Positions 1 to 64,000 of a stretch of 64,000 nucleotides of DNA are shown here, in pieces. The translations under genes were made by a program, and so were the position numbers. Numbering within the stretch: position 1 is the stretch's first letter; each line of letters begins with the position of its first letter. This stretch comes from Coprinus comatus (Eukaryota > Basidiomycota > Agaricomycetes > Agaricales > Agaricaceae): NCBI GenBank assembly GCA_034638255.1, contig JAWPGT010000020.1:1-64000 (forward strand). The letters run 5' to 3'. The notes beneath the pieces were generated by a model, which ran no database searches, was not told the DNA's origin, and was given only the letters and a program-made list of their open reading frames with translations.

Positions 1-94
1 CTAACCCCCTAACCCCCTAACCCCCCTAACCCCCTAACCCCCTAACCCCCTAACCCCCTAACCCCCCTAACCCCCTAACCCCCTAACCCCCCTA
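1..94. repeat. Telomere repeat tract, C-rich strand
   Basis: The first 94 bases are an unbroken array of CCCCCTAA units with two CCCCCCTAA variants, about eleven units in all. The G-rich strand would read TTAGGGGG toward the left end, so the chromosome end lies to the left. The canonical fungal unit is TTAGGG; five-G units are reported for Cryptococcus. The tract ends at an incomplete unit that passes directly into reverse transcriptase coding sequence with no spacer. Confidence 0.97.
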
Positions 95-1545
95 GTCTTA
101 TCCCTAGTTTTTATGTGATCCCAAAGATTCATAAAACGCCGGCATCAGCAAGGCCGATCCTGCCCTGCCACTCTGTGATTCAAGGACCTGTGGGCAAGTA
201 TGTCTCTAAGATGCTACAACCTATCGTTAAAAGTGCTTCTACCGTGATAACGGGCACTAAAGATATGGTTATGAAGCTCAAACAGATTTCTCTTCCGTCT
301 GCTAAGTTCGATAGCAGTAAAGGACTGAAACGGTTATATTTCATCTCTGGCGACGTCGTTGCCTTCTACCCAAATATAAATATTGATAAAGCACATGAGT
401 ACGCTTATAACGCTTTAGAGGAATATTTGGCGTATGATGAATCTATAGATGTAACCGATGAAGCACAAGTTCGCAAAGCAGCTGATACTTTGCTACTTTT
501 TAGGGAGTGCTTGACAGTCACGGATAGTAATCTTCTTCTCAAATTCGACGGGAAATATTATAGACAGAATCGTGGTCTGGCAATGGGTATGGCATCCTCA
601 CCAGATCTTGCTAACATCTATGGTTGGCAACAAGAACGAGACAGTCCAATATTATCACACCCCGATGTACCTTATTACGGAAGGTATATAGATGATTGTT
701 TTGGCGTATGCTACGCAAGTAGTGCACAAGAAGTCTTAGAACTTTTCCAAAATAATATTAACTTCTACGGATGCGAGATTAAGTGGTCAGTATCGGACAG
801 TCATATGACGTTTCTTGACTTGACACTGTTCATTGAGAACGGCAGGGTTGAATGGAAACCCTACAGGAAACCACTGAACCACTTTGAACGAATCCCATGG
901 ATCAGCTCTCACCCAGAATATGTCAAACGCGGCACATTCTTAAGTGAACTGAGTCGGATAGCCACACTTAGCTCTCGTATTGGTGATTACGCAGAGGCAT
1001 GTAGAGAAGTCGCGGATATTTACATTGCGCGTGGTTATCCCCCTAGATTGATATCAACATGGATAAGACAAAACTACCAAGTACGTTGGGATGCGCGGTA
1101 TAATGAGAATACTGCTCCTTTGGCACCAGTACTTGTCCTCAAGTCTGAATACAATCTATCCTGGGATTATTTTAACGTTCAAACATTAGCAGAACGGATG
1201 AAGGCCGGATGGCGAGTAGCAATGCGCACAATCGCCTTCAGTGATAAGGAGCTATTAGCAGAGCTTCCTCCTGAAATCGCTGCAACCAAACCTGACTTAT
1301 CTCTTCTTCGTGGTCCCCTTAGAAATAAGGCCCACCCAGAAGCTCATTCGTCTTCGATGAGTGATGCCCGTGTATACGGGAGTCTGTTACGTCTGGATAA
1401 GCTTGGTCTTCTTGATAGGCGAGTACTTATTAGTAAACGTCGTACAACACAACTAATCGATCTTGTTTCGATTTGGAGAAAATCCGTTCTCGAGCGTCGT
1501 GACCGCCAAGTGCAATCAACACTTGACGACTGGGTTGTTCGTTGA
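94..1545 (+). CDS. Penelope-like reverse transcriptase, 5'-truncated, no endonuclease domain
   Basis: The frame is open right up to the telomere junction; the first in-frame start-like codon (GTG, 115) is internal, so the true start is lost. Counting from 115, the sequence begins in the conserved PKIHK motif, then shows FISGDVVAFYPNI with the first catalytic Asp near residue 80, the RGLAMGMASSPDLANIYG motif B near 153-170, and the catalytic YIDD at 191-194, followed by a thumb region ending near 476. There is no C-terminal GIY-YIG nuclease. The N-terminal extension and first RT blocks are missing, so the protein is unlikely to act alone, although the catalytic palm is intact and has no internal stop. 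Likely role in intact relatives: copying element RNA onto chromosome ends. Confidence 0.9.
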   Translation, partial: SLIPSFYVIPKIHKTPASARPILPCHSVIQGPVGKYVSKMLQPIVKSASTVITGTKDMVMKLKQISLPSAKFDSSKGLKRLYFISGDVVAFYPNINIDKAHEYAYNALEEYLAYDESIDVTDEAQVRKAADTLLLFRECLTVTDSNLLLKFDGKYYRQNRGLAMGMASSPDLANIYGWQQERDSPILSHPDVPYYGRYIDDCFGVCYASSAQEVLELFQNNINFYGCEIKWSVSDSHMTFLDLTLFIENGRVEWKPYRKPLNHFERIPWISSHPEYVKRGTFLSELSRIATLSSRIGDYAEACREVADIYIARGYPPRLISTWIRQNYQVRWDARYNENTAPLAPVLVLKSEYNLSWDYFNVQTLAERMKAGWRVAMRTIAFSDKELLAELPPEIAATKPDLSLLRGPLRNKAHPEAHSSSMSDARVYGSLLRLDKLGLLDRRVLISKRRTTQLIDLVSIWRKSVLERRDRQVQSTLDDWVVR

Positions 1546-1992
1546 GGCCCTGAGCCTTTGATGAAACTCTTAGTACGGCGGGATGCTTTCCATCCACAGG
1601 TTATGTCTATGCCCCCGGATTAAACACTTGCCAGGGAATAAAAAAAGTGTAATACCATATTTGAGCATGGGTAGCAATATGATATGGTAGGCATGGACTT
1701 TATAACTGGCGTCGTGTACGTCAGTCCGGTAATCAGCCCATTGATTACTGGGAGACCTGGGAATTCATCTCAATGGAACAGACGGACGTCTTAGGTGACG
1801 GACCACCTCTTCGGAACTTAACTGCTGAATTTAGTAAGCAGCCTATCTATAGTCGTGAAAAATAGTCAGCTAATGAATCCTTGAAAGTGCATGCCCATTT
1901 ATGATCTCTTACTGAGGGCATAATCCAGCTAGGAACTTTTGCGGTACGTACTTACAATACACGTGTGTCTCAGGCATACTAACCGTATGTCT
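1546..1992. other. 3' untranslated region of the telomeric retroelement
   Basis: About 450 bases between the RT stop codon and the telomere-like patch at 1993. No ORF of note. It contains short inverted repeats such as TACCATAT/ATATGGTA near 1653-1688 that could form RNA stems. I read it as the element 3' UTR. Confidence 0.55.
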
Positions 1993-2004
1993 CCCCCTAA
2001 CCCC
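1993..2004. repeat. Interstitial telomere-like patch
   Basis: CCCCCTAACCCC occurs in the same orientation as the chromosome end, followed by a decayed CGAACCC. It sits at the 3' boundary of the retroelement. It is what would remain if the element had attached to an older telomere end. Confidence 0.7.
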
Positions 2005-2497
2005 GAACCCAAACCGGTAACTGTGTGGTGCATTTACCGGCGGGCCGGGGGAGGTCACCTGACAGGTCCCATCACGTGACTAACTTTCTATTTATAACAG
2101 CTTATGTCATGTAATGTTTCCCACGGTTGACCGTGGTTTTGGCTTAGGTAATATATTGTATATAATATAAGTATTAGTCATCCTTTTATTATTTATTTTG
2201 TAGTCAGATTCCATCTCCGACCAATATTTCAAACTCCCCTTAAATTAGTTATAAATAGTACTGAGTATTAATTAGGTGTAGATTATGTAAGTAGTTCACA
2301 CGTTCCTAGATTTGGTTGTCTCAGACAACGTCCTTTGGTATAATAAATCAATACCATTGGCTGGATTAGGTAAGATGATTGATAACCAAAGGTGCCTGAT
2401 GAGCCTTATAAAGGCGAAACAGGGAGTTGCAGAGGTTTCCTCTGCACTTGTTGCACCCTCGGTTCGCTTCGCTCACCTCGGTTGCAAGTTAGGTTTT
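2005..2497 (+). mobile_element. Second retroelement remnant or distal part of the same element, carrying a ribozyme
   Basis: This 490-base stretch lies between two telomere-like patches and contains a hammerhead ribozyme. It also holds a perfect hairpin at 2121-2136 (CCACGG/CCGTGG). It has no convincing ORF. Either it is the 3' end of an older, heavily 5'-truncated element of the same family, or it is part of one element whose 3' end is at 2498. No RT motif is present, so this is inferred from the boundaries and the ribozyme. Confidence 0.5.
2384..2464 (+). ncRNA. Hammerhead ribozyme
   Basis: All core elements are present in order: CTGATGA (2396-2402), helix II GCCTT/AAGGC (2403-2407 with 2411-2415), then GAAAC (2416-2420). 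Helix III closes A2419-U2451 and C2420-G2450 and includes a perfect inner hairpin GCAGAGG/CCTCTGC (2429-2435 with 2439-2445). The cleavage triplet is GTT (2450-2452), so cleavage is predicted after 2452. Helix I pairs GGTGC (2391-2395) with GCACC (2453-2457), then a symmetric 3x3 internal loop, then AACC (2384-2387) with GGTT (2461-2464). Internal loops in helix I commonly make the tertiary contact in natural hammerheads. Hammerhead motifs are known in Penelope-like elements. Activity is predicted from structure only. Confidence 0.88.
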
Positions 2498-2510
2498 CCT
2501 AACCCCTAAA
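2498..2510. repeat. Second interstitial telomere-like patch
   Basis: CCTAACCCCTAAA, in the same orientation as the telomere and shortly downstream of the ribozyme. The match is short and degenerate (four-C unit), so it could be chance, but it sits where a 3' element boundary would be expected. Confidence 0.5.
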
Positions 2511-2589
2511 GCATTCTCAGGGGGTACATTATTCTTGTTTTTGTAACATCAGAACCAAAAATAGACTGCTTTTATATCTTGTCATATTT

Positions 2590-3025
2590 CTTAACGTTTT
2601 GTCTGTATTCCCTGGCCAATTTCATGTTTCCCTCTATCTTTTGTAATCTATATGAGTAATTTATCTACATTACTAGAACTATTCCGTGTACTATTGATTG
2701 AATTTAGTTGTTTGTCCTTTATTTCCTAACGAGTTTCATATTTTCTTTGTAATTTATAATAGATGGCAGTATGGACTCTGTGTTTCCTAATGATTTATAT
2801 GTGTTACTTGAATAATATACTGTGTTTTCTAATGAATTATAGTGTTTCCTAATGAGTTGTGTGTGTTACTTGACTAATACACTGTGTTTCCTAATAGTTC
2901 AAGTATTATCTGTGTGTTTCCTAGTGATTTATGTGTGTTACTTGAATAATATACTGTGTTTCCTGACAATATACTGTGTTTCCTGACAATATACTGTGTT
3001 TCCTGACAATATACTGTGTTTCTTA
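2590..3025 (+). repeat. Subtelomeric minisatellite built on TGTGTTTCCT
   Basis: The motif TGTGTTTCCT or close variants recurs many times, spaced irregularly by roughly 20-45 bases, often followed by AATGA. The last part, about 2943-3025, is a clean tandem of a 20-base unit (ATACTGTGTTTCCTGACAAT, about four copies). The region is AT-rich and non-coding. Confidence 0.8.
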
Positions 3026-3180
3026 CTAGACTGATAAAAAAAAGAGAAATTCCACAGGAAACACAGTCATGGGAAAAAAATGGTAGAGGAAATGAGGTCG
3101 TGAGAAAAAATCAGTCACAGGAAACACTGATGTATTGCCTAAAATGGTAACCAAGAAACACTGATGTGTTTCTTGGAACA
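3026..3180 (-). repeat. Inverted copies of the subtelomeric motif, with a perfect hairpin
   Basis: The same motif continues here in the opposite orientation (AGGAAACAC at about 3056 and 3118). It ends in a 26-base palindrome at 3151-3176: arms CCAAGAAACAC and GTGTTTCTTGG around TGAT. The array therefore reverses direction near 3030. Confidence 0.65.
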
Positions 3181-3600
3181 GATAGTTAGGTCGAGTGACT
3201 TCACATGCGACATTTGTGAATTCCTTAATCACGTCGTCCCAGGTACGAAAGATGTTCAGGGTCTGAGTGAGGAGTCGATCAAAGGTATCATAAGGAGTGT
3301 ATAATAGTCGGTGAGAAGTGAAAATGCGGAGGAGTTGATCATTAAAGTCGCGAGATATGGCTTCTAGGAGAAGGGCACGTTCCGTAGGGCATAGCGAGAG
3401 CTTGAATTTGTGACTGAAATGGGCGAATAAAAGAATGACAGACTCATGGATTTTCTCAAGGTTGGTAGCGGAGAGGAGTTCGTTGAGGGAAGAAGAGAGT
3501 TGAATGTAGAATCAAGATATTCTGAGGGAAACTGCTTGAGTGAACTCACCCTTTTACCAACGAGAGGCCAATTGAAGATTCGACCGAGATACATATCCCC
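3120..3600 (-). pseudogene. Frameshifted coding remnant, unrecognised
   Basis: On the minus strand two frames look protein-like in sequence but do not join in one frame. A first part starts MYLGRIFNWPLVGKR near 3594. A second, in another frame, runs from about 3490 to 3120 with composition typical of a helical protein (for example LLLEAISRDFNDQLLRI and TPYDTFDRLLTQTLNIFRTW). No GT-AG intron with matching phase is obvious between them, and the frame closes in the repeat array. I do not recognise the family. A real gene with an unusual intron is the alternative. Confidence 0.35.
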
Positions 3601-6600
3601 CTAAATATTGGAATACCAATATCCAGACAACAAGAAATCCCCCGGGAAAAGACTACCAAACCGAAGTGTAAACTGAATAACGGTTGGGTACCAGAAAGCC
3701 ACAGCAATCTTGACTCAACAAGTACATTCGGACAGTATGGATGGTTTGGTGCTAGTGTCACGTATGACTATTTGTTTTTGAGAAAGATATGACGCGACTT
3801 AAATTTTAGGAATATTGGAAAAGATGTTAGAGAGAACGATTCTGGCTGTGGAGTGTTATGGTGGATTAATGAAACATTGAAAGCCCATTCAGTGTCTCCC
3901 TTGGAAGTTGGAAGGGTACTCGGTCTCTTGCTGAGCAAACCAATGACAATCTCTCTTCACCCTCTCCACTGCTACCTTCTCCCTCATCCTGCTCTCTAGC
4001 TCCATCTTGGTAGTCCAGCGTGGGATATTGTCATTTTGGTATATTCTATTTGAGCTCACTTAACGCAGTACGTGTCATAATGAAGCAATTGTGGATAAGC
4101 GAGGATAAGTGCCCTAAAGAATTGGACGAGTTCGAGGCGACATCAGAGGAGCGAGAGAAATGTTTGTAGTTGATGCCATCACAAGAAACTCGCATTTTCG
4201 TAGAGCCATTCCTAGTAGGTTAAATTACGAGATTCAAGTTTTTTTTCAGAGCACTGAGATGTAGAAACCCAAGATATTGTTGAACCCAAAAGTGAAGAAC
4301 GAGTAGAAGTAAATATGGGTAACCGGCACCTGCCGTTGATGGTACCTTAGCCGACTACAGAGGAAGATCTCGGAATATTTACAATTGTCGAGATGCTGCG
4401 CAAGATCTCGAGGTCGACGAATGACTTTTCCTCATGATTCTGGTGGGAACCGGATGGCTAAACAACTCCGGATAGTTACGCCTATTTCGCCTGTGTCAAT
4501 TGATGAGTCGAGATGAAAATACTGATCCATGGTTCAATTCTTTTAATCAAATATTGAGGAGACTGGGATTAAACGAATCAAACAAACATTTCTTTGTGGA
4601 GTTTCTATTATAGTATTCAAAAAGAAGAACTCGAACTGTCTGTCAGTCAAATGAGCGATCGAAAAGAGTGTTCATTTGATATACTTCCTGATAGTCCATT
4701 CCCAACCCTATTTTCAGATCCTTGGATTCTGGAAGGACGATAAATTTTTACGTTGTAATATTTTCTTTTTCTAGGTAGTTAATATAACCATGCCGCATGG
4801 ACCATTGGCATTTTTATCAAAATTTTAACAATGAACTTGTTGCATCCGATCGAGTATAGGATACACCATGAGACATCTATCGTGAAAGAACACAACACCT
4901 GAGTGCTCAATAAGTAGAGTCTATGATTATGATGTGATTAAACTCATGGAGATGACGCAAAATGTAGTAATTAAACTTGACCGACATTTTCTCTATAAAC
5001 CAATGATACTGAATGTCTGAATTTACCCAAAGTTCATATCCTACACATTTCAAGGTTCTTCATCTCCATAGTTGTTAGTCGGCGAAAATTTCAGGGAATT
5101 GGTATCCTGACGATATGGATTTCCAGAATTCATAAGGGAATAGATGTGCAGATGAGTCGGTCTACATGGAAATCCTCCCACGAAACCTGGACTATTATAT
5201 TTTTACTCAGAACTCAGAGTAATTTCGACTCCTGCAACCACGGAGAATACATTCAATTTGTCGTAAAAAAAAATGTTATGGATGTTCTGTATGGAAGTTT
5301 AAAATGAGTCAGATTAGAACTCTTAAATTCAGTCCATGTCATTTTTTTTAATATCTAAGAGGATGAGGTCGTAGTTGAATGATAAATATTACAACGGGTT
5401 GACGGCAACTTTCGGAAGCTCTATGATAAATTTATTTCGGGTTGAATTGAAAAATGGGGATGAAATTATGAGTTTGAAGATCGTTCTCTTGTGAGTAGAG
5501 AAACCGAGGAATTAACCTACCATCATGTAGTGATAAACAGTTTCTCTAATTATCCAAAAGAAATAGCTGCTCTAGAATAGATACTCTGTAGAGTTACGGA
5601 AACTTATTTTGAGTCAAATTTGAATTCGGGACTCACGAAAATAGTGTGTGAGTCTCGTGATGCTTCTCAAATTGTGAAGCTCGAACATAGAAGTAGGCGT
5701 AAACCTGAAAAAAGAACACTCCACGCGTTGTGGAGTCTTGAGTCACAAATGAGTAGTAATGGGCCACAAAAGCTCACAGAACGCATCAGAAGTCAAGTGC
5801 TCAATTCAGGTAACAAACCACTAATCGACATTCATTTTACAAACATGGAAAATAACTTAGCAGAAGTTACTAAGATTGATCTCAAAGTAAAAGGTAACAT
5901 TTTAACCTAGAATAAAAGCATCTCAACCTCGTCATAAATGAGGGGGCTGGATCGTGGCATTATAAATAAGAAGCTTTTATATATTGATTATGACCAAGAA
6001 CTAGGCTCAATGACGCGATTCGTACTTTTCCGGAGGATGATCACGGAAGGAAAATTGAGGATCACGGAAGGGTGCGGATGTGTCGTTTTACGGATGTGTA
6101 CCGAATATTTCGATTTAGTATTTCACTATGTGCTCAGTTGTATATTGGTAGAAATCATAAAAGATGACAGAAAATACCAAGTCGGATTTAGTAAATACCA
6201 TTTACCACTATCCCGTAAATGACAACAATCTTTCAATTCAGGATTTTGTCTGGGCAACTGGACATTCTCAGAGAAAATCACGAATGCTCCAAAGGAAGGT
6301 ATTTTATGGCATCGCAATATAACCGTATGAGTAGTTCAGAGGTAGCTCTTTGATACGTCGTTGTAGATAACACATTGTACCAAGTAAATATCAGTAGGTT
6401 TGCAACATATGACAACATCAGGTTATACATAAACATGAGCATCAAATCGAGGCTACTACGAAGTAAGATCCGATGGTCATTTTAGAACCTTACCTGTATC
6501 AAACGGTTTTGAATATCCCCAGCAACTTGGGCTGAGTACATACCAACCAATAGAAATGAAGATTAGCAATGAAATGAAAAACACGCACTAAATGGTCATT

Positions 6601-7733
6601 GGCAACGATCAGAATGGATTTTTTTTTTATAGTGACTGTATGTTCTTCAAGCTCCTGGAAGATAACATAAATAAATACTTCTCTGTTTGTATAATGTCGA
6701 GTATCTCTGCTGTGGTGGATTGAGTGTAAAGTTGTTGTATGATCTTTTTAATTTCCGGGCTATGATGTAGTTATACATTCTCTCGAACACAACACCCATG
6801 TGAATATCTTTGGATGACGTCAAGTTGGACTGTTGTAACAGAACACCTCGAGTCTTTCTATGTAGGCACAGTCAAAATGCTGTTGTTACTTGTCTGCGTC
6901 TTCTGTAGTTGGACTTGCGCAAATGTATCGAGCAAGTTACATACGTTGGTAGGTTAGACAACTCGTGATTTCATCACCTCATGATCAGTGGCAACTCCTT
7001 TCTCTGTTTTGCCATGATCATCCGACATTCAACTACGTCAGTGGGGTTCAAATATATGCACTGAAGGAAGACTTTATAACCAATTAGACTTTGACAGCAC
7101 ACGATTCTTTGAAGCTGTTTGAGGAAAAATTACAATTTATGTCGAAGGATAATAAACAAAACACATACATTTCGGATGACGTCTTGGATATGGATAAATA
7201 AACTACGCACTGCGAAAATGGTAAAGATCCGGTGAGTATGTTCTAAATGGTTCTCGGTCAAGGTGTATGCATGAAGTTATACATTCAACAGCAAGAGTCC
7301 AATTTTTTTTTAGAATGGCGATTCGCACCGGGACCAATGGCCGGTGCAAGATTTTTTCCGAGTGTATTAATCCTGATTTGAACATGAAAATGAAAACATA
7401 TGGGTTCGTGTTTCTATGACGTCAAGAACCTAATGGTTCGTAAAACAAACAAAAAATGCGTTCTCACGAGATGAAGATCCGAAGCACATCTCGGGTACCA
7501 AGAAAACATATTTGAATGTTCGAACATACCAAACTTCAAACTACGCCACCAAAAACACGAGTTTTACATAACATAAACATAGCATTTTTCAAACATGCGG
7601 CGTGTATAGTAAAATTGATTAAAGAAGGGACAACGTGAGAAAAGGTTTACTCGGTAACTCCAAATGGATTAAGTGGGATAGATAATACAAATGATATCAA
7701 GAAAAGAGTCCAAGAAAATAATGCAAGAAGAAA
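3601..7733. other. Subtelomeric stretch without a supported gene
   Basis: About 4.1 kb of AT-rich sequence. The longest open frames are about 95 codons, with no start context, introns or protein-like composition that I can defend. It holds scattered homopolymer A/T runs and CRE-like TGACGTCA or near matches at 6815, about 7176 and 7417. It may be decayed subtelomeric sequence. Confidence 0.5.
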
Positions 7734-9344
7734 TCAATCTGCCAATCTAAGTATATCACCCTGTAAAACGATGCGACCTCTTTCGTGTAAGCAAGTAACT
7801 GCCTTGACAACTTCAGAAGTATCAAAGTCCTCATGTTTATCTTGAGGCATAGCGGCATTGAGATACGTAAGTAGAACAGAAATAGACATATCGTCTGTTG
7901 ATTCGTATGTTGTAGCGAATAGGTAGGACAAAGAAGCGGAGATGAAAGAACGCCTGTTTATAAATAAGCGAATTATTTTAAAAAGAAAATAAAGAAAAAA
8001 AAAAAAATTACGGACCTTCCTGCCGGAGAGTCAAGATCTGCGAGACCGACAGGATTCGTTGGGCGTCTGATTGGAGGATAATCTTGGTGGGATTCGCCGT
8101 CTGCGTCGGGCTCTCCATCAGCATCAGGATCCTCGTCACGGTGGTGATGGCGAGTTGGTTGTGGAGGCGGTGGTGGTGGTGGTGGAGGATGATGATGGTG
8201 ACGGGAAGAGGGACCTTGGTAGTAGTGGTGGCGGGGGCGATTTGTAGCACGAAGCCAAGCAATGTAACGTTCGACGTCCTTTGGATGTCGTTTGTCTTCT
8301 GGATCCTCGGAGTCGATGTCGTCGGAATCGTCGGTGTCTGACAGGGGGCGTTTTGATTCTGAGGGCTTTCGTTGACTACGATCATGAGAAGCAGAATTAA
8401 GAAATAGAAAGGGGAATACTTGCTGCCTTTTTTCGCACTTGTTGCGATGTTGGATCCACGGATAGGCACAGTAGGAGCTGTCTTGACGTAGCTGAACCCA
8501 CTTTTGGCAGAGAAGGCAGAAGACTCTGTTTGGTTCTACTTCGCCAATGAGCTTGTCTGCACGAAGAGTGGCGGCACGTTGTTCTGCATTGCGACGACGG
8601 GATTCGTGGGTGGGGGGATAGTTTGCGGGGTTTAGGTCGTGAAAGGCAGGAGAGTCTGGTGGGTGGGGATCCTGTTTAGGCTTTTGACACTCTGCACGAT
8701 GTTGGAGCCATTTCTGGACGGCATGGAGATGGTCAGAGGAGGGAACGTCGATCCACTTGTCGCAGATGTTGCAGAGAACCCGTTCAGCATCAAACTTGCG
8801 GACGTCTGGGTCCTTTCCAAAGAGATTGTTGCGTTCTTCAAGGGCATAGACGTTCTTGCTGTTGCTGATGAGAAAAGATGTGAGTGAAGGAATGGGTGGG
8901 AGTGGGTGATTGACGTACACTTTCTTTGCAAGACAAGACTTGCGATGAGCATCCCAGGGGATGGAGCAATAGGTAGAGTTTGGACGCAGACGGATCCACT
9001 TGTGACACGAGGCACAGAGAACACGATAAGCCTCGAACTGGGCAACGTAGGGGTCTGCCCTGAGATACTCGATGCGTTCCTCCTCTGTGCGTTTTGCCCT
9101 TCTACGCTTTGCAGGAGGATGAGCAAGAGCCTCTGCAGTAGATTCTGGGGTGTATGACAGGATCTCTGTCGTCTGTGGTGGTTGTGGTGTGGTGTGCAGG
9201 ACAGGAGAGACGATGTGCCTCCCAGTGCTTTACGGTAAAGTCATTAGAGTCGTCGTCGCGGATAGAAACGGGCTGAGAGCAGTCCTGACAGATGACTCTG
9301 CCTGTCTCGTATTCCTGGGGCGGAGGCGAGGTGTGTTCGGACAT
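7734..9344 (-). CDS. Cys-module protein with four CxxC...W..H...C repeats and winged-helix-like C-terminus
   Basis: The start is taken at the ATG at 9344 (MSEHTSPPPQ). Four copies of a putative zinc-binding module follow: VICQDC...HWEAHRLSC, VLCASCHKW...WDAHRKSC, VLCNICDKW...WLQHRAEC and VFCLLCQKW...WIQHRNKC. Each has two Cys, then a conserved Trp, His and Cys. After them come an acidic Ser/Asp linker, a His/Pro-rich stretch and DADGE repeats. An intron with strong ends (donor AG|GTCCGT near 8013, acceptor near 7962) joins in phase to a last exon ending in DTSEVVKAVTCLHERGRI, which resembles a small winged-helix domain. Another intron lies near 8866-8918. A frame change around 9110-9215 is not explained by a clear intron. 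I know no named family; nucleic-acid or protein binding is inference. Confidence 0.7.
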
Positions 9345-9502
9345 GAGAATGGAGGGTGTTTGGGGAATGACTGGGCTTTTGAGGAAAACATAGCATTCAA
9401 AGTCCGACGACGGGAGAAGGAGTGCTATTAATAAATAGAGAGACTCGATTACCCCATCTGGCCTGTCCTGCAGATGCGGATGAGGGTTAGGTAATAACGC
9501 CC
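9345..9502. promoter_or_regulatory. Compact divergent promoter between the Cys-module gene and the Zn2Cys6 gene
   Basis: Only 158 bases separate the two start codons, so both 5' untranslated regions and promoters share this interval. No clear TATA box is visible. Co-regulation of the two genes is possible. Confidence 0.5.
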
Positions 9503-12500
9503 ATGAAGCGCAAGACGTCAGACGTGGAACTGAAGAGGACGAGAGGTGTGTTGCAGCCTCTGTGGTAGTAGCTGTGTATTCTGACTCTGCACAGGCCAAG
9601 TATGTTGTGCATCACTGCCCAGAGATAGATGCTGATTGGGTAGGTTTCGTGTGCTGAATGCCGCAGACTGAAGATCAAGTGCGACAAGAAGATCCCCTGC
9701 CAGTCGTGCCAAGTAAGTCGATTGGATTTCCTTATTCTGTTCTGACCTCGATCAGCGGCGGGGGTGTGGACAACTATGTCCGAATGGTATGAGCTATCTC
9801 TGTAGCTACTACACCACTTGCTCACTCTCCCAGGCGTTCTTGCAACCGGTCAGGGCACCCGCTTTGTACTCGACGCCACCGAACATCTCCACCAACGAAT
9901 AGCCCATCTTGGGGCTCGTATACGCAAGCTACAGGACGCTCTTGCTGCCCTCCAACCAGACCATCCTCTCCTCTCCTCAGACCATCAGCACCTCCCCACC
10001 GCCATCCTCGAAGACGCTACTGCTTCTCTTCCAAATCCAGACCTTATCAATGCTTTTGGAACTCTCTCCATCGACGACCACGGTGTCTCTCGTTTCTTTG
10101 GCCCAACAGGAGGCTCAGAGGTACGTCTCTCCCCTCCACATATACTTATCTCCCACTCACAGCACACAGTCTCTTCTCCTATCCACACACTCACACAACG
10201 ATCCACAACCACCTCCAACCCTCACTCCTCTCTCACTCTTCCCCTCCACCCCTCTCACTTCCAGCCCCCACTCTCAGCTTCCGACATGGGATCTTGCGTC
10301 CTCTCTCTGCAACACCTACTTTGAACAGGTTTCCTGGATATTCAGGGGCGTAACCAAGGAACAACTCCTCGACGACATGCTTCCAGTCATCTACAACCGT
10401 GCTCTCCCTCCACCAGGCGAAGACTACTCCAGTCCACACCATCTTGCTTTGCTTTTCGCAGTACTCTCCATCGGTTCTCTTGTCCAGCCAGATCCTTCAA
10501 ATTCACAGGCAGAGCATTTCCAGCAACTCTCACGTGCCGCCCTTGGTCTCCAGCCTGTTCTCGAGAAACCATCCATCGTCACCATCCAATCTCTCCATCT
10601 CATGAGCATATACAATGCAATGAGTGGAAGCGATCTCAACAGCGACACCAGCATGGAGATGACCTGGTCTCTCATCACCCTTGCTTCCCATCTCTCTCAA
10701 ACAATTGGCCTTCGTAAGTTGACTTTCTATCCTCTATTCATTTTCTAATCCGCCCGCAGACAGAGACAGCGAAAGATGGGGTTTGTCCCAGAAAATGGTC
10801 CAACGCAGGCGTATCCTCTTTTGGGACCTCTTTGTCGCGGATGTCTGGCAGGTTCCGTTCTATCTCTCTTTCATTTCGCTGCCTTGCACTTAATTACTTT
10901 AGAGCCTCAACACCGGAAGACCCCCTTCATTCTCTCTCGCCTATATTGACTGCAGCTTTCCCCAATACGACAACCCCAAGGGTGCTTTTGGCTCTGCTTG
11001 TTCGTATAAACTCTTTTTTTCATTAAAATAAAATAAAACTGATTGTCTGCAGTCGAAATATGGCAGTTTCGCTTCGCCGCAGAATGCGTTGCAGAGGTGA
11101 CTTCGAGAACCCTGACCGCCGAGGGTCCGAGCTATGCAACAATCATGGACCTAGACCGTCTTGTCCGTCAATTTCCACTTCCCGAGGCCTTGTCAAATGC
11201 CCCAAAGAACGACCTCGGGGCTTCCTTCCAGAAATGTGTTCTTGACCATATCAAAGACACTGGTCCGTCTCTCTTCTTCGCCCAACAAACACAAACTCAT
11301 CCTATCCAATCTAGTCCTCATGTACATCCATCGAAGTTTCTTTGCTCAGGCCATCATCGACCAGCCATCCAATCCCATCAAATCCGTCTACGCACCATCA
11401 TTCCTCGCATCCTATCGGGCAGCTTCTACAATTCTAAAATCTGTCCGCGAGCAGTTTAACCTCTTTCCAAATTCTTGTTCCAGGTTCTGGACAATGTGGA
11501 CTTTTGCTTTTACTGCCGCTGTAAGTTTGTTTTTAATTCCTGCTCTTCAAATTACCGATGTCTTCGGTCAAGGTTGTCTTTGGCACCGTTGTAACACGAG
11601 GTCCGCGGTCTCCTCTAGCCCAATCAGCAATGGCAGAACTCGATCAAGCCCTCCTATTATTCACAAAGGCTTCCAAATACAGTATCCGCGCTCTCAAGTC
11701 TTTACCTATTCTTAATAAACTAGCAGAAAGAGCAAGATATGCTCTTGAAAACGTCAAAGCAGGTGATGGTTGGAATAATATCCAAGAATTCGGCGTTGAT
11801 GACGAATTGGCAATTTATGCTGGTCATACTCGTTTCGTTTCTTCTATGACTACCAAGGTCGTCTTACCCACAATCGAAGAACAGTCTTCTGTTAGGTGGC
11901 AACCTTCTTACGTACCTTCTGAAAAACAGACACGGTCTAATTCACCCGCTAGACACCCTTGGTCTAATGAACCTATCATTCTCCGTCATACCAATGTTAC
12001 CCGCGATTATCAATCACAACCACTACCACAACCTCTTCCGCATTCTTTTCTTCCGCAATCACATTTACATCAACATCCGATTCAAACGCCTGTTGTAGAA
12101 GAGGGTGGACCTATCGAATTACATGCACCTTATCATCATCATTACGATTACTCTTCCACTTCCACTTCCACGTCTAATTCTAATTCTGAAACCTCATCTG
12201 CTGTCGGTGATTCAATCCCAAGGTTAATGACAACACATATGCAGAATAGGAGTAATAGTCATATTAGGGAACTTGTACCTAATGAATCGGGTTCTTGTAT
12301 ACCTCCGCCACTGTCATTACCACCAGGTTCATTACCTGTTTCGGTTTCCGCTTCGAATTCGAATTCAAATTCTAGGTCAGGAGGAGATTATACGTATTCT
12401 GGATCGTCTATGTATTCGCATTCGCATCCGCATCCGCATCCGCAGCTACCTCAGGAACAACAAGTACATCGACATGGACAGGAGGAACAGAGGGGTATTC

Positions 12501-12880
12501 AGATGCAGAATCCGATTTCCATGATGAAGCATACTCAATCACAAGAACATCAACATCGACATCGACAACAGCACCGACAAGAGTATTTTGATCGTATGGA
12601 TTCAAGTTCAAGTTCTGATTCTCATTCTCAACATCAAAGTCAACATTCGCAACCTCATCCGCATCAACCTCAACAACATTCTCACCAACAGCCTTCTCAC
12701 CAACACCAACAACAACAACACAATCCATATACCACTCAACACCAAGAAGGTCAAGGAGTGAATATGACATGTACAGATGAACTTGCAGATTTAGGATTGG
12801 CTTCTCGTGATTCTAGGTTAGATGAAAGATGGAGTTCGTTTATGGCTGATTCGGGGTTATTGGAGGGAGCTTGGGTTTAA
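9503..12880 (+). CDS. Zn2Cys6 fungal transcription factor
   Basis: Ten exons splice in consistent phase to 926 codons: 9503-9547, 9644-9712, 9756-9786, 9834-10120, 10278-10713, 10760-10851, 10903-10999, 11053-11262, 11315-11520 and 11573-12880. Residues 18-46 form the binuclear zinc cluster (CAECRRLKIKCDKK then CQSC and RGCGQLC). A short coiled coil follows (AHLGARIRKLQDALAAL). The middle shows the fungal-specific regulatory domain, including GLHRDSERWGLS, RRRILFWDLF and SLNTGRPPSFSLAYIDC. The last 300 residues are rich in Ser, His and Gln with HPHPHP and HQ runs, and end RLDERWSSFMADSGLLEG. Such proteins act in the nucleus as dimers on CGG-type sites. The target pathway cannot be told from the sequence. 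Confidence 0.95.
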
Positions 12881-15800
12881 TTAAGACTTTGTGTGAGAGA
12901 GATATATAGGATAGATAGAGGAAGGGATGGTTGAGGGATTTAAACGATTTTTATTTTGCTTCAAGGCAGGAAATTTAAGGCATTTGTATTTATTCGTTTT
13001 GTGAAATCCTCTGGTTTGTATGTTTTGAATACCTCGTGTAAACCTCAATGTTTAATTTGTTTCAGAAACATACTTATTTGAAGAAAACTCCGAACACACC
13101 GTTTTATTAAAGGTTGCCTGTCAGTAACGGATCATCAACTTCAACTATGAGTAGTTGAAATTATCATTGTTAACTTCCATCTATCTTTCCAATGTTCAAA
13201 CATTCATATGTAATAATGATAAAGTTCATACACTAATTCCGAGGGACCTTCATGTTCGGACCGGACCCTTTTCCATTTTGTGTTTTTCTGTCTCAAAGAC
13301 TAACATCGCCGCCACATAATTTCCAACCACCTTGAAAAGGGAACGTAGTTTCTAATTCGATTCACGGATACGGTACATACGACCCTAAATTAAATTTTTC
13401 ATCTCTACCAAAGTAGGAACACCTTCGGACTTGAAAGGGATTTGGAAGGAAATTCTTAAAGGAACATTTTACTGTCCGCCGCCGCATTTGTTTACTATTC
13501 AAGTTGAAAGCTCCAATCATTATACAAGTACATCAAAGGGTTCTTAGGGCATTTAGGTATTAGTTGAATCTGAATTGAATGAATGAATGATGACACATTG
13601 TTCGGACTTTGTTGGATAGAACTTAGTGCTTTAAGTGCTTAGTGTTTAGGACCTTAGTATCGGTGTTGGTTTTCTTCCGATGTTGTACAGAGGGAGAGGA
13701 TGCGAGTTTTGTTGCGAGTTACTGTAGTTTTATTTTACTTATGGCGCTTTTTGTGATGATGAATGATTTGGTGATGTTGTGATTTTTACCTTGTGTTCAT
13801 AAATTTTATTGTGTAAAGTTTTGATATGTTTGGAGTTGGAAGTTGAGTAAGCACCGTTAATTACTATACTAGACGCTAGTGGGAACTGTATGGTATATGT
13901 ACTTCTACTTCTACGTACTTCCAAAGTTCGGGAATGATGAGTCATTTTGACTTGGAAGATTGTTCTGTTTTTGCAACTTGCTGCGGATGAGAGGGGTTAC
14001 TAAGAAGTATACTTGGCACCCTGACAAATAAAGTTTTGATAGTTATGAATTCTGATTCATGTTCAAAAACAGAAAACAACCTTGACCTGCTTCTTTTGTA
14101 GAATAATAGAATTGAAATGGGTGGTGATCGGAAATGATGTTTTGTAATAGTATAGTATGTTTAAATCCATATGCGGACCAATTCTGTAAGTCATAAGGCC
14201 GTCACTTTTGGGGCCTGTTGGGATCATCCACTGTAGAGTTCTGAATCTAGACACACTGATATTACTGACATATGTAGATCGTCTGACCGAACAAACCATG
14301 GTCTCGGTTATTTTTGTATGACAGACGGTATAGCTATTACGGTATGCGTGTGTTCTATTCTTAACTTAGACCGCGTGGTAACATCAATTGATGAAAATGA
14401 AAATTCTAGGGAGTTCATCCATAGTTATGGATATGTTGTGATGAGTCATATATATGATTCCAAGCGTATTCCACATTAAGCTTCTTAGTGTCTCGTGTGG
14501 TTCTCATGATGAAATGTTTCTTTTACTCGGATAACGCAATAACGAAACATTGCAACCCTGTCGTAGATTTATGATACATTTCATTGCTAAGTTGCAACGG
14601 GGTTGTAACTTGTTCGCAATCCGCTATTTATTATGTGCATGTTATGTTGGATGTTAATTGTTTTTTCAAGTATGTCGTGATGTCACTACGGACATCATAC
14701 CTCCCCACCGCCGTTGATTCACATAAGTTACTATGCTATTTGTATTAGCGAACAGTGGCGGAATACGGAAGAAATGTGCATATGGAATGTTATGATAAAG
14801 AGTACGATGAAGTTTGAACACTAACCATCTCGTAAGTGATGGAAAAATTCAAAGAATCAACAAACATAAAGTTATCTATGATATATATGATACTGAATTT
14901 AAGTGGAAAAAGGTAGTTACACGGCAAGAACGGAAAGTAAGTGATAATGATGTTTATGTTGCCCTTGGCCCGTCACCAACGTACCATACTCCGGCGCTCG
15001 TGTATTCATAATGAGGTTAAGAACCCACGCATTGACCCATTCGGAGAACTGGGGAGAGGTGCTGTACACCACTTAACTTCTTTATTCTACTCTGGAATGT
15101 TTGTTGACGTTTTCTTTCTACGGAAGGAAGAAGATCCGAGTGTTTATGATAACAGCAGTGATGTTTTTGGTATTTGGAACAACAAAAATAGATTTATGAT
15201 ACATACCATACTACCATGGGTGACGGAGAACATTCAGGAGCCATGACCGAGTCAACGGATATCATGCTTCCTTCTGTTTTGCTCTATTAGAAGTTTGTTA
15301 AGTCAAAACAAACGATGGTACTGTATGTATGATATTGTCACTTGACCGACATTTGACTGTTGTGTTTCCACCATACTTTGCCAAGTTTCTTATCATTATC
15401 TCACGGGTATATAGATTCCTTGCTGCGCAGGCTTAATTATCTACCACAACTACTATCTATATTATGTGTGTCGATATATGAACAAAAATAGTGTGTGGAT
15501 CTGTTCTCGGTCTCACCCTCACCACCGAGAGAAGTTCGATGAGTCAGGATTAACTTTGCCTCGAGAAGCTGATGGATGCCTTTTTATTTTAGTATATATG
15601 TATATTAAGCGCTAAACCCATGGTACCTTGGATTGGCATGTAGTTATCCGAAGTGTACCAGAGCAAGTACGGCCCCCTAAATGTACGATTTTCTGCAAGA
15701 CCCACTTTAGTAATGCGTCATAAATCCATGATGGCCCCCTAGACAAGCATAGCTTTTAGAGTTCATTGTGAGTGAAAATGCTCAGTTTAAGTACAGAAAA

Positions 15801-18388
15801 TTGGTTTTAGGAATAATAAGTAGGTGGTACTATTAGAATAAGACGATGTTAGAGAGAAGAAATTGGATTGGGGCAAACGAGTAGAGTATCTACAATCAAA
15901 TATCTACAGTATTTATACTAAATAGATGTCTAGTAGAATGTAGGTCTAGTAAAATAAAAGAGATCATAAAGGTGTCCGTGTCGGGTGTCCTAAATTGGAC
16001 ATGAAAGGATTGTACTACTAAGGGATAATCCCGAAACCAAAAATAAAGGGCTATGGGATCAGGCATCGTCATGGACGTCAGTAGCATTAAATTACTATTA
16101 CTATTAAGTAATAAACCAATTTTTCGTCCTCTTCAAAGTTCCAACCCATAACTGTGTCGTCTAACAGACCCTCTGACCTCGAGACTTTAGGCTCGTTTTT
16201 CGTTTGAGGTATACCCCAAGTACTAGCTCTTACAGTTGGAATCTGAATATCCTTCGATAAAGTAATGACAGTGGTAAGTGATGGAATCCTCGTCCACTCA
16301 ATTCATTTTTACTATTGGATGCCATTACAATCCAAACATCTTCCGCATATTCAGTCTGTAAATTTTGGTATTCGGGTGTAAAACTTCCGAAAATGAAGAA
16401 CTTATACCATAGTACTCTGGTATCTGTCGGATGTAGTGTATTTGCAGATTGAAAGTGTGTCTGTTCATAAGATACCCTATCATTTGCACGGAATGTCATT
16501 TTCTGAAGAACGAGAGTCATAGTGGTGATAGTAGTACATGTAACGAGTTGAAGAAAGACAAAATAATTAATATCACTTTTTCAACTATATTCAAAGTCAT
16601 CCCAAGACGCGAAATAACATCTTTCAAAGACCATTGTGTCTTAATCTTAAAATAAACCCTTTCTGAATGTTGAATCCATTCCCTGTTTGTTCACATTCAC
16701 ATCATGAACCATCCCCTTTGATATCGCTTGAGTCCCCACATAGACCTGAAAGACTATGTGAAAGATATATTACTAATGCTAGTGACATGCAAGAACATCC
16801 ATTACTCAAGAGAACCTAAGGCCAGTTGATTGAGGATTGCCCTTTGGAAGCGATGAGACACGGACCAATCTTCCTTGCCTTCCTAGATGCATTTTGGAGG
16901 ATTCATCAGCCATGCTCGAAAGTGTAACGGAACGCTTCACTGATGTTTTTTCTGTGATATTGGAATAGGTGGGAACTCATCGAGTAAGTACGTCACAGAG
17001 TGTGTTCCATCGTGAATAGCCGGGATGGGTGTTATAGGTGTCAGACGAGTGATCATTGGAGAGAATCTATCGTGCTATCGAGACAAGGTGCTATATAGTA
17101 AATGCACAAAGACTACTGGACTCTCGTACATGTATGGAACGTATTAATATATATTTCATATGAGGCTGAATTACTAGTATATAGTTGTTGCTTCCGAGGG
17201 GCCTATCAGATGCTAACGAGTTAGTGGATCGCATGGACACTATGAGCCAGACGACTTTCCTAAAGTTAGAATGTCTTTAAAGCTACCTTATGTAGTTTTA
17301 AGGATGAAGAACATGCCTCAGTAAGCCCTGAGTAAACCTGTAGTTTCGTTAACGACATCTTTTGTGTCTTTTATGTGTCTTTCAAGGTCTTTGGAGATAT
17401 TTCATGTATGTGAAAGGTACAAGGACCTGTCTTTGGTACCTCAAGTCGATGTCTTTTAATGCCTTTAATGCATTCCGCCCCTGAAAAATCATGAAAGACG
17501 ACGTTAAAGAAATAACGGGTTTACTGCTGTGAGAAAGTCGAGGTTTGTAACTTGAGGGGACACTTCGGCCGTGAAGTAGATCCAATATGGTACACATTTT
17601 ATGTTGAGTACCTATAAATGCTGCTGAGTGAATCACCTCTACACATTCTAACTCCAATGCGTCTCATCATGAGGTCCCCCAATGCTCTTAATCTTTCCAA
17701 TAGACACACCAAGAAGAGACAGTCCTCCTTGGAACTGGCAACGTTACAGCTAGAATTCGAGAATTGAACTTGACAAAGAATAGACAGGATTGAATAGTGA
17801 ATATTGAAGGAAAGGATGAGTTAACCTTTACATTTGTCAAGCCTACAACTCCATTCTAGTTCCTCCTCAACTTCGACATGTTACTCTAATTTCTCTTCAC
17901 TTTACAAAGTTTTGAGTTTTCCACTCTCCAAAAGTAATCTTGGTGCATTCTTTTCCGGTACAAATTCAAAGAAATCTTTAACACAGCAGTACCTGAGCGA
18001 TATCTAATTCGAAGCGGAGGATTTAACTCAGTGGGAATGGTCAACTTGAATAACTGGTTCCTGTGGCACTTGGAGTCGCGTTTGTGCCTAATTGTCCACA
18101 CTTCGACTTTCAGACTTCAGTACACGTGTCAAGATAATTAATCTAATGACTCACGAGTCTAGTCACTAGGCTGTGCCGTTGATAAAAGACATTCCCAATA
18201 TAAAGTCGAACATTAACCAGTGTGGCTACTTATCACTGGCAGCGTCTAACCGGTTCGAAACAGATTCAACATCTATTTAAAATCTCTTCATATCTCATTC
18301 AATAACGATCACCTTCATTGCACAAACACCACAACAGCAGTGCATTGTTATAAGTCTCTCATCGAGCTTCCTTGACCTGGTCCTTGCT
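12881..18388. other. Gene-poor interval
   Basis: About 5.5 kb downstream of the transcription factor. The first 250 bases are its 3' region. The rest contains only short open frames (up to about 100 codons at 14941-15246) without splice-consistent extension or recognisable motifs. I see no RNA gene and no transposon ends. The last few hundred bases before 18389 are the promoter region of the next gene. Confidence 0.5.
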
Positions 18389-19131
18389 ATGTCATATCAT
18401 CTTGAACATGAATATCCGAATGAAGCTTATAGACATGGAATCCCTCGATCTCCTCAATCTATATTGGCAAACCAGTATAGGACACAAGTTCAATGGAATG
18501 TAGGACCTCAGGATGTTGATGTTGCGGCTTCACCCCAATACTGCCACTCTCGGTCTATGGGAGGAGAGAATGACGGTTCTGGGTATGCAATCAACAACTC
18601 TTCATCAGAAATTTCACCTCCAATTACACCTCATTGCGTATGTGCGAAGTGTGGACAACAGTTGATTAATGGATTATGGAAGAGTGATGACCATAATGCT
18701 TTAAAAGAATGGTTAAAATTAATGATCATCGCTCATATTTGCGAACCCAGTGTATGTCGGATGTTCACTCAATATACCAAGAAAAAACTGACTGTCAAAT
18801 GACCTCATGCTAATAGGCCAATGCAACTACTATTCTGGCAGGTAGCTTGGTTCAAACTCAAACCCCTCGAGAACCCGAGAACAACAATCAACGTTACCCA
18901 GTTTCTCGTCAAATGTATAAAGATGCCAGTGATCAAAGATATTCTAACATCATAGAAATGATGCATGACCGACATACGATAGTAAATAGGGATGGGTTTG
19001 ACTGTCTTTGTGGTTATTCGTGTCCTGGGGTATGGGATGTGGACTATTTATTTAGTTTCTATGAAGAACACAAAGAAACGTGCCCAAGGAGATGTGCTAA
19101 AGAAGATAGCGCTGAGGCTTTGAGGTCTTGA
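18389..19131 (+). CDS. Orphan Cys-rich protein, GIPRSPQ family, copy 1
   Basis: Two exons, 18389-18749 and 18842-19131, join in phase (216 residues). The N-terminus carries RHGIPRSPQSILANQYRT. A first Cys motif (CVCAKCGQQL...MIAHICEP) closes exon 1. Exon 2 has RYPVSRQMYKD, then MHDRHTIVNRDGFDCLCGY and a final HKETCPRR, giving a second putative metal site of CxC...C...H...C type. A paralogue with the same layout and the same intron position lies on the other strand at 29597-30512. I do not recognise the family. The Cys/His layout suggests zinc binding. Confidence 0.8.
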
Positions 19132-22100
19132 GATGCCGACTTCAGTGCTAGAGCAGCCTGTGTGAAGTGATGTATGTAAATAAAGGCCTGCTTGTGCGGT
19201 TGGAAGAGAAGAGGGGAATGATACATTTTACGCAGCGAGGAGATAACTTTCATCATAAGTATGGATGTGGATATAAATGCGGAATATATGGTAGATGTTT
19301 TATAATCAGAATCCGGACAATACATGATGTAGATATGTATTGAGGTACCCATGTCTGTGGTTGAATAGCATACTGGTGATGTATTCCCGTTATATCTGAG
19401 AGCATTTAATTGATATGAATGGCAATGAGTTGAATTTATAACACCAAAAGTACTTCTCAAGCACGGTTAGAGTGGTTAGTATTCTGTTAGAGTATTCTAA
19501 AGTGTCATGGTAGGTATTGTCCGGGGTCAGAGGAACTGTTAAACAGAATGATGATAAGCCCACATTGGCACGGTAACTTCAAATGAGTAATCGGGATTTG
19601 TGGAAGCTCTTCAGGACCGTAGATGAGAAGTACTTGCTGGGTTTGGAGGCGTCGAGGATGCGCGTGGCAGTGTAGGTAACAGTATAATAGCCCAAGTTGC
19701 AGATACGCCATTATACCTGTGAGTATATCACCTACTCATCTTCATTTGCTTGGACCTTTCTTTATTGTTCTCGAGTATGTATTCAAACTGTACGTGCACT
19801 ACAATGTACCCTCAGTTCTCGTCTTCGAGTCTGAGTTCTTACTTTGTATTCTTATCAGTACTGAGGTGCGTACACAGTACTGGACCCCAGTATATTCCTA
19901 CAAATACAGAGATAAGAGAGTCTGGACTACACATCAGAGTATCCAAGCCTTTTTACTACACAGCTACCACACCGACCTCCTCATATTTCATAATACGTAA
20001 GGAGTAAGCCGCAGGCTTACATTTTGAGGGATAAAAGGCTTGATATATCGAAGACTGTACTTTGTGATGGCCCACCGGGTATACACATACTTTCACACTA
20101 CTACTAGGGACAGCTCTCCAACACAAAAAATCTCCTCCTACTCAGAAGCCAACTACGCCGGTTTCTGTATTTTCGAGATATATTCCTATCCATAATAAAT
20201 TCTTCAAGCTATTACAAAAGTCACCCACTCCGTTACCGGAAATGTTCAAGGGCTGTAGAGTCGGACTAAGCGTATTAAACTAACACCCGTCGTCTGTTAC
20301 CCACCTCACCTTTGTCATATTGATGACATGAGGCTGTTCACTTTTTCCTGTTGAATTGCTTTCGGAGTCAAAGTTCATGACAAACAAGCTTTTAAGGTAT
20401 AGCAGACATTGTAAGCTTTCTTAGTAGTTGACACACTAAGACGGCCATCACTTATCTAGTTCCTTGTAGCGTAACAAGGTCAACTACTAATAATATTCAA
20501 CTCTATCGTTACTCTTGTGCTATCCTCGGAATAATCTTGATTCTGTATACATTTACATCACTATCTATTATTGAGTCTCTATCAATAACAATAATCTCTT
20601 GCATATGGCATCAAATCAGGTACAATGTGCCGTGCATATAATATAGTCCATGTTCTGAAGTCGCCCATCTGGGACTAAAGACACTACGAAAAGCACTCTA
20701 CTCCAGTATCAGTTCACGTAATTGATAACATCGATAATACATAGTATCATTCTCTGGGCATTCTACTGTATTTAAGTGCCTCATGGTCACCTCTTGTGAT
20801 ACAGTTTTTGGAGCTCTTTTAAATATATTGATGGTATTTGATATTTGGTAGTTAAATGTTTGTCCGGTTTGAATACATACTTGAGTGATGAACCGGTTCT
20901 TCCCTGTTTCTACTACTATGCATTGTATAGTATTATGTCAATGTGGTATCTTTATTGCCATGTTATCTGTCACACTATCGTAGTATCTATCACATCGGAT
21001 TTCAAAGTCAAGCTCTGACGAAATTATTTTCTGAGGAATTAGTGTATCCACAAACATACTACAACTTATTTAAAAAAAAAGTGGTAGGGGATACAGCGCC
21101 TATTTGTCCGAGGAATCTCCGAGAAATAAAGGAGATTCGAAGAGAAGCGGAAAAGGCGCAATTTCAATTCTCTTTTCTCACAGACGCTTAACGTTGAATA
21201 TATAGTGAGTGTGAGAGTGTGAGGCATTATTACCAATCCCATGGCACTTTCCGTGATGAGCCAAACTATACTTTAATTGAGTGGCGGAGATATTGGAACG
21301 ATGTAAAGATAAAATGATGTCTAAAATAAGATTTCTCACAAATCGTAGATAACACTATTCAATATTCCCAGTCATTTACAAGGAGGGGTGTTCAATGTTT
21401 CACTGCGCGGACTACGGTTATCCTACCATGAAAGTTGAAAACCAATATCAACAAAGTGAAAAACAATCGATACATTCAGATCCATGATACGGTATGCACC
21501 GTATATGAGACAACAGCAAAGCGAGGGCACCTACAGGAATACGGACTATTATTTGTCTCATCTTCCTATACTAATTACATTCCCCAAACTACCATAATCT
21601 ATTCAATCAAATACCGAAAAGATACACTAGTTGAAACTCGCAGCTCTCATAGACGCTTAATGTTTTCTATATTAACAACGACCAACACGATGTGCCCGGC
21701 TGCGCCACGATGTACCGGAGTGTGTTTAATTTGGTGGCGGGTCGGACAATCATTGAACCACAGCATGAGAAGCTGATGATAATCATGTGTCGAATGATAG
21801 TTTAATCCTCAGTGTTTCATGTAGACTGCGGACAAAAAAAATCGAAAATTGAAACCCTACCCAACCTTGTCTAAAGTCGAGGTATTCAAGTACTGTTGGG
21901 AGAATATTGGTTAAGTACGGCATGAAAACCTATGTTTGGTTCCGAAGGGCATCTATGGTGTGTTCAAAAAGATAAGATGAGCCACTATGTCACGTCAGTC
22001 CTACTTTTTCGCAGGGTCATGCATTAGTTAAATTACCATGGTTTTTGCTCCTGAAACCTCAGGACTATAAGGTAGGGAAAATCGCAACAGAAGATGATGT

Positions 22101-22871
22101 GGAGTCGAAACATGGTGGGGTTGTCAATGTCAATGCTATGACCCACTAATTCCGGATTGAGTATGAGAATATATATTCCAGACAACACGCATTTGCCACA
22201 AAGTGAGTGACAACCCGAAATTAACAGGAATTCCAATAATACATACAACTACTAGCATTGAGCAAATTTCACGACGAGAACATGCAGTATCTCGTTTAGG
22301 GCAGATATTGTACATTTGGAAGAAATCTGGGTTTGAACAATAGAACATTGATGAATCCCGAGTTCAATATATATTGTAATGTCCAAAAACGACATATTGT
22401 GGAACAAATGAATTGACAAACTGGATGATTGATTGACGAACGACTCACGAGCCATTGGTAGTAAATGATCGCCGCTGGTTTGATTAGAAGCTTGGCGCTT
22501 AAGGTGTGGAAGTTGTTGCAGATGTCATGGATGTTATCGGTGAAGTTGAGTGGTACTGAAAGGTAGAAAAGCAGCTAAAGGGGAAATGCCCACTGAATAC
22601 TGATTACGATTGAGAAACACAAGGATCGCAAGGCTGGGGACCATCACGTGTATTTGAGGAGGTATTTATACGAGGAGGTACGATCGGTGGTATAAAAATA
22701 CGTATCAGAGCGTTCCTGAGCCTTGTGCGCCGCTGGCCTTGAAAAACGGTAAAAAGGCTAAATAAATATATCTTGGATTTGAAATTGGTGCCGCCGGTAA
22801 TTAAATCGTTATTTATATCGATACAAAGGAAACAAATGAGGCGATGCATAAATACGATACGGTCTACGAGA
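19132..22871. other. Interval without a supported gene
   Basis: About 3.7 kb. Open frames are short (up to about 133 codons at 19059-19460 minus, overlapping the 3' end of the orphan gene) and look like chance. A stretch at 20943-21191 encodes an 82-codon frame ending in a charged helix, which could be a remnant. No RNA gene or repeat array found. Confidence 0.45.
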
Positions 22872-24330
22872 CTACCCTCCACCCTCAGACTTCATGTCTT
22901 TCTTGTCGCCAACCCCGTTGGGACTCGACAATCCTCCCACGTCCTCCACCTCAGATCCAACCCGAGCTCGTTTTCCAATGCCACCCAGCCCAACCAGTGG
23001 CGACGCTTGACTACCACCTCCACTACCCCCGCTACCAGAATTGAACATCTCAGATATATCTCCCCTGTTATCGCCCCCGCTTCTTTCCCATGACATGGAA
23101 GGGTCTCGTCCAGAAGGCGTGGCATTCGGATTCCCAGACAAGAAATCAAGCCAATTGGAACCCTCTCCACCTGCACCTGACGACGGGTTTGCCGAGTGAG
23201 ATGCCACTGCAGTATCAGTCAGCACAGATAAAGAACCCTTACGTGAAGTGTCAGACTCACGAGGTCCACTACTGTTGGGACCCGGCGCAGCTGCAGGCGC
23301 ATTGGGTTCATGGACAGGCCAGTCCAGACCAAATCCTTGTTGCCCTTGAGTCTGACGGCTATGTTCGTCTGCATCTAGAAACGCATTGAACGCACCACCT
23401 CCACCTCCACCTCCACCTCCACTAGGATGGTGAGGAGCAGACTGGGGTGGACGCATCATTCCAGGATACATGCCTTCATTATAGTTTGAACTGCTTCGAC
23501 CCGGAGGGAACGTGGACGAAGGACCATTTGAACCAGCACTCCGAGAAGGAGGGTTTGGATGGAGTGGAATAAATACAGGCGGCGACGTAGTCTGACTAGG
23601 GACTGGGTAGAGAGGCGTGTATTGACCCCCTGAGGACTGATAGGTTTGGCCTCCTGTTCTGGTGTATGAAGTTGGATTGTAGTAACCTGACCCAGAGGAC
23701 ATGTCGTCGGAAGGAGATCGGCTGTGGAGGTCCGTGCGCGGGCGCTTGGAATGGTGTGGATGTGTAGAGTGACGCAACCGATCGCTGATGGGGTGGGTCG
23801 AGCTGGAAGACATGCCTGGCATGTGCAGAGGTTGAGGGATGGACAATCCACGCGAATATTCGAGCTGCATATAGTCAGTACGGGTAGTGTGGATGGACAC
23901 AAAAAAAGACCGACATCATTGGGCATAGTCAACTCTGAGCGTTTCATTTTTGGATCTGGTCTACGTTTTGCGGTGTCATCTTCATCATCGACATCATCAT
24001 CGTCGCCGTCATCGTTATCCATCTTTGCTGGGCCGTTGCCTGCAAAATCTTGGGGACCGCGTGTATCTTTTTCGCCATCGTGCTGGAGGAGTGTAAGGGG
24101 TGGATATATGCGCTGTGAATGGTACGTACGCGTAGGTGGCGTTGGACGATGTCGTGTATGTCTGTTGAGCAATACTGGTAGAGCTTGAGATGGTGGCCCG
24201 GGCGTTCCTCTGTATTAAAAATAGAAACAGGGTCATTGGGATTAGCGAGAGAGATACGCACCGAAGATGATGACTGCAACATCGACGGAGCAGAGGACAC
24301 CGAGCTCATACGCCTTCTTGAAGAGCCCAT
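22872..24330 (-). CDS. Ser/Gly/Pro-rich nuclear-type protein, unknown function
   Basis: Four exons, read on the minus strand, join in phase: 24330-24262, 24209-24126, 24082-23915 and 23864-22872, giving 437 residues. The N-terminus is [18 protein letters not shown] strongly acidic block ([15 protein letters not shown]) is followed by basic [10 protein letters not shown] and HSKRPRTD, both like nuclear import signals. The long last exon is rich in Ser, Pro and Gly with a nine-glycine run and ends [15 protein letters not shown]. Short hydrophobic-aromatic patches ([20 protein letters not shown]) resemble activation-domain motifs. No DNA-binding domain is visible. A transcriptional co-regulator is a guess. 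Confidence 0.72.
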
Positions 24331-26081
24331 TCTTACGCTGGCCAGAAATAAATATGCTGTGCGCAAAAATAGCGAATAAATGCGTGCCTTTAAAAAGGTT
24401 ACAGAGCGGTTACGTTCGTGCTAGTGGCGGGGGGGCGTGAGGGGCTGGGCGTCGTTGTGCACGGCGAGGACGTACTGTTATGGGTTGGATTTCGATTTTT
24501 CTGCGGCCCATGGTGGAAGAAGGATGAGAGAGGATGGAGAGAGAAGGTCAGAGTTTTGTTTTGCTCCCCAAATCGACATGCCGACATCCACCTGGTTCGC
24601 TCGGTTCACTTCCGGTTCGTTCCCACGCGTTGGCCGCCCGCCCTTCCCACGTCATTCCCTATTTATATCCACTGCTGCGCTATTTTTTCATTGGCTCACG
24701 TCATTTAACATTCCTTCCCAGCCCATCCCTCCTTCATCCTCTTGCCGCCGGTAATCCTGTAATTCAGTCCTCCACAATAAATCTAGAAGTTCTTCCTTGA
24801 GAGGGTCCTTTTACAGCCGCTCTTTGCTTTTTCTCCTAAACCGCTACAAAATATCCCCACCTAATCAAACTGCACATGACAACCCGAAGGATCCCTTTCG
24901 ATACCTTCAATTCGCTCGGATACTGGCGGAATTTACCACTCCAACATATCATTTTACTCAGAATGGACTTTGGGAAACGGCGACTTATCCTCTCTCTTGC
25001 TATAATGTCAACTTGTACTTATCCCACTAGACGGGGTAGTTACACCCTGGGACCTGAGTGCCTTCGCTCCCGCCGTGTTACCTCATCTAACGGGTTACAG
25101 GCTTCTCTAAATCTTTTTGAAAATGACAACTTTGTTGAAACACTCACTTCAACACAACACCTCCTTATCCGAGAGGCTAAGTTTTAAGATCTGGTAGGCC
25201 TATGAGATTCAGCGCAAAATATCGAGTAAGCAGGTGAGTTGCCCCTGATGCAAAAGGACTCTGCAAGTTTGCCAGTGGTCATCCGGTTCGAGTACTACCA
25301 AAGTCTTTGAGCGGCATCATTCGGCAGTTCTAAATACAAATATCGGCATCTACACAAATCAAGCACAAGTGCTGTGGACCGGAATGATGCTTGTGGTTCA
25401 ACGAAGCATCTATGATGAAACTTAGAAGCATTTGACACTGGTCGTCCCATTCGTGCCTCACTTCGCGATGAAGTAGTAAGCTTCTCTTGATTTGTTCATC
25501 TCTTACGCTGGCCCAGCTCTCCTTCTGGTGACAACAAACAAAACTTGTGTTGTGACGGTGGCGTTTTACTGTCCGCAGCATAGCACAATCGCGGGGTTCT
25601 AACAGCTGCCCTTCTTGTGATGGTATGTGAGTTCAGCTTATAGTTAATGATGATCGATTTAAATTTAAATAAAATAAAAACGTGGCAAATAGTGACCAAG
25701 GATAAACAGAACCCATTGCGCTGATGCCGGCGAGTCCTCGTGCCGAAATAGATCAGCCTTAGAGCGCGTTGCGAGGCATTGAACCTTCTGAAATCAGTCA
25801 TACCGGACTTGGATATGCATTGATTTCAATTTTCTACAAGCACACGGGCGTCAAACGATGACATCTGATCAATACCTACATTTTCTCATGAACCCTCAGA
25901 CCCCAAGTTCCTGACTAACAATGCATCCATGTAGCTAGGCATATAACCTTGGAACTTCGCAGTATCGTTATCAAGTCTAGAGTGTTCTCTTTTTGGGATT
26001 GCCTTCCGTCCTTGCGTTCAAACAGGAAATATGAACCACCTACATAACACCAAACAACGGTCGAAACCTCACGCCAAGACC
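24331..26081. other. Interval without a supported gene
   Basis: About 1.75 kb upstream of the 24330 gene and ahead of the 26082 gene. The first part is GC-richer and likely promoter. A 103-codon frame at 24876-25187 (+) and frames of 83 and 101 codons at 25330-25801 (-) exist, but show no family features or joinable exons. Confidence 0.45.
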
Positions 26082-26635
26082 ATGTCAATCCAATTCAAAG
26101 GAGCGTGAGTACCACGACCTCGCTTGCCATGTAAGCTTCTGGTCTTCTATCCGATGATACCCAAAGCTGTACATGCGACCTCTCCTTTTCCTCCCCCCAT
26201 GCTTTGGTCTCCGAGTCATTGCTTACCTCCGAAGAATTCGATAGAAGGAACCACCTGGGATGTTCCATTGATTACAATGAATTTGTAATGCTCCGCAATA
26301 TGCCCCGTATCATGAATCACGATTTGGATCATTGTCAACGTGGTACTTTCGTGTTGCAATCCAACTGGTACATACTAGAGCGCGATACAAGCGTGGAGGA
26401 AGATGAACCCGAAAGTTGGACTGATGGGGGAGATGGATGCTCCCTTGCTTGTTGGTATCTGATATTTAGCGGTTCGTTATCTCCGTTGCTGTTTAACCTT
26501 TTCGTTGCGCGCTGATTATTGGCAGTTGCGAAGCTAGGAGCCTATGACTTGGATAATGGCGATACTGCGAATATGAACAGTTGCCTAGAACAGATTATCT
26601 CTGGCAACACGGTCGACCTTGCTACATACCCTTGA
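26082..26635 (+). CDS. Small protein of unknown function
   Basis: Three exons, 26082-26104, 26167-26471 and 26526-26635, use GT-AG introns and join in phase to a 145-residue protein starting MSIQFKGACTCDLSF. It is acidic in the middle (DTSVEEDEPESW), has seven Cys and ends GNTVDLATYP. No signal peptide or membrane segment. Phase agreement across two introns supports it as a real gene; there is no family match I recognise. Confidence 0.5.
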
Positions 26636-27376
26636 CCTCGACCTGACGACTTGTTTCAGCTATCATACTGGAAATCATGTTAACAACCTTTACCAGAGAG
26701 GTTACTGATCAACTTCGGCCGTCAAGGACAAGTATTATTGACCATTTCAATGCAAACCCGGGATAGATCACATCAGAGTCTACGGCGTTTCTCCATTGTA
26801 CATTATCGAATACCTATACCCCAGAAACGGTCTCCCCACCATCGAAGCTTATTTTAGAACCCCAAGAAAACATCACACATTGCCGTTACACCTTAGTGTG
26901 TACCAATCACTACCAGAAGAGGAAGAGATTGTTCTTTTTTATCCGGCGGTGTTAGTTGGATCACATTACCTACCGATTCAAGAAATGTAACATGCGTGTA
27001 TCAACGTACTTGGGTTCCCGAGGACAAAAAAGCTGTTGTTTCGAATGACCACCCGTGAGAGTATGGGAGACGCCACGTACATAGGGAGGGTTCAAGTGTT
27101 GTGGAGACAAGCACGGTGGCAACCTGGCGTAGAAAGCATAAGTGACAGATCAATTGAACACGAAAGGCAAACCGTGATGGCAAAGAGACGGAGTTCAACG
27201 ACTTACAAAGAGAGGTTTAAAACGAACGGCCGTCAACAGGGATACACTAATTGCGACCCTGAGTATATCTTTTTCTCCCGCGAAGCCTTGGCTTGGTTCG
27301 TGGGCTTTAGCATGACGTCATGGCCTTGGTGAGGACCTTTTGCAATGTGGCTGTGTACTCTCATCCTCCTTTGCCA
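26636..27376. other. Intergenic stretch with a possible coding remnant
   Basis: A 65-codon frame at 26796-26990 (PRNGLPTIEAYFRTPRKHH) and a protein-like stretch just upstream lie in different frames around 26765. They may be exons of a missed small gene or a frameshifted remnant. The final 60 bases before 27377 hold a CRE-type palindrome. Confidence 0.35.
27313..27320. promoter_or_regulatory. CRE palindrome TGACGTCA upstream of the polyglutamine membrane protein gene
   Basis: A perfect eight-base TGACGTCA, 56 bases upstream of the start codon. This is the classical binding site for ATF/CREB-type bZIP factors. A second copy occupies a similar place before the 43617 gene. Confidence 0.4.
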
Positions 27377-27640
27377 ATGACCTTCATATTGCTCGTTCTC
27401 AGCTATCTCACCTCTGTTGCCCATGCACAGATTATTATCAATAGACACAGAACGAGCCCTGCCCGCGTTATCGCTGGTATTGTTGTTGGTAAGCTACTTC
27501 CGATCATCAAATTACACAACCTGACCAGTGGTAAAAATAGGTTGTGTCTGCTTCCTAATCCTTGTGTCTTTCATCTGCCTCATGTTGGTGCGCAGGCGTC
27601 GTCAGCGTACAGTTGCAATCGTACAAGGTCCCTACTATCC

Positions 27641-27693
<53 letters not shown>

Positions 27694-28090
27694 CACAACA
27701 GTATCCAAATCCCCTATTCATTGGACCATGGACTGGCACAGGAAATACTCCAGCTCCCGTACCAACACACAACACCGGAACAAGCGGAGCTCCATATTCG
27801 AACAACTACTACGCAGTTAGTTCCCCGCCTTATGCCAATGATAAGACTAATGACGAAGGGAGTACTTCTACTTCGCAGCAATACCCTCCGGTAAAGTTTC
27901 TCTCGATAAGTACCCCACGATCACACGAATCCAACCCTGACCCTCGATATTTCAGCCCCCAGTTCCACCTCCTGCTGCTCATACCAACAATGTACGTAAT
28001 CATTAAATATATAAATATCCTTATTAAATCTTTGAATACCTTATTTTGTAGAACAAAGAAGAATCGTTTGTGGGAGGTTTCCGAACCTGA
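27377..28090 (+). CDS. Secreted-route single-pass membrane protein with polyglutamine tail
   Basis: Four exons, 27377-27488, 27541-27890, 27956-27991 and 28052-28090, join in phase. The N-terminus MTFILLVLSYLTSVAHA is a clear signal peptide. A short lumenal part is followed by a membrane segment (ARVIAGIVVGG then FLILVSFICLMLV) and a stop-transfer RRRRQR. The cytoplasmic tail opens with 17 glutamines coded only by CAA, then is rich in Pro, Ser, Thr and Tyr (SQQYPP, PPVPPPAAH). This layout is common among agaricomycete and tremellomycete membrane proteins of unknown role. I predict plasma membrane or vacuolar location. Confidence 0.75.
27642..27692 (+). repeat. (CAA)17 trinucleotide microsatellite
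   Basis: Seventeen uninterrupted CAA codons inside an exon. Uninterrupted repeats of this length are usually length-variable among strains. Confidence 0.9.
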
Positions 28091-29596
28091 AAACTGAAAC
28101 ATGGTTCCTGAATATACAAGAATAAAGTTCCACTTTTCTATTTTTTCTCTACCCTATCCTCGATATACATGGAACTAAGTATACTAGTACTCACAATGTA
28201 AATGTAAATTGCTCATGTTATTCGTGTTATGTGTGCATTCACCTTCGTCCGAAATAGATACAAGTAAATATGACACCGAGTCGGAAATAGTAAACGTTTG
28301 CGTTACCTCTCAAATTCCCACTGTTACTGATAGATAGATACGTCCGTTCAGGGCCCCATGTTTTAGGTTACTGTACTACATATACACTTGCCATTGAATC
28401 ATTACAAGAGTAAAACCAAAAACGCCGAGTCGGAATTTGCCCATATATTAACACCCTTTTTTCGCTGTTTGGGATTATGCCCATTGCCCAAAGGTCATAT
28501 GAAACTAGCACAGTAATCTGAACTAATGAACAACAAACACAAACCAGTTATCGACCGCGGTTTTCGAGTGTTGTTACTTTATTTCCAGATGGAGTGATAA
28601 GAATGCTCGCGGCTTCATGGGTAACTAGAACCCAGAACCTTCTTTCTTGGCCTTCTTACATACAGTAGTAATGAACCATATTTCACCATTAGTAATGTGA
28701 CAATGATTTATGCTGAGGCTATACGAATCTTGTTGTAAAATTGTAAGCAATGTCGGCATGCCGAACCTTCTACTTATTCAATTCGGGGCTACGGTGTTGT
28801 GATATGCTTTCTGTTTCTCCGAATATACTTACAGGTACAGTACACCAAAAATAATAATAAGTAAACTCAATGATTTGCACGTATCACTATGAATGTTGTT
28901 GAATGTTCGAACAATATATATAAGACATAAATAACACTTTAATTTCCGACCTTTCCTTGGGGCCAAATTTGAATATCTGAAGCGTTTAAACGATAAAGCT
29001 TTACCGTCACATCAATCAACACTCCTTTACTTAAAGGACCTAAACAACGGTAACCCAGCGCTACTTCCCGACTGACTCCAAAGTTCTAAAACCTCAGCAA
29101 ATAACCATCACTCATCGACATGTTCTAAACATCCAAAGTGGGAGAAAAGGGTACAGTACAACAAACACTCGTGTATAATCGAACCCGAATCCGAATCTGA
29201 ACCCCTTAATCATGAATCATGATCATAAAGTTCACGGTGGTACTACGGGTGTCAAAAATGTGCATACGGTAGTATAAGTCCATTAATCCCCATATGAACA
29301 AGTACAAATACAGTCTAATATGTTTATCTCCTCGGAAAGCGGAATACAATGCTAGAATGAATCTCAAATCCGAATCTCAAATCGCTCTCCCTCCAATCAC
29401 AAAACTCAACACAAAAATTGAAAAAATCTATTTTTATAACATCGTACATCATAATATAGTACATCAAAAGCACGTTGCATCAGGCATCATACATCACACA
29501 TCATGCCCGGCCAGGTCTCGGCATCTCAAGCACCAGGAGTTAGGAATCAGTGTCAGCGCTCACTATGTTAAAGTTCACTGATAAATTGGGACTTCT
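28091..29596. other. Intergenic, nothing recognised
   Basis: About 1.5 kb between the 3' ends of two convergent genes. AT-rich, with no open frame of interest and no repeat. Confidence 0.5.
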
Positions 29597-30512
29597 TTAA
29601 GGTCTCCTCCTTTGGCAATCCCTTTTATGAGCAACCCACAAACGATAGTGATAGCCCATATCCCTAATACTCCAGCAAGCATAACCACAAAGACATTTAA
29701 ATCCATCTTTATTAACTATCGTGTGTCCGTCGTGTAACATTTCTCTGAGATTAGCAGCTCTTTGATCAGTTATGTCTCTAAACACTTGACGAGAGACTGG
29801 ATAACGATTGTTACTTTGGGATCCTTCAAATTGAACCAAACCTGTAGTGATATTAACCGCCTATAACAAAAGAAAAATGGCGGGGGCAATAAATTGCTAG
29901 TAAAGGTTTTGCCACGATGTGGAAAGAAACACATACCGGTTCACACACATGAGCAATCATTGACAATGCCAAGAAAAATTGTAAACCTTCAGGATCATTA
30001 CCCTTCCAATGACCATTAACCAAAGTTACACCACATCTCTCACATACGGCAACTGGTAGAGGTGGTGCTAGAGTTTCATCGCTTTCTGAATTATCCTCTG
30101 TCGAAACAGATTCCGAGTTACTATTGACATCTGAACCGCTAGTATAATCGCTGTAATCAGTTGAACACTCAGAAGCACTTTGGTCTTCTTCTTCTTCATC
30201 ATCATCATCATCATCCGCAGTATTGTAATCATCGTTCTGAGGAAAGTAATCATATCCGTTCGGTCCAGGAGCAAGTTGACCATAGCCATGGTACGATCCT
30301 AAAGTGACTGAATCTGACGGGTTCGAATTGATAGCCTGAGAATGTGGAGTATACGGAACATGTGCATAAGCATGAGCTTGTTGAGATTGAGCCACCACAC
30401 TACCAATTGCAATATTCCATCGAGCAGTAGTCCTATATTGACTTTGCAACACGGTTTGCGGGGAACGAGGGATACCGTTTCTGAAGAGTTCTCGGTAATG
30501 ATTATGAGCCAT
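29597..30512 (-). CDS. Orphan Cys-rich protein, GIPRSPQ family, copy 2
   Basis: Two exons on the minus strand, 30512-29937 and 29860-29597, join in phase (279 residues). It mirrors the copy at 18389: RNGIPRSPQTVLQSQYRT at the N-terminus, then CERCGVTLVNGHWKGND and MIAHVCEP, then after the intron RYPVSRQVFRD, LHDGHTIVNKDGFKCLCGY and HKRDCQRR. A long acidic insert (DDDDDDEEEEDQ, then Ser/Asp-rich) between the N-terminal motif and the first Cys pair is absent from copy 1. The intron sits at the same place, just after the CEP motif. Unknown family; putative metal binding. Confidence 0.82.
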
Positions 30513-31583
30513 GGTTTACGTCCTTTCGGTTTCGATCGCGGAATTCGAATTTAGGTTTAAGTTATTGTTTTCCCGATCTTCGATGAGAGACTTGTAGAAG
30601 GGAAGTGGGTTTTCTGGTAGATTGGAATGAGGGTGATGTTCTACAACGGGATTTTGGGGTGTTTTAATAGCTGTTGAACACGTTTATAACAGCGCTTAGA
30701 CAATAGCCACTTTATTCTTAAACACTGGTAAATGTCAAAGATTTTCAGTAGTCGTGATATTATCATGTCCAAAATGTGTTAAAATTAATGCCATACATGG
30801 GATTAAAGCCTAAGCATAAACAAAACAGAAATCGGAAGTCAAATGCAAGGTCTAGGCTGGGTCCAAGCGTTTGATCTCAACCACACAGAGTGTGGCATGG
30901 GACTCTGGCGTGGTCCAACCCTTATGTCAAAGCTCATCTGACATAGTTGACTTCTCATTCTCACGACCCCATTCAGGGACAAAGTTAAAACTATTATTAT
31001 TCAAGTGTCTAAGCCCGAAGTATGTTCTGCCAAGCGTCTGGAGTAAAATTCAAGTTGTTGAACTGATCATGATACTCAGCTTGAAGGTTGAAGGTTGAAG
31101 GTTTGGACCAGCTTGGGATTCGGCGGACCAGATGTACACCGGGTTTAATTGGTATACATAATGCGTCTTTCCGCCGCCTGTCTTCTGTCTACAGCTTCTC
31201 GTTAGAACTTGCCCTTACCCTGACATGCACAATTCTTCCCATAGCGTTTTCAGCCTAGACGGTAGTAGTATGAGAACTTATCAGAAGCATGTCAGTTCAG
31301 TAGAATCTTTTTGCTTTTCTTTCGAAACGACTGGTATGCATTGTGTAACATAAAACATGTCTGAATTGAAGTGGGACCCGAAAGTTAAGTATAAATAACA
31401 TGACATGGACTAAGTAAGCGGTAACTATAAAGTAAACATCTAATTAGCAGTACACAAAAATAATAACCATGATCCAAAGAGTAAGGGAACGTAAAAAGAG
31501 CAGTCGAAAATAGTCCGACGGAACCAAGAAGAAAATGAAAAAGAGAAAAGAGAAAGAAAATCTATTATTAAAAGCTCAGGTTC
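30513..31583. other. Intergenic, nothing recognised
   Basis: About 1.1 kb: promoter side of the 30512 gene and 3' side of the next one. Only short frames. No repeat or RNA gene seen. Confidence 0.5.
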
Positions 31584-32432
31584 TCAATATATATCAAAGC
31601 TCCACTTGTTACTTCGCTTCGGGCTGCTGCCATTACCAGATAAATGTAGCTTACTCTTCCCATCACTGACGCTTGTCGGCGGAGAGAATACCCGTTTATA
31701 CCATGGCTGAGATGGGTTTGACGGTGCTGGTGCTACGTAATGACCTGTGTTCTAAAGCATGTTTGTCGGTTGCTGTACCTGACGCAGCTGAGAAACCAAG
31801 GCTTACTTGTATAACCTGATACCGACCTCCTTGCGGAGGCGGTGTTAAAACGATATAACCTCCTTGGAGTGGTGTGAGCACTTTTGGGGTATATACAGTC
31901 GTAGTGTTGCTACTATAGGGTGACGGTTGGTATTGAGGAGTTTGATAAGGGTGCGAAGCAGTCGCAGGATAGGGATTCGGATGTACAACAGGAACATTAG
32001 GGTATTGATATTGTTGAGTATAAGTCGGATTGTGTATAATGTCGGTGGAGCGCCGTATGGCTGGGGTATACAGGAAATAGGGGGAGCCGATGAGGGCCTT
32101 GAGCTTTTTGAGCGATGATAATCTTTATAATGCGAATGCGAATGCCGGCTTCGGTGACCTCGATAATCCCTATCATCCCTTTTATCATGCCCGTGCCGAT
32201 GTTTCCTATGATGGCGGCGGGATGAAGGACGGTCATCTGAGTCAGACATACTATGACTATGTGGGGAGTCCTGGTAGTGCAATGTACGAGGTGGTTGACC
32301 ATGTAGGTCTTGAATAGTTGTCTCTGCTGCTAGCGAAGTATATTTCCTTGTATCGTCGACCCATCGAGCAATTTCCTGTTGCTTTGCAATATGTCGTTCG
32401 TATGCTCCTGGCGAAAAGTCGTACTCTGTCAT
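31584..32432 (-). pseudogene. MTEYDFSP-family low-complexity protein, apparently frameshifted copy
   Basis: It starts MTEYDFSPGAYERHIAKQQE at 32432, nearly identical to the start of the gene at 46947. The exon 31807-32432 has a Ser/His/Arg-rich middle (RHHRKHRHGHDKR). Near 32000-32070 the protein-like frame changes: before it IPQPYGAPP, after it PNVPVVHPNPYPA and then LTPLQGGYIVLTPPPQGG, which matches the paralogue's GGHGGYVIVPQTG. The exon length is not compatible with one frame (626 bases, two over a multiple of three). A second exon, 31751-31584, ends YKRVFSPP and NKWSFDIY. Either a one-base indel broke the gene or an atypical intron lies there. Confidence 0.65.
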
Positions 32433-33028
32433 CGTTCTGGTGACGGTCTCAGATGGTTACACAGGGTTGATGCGTTTATGTACGTTGGAAACCTCGTGGC
32501 AAGTGTGGGCGTTTTGAGCGTTGTAAGTGAGTAAACCTGCGGAAGAACCTGCGGAGGTGGGTAACTCTATGAAAAGTCCGGTGACAAAGGGAAAAGTCGG
32601 AAACGTCGACTTTTCGACATTGTGCCTTCATTCTTGTAGTATGACTGACTAGGAGACCATCATCGTGATTGTTTCTAGATTTGGCTGGTGCTGTGATGTT
32701 TTCTGACTATTTTTATATATCCTATTGGAGACTTCACACGTGCCTTGTTCTAATCTTCCTAATCTCTCCAAATCATGATCATCAGCACATCCTTGACCTG
32801 CCTTCGCTAACGGCTAATGTATTCACCTTGTCCATGAGAGGGACCGTCGCTCGTCACCATATACACATTTATACACAGCAACTGAATTTTGGCACAGTAC
32901 TTAGTATTGAAATTTGAATGCAAGTTCAAGTTCAGACAAAATGTAACCATTGGACATGTCATGATTTTGAAAACTCCACCCAACAGGTATCCAACTTCGA
33001 CAAATTACAAAGGTATCTAGAACAGTTA
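32433..33028. other. Intergenic, nothing recognised
   Basis: About 600 bases holding the promoter of the minus-strand MTEYDFSP gene and the 3' region of the membrane-protein gene. No ORF of note. Confidence 0.5.
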
Positions 33029-34112
33029 TTATGCCTTGTGGCTGTGATCCACTGCAGCCGATTTGTCGGTAGACTGGGCTTTAGGAACAGCACCAAAAAG
33101 CAGAGCAAAACCAACGACAAACAGTGAGACGATTGATCCAATAATAACGCCAGCAAGTAACATATCATCACTCCTGCCAAGGGGCAGTGTCTACTATACA
33201 CCATTCCAATATTTATGAGGCGATAAAGAGCCCAGGCAAATAGCAAAGGAGAAACCAACAATGCTATGTTGCGTATAATCTTCATATGTTGTTAATACAT
33301 TACTCGAAATGACGATACAAACAACGTACCTTGTCTTGAATTTTATTCGTTTGGAACCGGACATATGCACATATGGCCGTACCCACTACATCAAGCAACC
33401 CAAGGACGACGAAAACAACATATGCAATGTCCAAATTGCGGAGTTGATCCACAGCCTGAGAACGCCTCATTGTCCCGTTCAGATAAGCGTTGTAGATTCC
33501 GTCCCCCGCAATCCCTAGGATCAGCGCTATAGAGAGAATACACCCATCAGTAAACGATTTAGGATTGAATAAGCGTTCTTCAGGATTGAGCTGAATACGC
33601 TGTCGATATGCAATGATAGACAGGAAGGTTGCTGAAAGGAGCACATCGCTAAGCTGTCCCGCGAAATTCATTCCAGGATAAAAACTCATTGGTAGAGGGT
33701 GGGAAGCATTGGAACTGAACCTAAACGGAATGTAGATGGAATAACAGATATTATAAGCAAGGAAGCTGAGGGTATAGCAAAGAAGGAATGTGGGGAAGAG
33801 AATGCCGATTTGGTGAGGAAGGAAAGATGATCCAGGAGGCAGAACTGGTTTTTTGAAACGCCCAACAGCACGAGTTGCTTGGTAAAAAGTGATAATGGCC
33901 GTGAACACAGTTATAGCGAATACTGCGGTAAGAAACGGAGGCAAATCAAGGGAGCTGACGGCACTCCCGATACTACTACTACCACCACCACCTCCTCCTC
34001 CCCCTCCTCCTCCCCTACCTCTTCCAGCGACCTGATTGACGTTAAGCAGTACGATCAACGTGGGGAAGACAGTTGTAGGAAGCAATAACTTGGAGGAAGA
34101 CATCACAGTCAA
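33029..34112 (-). CDS. Seven-pass membrane protein with signal peptide, unknown function
   Basis: Exon 1 is 34112-33330; the start is 34112 or the second ATG at 34100. A signal-like leader (LLLPTTVFPTLIVLLNV) and a run of eleven glycines precede seven predicted membrane segments: LTAVFAITVFTAIITF, FPTFLLCYTLSFLAY, SDVLLSATFLSIIAY, ILSIALILGIAGDG, YVVFVVLGLLDVVG, NIALLVSPLLFAWAL and AGVIIGSIVSLFVVGFAL. Exon 2 starts after an acceptor near 33278. The last segment reads in a shifted frame, which needs an unusually short (about 26-base) intron or a slip around 33172-33199. The tail is soluble. Topology resembles a receptor or transporter-like protein, but no named family is evident. Confidence 0.68.
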
Positions 34113-35615
34113 AACGGGGGGGAAGGATCAGTTACAAAACCTGTTGTAACCAAAGTTTATATAGGCGGTGAACAGCGGGCAGGGTCAAACGACAATGATG
34201 TTCCTAGATGAGTACCGTCAACCAGGGAGTAGATTGGTACCACGTAAAGCCCTATAAAGCCTGGATCCTGGAGAAATTCGACATCGCATATCACGGTTGC
34301 GATAGCGAGAATGACGGGCTCCTAGTTCTTGACATTTAAAACTTTCGGCGGCAAAGAAGCAGAAAGATTAGGAGATGTTGCAAAGGAGCAAATCGTGAGA
34401 TGTACAATATATGAAGCTTATGAAAACTGAACGAGGCGTCAGCACTAGCGTGTCAGTGGTGCCCATAAAAGGGAGGAGTCAAAGCGGCCCGAAGCGTACA
34501 ATCCAAATGTTGTGACCTTCACTAGTATACTGCCTGATGATTTTGGAATAGATCATTACCATACTTCCCGAGCGCTGATCCAGGTGACAGTATTTACTAT
34601 ACTCTTTTCGTTATGTCAAACTTTGAGTTCAGCAGCCTATCGTCGATGAACCTATGCCTTAAACAAGTATTGCATGAGGAAGAGTACAGGCAGAGCACAG
34701 ATTTGCATCAACCTACCATAAAACACATTGTTTTCATGTATCTCCTATGACGACACGAAATACTTACGAGAATTGTGGTGAGGTCAAAGCGTGCTTGAGA
34801 AATATCAACTACAACGAATGGTACTAGGAAGTATTCTGGCAATCGTCCCGACCAGGTCAAATTCTATCATGTATGATAGATACCCTTAGTGTTGCTCATT
34901 CACTATGTATTACAGGATATCGCTAGTAGGATTTAGCCAAAATACTAAGCGAAAAACTTGCTTGTGTTTCATTTCCGCATTTTCAATGTGGTCCGTGCTA
35001 CGGTCAGAGCTTTAATGTTAAGGTGGTAGTTCCAGGTATCGAATCTACACACATATACCACCTGTCCATTTTCATACATACTCTCAGTAGTACAGCTGGC
35101 TATCCAAACAGTCTCCGGGGTCAAAGCTTTAAAAAAACAATTAGCGTCAACAATGGAAGGAGAAGTACCTAGTTAAGACGATATACTTCTTTTTGTTTCT
35201 TCAAAGCCAGTCCATACTTGCGAAATAGCACGCTTGGACCATGAAGTCATTGTTGAAAATGCAGTCGTTTCATAAAAATCGATACACAAGTGGTGTGTAT
35301 AGTTAAGTTATTGCACCTTTCAAGCATGTCTGAATCTGAAGGCGTTTCACTGAATTGCATTTTATTTACATGTCAAACAACAAATACCTCGGACAGAAAA
35401 TAATCTCCATTCGACACATGTAATACCTGTACTGTAGACTTTGGCCGTGACCAAGCACCAGCTGGCATTCTTACTTTTGTTACAACTGTGGTATGTGGCC
35501 ATGAGGGTCCAAGTGCAGACACTATAAAGTGATTGATTCCGAAGCAATATCCATTCCTCACTTACTTCCCGCACTGAATTCCCACTTACCTCCTACAACA
35601 CCACACTCTTACCGA
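34113..35615. other. Intergenic, nothing recognised
   Basis: About 1.5 kb between divergent genes. No frame longer than about 70 codons, no repeat. It must hold both promoters. Confidence 0.5.
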
Positions 35616-36997
35616 ATGACGGACGCAATTTTGCTCCAGACTACTTTCAATTCCTTTCTCCGTGACACCACCAGTGCTACCCGGTACAACTACCACCGCC
35701 CTCACACCAAGAAATTATTCCGCTATCAACCATACCCATACCGGCTCGATCAATGCGTCAACTGCAAGGAGTCATACCATTATGAAAGGCCAGAAAAGGA
35801 TCGAAACTGGGACGACGATACTTGGCCTGTTATTGGGAAGCATTGGTCCACCTGTGAAAACCGGTAAACTTCTCCATGTGTCCATGTTGCAGTAGATTAA
35901 CTCAGGCTGCTTTATACAGTATCCTGCAAAGAGTCTCTGGCCTTCGTGCGACTCTTAAAGACTCCGAGGAAACATCCAAAGATAGTACAGCGACCTCCCG
36001 ACCCCATCCTCGCCTATCAGAACGACAGACTACGTCATTCATTAGAACCTCTCCCTTCCACGCTCATTCCAGCAACAAAGTCATATCAACAAATATCACT
36101 GAGCGACTCAGTCCAGGCTCCTCTCGGCCTGAAACGTTGTCTCCTACACATCCGGAACGAAGTTATACCTCAGTGTCATCTCATGTTTTCGTCCAACCAC
36201 ATTTACCATCGTCGCCACCAATACGGTCCCCTCGACCAATTGTTACTTTAGCCACGGATACCACACTAGCCAAGGATACATCTCCGTTCGGCATGGTCTC
36301 ACGTGCTACTCCTATTCTACCCCTTCACAAGGAGACTCGAAAGCGTCTGTGGGCTTTACCTTTAGAAGGGGCCTCACCTCTTTCTTTGGATCGTAAACGG
36401 AGGAGGGAGCAGGATTTTGAGGACGATGGTGATGATGAAGACTGTGAAGGAAACAATACCACTGGGCGTTCAGCATCCACACTTCCTTCCGCAGTCCAAT
36501 CACGGCCTCAGGAATTGAACAAGACAGATAAACCACGAGTCCGAAAGCGTGCTAGGGTAGCATCTAATCCAGTCAAACCCAGCTCAAAGGATCGTACTTT
36601 GGAGGCTGATGAACATTTGAATATGAGTTCGCAGGTTGGGAATAAGGATTTAAGGCCAAGGGAGAGCAGGGATCGGAGCACGACTGTCGAGAAGCCCATA
36701 AGGAAAAGGAAGAAAGCCAAGACGAATCAGATGGACTGGAGAGTTAGACGCAAGGAATTAGAGGACGATCCTCTAATAGGAGCAGTTGAACCAACTGAAG
36801 TATTTTGTATTTCGTGCGACAAGTGGGTTTCTTTGGATGCACGTAATGGGTATTACCCTGGCCTATGGAGAAAACACAAGAGGACTATGCACGAGATTTA
36901 CAATGAGGACGGGACATTGAAACTCAAACCCAAGAGAAGGAGGAAAGATTCAAACAAGATTGAACCGTCCTCCAAGCGCCCCTGCAAATCAGTTTAG
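35616..36997 (+). CDS. Cys-module protein with two CxxC...W..H modules
   Basis: Two exons, 35616-35863 and 35893-36997, join in phase to 450 residues; the 29-base intron is very short. Exon 1 contains a first module (QCVNCKESYHY...WPVIGKHWSTC). The long middle is basic and Ser/Pro-rich with several nuclear-signal-like clusters (KRRR, RKRARVASN, RKRKKAK) and an acidic patch. A second module near the C-terminus reads VFCISCDKWVSLDARNGYYP then LWRKHKRTMH, closest to modules 2-4 of the 7734-9344 gene, but its last Cys is not kept. The C-terminus is again basic (KPKRRRKD). A nuclear protein is likely; function unknown. Confidence 0.75.
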
Positions 36998-37347
36998 GCG
37001 CTCCCGTTTAATATGTACCTATTATTAATCAGACTCAGATCAGAATTGGATTATTGTATAGTTTATATTGAGGTTGTGATTGTTATCAGATTGCTATGGT
37101 TATATGTAGTCTTTCTGCCTCGCGTATGTAGGATGTGGCAGCATTCCGATAGTTAATCTCTGATCCGATCCTCAGTGACGTAGATATCCGACCGATATGT
37201 ATTTATATATGTACCAGCATTGTTTAATTAAACAAGGAATTGTACTTGGGTATGAAGTATGACGACACAAGTAATGACAGAGAAATGAAAGTTAACACTT
37301 AAAGGAGTGGGATCAGGCTGATACCTGTCGGTTTCCGAGGGGCACTG
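36998..37347. other. Short intergenic region between convergent genes
   Basis: About 350 bases of AT-rich sequence between two gene 3' ends. Nothing recognised. Confidence 0.5.
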
Positions 37348-38987
37348 CTAGTGTCTAGAGACCATTGACATCCGAGGACCGGGATATGCTGGAGGTGCAT
37401 CATCGACGTCGATGACAGGGGTTGGAGTGGTGGGATGGACAGGGTCGCGGAAGACATCAGTTTGAGAACTACTATCCGATGTATCTTGTCCAAAAGTCGC
37501 TCTTTCAGATCGAGGGCTTGAGGTTAATGAATTTGTAGATGGAGAGGTTTTCCTTTTCTCATCTCTTGGAGACAACGACAATGAAGACTGTGGTTCGGAG
37601 CTGCCACTCATATGAACACTAAAATTCTCGGCAGGGGTGGTAGAAGGACCTGCATCATCATCGTGAAGACGAACAAATGCCCGCCCCCCTTTGGTCGGTG
37701 GAGAACTGATAGAGAAGGTCGTCGTTGCTGCACGAGTTGTAGTTACTTGCGTAAGTTCAAATGGTGTGACTCCATTTACACGTCCAGCCTGTCTCTGAAA
37801 CCAATCTAAGGTAAAAGAAAAGAACTTAGTAAAAGTAAATGGTACAAGGCGATTGAAGAATATAACCCACTTGTAGATCTCTCAGATTTTTCAGGAGGGG
37901 ATTCAAGTGTTGTTTGGGACACCCGTTTTGTAGAGTTACGGCGACGCCAGAGGAGTAGGACGAGAATAAACAGTAAAATGATGATGGCTCCTCCAACGGC
38001 GAGGCCTATGATGGCTCCTAAGGGTAAACCATTGTTGGTGGAAGTGGCCCCAGGGGTTGATACGAACTCCGTCACAACTGGGAGAACCGCAGTTGACACC
38101 TGCGTATTTCCATTTGCATCAGTTGTTGTGAAAACAGAAGTGGAAAGTGACGTCGATCGTTCAGTCATGTCAGAGTTGAGGTGTGATATTTGACTCGTTT
38201 CTGAGTTGGACGTAGCACTTGTAGTCGTAGAACCGGAAATACTGGAGGAGGTCATACTTGTCTGCTGGCTTGCATTCGATATCTGTTGGGTATGCGTTTC
38301 GGTTGTTGTGAGGACACTAGTCGTGGTTGTCCCTTTCCCAGTTTGTTGGCGTACCGTCGTTCCAGGTGTGGGTGTAGTTGTAGTTGTAAAAGGTGGGGTG
38401 TTGGGGGTAGAAACGTCCCATGGTTGCTCACCACGTAGCCATAAGATCCATCTATCTAGTATTAGAGGTTCTTGGGTGTTCAAAGGTTCTATGACAAGGG
38501 TATGAAGACCTTCTTGAAGGTTACCGGTGTCGGCCATAACATCGTCATAATAGGCTACCCCATGCGTATGTCTACTTTCGTCTCGAGACACTCCGTTAAG
38601 GGTCCACCTCCAACGAACCTCACCGGATCCTACAGGCATGGTACCATATATCCTCGCCCCAGTACCTATTTTATGCTATGTAGGACACTCAAAGCAAGAT
38701 AGTTTTCGACAACTTACCTCGCCATTTGATAGTTGCCTTGGCGTTGTTGTTCTTGGAGCTGTGCGCAGTGGACAGATACTGGCGTGAATCGCCACGTTGA
38801 ATATCCCATCCTGAAGAATAAGATATTTTTGAATCGGTGTCATCAAGAGGTGTCTCAGACATGAAGTAAAAAAGAGCGACAGATAGACGAGGGGCTAATG
38901 CTCCTGGCGTCGGAGGGTGTTGGACCAAGCAAAAAGAGAGGAGGAAACGATAAGACCTAGGTTGCTGGGAACACTTTTGCTGTCCAT
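37348..38987 (-). CDS. Mucin-like single-pass membrane protein with PPxY tail
   Basis: Four exons on the minus strand, 38987-38957, 38894-38718, 38665-37871 and 37805-37348, join in phase to 486 residues. A moderately hydrophobic N-terminus (APRLSVALFYF) may be a weak signal sequence. An extracellular domain follows, with DDTDSKISYSSGWDIQ and ARIYGTMPVGSGEVRW, a pattern I associate with basidiomycete surface proteins. Then comes a long Ser/Thr-rich stalk, a membrane segment (AIIGLAVGGAIIILLFILVL) and a basic stop-transfer RRRNSTKR. The cytoplasmic tail has Ser/Pro-rich sequence and ends with DDAPPAYPGPR, containing PPAY, a PPxY motif bound by Rsp5/Nedd4-type WW domains. A wall-stress sensor-like role is inference. 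Confidence 0.78.
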
Positions 38988-39692
38988 TTTGGGTCTTGAT
39001 TTGATGTCTCGCTTCCCTTCATGTTTAAATTTTGTCAGGGTAGGTAGTGTCCCAGCACCCAACAATAACTTGGTTTGCATGTATATGGTGTTTTCTATCC
39101 TTCTGAGATGCCTCAGCCATGATATAACCATGACAGAAACAGACATGGAGAAGCAAGGAACTGATACCCCGGTCGTACTTTTGTGAAGTGAGTGATCCTG
39201 TTCAGCATAGCGACAGATGTCAGAAGGTTTCTTTCTAATGATGTATGATCAATGATCGTTTTATGATGTCGTTTTGATGCAACGATTGATTGAGGGGTAG
39301 TCACGTGATAAACTGTGTGCATCAGGTTGTGCCTTGGCGCTTTGTCCGGGGTATCCGGACAGAACCCGGTGGTTACGTTAAGCGATCATTTTTTCCAGGT
39401 CCAGACCGATCAGTTCCTCAGGCCTCTAGAGGTCGCCTAGAGGCCTGCTGCAGCTGTTGCGGCCCGTTATAAAAAAAGGTCAGATATGATAGAGTTGGAA
39501 CTTTATCCCTAAACCGAGTTCAACCGCGGTACTAACTCCGACCGAGTCCAGACTCTAGGTCCGGCTCCTGCCGTTGAAAGTTTGGTGGAAACCAGGGTGA
39601 GTATTCTCGTCCAGGAAGTATGTAGACTGAATTCATACCTATATAAATCGACTGGATTTTTCTAAAACTTCAGCACCTTTACCTTTTCCACT
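38988..39692. other. Divergent promoter region of the membrane protein and protoglobin genes
   Basis: About 700 bases between divergent start codons. It holds a GTCCGG/CCGGAC inverted repeat at 39344-39360, and a palindrome CCTCTAGAGG at about 39421. No ORF supported. Confidence 0.5.
39347..39357. promoter_or_regulatory. CGG-N5-CCG inverted repeat, candidate Zn2Cys6 site
   Basis: CGG and CCG triplets in inverted orientation, five bases apart, inside a longer GTCCGG/CCGGAC palindrome and about 335 bases upstream of the protoglobin start. Inverted CGG triplets are the classical sites of dimeric Zn2Cys6 proteins. Function is inferred from form only. Confidence 0.3.
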
Positions 39693-40559
39693 ATGCGCAA
39701 TATCTCAGAATCATCCTTGGAATCACTTCACTCTCGACTATCATATACTCGTGATTTCATCAACTTCACAGACAAAGATGCCGCTGCATTACATGCTGCC
39801 AAACCATACATCGCACCACTAGTTTCGACGGTGGTTGACATGGTATACGAGAAATTGTTCGAGTTTGACATCACCGCGAAAGCTTTCGTACCTCGTCAAA
39901 CTGGCTACACTGGTGTAACACCTACTTCGCTCAGCGAGTTGAACCCGGAACACCCACAAATCAAATTTCGAAAGGATTTCTTGGCGGGGTATTTGGTGAA
40001 GTTGGTGACTATGAACTACGATGATCCTAAAAGCTGGGAATATCTTGACAAAGTCGGTCTTATGCATACGGGGGTCGAGGACTCAGGCTTCAAGCATCGT
40101 TCCAAGAAACCTGGACTCAGAGTTGAGTACGTTCATTGTGGGGCATTACTAGGTGGATATTCTCATCAGAGAGTTCGAAAGACGTACTGAACCGATTCAC
40201 AGGATATGTTGAGGATATCGTTGTAACCGCTGTCATGGAGCATCCAGACCTTGATCAAGGTACTAAGGTGGCCGTCGTAAAGGCACTTAACAAGGTAAAT
40301 GCTTCCATATCATACTATAAACGTCAGGTTACTGATTCAAGACGTTATTGTAGATTATCTGGCTCCAAAATGGTATGTAACTGGCTTGACTAGCTTGGGA
40401 GTGAATTTTGACAATAACTCATTTTTCACAGACCTTTTTGCCCGGCATTATATCAAAGAAAACCCGCAGCCTCAACCCCCTGCATGGAAGCAATACATCC
40501 TTCCATTCGTCGCAGGAGTGGCTTTCGTTTCTCTCGCTCGTTCTATTCGTTTGAATTAA
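39693..40559 (+). CDS. Protoglobin with C-terminal membrane anchor
   Basis: Four exons, 39693-40152, 40203-40294, 40354-40372 and 40432-40559, join in phase to 232 residues. Exon 3 is only 19 bases, and joins to give IIWLQNDLFARHYI. The protein matches the protoglobin/globin-coupled sensor globin fold: RDFINFTDKDAAALHAAKPYI at the N-terminus, PRQTGY, HPQIKFRKDFLAGYLVKLV, and KVGLMHTGV, whose His is in the position of the proximal haem ligand. No signalling domain is attached. The C-terminus (YILPFVAGVAFVSLARSIRLN) is a single hydrophobic segment with a short basic end, the form of a tail anchor. Haem and gas binding at a membrane is the likely role; partner unknown. Confidence 0.85.
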
Positions 40560-41238
40560 CCAAAAAGACTTTGTTGATATATAATTTCTCTTCATTTTAA
40601 ACACTAATCGTTGTATATATCCCCATAAACTCACCGAAGGAAACTGTACACCTTCGAGTAGCTTCTGCAACCCCAATCAAAAAATTTCTTAGAACATAAG
40701 CGAGTGAACAGATCTTCTGACCCCACACTCGGAAAACACTAGTATGAGAAGTCTGTTTCTTATGTATGCCAAGTAAAATTCAGACCATACATGAGGACAA
40801 ATGCTGACATAGACAGAGATTCGATATCCAATATCCAAAAGGCCGGCATCGGAACCGTCGAAGGGATCTTTCCCAGAACATGTGAAACCAAAATATGTCG
40901 AACGATATTGATTCATCATACATCACGTAGTATGACGTAGTGCGGTCGAATAGCGACATCGTAAAACCTCATGGCAACATGCACCCCACCATTTTGTTGC
41001 ACAATGTGCCGTTCAATACTTACACCGTCGCCTCTAATCATGTTTTGCAAGTGAGCCACTTTGCTGAGTAATATGCAAACGCTCCACTCGTTTCCCGCTG
41101 TGTTCTATAAATAGCCATGTGTCTCAATGTCTCTGTGATGCATTCCTACTTGCTTCAACGACCCGATTAGTTACCGCATACGTTGCAACGTGTGGCTTTG
41201 GCTCTCAAAGGCAATACTCTTATTTACTCCCCACGACA
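40560..41238. other. Intergenic with F-box gene promoter
   Basis: About 680 bases. The right end has a TATA box; otherwise nothing recognised. An upstream in-frame GTG at 41119 lies in the transcript leader and is not taken as the start. Confidence 0.55.
41106..41113 (+). promoter_or_regulatory. TATA box of the F-box gene
   Basis: TATAAATA, 126 bases upstream of the chosen ATG, leaving room for a leader of about 100 bases. Confidence 0.5.
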
Positions 41239-43335
41239 ATGGCCGCAGAGCACACAGAACCTGGTACCACTTCGAACGAGTACCCAAATGTGTTCGCCCC
41301 TGAGACCCTTACACTGCACCCTGCAGGGAGTCTCTGGTCTCCAACACTTCCGCCGGAGCTTTGGTTGTCCGTCTTTCCCCACGTTGGAGACGCCGATCTT
41401 CGCTCTATCACCCTAACATGCCTCGACTTTCGTATTCTCGCTCAGCCGCTTCTCTTCCGAGTGCTGGATGTCTCTCCTTTCTTCCTTGCATATAATGCAG
41501 ATCGCCCCATCTTTCGTCCTCGTCGATATCTCCAACGTACGCTCGAGAGACTACAGTTCTACAAGTCTTCTAGAATTGCACCAAGCGTAACACATCTATG
41601 GGTGTCCCCGTATTCTCGTCGTGGTTTTCCCACTCGACGATTGACAGATGATCTTAATCCAACCCTTATCGTGTCTGCTGTGATCGACTCCCTACCATCG
41701 TTTCCAAGCATACGGGAGCTTACCTGGCATTGCTTCGACATTCAATCGCCATGGTGGTTGGAATTGCGGAGGTTGCCTTTGACAAGAATGTGGATCAATT
41801 CATGTTCCATTGTACCCCCTACTCCTGGGACATCCCTACACCCCCTCTCTCCCTTTCCGCGTATCATAACCCTAGATTTGGACCAGTGGGCATGGGAGGG
41901 AGAAGTTACGAATCACGTGTCAATTCATGAAGAAAGGTTGTATGGCGTTGATGCGGATGTCCTTTCTTTAACAATCAATCCAGAATACATCCATTCCATC
42001 TCGGTTCCTCGAAACGATACTGCTCTACGCCTACTTGATATCCTAAAGAGCTTGAATTCCAATATTCCCTGCCTTCTGTCGAGCTTAACAATCCCTTACA
42101 CATGTATTCCGTCAGAGGACTTCGTTCCCGCCTTGATGCGGCTTGACATGTTGAGCGAGTTACATATACTGCCCCCATCAGAAATCCAGAATTTTGAAGG
42201 GTCTCAAACCAACAATAACAATGACTTGATCACGGCACCTCTTCCACACTTAGAAGTTTACGAAGGTCCATATCATCTACTTCCATCTTTTATCAATCGA
42301 AGCCATCCACGCTATCAGACTAGTCATCAGCTACGTTCACTGGTACTCTGGGGCCTCGACGAACGACCTGAGTCAACAGTTTGTGATCCTCATCTCCTAG
42401 TCCAGGTTTTGAAAGCTTTGGCACAACGAGCCGATGCAATGGAGGCGTTAGAGACTGTTCGCTTCTCGTTAACGCACATAACATTAGAGTTGGCTACATT
42501 TTTGGAACAGTTCCAGCATTTGGAAGAAATATTTATTGAGACTCAGGACAGTCTAATGCCAGACCGGAACGTCCCCTCTTCTGCATTCGAGCTTGCACCC
42601 GAGTCACCAATTACCGTACGTGTCTTGAGCCGTTACAATCCGGAAGTGCAATCTGACAAGTATGTATATCAGGTGCTCTATGTAATTCTACGTTCGCAGC
42701 AATTCTCTCCTACGCTCAGCCACTTGACACTCGTCACACACCTAAAGAATACGAGTAACTTGAATAATGCAACACAAAGACATGAGGCCGCCAAGTTCCT
42801 TGAAGAGCTAGGAAGAGTAAATCCACAACTGGACAAGATCGATTTGAAGTATGGAACATATTGGACAGGGGTTGTAGATATCAAATGGCGTCGACGACTA
42901 TTTTCAAAGCCCTCTCTTGATGAAGAAGTTGGAAATTTGTTAACATCAAATCCTGGTCTCTTTTCGCGATCATCAAGTTCGGATTCTTCGCACTCCCGAT
43001 CAAATTCGGAACCCTTAATAACTAATGACATGAATGTAACCACAGTTACTGCCATGGATCCAAGTTCAAGAAATTCCAATGAGAGATTCGTTCAATTACC
43101 TTCGAGGCCAAAGATTACTACAACGATTGATGTAGGAATTGGCCAAATTTCGTTCATCGAACAAAGAAGATCGATGGTATTACCGGAAAGGGTACTACCA
43201 TTGAACCAGACCATCGAGAGCTCGAATGGTACTGGTTGGGTATCTGGTAGTGTACGACGGATCTTGAACTTTTTGGGCAGTGTTGGAGTCGTTATAAAGG
43301 GGGGCGTAGGTTTCGTGAGAGGCGGAGGGGTTTGA
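41239..43335 (+). CDS. F-box protein
   Basis: A single 698-residue exon, rare in this intron-rich window. The start is the ATG in ACAATGGCC at 41239. The F-box lies near residues 35-75 (LPPELWLSVFPHVGDADLRSITLTCLDFRILAQP; the Leu-Pro-x-Glu-Leu motif and the following hydrophobic pattern are typical). The remainder has irregular leucine-rich spacing with no clear repeat domain, as is usual for large basidiomycete F-box families. The C-terminus is Ser-rich and then hydrophobic-glycine-rich. F-box proteins bring substrates to SCF ubiquitin ligases through Skp1. The substrate is unknown. Confidence 0.88.
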   Translation: MAAEHTEPGTTSNEYPNVFAPETLTLHPAGSLWSPTLPPELWLSVFPHVGDADLRSITLTCLDFRILAQPLLFRVLDVSPFFLAYNADRPIFRPRRYLQRTLERLQFYKSSRIAPSVTHLWVSPYSRRGFPTRRLTDDLNPTLIVSAVIDSLPSFPSIRELTWHCFDIQSPWWLELRRLPLTRMWINSCSIVPPTPGTSLHPLSPFPRIITLDLDQWAWEGEVTNHVSIHEERLYGVDADVLSLTINPEYIHSISVPRNDTALRLLDILKSLNSNIPCLLSSLTIPYTCIPSEDFVPALMRLDMLSELHILPPSEIQNFEGSQTNNNNDLITAPLPHLEVYEGPYHLLPSFINRSHPRYQTSHQLRSLVLWGLDERPESTVCDPHLLVQVLKALAQRADAMEALETVRFSLTHITLELATFLEQFQHLEEIFIETQDSLMPDRNVPSSAFELAPESPITVRVLSRYNPEVQSDKYVYQVLYVILRSQQFSPTLSHLTLVTHLKNTSNLNNATQRHEAAKFLEELGRVNPQLDKIDLKYGTYWTGVVDIKWRRRLFSKPSLDEEVGNLLTSNPGLFSRSSSSDSSHSRSNSEPLITNDMNVTTVTAMDPSSRNSNERFVQLPSRPKITTTIDVGIGQISFIEQRRSMVLPERVLPLNQTIESSNGTGWVSGSVRRILNFLGSVGVVIKGGVGFVRGGGV

Positions 43336-43541
43336 ACGATGCTCACCAGTTAAGCTACCGGATAGGACTGAGTAGGACTGGGTTGTAAATATCTTGTAAA
43401 AATATGTACAAAATGTATTCAAGAAAAAACTGCGGAAAGCTAGAAATACTTCGAAGCTTCCATGGAATAAGTGTCTGGAGTGTCCGTGGGGACCTGCCGC
43501 AATCGAGTTGGCGTTAGTGGGATTGACGCTGATCCACTCCA

Positions 43542-43549
43542 TGACGTCA
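43542..43549. promoter_or_regulatory. CRE palindrome TGACGTCA upstream of the small mitochondrial-type gene
   Basis: A perfect TGACGTCA 67 bases upstream of the start codon at 43617, comparable in distance to the copy before 27377. Confidence 0.4.
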
Positions 43550-43616
43550 ATGTATCTGAGACGATCCGGCCGAGTATAATAACGTATTCGATGAAATCTC
43601 GACTCTGCTTTACCTT

Positions 43617-44054
43617 ATGTTCAGACAGCTGTCAGCCGCCACTACTACTCGTGCTCTCATCACATCCACCCGCGGCAACGGATATGCGACAAAAAGTGAT
43701 TATGTCGGAATGCGTCACAAAGGTGACAACAACATGAAGAAACATTGCGATTCCTCAGTATCTAGCATCCAATCATCATCTTCCCCTCATTCCGAATTCG
43801 ACCCCAATCGTCACATGAATTTTCCTGAGAATCCTAAAAGTAATCCGGATGACTATGCTCCTTATGATGGAGGTATTTCGGGAGATTTTAGTCGGGCTGG
43901 AATGCGCTCGGCCGAGTATTGGGCTGTGGATAAGATGACCGAGCCTTATTCACCTAGAGGCGGTGAGCACAGGTATGGTGGGATTGGGAAGTATGAATGG
44001 TCAATTGGTTCGTTGATTAAGGGGTGGAAAGATCTGGCAGAAGGACGTATTTAG
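43617..44054 (+). CDS. Small probable mitochondrial protein
   Basis: A single exon of 145 codons. The N-terminus MFRQLSAATTTRALITSTRG lacks acidic residues and has spaced Arg and hydroxylated residues, as in a mitochondrial presequence. The mature part is polar, with a Ser-rich patch, and ends in a compact block (MRSAEYWAVDKMTEPYSP then GGIGKYEWSIGSLIKGWKDL), which looks conserved in style. No named family is recognised. The targeting call is from composition only. Confidence 0.65.
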   Translation: MFRQLSAATTTRALITSTRGNGYATKSDYVGMRHKGDNNMKKHCDSSVSSIQSSSSPHSEFDPNRHMNFPENPKSNPDDYAPYDGGISGDFSRAGMRSAEYWAVDKMTEPYSPRGGEHRYGGIGKYEWSIGSLIKGWKDLAEGRI

Positions 44055-44699
44055 GTGGCCGAGGTCGAGGTAGAGATCATGAAGATCGGAAGCTTGAGCA
44101 GCCTGATTTAGTTTGATGAAGCTATGATGTACCGACTCCGACTTTTTTTTTCATCACCGAGTTCCATCTAAAATATGTATATTTAGCATGACAACGTGTG
44201 ATGACCGTCCTCCATCTCCTGTGTCAATATTTAAACGGTCCTGGTAAGACCAAGACGGGAAGTGTGGAATTTTTGTTTTCTACTACTGACTTTACGGCCG
44301 TCAGCTGTTTTTATCTTACGTTCGCTACTACGAGTGCGAGTACTAGCAGTTTCAGAGGCAACTGAAAGAGATAGATAAATTAAGAGCCGTCACTGTCACT
44401 GTTCTATATAACGTTTCAACGACAACCACGGTGATGTTTGTCCCCCTTAAATCAGATAGATGGTCACTGCCAGTCTGGCCGGCGTAATCTAATGATATAA
44501 AACACTCCCACTGTATATCGCGGTACCGTATAAATTCTTACCCGTTCTTAACGTCTAACCTCCCATTTATCAAGCTAACCATTCTTTGACCTTAATGTAA
44601 GGGACTTTCCTAATATTAATAAAGTATCTATGAACGCTCACCATCATTAATGATGTTGTCCTACTTCCACTGACAGATCACTCACATCAAATTTTCACA
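44055..44699. other. Intergenic, nothing recognised beyond promoter elements
   Basis: About 650 bases. TATAAA-like sequences occur near 44496 and 44529, upstream of the secreted-protein gene. No ORF supported. Confidence 0.45.
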
Positions 44700-45032
44700 A
44701 TGAAATTCAATACCTCTCAATTCTCGTTTCTCACTCTCACACTACTCTTCCAAGCGAAATCAATAATTGCATCTCCTGTCGTCATCGGGTCATGGAATGG
44801 AGAATTATCCGTTGCAGTTGAAGGTCGTAACGCGGAATCAAATGTAGCTCTTCAGCAACGTGAACCCGTTGCTCAACTGATATTGACTGGAAACATTGGA
44901 CGGGATCTTTCCATGTTGAGGTCGAAGGGAGGGAGGGCAATCAAGGAGATATCGAATGAGGAAGGATTCGTAATAGGGATCTTTAGGTGGAGCTCCTCAG
45001 TGGTATACGTGACTTGTAAGATAAATCATTGA
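44700..45032 (+). CDS. Small secreted protein
   Basis: The first exon starts MKFNTSQFSFLTLTLLFQ, a signal peptide with likely cleavage after IIAS. The mature part is about 85 residues, without Cys pairs until the end. The 3' end is uncertain: the frame closes at 45032, but a GT-AG intron from about 44987 to 45076 could give a different C-terminus. No family recognised. A second small secreted protein lies 1 kb downstream with the same ACAATGAA start context. Confidence 0.6.
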   Translation: MKFNTSQFSFLTLTLLFQAKSIIASPVVIGSWNGELSVAVEGRNAESNVALQQREPVAQLILTGNIGRDLSMLRSKGGRAIKEISNEEGFVIGIFRWSSSVVYVTCKINH

Positions 45033-45998
45033 CAGCATTGAATACTGTGTTTTGAAATTAGTTATTTTTTTGCTAGAGTTGTGTGTTTGTTGTTAAGTTA
45101 CAGATGGCTTCCTGCCCCAAGTTCCAGCCTAAGACCAATCGATTCCAAATGGATGCACCAGTCTCAGCCATTACAATTATCTATTTAGTCATAGGGCAAT
45201 AAGTATGCGTCGTGCAGTCTCATGAATACCGAATATCCTGGCGCCGGCTCCATACAGGGGTATTAGGAATTAATATGTAGCGGCATCTAAGCGACATGCA
45301 CTGCCTCAGTCCACACATTCCTCCTGCCTTGTGGCACGAACGAGGCAAAATTGCGTTGCATTGTTAATCTGGCCTATCAACTCACTACATTACCAGTGAC
45401 CCAAACTTCGTGTTGAACATGCGTGCCTTGAACAGGATCTTTAATGAGTGGAGTCTTTTGTAAGTGGCATTAAGGTGGAGATCTCAATCAGTGGAGTATA
45501 AATATATAGTCGGTCACTGAGATGAAACTTGGTTGAGGCAGGTAAATAATTCAATACGGGTCTGCCAAGGCACTTCTTACGAAAATCAATGAGACTAAGC
45601 CGGATTTCAAGCTCAACATATCCCAGTACGACTGTAGTACGATGTAACAGATGCAACCCGCAGTAATGCATGTTCGTCCGGCGCTCCATGATGCAGTGAT
45701 TGACATCATTGCTTCATTCCACAAGAGGCTTAGTTCACAGCTGTTCACAGCCTTGGGAAGCACAACCTCAGTCCTGAATCCCACCACTAAAAATTCTCGT
45801 AAAGTATAAAAGCACAGTGTGTTTAGTGTGTTCTTAGCCTCTTTCTTCCCCGCCCAGACCAGGTACCAAAGTTTGTGTTCCTTGGACCTATTACCCACTC
45901 GTCGTATAAATCTCATCTCTACATACAAAACTCTACATAAGTAAGTCTGCGAGGTTGTAGTACCCCTTTATGCCTCTAATGATCTCATTTAGTTCACA
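45033..45998. other. Intergenic, nothing recognised
   Basis: About 970 bases. A 125-codon minus frame (45551-45928) has no protein-like features or start context. The right end is the promoter of the next gene. Confidence 0.5.
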
Positions 45999-46232
45999 AT
46001 GAAGTTTCAAATTACCTCCATCGTCCTTCTTTGCGCTATTTCAGCCATGGCTTCTCCTCTCCCTGCCATGGGCGAACCCAGTATCGGAGATATTACTCGT
46101 CGTCAATCGGGTGGAGGTGGTCGTCCTTGGAAAAGAATCAACGACAATTTGAAGATTCCGAGAGACAATGTATTGATTTACTCAAGGGATGAGGCTATGA
46201 AGAGGGAAGCGAGTGGAGAGAGCGCTCTGTGA
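45999..46232 (+). CDS. Small secreted protein with dibasic sites
   Basis: A single exon of 77 codons. The signal peptide MKFQITSIVLLCAISAMAS ends in a good cleavage site before PLPAMGEP. The mature part carries three dibasic pairs (ITRRQ, PWKRI, AMKRE), possible Kex2 cleavage sites that would release short peptides of about 10-30 residues. No Cys. It may be a peptide precursor or simply a basic secreted protein. Confidence 0.65.
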   Translation: MKFQITSIVLLCAISAMASPLPAMGEPSIGDITRRQSGGGGRPWKRINDNLKIPRDNVLIYSRDEAMKREASGESAL

Positions 46233-46946
46233 TTCATCACGTTGCCTTTAATCCTCCAGTATCGGTGTAGGAGACTGACCCCGTAAGAGTGTTTTCTTTC
46301 TGTGGTACAGCGTCAATTAGTCAATTGTTGGATGTGTTGGACTTGGAATGTTAGACTGTAGATATCCCTCTTTTGTATTTAAGTACCGTTGTTTTTGGCT
46401 GGGTTTTGTTTAGTCTTGTGCATTGCTGGACAATATGATATTTAGTTTACTACTCGCTTTATTTTCCATTTTCCCAGGCCTACCAACTAAACAATTGACA
46501 ATGACGTTCAACCTGGACGCTCGCCGGCATCCCGATGTAGCATTACGGACGATCCGGAAGGAGCCGAGGACAATGGCCGACGCCTCATGGCCTCAGGTTC
46601 GTGCCGGGTTCGGTCCGTGATGGGACCACAATAGGAATCGACGATTATTGTGCGATGTCAGTGCATACGCTTGTTTATTGACTCATTGCGTGCTGTTCTC
46701 GTTATATAGCTCTTCGGTTCTGACCTTCAAGATACTGCTTCCTTCTTCTTAGCTCAACGCGCAAGCCGCCCCCCAGTCCTCACCGTACCCACGAGAAATT
46801 CATTGCAGCCACCTTTCCTGTTTACCCTGCCTCAACTATTTTTACGTCTCTGCTTTATAAACTGTTATTCAAGCTTTGATTTCTAAACTCTGGACTTGGC
46901 CTCCTACACACGTCTCCTACACATACTACCACATTAACTTTTCATT
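46233..46946. other. Intergenic, nothing recognised
   Basis: About 710 bases. The final 150 bases are pyrimidine-rich with a TTTATAAACTG near 46854, the likely promoter of the 46947 gene. Confidence 0.5.
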
Positions 46947-47750
46947 ATGACAGAATACGATTTCTCCCCAGACGCTTACGAGCGATACATTGCGACTCAG
47001 CAGCGTATTGCTCGCTGGGTCGACAATACGCAACGTTACCCTCCAGTTAATCCTTTTGCATCCACTCCAACTGCCGAATCGCACGCAGCTGCAGACTACT
47101 TTCCTTCATCGCCTCTTCAATCGCAATCAAGAAATAGTGAATCCTTGTCTAACACTTATCATTCCCGATCTCATAATAGACGTCCACCATCTAACGCCAC
47201 ACATCCTCGGCCGGATGTTCACCGTTCCCAAACAGCTCCAGTATCTAGTCAACGAAGTTCTAGCAACCACCACACATCTTCCCACTCTTCATCTCATAAT
47301 TCCCGTTCTTATTCCGACCACGCACATTCATCTTCTCGTTCTCATTCCACCCATCATACTTCATCTTCATCCAGGTCCAGTTCTTCTCGATATACCGGAT
47401 CAACCGCAGCCACAACCGTTCCCTATAAAACCGTATCCGCTAGTAAAAACGGCACAACAATTGTTACCCCATCTGATCGCAGACCCACATGTGTTATGAT
47501 TGATGGCGGACATGGTGGATATGTTATTGTTCCACAAACAGGCACAAGATTAGAGGTTTTGGTGAGTTTTTCTCTCCTTTTCCTCATCTTGTTTGCTTGG
47601 TGGATGATATCTGATGACACATTACTCTTCGAATCGTATTAGGATTCTGGGAGTTATGAGAGTTACGTTGTTTCTAGTCCTAGTTCAAGGCGGAGTAGGA
47701 GTTCGAGGTCGGAGAAACCCCTTTTGAAACGTCTCTTTTCCGGATTGTAA
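46947..47750 (+). CDS. MTEYDFSP-family low-complexity protein, intact copy
   Basis: Two exons, 46947-47561 and 47643-47750, join in phase to 240 residues. It begins MTEYDFSPDAYERYIATQQR and IARWVDNTQR, shared with the copy at 31584-32432. The middle is dominated by Ser and His (SSHSSSHNSRSYSDHAHSSS). A more ordered part follows (PTCVMIDGGHGGYVIVPQTG), then after the intron a Ser/Arg-rich end with LLKRLFSGL. The intron lies at the same place as in the paralogue, after the GGY block. No signal peptide or membrane segment. Mostly disordered; function unknown. Confidence 0.78.
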
Positions 47751-48633
47751 AGCTCTCCTGGTGAGAGATGGAGAGAAGAGATAGTTATTAATGGAAGTCG
47801 GCTATAATGTCATTCTCCGAAGTTGTCATTCAATATACGTTCTTGATTATGGGCTACAATCCCCGCTGTCATCTTTAATGGAAACAAAAACAAAGCCTCT
47901 CTTTAAAAAAGAGTTTATCTCCCCTCTTCATCCAACCTTGTATTCGACGTATGTAAACCAAAATATGTCTAACCTAAACTAGGTGTATTTCATATTACAT
48001 CGATAGAAGAAAAACTAAATTAGGAACAATCGGAATTAGAATCGGACTTCTTTGAGGATTCTATATTTTATTTCTATTTAAAGATTAATATCTCATGGTC
48101 TTATACGTTTCTCTGAATCCATGAGACCAGAATGAAAGCTTCCATGATTGTAAACACAACTGGCCTTAGTAAACTCAAGATGAACCTCCAAGTTTGATGT
48201 TAGTGAGGTTAGAAACTCAAAATCATGTATCAATAACACGAACACAAACTGTTCTCTTTGTAAGTGAAGCCGGACAAGATACTAATAAAATAACAAAAAG
48301 CACAGCTAGTACATTTCAACTATCCAAATAGCAAAAAATCACACATCAACGTAGAGTCAACCTGTACATCAGAAGTAAAGTAAATACTTTATATAAACCA
48401 AAGAAAGAGCACCCGAAAAAACGTAGTGTTAGAACGCAACTTGAGGGGGAAAAAAAGGTATACGCAAATATCGAATGTTAGAAGTCAGAAGTCAGAGTGT
48501 TCGAAAATATTGATCGTAGGTCTCCCTTCTCACAATAAACAATAATAGAAATCTGGAAGCAAAAGAAAAAGAATCCATTCGGCTCAGGAATGTCCAAGTT
48601 TTTGTGCTTGAGCGTTATCAAAATTCAAGTAGC
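47751..48633. other. Intergenic between convergent genes
   Basis: About 880 bases between the 3' ends of the MTEYDFSP gene and the first GMC gene. AT-rich, no supported feature. Confidence 0.5.
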
Positions 48634-51846
<3,213 letters not shown>

Positions 51847-54269
51847 TCAACACAACAACGCTGTCAAAAGAACTGCAACAAAGCTTAAATGCGAGACCGA
51901 GACGAAACCCATTTTGTTTGCTCCATTCTCTTGGTTAGAGTCGGAGTTAGAGCCGGAACCGGAACCGGTGGAAGTTCCACCACTGTTGTCTTGTCCTGGC
52001 GTGTAATCTGCGTCGATAATGGCTGCAGCTTTTTCGACAAGTCCATATACAGGAGCCATCAACTAAAAAACAAACATTAGTATTGCTTTAATTTTTCAAA
52101 TGGTAAAAATGTGAACTGACATGAGCGGCGAAATTAACGGGGAAAATTGACGCGTCCACAACACGGACATTCTGGGTGCCATAAACCTTGAGACGATTAT
52201 CAACAACACCTCCTTGATTCCTTGGCAACATGGCGCAAGAGCTCGATGGATGGAATTCGGTACTAGTGCGTCCTCTCAACCAAGCATCCCACTCCTCATC
52301 AGTATCAACATCTGCGCCTGGTGTGACTTCATTTCCAAGGATTTCACTCAAAGGTGCTGTGTTTGCAACTTTGCGAGCAAGCTTGAGTCCTTCACGCATG
52401 GTAACAACATCTGTTAGGATATAAATGATTAGCAATTATATTAGATCGATGGTGAACAGAAACATACCAGCCCAGTGAGTCAAGTATTGAGGATCGATAA
52501 TAGGAGCATCGAATGCAGAGTTGGAATTGATATAAATGCGACCTTGACTAAGGGCATGTTGTAATGCGGCTTGAACGGCTACCTGACCAGCGGAGTTGAT
52601 ACTGAAAAGAAGCTCAATTTGAGCGACCTCAGTACTATAGAACTTCTCAGCAATAGCTTGGTAGATGGCTTTGTAACCGTTGGTAACGTCAGAGTTGATA
52701 GTGGAGAGAGAACTGGCAGAAGAGTCTCTCTCGTTAGCGATAGTTTGTTGCATGGCAGTGGCACCGTCTGCGCCAAATAGGGTAGTGGCGTTGACATAGG
52801 CAGTTCCTGAGTTAATGAAAGACAAGAATTCAGGAGTTTTCTGCAAGGATATATTTAATCATCCAAGTCAACAATATACCGAGGAATGACGTACGGAAAG
52901 ATCCGAGTTGGATGCATAAAGATCTCCCTGTGTTTGCTCATTGGTTGCATAATAAACACCAGCACTCTATACAAAAACTCAAGAATCAATTTCAAATCAG
53001 ATAGAAAATATGACCTTGACGCACCAAATGATCCTGTACATGAGCTCCAACTCCAGGTAAATCCAACTTAACTTCAACACCGACAGCCTCTAAGACATCT
53101 CTAGGTCCAACACCACTAAGCTGGAGAATCTGAGGACTGTTGACAGTTCCACCAGATACAATAACTTCTTTGTTGACTTGAACAGAACTAGTGGCAGCAC
53201 CTTTTGCAGATGCAAATTCTACAGCTTGAGCCTTAAGGGGCGTAGCGGAAGAGTCGAAAACAATTCGAGTGACGGTGGTGTTGACAAGAACATGAAGGTT
53301 GGATTTAGGAGGAAGGGGATCCAAGTAGCCAGATTTAGAGTAAGACCTCGTCCAATTGGAAGGGTTTATGGCCGATAAAGCGAAATATCCACCAACATTT
53401 CTTCCACTATAGGCATCCGAAGTGATAGCGACTCCAGCAGCTTCTAACGAAGGTAACCAGCGAGATGTTAACGGTACCATGCTACAACGGGTGATCAGAA
53501 AGATACTCTAAAGCCATATTAATGATTATACGTACTAGCCAGGATAAGTGCAATGGATTGGTCCATTTGTACCATGACTATCGGCGATCCATTGCATTCC
53601 TGCTACTTCGCGTGCGGCATCGGTGGCGGGAGTGAACGTTTCACTCTGCTTCATTGCGGCGAACAAACTTTCCCAAGTCCATTCATCTGCACTACTTTCC
53701 GATGCTACCAAATCATGCCAGGCGTTGACTTCAATTTCGTGAGGTCGAACCATATACAATCCATTGATAGCAGCTGAACCTCCAAGGACCTTTGTTTACA
53801 AAATAATAAATCGTAGACTCTGGAATGAATATAATTAACGATACTCACTTTTCCTCTAGGCCAATTGATATTCCTTCCGCCAGCAGAAGGTTGCGGGGCG
53901 GTTGCGAACTTGTAATCGCGAGACGAACCAAATTGTGATTGGTAATAAGTATAAGCAGGGGTATCTAGAAAGCAAAAAATAAATAAGTCAACGTTATAAG
54001 TGAGGATATTGACCAGCAGAATATTTCTACTCACTAAGACTAGCCGTTCCTTCGTCTCCTGCCTCAATAACGAGAACAGTATTGTCATTATCCGCAGCAA
54101 GACGGGTTGCAAGTGCTAAACCAGCTTGACCACCTCCTGCGACAACGAAATCATAAGAATCATGACGTGTTGCATCAGTTACATATTCTCGTGCAACATG
54201 AGAGCTTCTTCCATGTAGACGTGCGGTAGACGTGGAAATGAGGGCAAAGAGAAAGAGTTGAGACCACAT
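51847..54269 (-). CDS. GMC oxidoreductase 2, secreted, with GPI-like tail
   Basis: The start is the ATG at 54269 (MWSQLFLFALISTSTARLHG, signal peptide). FAD-binding GGGQAGLALATRLAADN and VLVIEAG follow, then PRGK, VIVSGGTVNSPQILQLSGVG, HPSSSCAMLPRNQGGVVDNR with the first active-site His, and QNVRVVDASIFPVNFAAH with the second. Exon layout parallels GMC 1, including the short exon after DHLVRQ and the one ending at FAAH, so the two arose by duplication. The C-terminus has a Ser/Gly-rich linker, then SVSHLSFVAVLLTALLC, a GPI-signal-like end. Likely a cell-wall or surface flavoenzyme that makes hydrogen peroxide or reduces quinones; substrate unknown. Confidence 0.9.
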
Positions 54270-54696
54270 TTCTTCTTTTTTTTTTTGTGGTAAATTTAGG
54301 GGCAGACCCACTTCCGACGATGTTGTTCGAGATGATAGGTCGGCAAAAACGTGATTAGTTGAAGAGAATGCCGATGTCGCTAGGTGTAAGCGGCTCTCTA
54401 AAAGACTAGCGAATAAACGAGTGAAGGAATCTGTGTGGAGTTCTGGGAGAAAGGTGCGGGTATAAGATATCTAGGTATATGTTTTCCGGGTGTACATTAG
54501 TCCGGAATTGTAAACATTGGCAACAGACAAATTGTCCGCCTAGATGACTCTGGGACCCGGTATGCATGACCGTTAGACAAGTCTAGATCAATGTGATAAA
54601 GCAACTACAAAAGGGTGTGATTGACATGTGTTTGGTCAAGTTCAAGTCTAGACCGATATATATTAACACTGCACATTTAACTTGTGCAACGCATCA
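54270..54696. other. Intergenic between peptidase and GMC genes
   Basis: About 430 bases containing the promoter of GMC gene 2. Nothing else recognised. Confidence 0.5.
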
Positions 54697-57094
54697 TCAA
54701 CCCACTTTGTAACATGGAAGCCACCTGTCCAACGCCAACTGGAACAGACCCAGACCAGTGAAAAATGGTTCTTGAGAGACTGGACTATAAAATCCTACAG
54801 TCCCAAAATTCGTGTGATTCGTGTCTGGTGTCAAAAGCACCCGCATATCTGTAACATGAACCATATTGGCATACGTTATGCCAAAGAATGTATTATTCTG
54901 CGGTAATGTAGTCCCGCAACTATAAAAAACCATTCAACACATCGTTCTCTTGACGGAGCTGACAGCTTACGTCGGAATAACCACCGAGGGCACTCTTTTG
55001 GGAGAATTGGCTTCTATCGATGCCAAGCCCATCGTCCTCCATGGATCAACTGATTAATAAGAAAAATGAGACTCCACTGACTGACTCGCAATTATTCTAA
55101 AAATGCTTGGCTCACTCACATTCACCGTTCGTAAACAAGACATTCGTAGGATTCATGTTCCATCCTCCATATCGGTTAACATTTTCCGTACGAGGCGAAC
55201 GGGGTAAAGCTGTTCCAAAAGTTGCGTTACATTGTTGTTGGAACAAGTTTAATGATAAAAATGACGTCTGGATCGACTGTGGGTTATTTCTGTCTCCGCT
55301 TTGATAAAATCCTGTTCATTTGTATCAAGACTTCCGAGTCTATATTCTATCTTTTTTATGACACACATACCATATTCCGAGCAATACTGCCACATCCAAG
55401 ACCTATCTCCAACAGGATCACTTACAAACGGAATAGAATCATAGTCCAACTCAGAAATCCCAATTAAAAATGAATCAAACGCGGCCTGTACCCCTTCTGC
55501 TGCTGTAATTCCTCCTTCTGTAGGTTCTTGCGTAAAATTCTTCGTTTCGAGTAAGTCACAAAACGGTAAAACGGAATGTTGAAATCCATAATATTGATAA
55601 AAGTTGAGTGGGTCCAATAAAATTCCTGCTGCGGACGCTGCGCTTGTCCTCTTGGCTCTTTCCTCCGTTATACCATCAGCTTCCGATGTATTACCCCCTG
55701 GTTTTCCCGCTCGGGATTTTAGAAGTTCCAACTTGATTTGTGTTTTCGCGTTATCGTCATCGCTTAGCAAAATATCATCTACATGCCTGCCAAGACAAAG
55801 AAGGTGACCAAGGGGGTGTACAAGGGTATGCGATAGTTGCTAGCCTTTCAAGATCTGTCAATTTCTGTTGAAGGCGTCATTTGACTTACCGAGTCACAGC
55901 CACCCAATCTGCAGAACAATTTCTTGTCAAACTTCTTTCTGCTGCTTTGTAATAACTGGACATATCGACCTCGGCTTGAACAGGTGCAGAAGATGCCCAA
56001 GCTGCAAAAATAATTTCTGGATTTCTAATCCGTAAATGCGCTGCTCGGATACCTGGGTATGATCCTCCCAAGAATATCCAAGGTGTATTGTTAGGATGAA
56101 CAGGTAATAAAAGTGGATTATCTTCTGCCGCCGCAGTATTAGTACTATCAGCGAATGAGTCAGATGACGAAGGTGAATTGTTTGAGTTCCGCCTGAATGA
56201 CTGAGCAAAGAAGACAAAGTCTTCTAATGCTTGCTCAGTATTCAAAAATTGCCATTGCTCCCCGGTGGTATTTACCTAATCAGCCGTTGATTAGTATTTG
56301 TCCAAAAAAAAACAAATAGAATATACACATGGAGGTAATCGATGATCTCCAGAGGGGGTAATAATAGCACAAGCAAGCGACAACTATGTAACTCACATTA
56401 ACTGGGAATGGCAATGATTTTCCGTAATACCGATGTTCCCATAAAATAGCCAGACCATTATATCTCTCCGCTAATCGAATCACAGCCGACAATCCATGAT
56501 ATTCCTATAAAGAACATTTCGTTAGCGATTATTCATATTCAATCCCCCTTGATGATCGTATATTAAACTACGCACCCGCAGATAATACGGAACTAGTGGT
56601 TCGGCGTCCTGCTCTCCAGAATCGAAGACTTATCCAATCATTTTAATACTCTGGTCGTTTGAAGAGTAATAATATAATTCTCACCAAACACAGGTCCTCC
56701 TTTTCTCCAATAAGTTGCATTCACCCAATATCGGTTCGGGAATATATCCTTTGTTTTGTTGCCGAAGTGGTCAATAGGCACCTGGCCAAGGGGTACAATA
56801 CAGAATTCTAAATATGTGTGATAGACTCATTCAATAGATCATGAACCATACGTTTATGAAATATTCTCTGTCATCTGGTATCGAGTTTCTTGGTTTTTGA
56901 GAGATACCATCTTCACCATCGTTGATATTGAGATCTCGTTCTGTAATCTTAAATTCAGGGATAGGTACAAGGGAGGTTGTTGAGACTGAGGGCCCGAGCT
57001 CATATAGTCTCTTTACAGCTCCGACTACATGACAAACTACGACCCCAAGTATAATGAACAGAATTTGTCGGTGGGCGTGGTAAAGAAATATCAT
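54697..57094 (-). CDS. Secreted serine peptidase, family S28 (prolyl carboxypeptidase-like)
   Basis: About nine exons on the minus strand. The start is ATG 57094; the hydrophobic leader QILFIILGVVVCHVVGA serves as signal peptide. Family blocks in order: VPIDHFGNKTKDIFPNRYW, WRKGGPVFVFDSGEQDAEP, LWEHRYYGKSLPFP, then WIFLGGSYPGIRAAHLR with the nucleophile Ser in GGSYPG, WASSAPVQAEVD, NVNRYGGWNMNPTNVLFTNG followed after an intron by FDPWRT with the Asp, and ITYANMVHVTDMRVL with the His. All three triad positions are present. The end FYSPVSQEPFFTGLGLF...LDRWLPC is typical of fungal S28 enzymes. It likely trims proline-containing peptides outside the cell at acid pH. It is co-oriented with the two GMC genes downstream. 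Confidence 0.92.
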
Positions 57095-58097
57095 CAAGCC
57101 TGAGAGGGATTCGACTTCAATGCTTCCTAGCGTTCGAGTTTTATCATGGTTTGTAAATTTAGATTGTTCTCGCACACTTTGCACAGAAGACGGAATGGAA
57201 TGTATTACTGGGAATAGAATCCATTCGCATGGTATAGTGTTCGATGCTAATTATATAGTTACATGATAACTTACTATAATATAGTACTCTGAAAATCACT
57301 GATGATGGTGTCGTTGTGTTTAATCTCAGATATTTTCAGCAGCCATTCTACATCGTTCCGTTTCCTGCGGCCCGGGAGGCTATTGGTAAACAAACAATAG
57401 CAAGGCCTCCTCGCGAGACTTAATCGCAACTATGTTTGGTTCAGATGTTACCGACAGAGTCCGATCAGTATGCGCAGTGAGGTGTGCCGCTTCTGGGAGC
57501 CTGGATGTTGTGAATAAAGAAAGCGTGGTTTCAAAGTCAAATGCCAGCCCCAGCTCCAACACAAGTACATATCAACACACGAAGCACGAGTGACCGGTGA
57601 CCGGTTGACCAATGACCACTATACGTATTTCTGGATTTTGAAAACGATCTCTTCAAGTCTGATCACACGGTGGTAAGTAATGATGGAAAATTTTATCAGA
57701 ACTTGCGCTCGGTGTTATTTCTCTGGCACATAGTGCTTATGATTATGTAGGAAAATATTGCTATTCAAATGTGACACAGAGGTCGAAGCATAGAATCTAT
57801 ATATTTATAGATACATTACGCGTACAGAATAGTAGGGCATATTATCATTATTTCCGTAATGATCGATGATCATTGAATATATTGAGGTCTTGGTATCAGA
57901 GGGGATATCGCGCGGAAAAAGGAGATACATAATCATAGTAAAAAGGCAAGAAATTTTTAAAAAAACACTGTTACTAGAGTGTCAGCATATAAGTGTCTGT
58001 CCATCCCAGAAACCAAGGAAAAAAGTGAAAGCATACATATTAAGGGGGGAAAAATCAAAATCGAAAATCGAAAATCAACCTCGGTGGTTCTGGACTT
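57095..58097. other. Intergenic, nothing recognised
   Basis: About 1 kb, holding the promoter of the peptidase gene and the 3' region of the next gene. It contains a small inverted repeat (GTGACCGGTGACCGGTTGACC) near 57589. A 60-codon minus frame at 57380-57562 is not convincing. Confidence 0.5.
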
Positions 58098-59223
58098 TCA
58101 ATGTTCATCAGAAGCATTTACACCGGGGTGAGCGTTGTGAACCCCATTCTCCATCGTCCCATAATACTCCCTAAGGAAAGCAGCCCAATTCTCATCCAAA
58201 CTTCCTTCCAAAGAGAGTCCCATATCTAATATTGGGTCCATCATACTCCTCGTTAGAGCAGTAGATTGAGGAGGAGCAAATTGAGCATCGTTGAGGTTAT
58301 TTGGAAAGTATTGATCTTGAGAGACATTATACTCTGGATATTGGGAAATACCCATATTTCCAAACATTTGTGCTGTCATCCCTCCAGCTTGTATCCCCCC
58401 GGATGCCATCAACGTTGGCGAATCGATATTTCTGTCATAGGAATACTGTAGTGGAACTTGAGATGTTGGAATTCCAGAACCAAGTGCCATCCAACTATCC
58501 TTCATAACACCATCTACTAGCGCAGTTTGAGTCTGAGTGGAAGAGAGTGACTCGTGGCATTGGGAATTTTGAGAAGAGTATCGTCTTTGATGATGTTGAT
58601 GTTCTCTTTGGTGACTGATAACCGAAACCGGATTTGTCGAAGTTTTGTCCACGTTCCTCCGCCTAACATTAACATCACTACTACTCTGCGTAGGTGGTCG
58701 ATAATTGATCATGGAAGGTGGTAATGACCCCGGAACAGGCGGAGTACTTGATACTGACTTGCTCGCCAAGTACCCCATGAAGCTATCAAGCATTTCTCCC
58801 ATCTCCTTGCTCGATGGACTCCTTGTTCCTCGTCCTGATCCAGTTCTTCTGTGATGTTGGTTGTTCATGGTAGTAGGAGGGAATTCGGTGTTGAATGTCG
58901 ATTGTGAATGAGGTGGCATATGTGATTGACTTTCGAAGCTAGGCTTTCTTCGATCCTCAAATAACAATGAGTGCAGAGAATAGTAAAGAGAGAGAGAGAG
59001 GTCGTACTTTTGGATGGGGTGGCAAAGGACGGGCAACGGGCTTTGGAGACCAACTTGCTCTTGCTTTTGTACAAAGTGGTAGGGAAGCAAGACTAGAAGG
59101 AGGAACGTAGCTTGTTTTTCTAGTGGTGGCAAAAGCGGGTATCTGCTCTTTAAAGAAGAACGCCTCTACCTCTGGTTCGTCGAGCATCTGTGAGGGGAAG
59201 CTGCTATATATCTGTGAGTCCAT
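58098..59223 (-). CDS. Transcription-factor-tail-like protein without DNA-binding domain
   Basis: Two exons, 59223-59008 and 58955-58098, join in phase to 357 residues, starting MDSQIYSSFPSQMLDEPEVE. The first exon has an acidic-aromatic stretch (EPEVEAFFFKEQ). The second is rich in Ser, Gln and Pro and contains EMGEMLDSFMGYLA. It ends with MDPILDMGLSLEGSLDENWAAFLREYYG, whose SLDENWAAF part resembles RLDERWSSFM at the end of the Zn2Cys6 protein at 9503-12880. No zinc cluster or regulatory domain is present. It may be a co-regulator, or the tail of a lost factor. The similarity is short and could be convergent. Confidence 0.68.
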
Positions 59224-60256
59224 TAATATAAGCTTATTCCACTGAGTTGGCTTTTGCGCCGGTAGTTTTTAAGGAGCAAAGCTCAGCTCTATATAATTGT
59301 CTCCTGTGGTCAGCTTTGATTTTTCTTAATGACAGGCTCCAGGCTCTTATTTAAGAACTTTATCCGAGCTGTCAATCACAAATCCTTCAGACTACCCAAC
59401 TACCCCCTCTCTATATTTTAATTACTCGGCTAGAATCACATCACCGAGCCATCTGCCGTTATTAAATTATTCGCTGCATCATTCTGCCGTCGACGGCTGT
59501 TTCTGCAGTTTTCATGGTTACTTATAAAAACCAATTGAGTGATAGCATGTGCATATCACCTATTCCCACATCGGCTTCTTTCGGGTGGTAAATGCTAAAT
59601 GCATGAGGAAAGGCTTGGAACCATCTCTTCTACCAATAAGCAGAAGCAACGTTGTTTCTTGTATGGCCATGAATGAACACAAATGTTGAACAGGCTCCGT
59701 GATGGAAAGTTTCTCCTAAGGAAGCGTTGTCACTTGTGCTTAGCCTTTGTAGAATTCTAACGAGGATATATGCTTAATGTCAGAAGACTCTACCTTCACA
59801 TCTTCTAATTTATAATTAGAGTAAATTACATCACCTGGTATAACTAAATAGCATGGATGCTTTTCTACGACAGAGGGGTCTTTTCCGGTTTCCCATTAGT
59901 CTTCGCTCCGGTGGCATGATTTGTTACTCCTACCATGCGTCACGATTTAACTTCTCAAAGGCATGCCGCCGTAAGAGAAGCTAATTGAGAAGCAATACTT
60001 GGATCCGAAATGAATGTGAGTGTTACTGATATTCCCGTGGTAAAATAAAGGTATGATCATTCTCAATCTGTTTGAAAACGTAGTGTGCATACATGTACGA
60101 TAGTTATCGAGCGTCTCCGAGAGTGAGAGTATGGGGGAATGACGGATGAATGATAGGTTGCTATTGGGGTTGTAGGGACAGCAGACTCGAAGTTTTCGTT
60201 TTCTTGTGACGTAATGAGGCATATATGATCAGGAAGAACCTTACGTAAACCATTTG
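59224..60256. other. Intergenic, nothing recognised
   Basis: About 1 kb. It holds the promoter of the 59223 gene (a TATATA near 59205 lies in the start region) and the 3' side of the coiled-coil gene. No repeat or RNA gene. Confidence 0.5.
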
Positions 60257-63200
60257 TCAAACACGTTCATTAGCCCGAGGTTGTGCTTTGCGTCTTTTCG
60301 GTCTTCCTCTCACGGGCTTGTCATTCACCTAATAATTGATGATTAGCACCGGTATTGAGCTAATATACCCTTATAAAGTACTTGTTGCTGTTGCTCTTCT
60401 TGATTGTCCTTTCGGGATGCAATAAGTCGCTGTCAATAATTAATAAACCACTGGCTTCGGAAAAAAAGTTAGATTGATAGAAATCCTACCACGCGTTTCT
60501 TGGGTGCTTCCACACGATCCTCGCTAGATCTTTTCGATGACATCTCTTTCTTTGTAGTAACATAATCATCATCAGACGCCCCATTGGCCAGTTCCATGAA
60601 CGAATGAATGGCCTTGTGACTCCTTGTCGAATCAAGTCGTTTGGGTGATTGAGGTGGAGTAGAAAGTTCTGAAGGCATCTGTGAAGACAGGGGTAACAAG
60701 CTGTCAAGCTCATTTGATATGTTCTGTGCGAGAATGAGTTCTCTGCTTAGACATGTAAGTGTGCCTTACTGTATCTTCACCAGTTACAGTAATGAAGGGG
60801 GAGATGTTGAGATCAAGAATCGATTGGTCCGGTCCCAATTCCGCGGGTTTGAATGCACTGACAATGGACGACTCCAATTCCTCAATGCGATTTTGTAATG
60901 ATGTGATTACAACGTCTCTCTACCCAATAAAACGATTCGTCAATAGGATTCACCCTCATTGGAGTGGAAAGATAAAAATACCCGCTTAATCTCGTTCTCT
61001 TTGGTTATCGCTTCCTCTTCATGCAAATTTCGGATATTCTGCATAAGCTTTTGAACAAAGTCTTTCTCGATATCGGACTAGAGTTAATGGAGAATAAGCT
61101 GACACAACCTGATACATTGTAAAACTCACCAATTCTCCCACGTTATAGCGAGCCAGTAACGTATTCTCTCGCACTCTGTATTGTTCCTTTTCCCGAATCA
61201 AGGTGTCAATCCTTTGCGTCAGGCTTGCTATGGCATCTTGTTCAAAAGATCTTTCCCCATCTTCCTGCTCTTTACGAAGCGTAACTTCTGTTTGGATTTC
61301 ACTCTCCAGTCGGGAAATCGTAGCCTGTAGTTGTTCTCGTTCCCCTTGCAACTCCGTTATACATTTCTCTGACAACTCCTTTTGTCGTCCGTACTCTTGA
61401 ATAAGTTTGCGATATTCGTCCGTTTTGGACCCCAGCTGCTCTTTTAAGTCTTTCATTGTTGCGTTGGAACGAGCTTCATTTTCATTTATTTGACGTCTTA
61501 ATTCAGAAACATTAGAAGTCAATGCCATCTTCTGTTCCTGAACCAACGCAGTTTCGGTGCGCAACGAGCTAAGAGAGGTGTCGTTATTCGCCTGTACAGA
61601 GTCGGGTCAATTCAGTAACTAAAATATGTAAGAATAGTAACCTACACTGATGTTCAGAAGTCTCTCCTGCATATCTCCGAGTTCCTCTTTAACAAGGCGT
61701 AAGGTACCTGATTGAGCATCGTATCGTTCTTGAAGACTCTGATCAATGAATGAGTGCTGACAACGGTAGCATCAACCTCTCATACGTACCGCGATTTTAG
61801 AATCGACTTGTCGTATTCTATTATATAAATGGTACTACCAATGATCATCTGACCATAACAATGTAATAAAACTCACATTTGATCTCGCTGCTCAACCTCC
61901 CTAGTCAAATGAGAAATGCGGCCTTCACATATATCCAATTTTCCAATCGCCATTGCTTCACGTATACCAGCCTCCCTCAGTTCGTGCTGTAAACGTCCGT
62001 TCAAGCCTTGTTCTTGTGAGATTCTATGAAACAATGAGCACAATCGTCTAGCTCAAATTCCAAAAAAGAGAATTTACGCTGCTCGAAGTTGTTCCTTGAC
62101 GGTTTCATCAGCTTCATGAAGAGTATTAAGTGCTACAATTTCCTGGTTGCGTTTTTGAAGAGTTTCCTGGAATGTACTGAGACTCTTCTCATGTCTAAAA
62201 TGAAATTTCTATGATCAGTTTTAAATAAACAAATTTAAATGGTGGTTTGAATCACAAATCCCGGATATTTTTTTCCTGAAAGTGAGCTTCATCTCTTGCA
62301 TTGCTTAAACTTGTCTCCAACCTTTATTTAGACGTCGTGAGCAATGATCCCCTACAAATATACATCAAATACAAACTCTTTAAAAGTTATTTTTAGCGTT
62401 GATAACCTTGTCATTTGTTATCAGCGTTCTATGCGGGGTTTTGGTAAACAAACAATTACTCAGCGATTAACTCCTTCCGTGACTCGACCGTATCTTGATA
62501 TTGTTTTCTAAGTACAAGTAACTCTTTCTCCGTAGACATCAAAGTGTCTCTGTAGTCCTCTACTTGTGACTGTAACCTGAAATATCTTCGGTAATTCTTT
62601 TTTACGGAGTCAAGCAATGACGTACTTTGTTCGTACAGATGTTTCTTCACTCAAACGTTTTTCCAAACCCGCGTTTTCGCTTCGTAACTGGACGCTACTA
62701 GGAGTTTACTGTAAACAGTATATATACAAATATTACAACAAGAAACTCACTCTTCCCGAACGATTCTCAATTTCGTTAACTCCACTTCTTGCTCTTCGTT
62801 ATGTATTGTAACATGCTTCAGCCTAGCCTCGCGTGCATTCATGTCAGTCGACATGTTAAAGAGCAACTCAGGAGACAGACTTGGCTTCCAACTCAGCAAC
62901 GCGGGCGAGTGCACCAAAAGTCTCTGATTCGCGCAAGGCAAGGGCCTTCGCTACGTTTTCGACCTTGCTTTCTATGTATTCATTGTTAGGGCCAAAAGAA
63001 TCAATAGAATCAATACATTGAAGCGAAGTTCTACCTGATGTCACGAGTGACTCTTGTAATCTTGTATTACCGGAGATGATTTCCATTGTGCGATTCCAAA
63101 CATTGCACTTCTCTCGTTCGAGTTCTTGTACTTTATTTGTAGCATCCGCCAATTGGGTTGAAGTATTATGCAGTTTGTCTCGCAGAAGATCATTCACTCG

Positions 63201-63962
63201 TTGAGCTGGTTGATCTAATTTACCTATAATGATTCAGAGATGGTAGGAACTGTACGTACTACCAGCTAGTTCTTCCTTGAGTTCTACCACTGTGCTTTTA
63301 GCAACGGAAAGAAGCTCTCTTATGCCACCACTATCAAGAATTGTCGTGATTTCTGAGAGAAGTTAGAAAAGGACAGCGTCAATTACAGTTTCTGAACGTA
63401 CGCATTTGTAATTCATCAGCATTCGCTCTCCAGTCCTTGATGGTTTGGGAAGCCAAATCAACCTTTTCCCATTGCACCTGATGAGACCTACGTAGATCAA
63501 TCAAGTCATCTTGACAAGAACGGAAACTATTCATAATCAGTAATAGATAAAGAGGACACATAATCACAATGCTCACTCGGAAATCGTCTTTGCCATTTGT
63601 TTGCAAATCTTCGAATTATTTGACTCCAAATTCTCTTTTTTCCCGACTTCATCCTTATATGCGACCTTCAACTCTTCCAACTGATTGGTTGTACGTTCCA
63701 ATCTACCCCTAAGCTCACCAATCTCTTTATCTTTACTTTTCAACGCATCATTCGCTCCAGATAATTGCTCTGCCTTTGTATCAAGTGCTACTTCATTTCG
63801 TAGTAATCGTATTTCCAGGGTTTGGATCTTTTTCATAGCTTCATCCAATTTAATCTTCATTTTCTGCATTTCGTCAAGAGTTTTCGCGTGGTCCTTTACC
63901 ATGTTATTACGAGCAGTCTTAAGTGAGATGATTTGACATCGAAGGCTCTCTACTTGTCTAGT
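60257..63962 (-). CDS. Long coiled-coil protein with C-terminal AT-hook-like motif, 5' end off the window
   Basis: Many small exons on the minus strand. The first visible one begins at about 63962 after an acceptor, so the N-terminus lies to the right. Almost every exon is heptad-rich and charged, for example KMKIKLDEAMKKIQTLEIRL, LERTTNQLEELKVAYKDEVG, RRQINENEARSNATM and LQATISRLESEIQTEVTLR, which gives a coiled coil of several hundred residues. The C-terminal part is disordered with TPPQSPKRLDS and KKEMSSKRSSED, then after two introns ends in VNDKPVRGRPKRRKAQPR. The RGRPKRR core is AT-hook-like. A structural chromosome or spindle-pole protein is possible; the family is not identified. Confidence 0.75.
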
Positions 63963-64000
63963 CTATAACTGAGGTGACTATATGCGCTCCAAAATGTTAC

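What the first reader, a model, noticed from the sequence alone, without database searches (positions are those of the whole stretch)
2384..2464. Complete hammerhead ribozyme in the subtelomere
All conserved core residues, three helices, a GTT cleavage triplet and a symmetric internal loop in helix I fit together over 81 bases. Its place beside an RT remnant and two telomere-like patches ties it to the retroelement. It could process element RNA and set its 5' end at base 2453.
Basis: partly seen in the sequence, partly recalled or inferred. Interest (0 to 1): 0.85.

Follow-up and report, generated by a model that had tools for sequence, protein, structure and literature searches.

The report
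Hammerhead ribozyme ending a telomere retroelement
A fungal mobile element that adds itself to chromosome ends carries what looks like a self-cutting RNA motif next to the tail that grips the telomere, and this copy has lost an intron, so it was made from a spliced RNA.

Summary
The motif is there. At 2384-2464 every hammerhead core base, a GUU triplet and three helices (5+4, 5, and 5+8 bp) fit together. None of 5,057 shuffles of the window gave 5/5/5-bp helices. Rfam misses it.

It is not beside an RT remnant: RT (115-1545) and ribozyme belong to one endonuclease-less Penelope-like telomeric element. C29 and C49 carry both, colinear. The ribozyme ends 33 nt before the last invariant bases, CC, after which come telomere-like bases; it is identical at 8 of 11 genomic places found. 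All 12 copies found lie near contig ends, and six are capped by telomere arrays at 2-5 nt microhomologies.

Main new fact: five copies carry a 59-nt spliceosomal-type intron between RT and ribozyme; the window copy lacks exactly it. It therefore came from a spliced sense RNA, continuous across the cleavage site.

No held copy begins at 2453 or ends at 2452, so 'sets its 5' end at 2453' is unsupported. Cleavage is untested and nearest-neighbour folding disfavours the fold. Closest known: rotifer Terminons, whose ribozymes are called minimal; here helix III is long.

The parts
1..91 (.). Terminal telomere array, C-rich strand on + (CCCCCTAA/CCCCCCTAA)n, capping the 5'-truncated element
   Evidence: Sequence; such arrays end 15 contigs by pattern, plus C37 with a shorter array
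115..1545 (+). RT ORF of the element (5'-truncated; open from about base 91; IPKIHK, DVVAFYPN, GLAMG and YIDD motifs)
   Evidence: Pfam RVT_1 E 4.7e-5, 23.6 bits, under its cut-off of 29.6; 55% identity over 98% to two Leucoagaricus proteins; best solved folds are telomerase RTs, but with low TM-scores; 6 of 6 coding differences from C29 are silent
1993..2010 (+). Internal telomere-like patch CCCCCTAACCCCGAACCC; not an end of the element
   Evidence: Passed through in C49, C29 and C66; the telomere cap of C47a is joined in it
2092..2093 (+). Exon-exon junction: five other copies have a 59-nt GTAAGT...CTAAT...ACAG intron exactly here
2384..2395 (+). Helix I, 5' strand (AACC, AAA loop, GGTGC)
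2396..2402 (+). Catalytic core CTGATGA
2403..2415 (+). Helix II GCCTT-ATA-AAGGC
2416..2418 (+). Core GAA (A15.1 is 2419; numbering recalled)
2419..2451 (+). Helix III: 5 bp, GAGT bulge, 8 bp, TTT loop (longer than described for PLE/Terminon hammerheads)
   Evidence: literature statement in PMC7761336
2450..2452 (+). GTT cleavage triplet; predicted cut after 2452
   Evidence: cleavage inferred, not tested
2453..2464 (+). Helix I, 3' strand (GCACC, CTC loop, GGTT)
2488..2503 (+). 3'-terminal hairpin GTTAGG-TTTT-CCTAAC; last bases shared by all 8 intact-ribozyme copies are CC 2498-2499
2500..2509 (+). Telomere-like residue TAACCCCTAA at the 3' junction; 8-20 nt in the 8 copies
2510..3191 (+). Subtelomeric flank outside the element; 90% identical to C49:9188-9821, which has no element copy joined there

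Best explanation
Bases from about 91 to 2499 are a 5'-truncated copy of an endonuclease-less Penelope-like element of a mushroom-type fungus, and 2384-2464 is the type I hammerhead ribozyme in its 3' end. Shown: all 12 copies found lie near contig ends; at every telomere-bearing end the 3' end faces inward; the last invariant bases are GGTTTTCC, followed by telomere-like bases; six 5' ends are capped by telomere arrays; the window copy lacks exactly a spliceosomal-type intron. Inferred: a sense RNA is made and sometimes spliced. Its CCUAACCCC tail pairs with the G-rich overhang of an eroded or broken chromosome end. The telomerase-like RT extends that end; synthesis stops early, and telomerase caps the truncated cDNA at a short match. 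The hammerhead most likely serves as the 3'-end fold that the RT recognises and that presents the tail. Its self-cleavage is conditional and off the productive path, because templates that became copies were uncut at 2452|2453.
For: Colinear copies with RT plus ribozyme, C29 and C49. Eight identical ribozymes with different flanks at the junction. 0 of 81 ribozyme columns vary among 8 copies against 13 of 291 upstream, Fisher p 0.039. Two internal copies each carry a core change (C47b at G8, C55 at G12) and a third (C73) has lost the core. Intron absence at exact splice borders: only 1 of 2,416 59-mers of the C49 copy passes a strict intron descriptor, and it is the missing one; 5 of 146,705 windows of 40-100 nt pass. 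5' caps at CTA, CTAA, TAA, AACCC, CC and CCC (my reading of the junctions printed), where chance gives 3 nt or more at about 9% of positions. The RT model's six best solved matches are telomerases. Published work describes EN-deficient PLEs that prime at chromosome ends and become telomere-capped (PMC3846280, passages), and Terminons with the ribozyme just before reverse-complement telomere repeats (PMC6431247, section 8).
Against: No cleavage or RNA data. Under nearest-neighbour energies the hammerhead fold is only about 0.3% of the 81-mer ensemble and about 1e-5 of 2384-2509 (tertiary contacts are not modelled). Rfam misses it. No covariation can be counted because the copies are near-identical. 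The conservation test is weak: p 0.039, the copies share ancestry, and it leaves out the four decayed or partial copies (C47b, C55, C73, C37). Decay is not a clean sign of internal copies: C28, C117 and C49 are also internal (about 2.6-13 kb) and intact. The terminal hairpin sequesters CCUAAC in the model, which argues against a freely exposed tail. The telomerase matches have TM-scores of 0.31-0.43 by query length, and other RTs follow closely. The intron loss is a single case; recombination with an unseen processed copy gives the same DNA but still needs a spliced template somewhere.
Confidence: 0.78

Rival explanations
1. The hammerhead is a processing ribozyme: it cuts read-through transcripts of stacked copies at 2452|2453 and so defines the 5' end of the next unit's RNA.
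For: Core, triplet and helices are intact in 8 copies; one stacked pair exists, C47a and C47b, with 105 bases between the two ribozymes. 5'-end processing is the usual proposal for other retrotransposon ribozymes (PMC7761336, passages).
Against: None of 12 copies begins at 2453 and none of the 11 that reach the ribozyme ends at 2452. A cut removes the telomere-matching tail. In an animal PLE, ribozyme mutants still inserted, unprocessed RNA was called the dominant substrate, and no reads began or ended at the site (PMC11167929, section 3).
Confidence: 0.15
2. A hammerhead look-alike: the core is chance or relic, conserved only because the copies are young.
For: Rfam scores far below threshold; weak thermodynamic support; the copies are 97-99.5% identical in most aligned pieces, so identity of an 81-base stretch is not surprising.
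Against: 0 of 5,057 shuffled windows give 5/5/5 helices; the placement (3' end, before telomere repeats) matches a published arrangement; the 79-mer folds well, z -3.0, 1 of 200 shuffles as low (the minimum-energy fold is not the hammerhead).
Confidence: 0.1
3. The window's missing 59 bp is an ordinary deletion and says nothing about the template.
For: Only one copy lacks it; subtelomeres recombine and delete often.
Against: The missing piece runs exactly from GTAAGT to ACAG with a CTAAT branch-like site; 1 of 2,416 same-length windows looks so, though 12 pass a bare GT-AG test. The splice borders are intact in all 5 intron-bearing copies.
Confidence: 0.05
4. The 3' module with the ribozyme is a separate non-autonomous retrozyme joined by chance to the RT piece.
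For: A telomere-like patch at 1993-2010 separates them; C28, C37, C117, C55 and C74 carry only parts downstream of it.
Against: In C20, C29, C49 and C66 the sequence runs uninterrupted through the patch, and the 3'-only copies start at different points, as 5' truncation predicts. No array of short ribozyme units was seen in the fetched stretches; the closest is the C47 pair.
Confidence: 0.06

Closest known systems
Terminons / Athena, EN-deficient telomeric PLEs of bdelloid rotifers (PMC6431247 section 8; PMC3846280 passages)
   Same: Hammerhead just upstream of reverse-complement telomere repeats at the 3' end; copies at chromosome ends, 5'-truncated and telomere-capped; no endonuclease domain seen in the part held
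   Different: Fungal host with TTAGGGGG-type repeats; helix III long and paired where PLE/Terminon hammerheads are called minimal, lacking helix III or the loop-loop contacts (PMC7761336); the tail is partly inside a hairpin; no giant multi-ORF copy held
EN-deficient fungal PLEs (the name Coprina is recalled; PMC3846280 says fungi hold only EN-deficient PLEs, passages; Agaricus telomere-linked PLEs, PMC7473861 passages)
   Same: Host group by RT relatives (Leucoagaricus, Agaricus, Armillaria, Coprinellus), telomere link
   Different: No hammerhead is mentioned for fungal PLEs in the passages seen (0 occurrences of the word in PMC7473861); the two papers most likely to mention one are not held
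PAc (Poseidon) PLE of Anolis (PMC11167929, section 3)
   Same: PLE with a hammerhead; uncut RNA is the dominant insertion template in vitro
   Different: Has a GIY-YIG endonuclease, pLTR tandems and a ribozyme overlapping the ORF start; [quoted passage not shown] targets AT-rich DNA
Retrozymes (PMC7229834 and PMC7761336 passages)
   Same: Type I hammerhead in a retroelement
   Different: Retrozymes are short non-autonomous tandem repeats making RNA circles; here one ribozyme sits in an RT-coding element

Membership tests
Hammerhead ribozyme (type I) | Core CUGANGA ... GAA(A) and NUH triplet in the right places | tested here: met
Hammerhead ribozyme (type I) | Three helices around the core, helix I open | tested here: met
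   The 27 pairs can form; descriptor 5/5/5. That they do form is not shown: the predicted minimum-energy fold differs
Hammerhead ribozyme (type I) | Helices supported by covariation among relatives | tested here: inconclusive
   Only near-identical copies of one genome held; genome contigs and viral contigs gave no relatives
Hammerhead ribozyme (type I) | Loop I - loop II tertiary contacts | not testable with these tools
   An AAA/CUC internal loop in helix I and an AUA (or UUAUAAA) loop in helix II are present
Hammerhead ribozyme (type I) | Self-cleavage after NUH | not testable with these tools
   Needs bench work
Rfam Hammerhead_1 / Hammerhead_3 as models | Score at or above gathering | tested here: not met
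   No hit in the window; 14.8 bits against 48.5; no genome hit over cut-off, 68 and 73 candidates scored
EN-deficient telomeric Penelope-like element | RT of the telomerase-like kind | tested here: inconclusive
   14 of the 50 structures listed are telomerases, including ranks 1-6, but TM-scores are at most 0.43, group II and retron RTs follow closely, and mean pLDDT is 68.4; Pfam RVT_1 only below its cut-off
EN-deficient telomeric Penelope-like element | RT falls in the PLE clade of a tree | not tested
   No tree was built; no reference PLE set was held
EN-deficient telomeric Penelope-like element | No GIY-YIG endonuclease | tested here: met
   None at E 1 in the window ORF or the C49 upstream ORF; the full 5' end is not held
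EN-deficient telomeric Penelope-like element | At chromosome ends, 3' end inward, 5' end truncated by telomere repeats | tested here: met
   6 of 12 copies found are capped (C20, C29, C66, C47a, C74, C37); all 12 lie within 14 kb of a contig end; C73 is oriented the other way in a rearranged end
Terminon | Hammerhead next to 3' reverse-complement telomere repeats | tested here: met
   8 of 8 intact-ribozyme copies are followed by telomere-like bases, 8-20 nt
Terminon | Minimal hammerhead (no helix III or no loop-loop contacts) | tested here: not met
   Helix III of 5+8 bp can form; loop contacts not testable
Terminon | Giant size with accessory ORFs | not tested
   No full-length copy held; the longest (C49) is about 3.8 kb and appears 5'-truncated too
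Retrozyme | Short tandem units without RT | tested here: not met
   RT in the same element

The most novel reading that the evidence does not exclude
This fungal telomeric element carries a full-length hammerhead with a stable helix III, able to act as a monomer, that works as a 3'-end recognition fold and switch. Reverse transcription onto the chromosome end uses uncut, sense, sometimes spliced RNA, and cleavage separates body from telomere-gripping tail only when the RNA must not be used, for example in read-through or surplus RNA. The intron-less window copy would be natural evidence that a sense RNA templates Penelope-like transposition at telomeres; for Penelope elements, published work left open whether the template is antisense or unspliced sense.
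Probability: 0.3. Interest if true: 0.72.

Novelty: new variant of a known kind. Interest (0 to 1): 0.5.

Why it matters
Penelope-like elements share ancestry with telomerase, and how they copy themselves is still argued. A 2013 paper on the endonuclease-bearing kind (PMC3846280, passages) left open whether the template is antisense or unspliced sense RNA, because introns are retained. Here one telomeric family holds intron-bearing and exactly intron-less copies side by side, which points to a spliced sense RNA as template at least once, and to an RNA that was continuous over the ribozyme's cut site. It also offers a hammerhead with a closed helix III in a telomeric PLE, one that can be tested as a single molecule.

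Tried and rejected
Downstream switch: the bases after the ribozyme can pair with the cleavage strand and lower the hammerhead share, but 59 of 500 shuffled tails (2465-2509; 205 of 500 for 2465-2490) and 19 of 300 tails taken elsewhere in the window do as much, so I dropped it.

Genome-wide hunt for other hammerheads: Rfam families gave nothing over cut-off, though only 68 and 73 candidates were scored; two weak Hammerhead_1 matches at 16.9-19.6 bits lie elsewhere and were not followed. The home-made model R1 over 19 held sources found this family, plus its own opposite-strand echo at about 14 bits. The core pattern is too loose: 222 hits against 136 control hits.

Relatives elsewhere: an RT alignment of the window and 12 of the 91 protein hits found nothing in genome contigs or viral contigs; the proteins (91 of 7,999 scored candidates, a capped set) come without DNA I could reach. 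A first ribozyme alignment with wrong offsets was replaced. R1 rests on three distinct sequences and matches them by construction.

Considered and rejected: minus-strand hammerhead; retrozyme; chance deletion of the intron. The host species was not pursued. PDB search by sequence gave nothing useful (best E 0.41); NCBIfam gave only weak RT matches.

Full report
WHAT IS THERE. The window starts at a chromosome end: a C-rich telomere array occupies bases 1-91. It lies in contig C20 of a 35.7-Mb, 134-contig genome. RT relatives named by their sources are from Leucoagaricus, Agaricus, Armillaria, Coprinellus and Tulasnella, plus two from the nematode Haemonchus; most of the 91 are unnamed. The host is most likely a mushroom-type basidiomycete (inference).

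MORE THAN CHANCE. A descriptor with core, triplet and the three helices finds this one site in the window and none on the other strand. Over 5,057 dinucleotide shuffles it finds 41 sites at 4/3/3 bp or better, 1 at 5/5/3 and 0 at 5/5/5. The 79-nt stretch folds better than 199 of 200 shuffles, z -3.0, though its minimum-energy fold is not the hammerhead. Against this, Rfam reports nothing at gathering, 14.8 bits for Hammerhead_3, and no hit over cut-off in the whole genome for either model (68 and 73 candidates scored). The 33-nt helix III arm may explain the miss by a 45-position model; I could not test that. Nearest-neighbour energies put the hammerhead 2.2 kcal/mol above the best alternative and at about 0.3% of the 81-mer ensemble, or about 1e-5 in the full 3' end. 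These energies leave out tertiary contacts.

ONE ELEMENT, NOT NEIGHBOURS. A DNA search with 1990-2560 gives 18 matches on 11 contigs, the window's own C20 included; one of these, on C49, is flank only. Fetched stretches show C49 matching 92-2092 and 2093-2506, and C29 matching 206-2092 and 2093-2509, colinear, at 99.3-99.5%. RT, internal telomere-like patch (1993-2010) and ribozyme are thus one unit. A 19-base piece of the ribozyme occurs at 11 places with up to 2 mismatches: 8 have an identical 81-mer, C47b and C55 each carry a core change (G8 and G12; C47b also one in helix I), and C73 has lost the core. A twelfth copy, C37, lacks the ribozyme part. RT sequence was found only in C20, C29 and C49. 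All 12 copies lie within 14 kb of a contig end; by my arithmetic such stretches make up about a tenth of the assembly. Telomere arrays were found at 15 contig ends by pattern, plus C37; 9 of these 16 contigs carry a copy, and for C8, C21, C31, C34, C39, C95 and C103 the search reported none (its counts are lower bounds). C117 and C73 carry a copy near a contig end without a held array.

ENDS. In the 8 intact copies the 3' end is GGTTTTCC followed by 8-20 telomere-like bases and then a flank that differs in each. Flanks of 1,200 bases share pieces of 24-559 bases between some copies, at different offsets, as subtelomeric repeats do. In 7 of 8 the base after CC is T; in C49 it is A. Terminal arrays of 9 held telomere-bearing ends are 24-114 nt (assembly ends may be cut short), so the buried residues are shorter, which fits attachment to eroded or broken ends (inference). 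The window flank 2510-3191 matches C49:9188-9821 at 90%, where no element copy is joined and more sequence lies outward; this too fits a broken end that was healed. The 5' ends of C20, C29, C66, C47a, C74 and C37 are joined to the array at CTA, CTAA, TAA, AACCC, CC and CCC shared with the C49 copy (my reading); 3 nt or more is expected at about 9% of positions. That is what capping of a truncated cDNA by telomerase would leave (inference).

INTRON. Five of six copies that cover the site (C49, C29, C66, C47a, C28) have 59 extra bases, GTAAGT...TAACTAAT...ATACAG, between what are window bases 2092 and 2093; the window copy lacks exactly these. Of 2,416 59-mers in the C49 copy only this one passes a strict intron descriptor; 12 pass a bare GT-AG; of all 146,705 windows of 40-100 nt, 5 pass the strict one. 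So the window copy most likely descends from spliced, hence sense, RNA. That RNA was continuous from the RT region across 2452|2453 to the telomere tail, unless the ribozyme religated. The other five came from RNA that was not spliced at this site.

SELECTION. Window against C29: 10 differences in 1,887 bases, 6 in the ORF and all 6 silent. Window against C49: the same 6, 3 non-coding and one frameshifting base in C49. C29 and C49 share the silent changes, so this is one contrast of six changes. The RT was probably under constraint until recently. In the 3' region 0 of 81 ribozyme columns vary among 8 copies, against 13 of 291 upstream (6-8 copies) and 1 of 33 after; Fisher p 0.039 for the first two. 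Left out of that count: C47b, C55, C73, C37. The three decayed ribozymes are in internal or rearranged copies, but C28, C117 and C49 are internal and intact.

HOW IT WORKS. I favour this order. Sense RNA is made, sometimes spliced. The RT binds the 3' fold, that is hammerhead plus terminal hairpin. CCUAACCCC pairs with the G-rich overhang; the RT extends the chromosome; the cDNA ends early; telomerase caps it. Published work gives the same scheme for EN-deficient PLEs (PMC3846280, passages) and for Terminons, with the hammerhead before the telomere repeats (PMC6431247, section 8). In an animal PLE the ribozyme needed protein to cut, cleavage was not needed for insertion in vitro, and uncut RNA was called the dominant template (PMC11167929, section 3). 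The held copies agree: none of 12 begins at 2453, none of the 11 that reach the ribozyme ends at 2452. I therefore place cleavage off the productive path: disposal or read-through control is likely, but not shown.

AGAINST MY READING. The terminal hairpin GTTAGG-TTTT-CCTAAC holds most of the tail in pairs in the model, unlike the exposed tail described for Terminons. A switch by downstream pairing was tested and is not beyond chance. The RT assignment rests on relatives and on fold matches from a model of mean pLDDT 68.4: 14 of 50 listed structures are telomerases, ranks 1-6 among them, but TM-scores are at most 0.43 and other RTs follow closely. No tree was built, and Pfam RVT_1 scores under its cut-off. 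One intron-less copy is one event.

NOVELTY. Hammerheads in PLEs and at Terminon 3' ends are known. Those are called minimal, lacking helix III or the tertiary contacts (PMC7761336, passages); this one has a long helix III. Searches of the held library for hammerhead or Penelope with fungi, Coprina, basidiomycete or mushroom terms (listings only, 20 of 42 shown) listed no paper whose title or abstract start speaks of a fungal PLE hammerhead. One paper reports five Rfam type-3 hammerhead hits in Pleurotus and does not link them to PLEs in the passages seen (PMC5040776). The two key papers (Cervera and De la Pena 2014; Arkhipova et al. 2017) are not held, so prior mention is possible. I rate it a new variant of a known kind.

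Going back over the calls I corrected the telomerase count (14, not 13), the stacked-ribozyme gap (105, not 106), the spacer (33 nt to CC), the identity range, and added C73 to the list of 5' ends; the RT membership row was lowered to inconclusive.

Noticed in passing
window 2474-2483: A second copy of the helix I 3' strand (CACCTCGGTT, against CACCCTCGGTT at 2454-2464) starts 20 bases downstream; it could pair with the helix I 5' strand as a decoy.
   Followed up: partly
window 2488-2503: The element's last hairpin has a telomere-like G-strand arm (GTTAGG) facing a C-strand arm (CCTAAC) across TTTT; it could take part in priming or fold-back.
   Followed up: partly
window 1993-2010: Internal telomere-like patch; in C47a the telomere cap is joined right in it, so it may be a preferred truncation or recombination point.
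   Followed up: partly
window 2780-3022: Degenerate tandem repeats (20- and 62-base units, GTGTTTCCTAATGA...) shared with subtelomeres of C49 and C73.
   Followed up: partly
L053 (C49) 74-2047, minus strand: DEAD/Helicase_C gene reaching the telomere array, like the telomere-linked helicases of fungi (that name recalled; Pfam).
   Followed up: partly
L059 (C117) after 5597; L058 (C28) outward of its copy: A GTATAGCTGCGACATA-type satellite follows one element copy and precedes another, a subtelomeric mosaic.
   Followed up: no
L057 (C47) 3210-3476: Two ribozyme copies stacked with 105 bases between them, the outer intact and the inner with a core change: probably successive additions to one end.
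   Followed up: partly
L064 (C73) 1-431: An eroded element 3' end in the other orientation next to the subtelomeric repeat: a rearranged end.
   Followed up: no
L066 (C1) and L067 (C2): Two weak Hammerhead_1 matches (19.6 and 16.9 bits, under the 34-bit cut-off) far inside or away from this family's copies.
   Followed up: no
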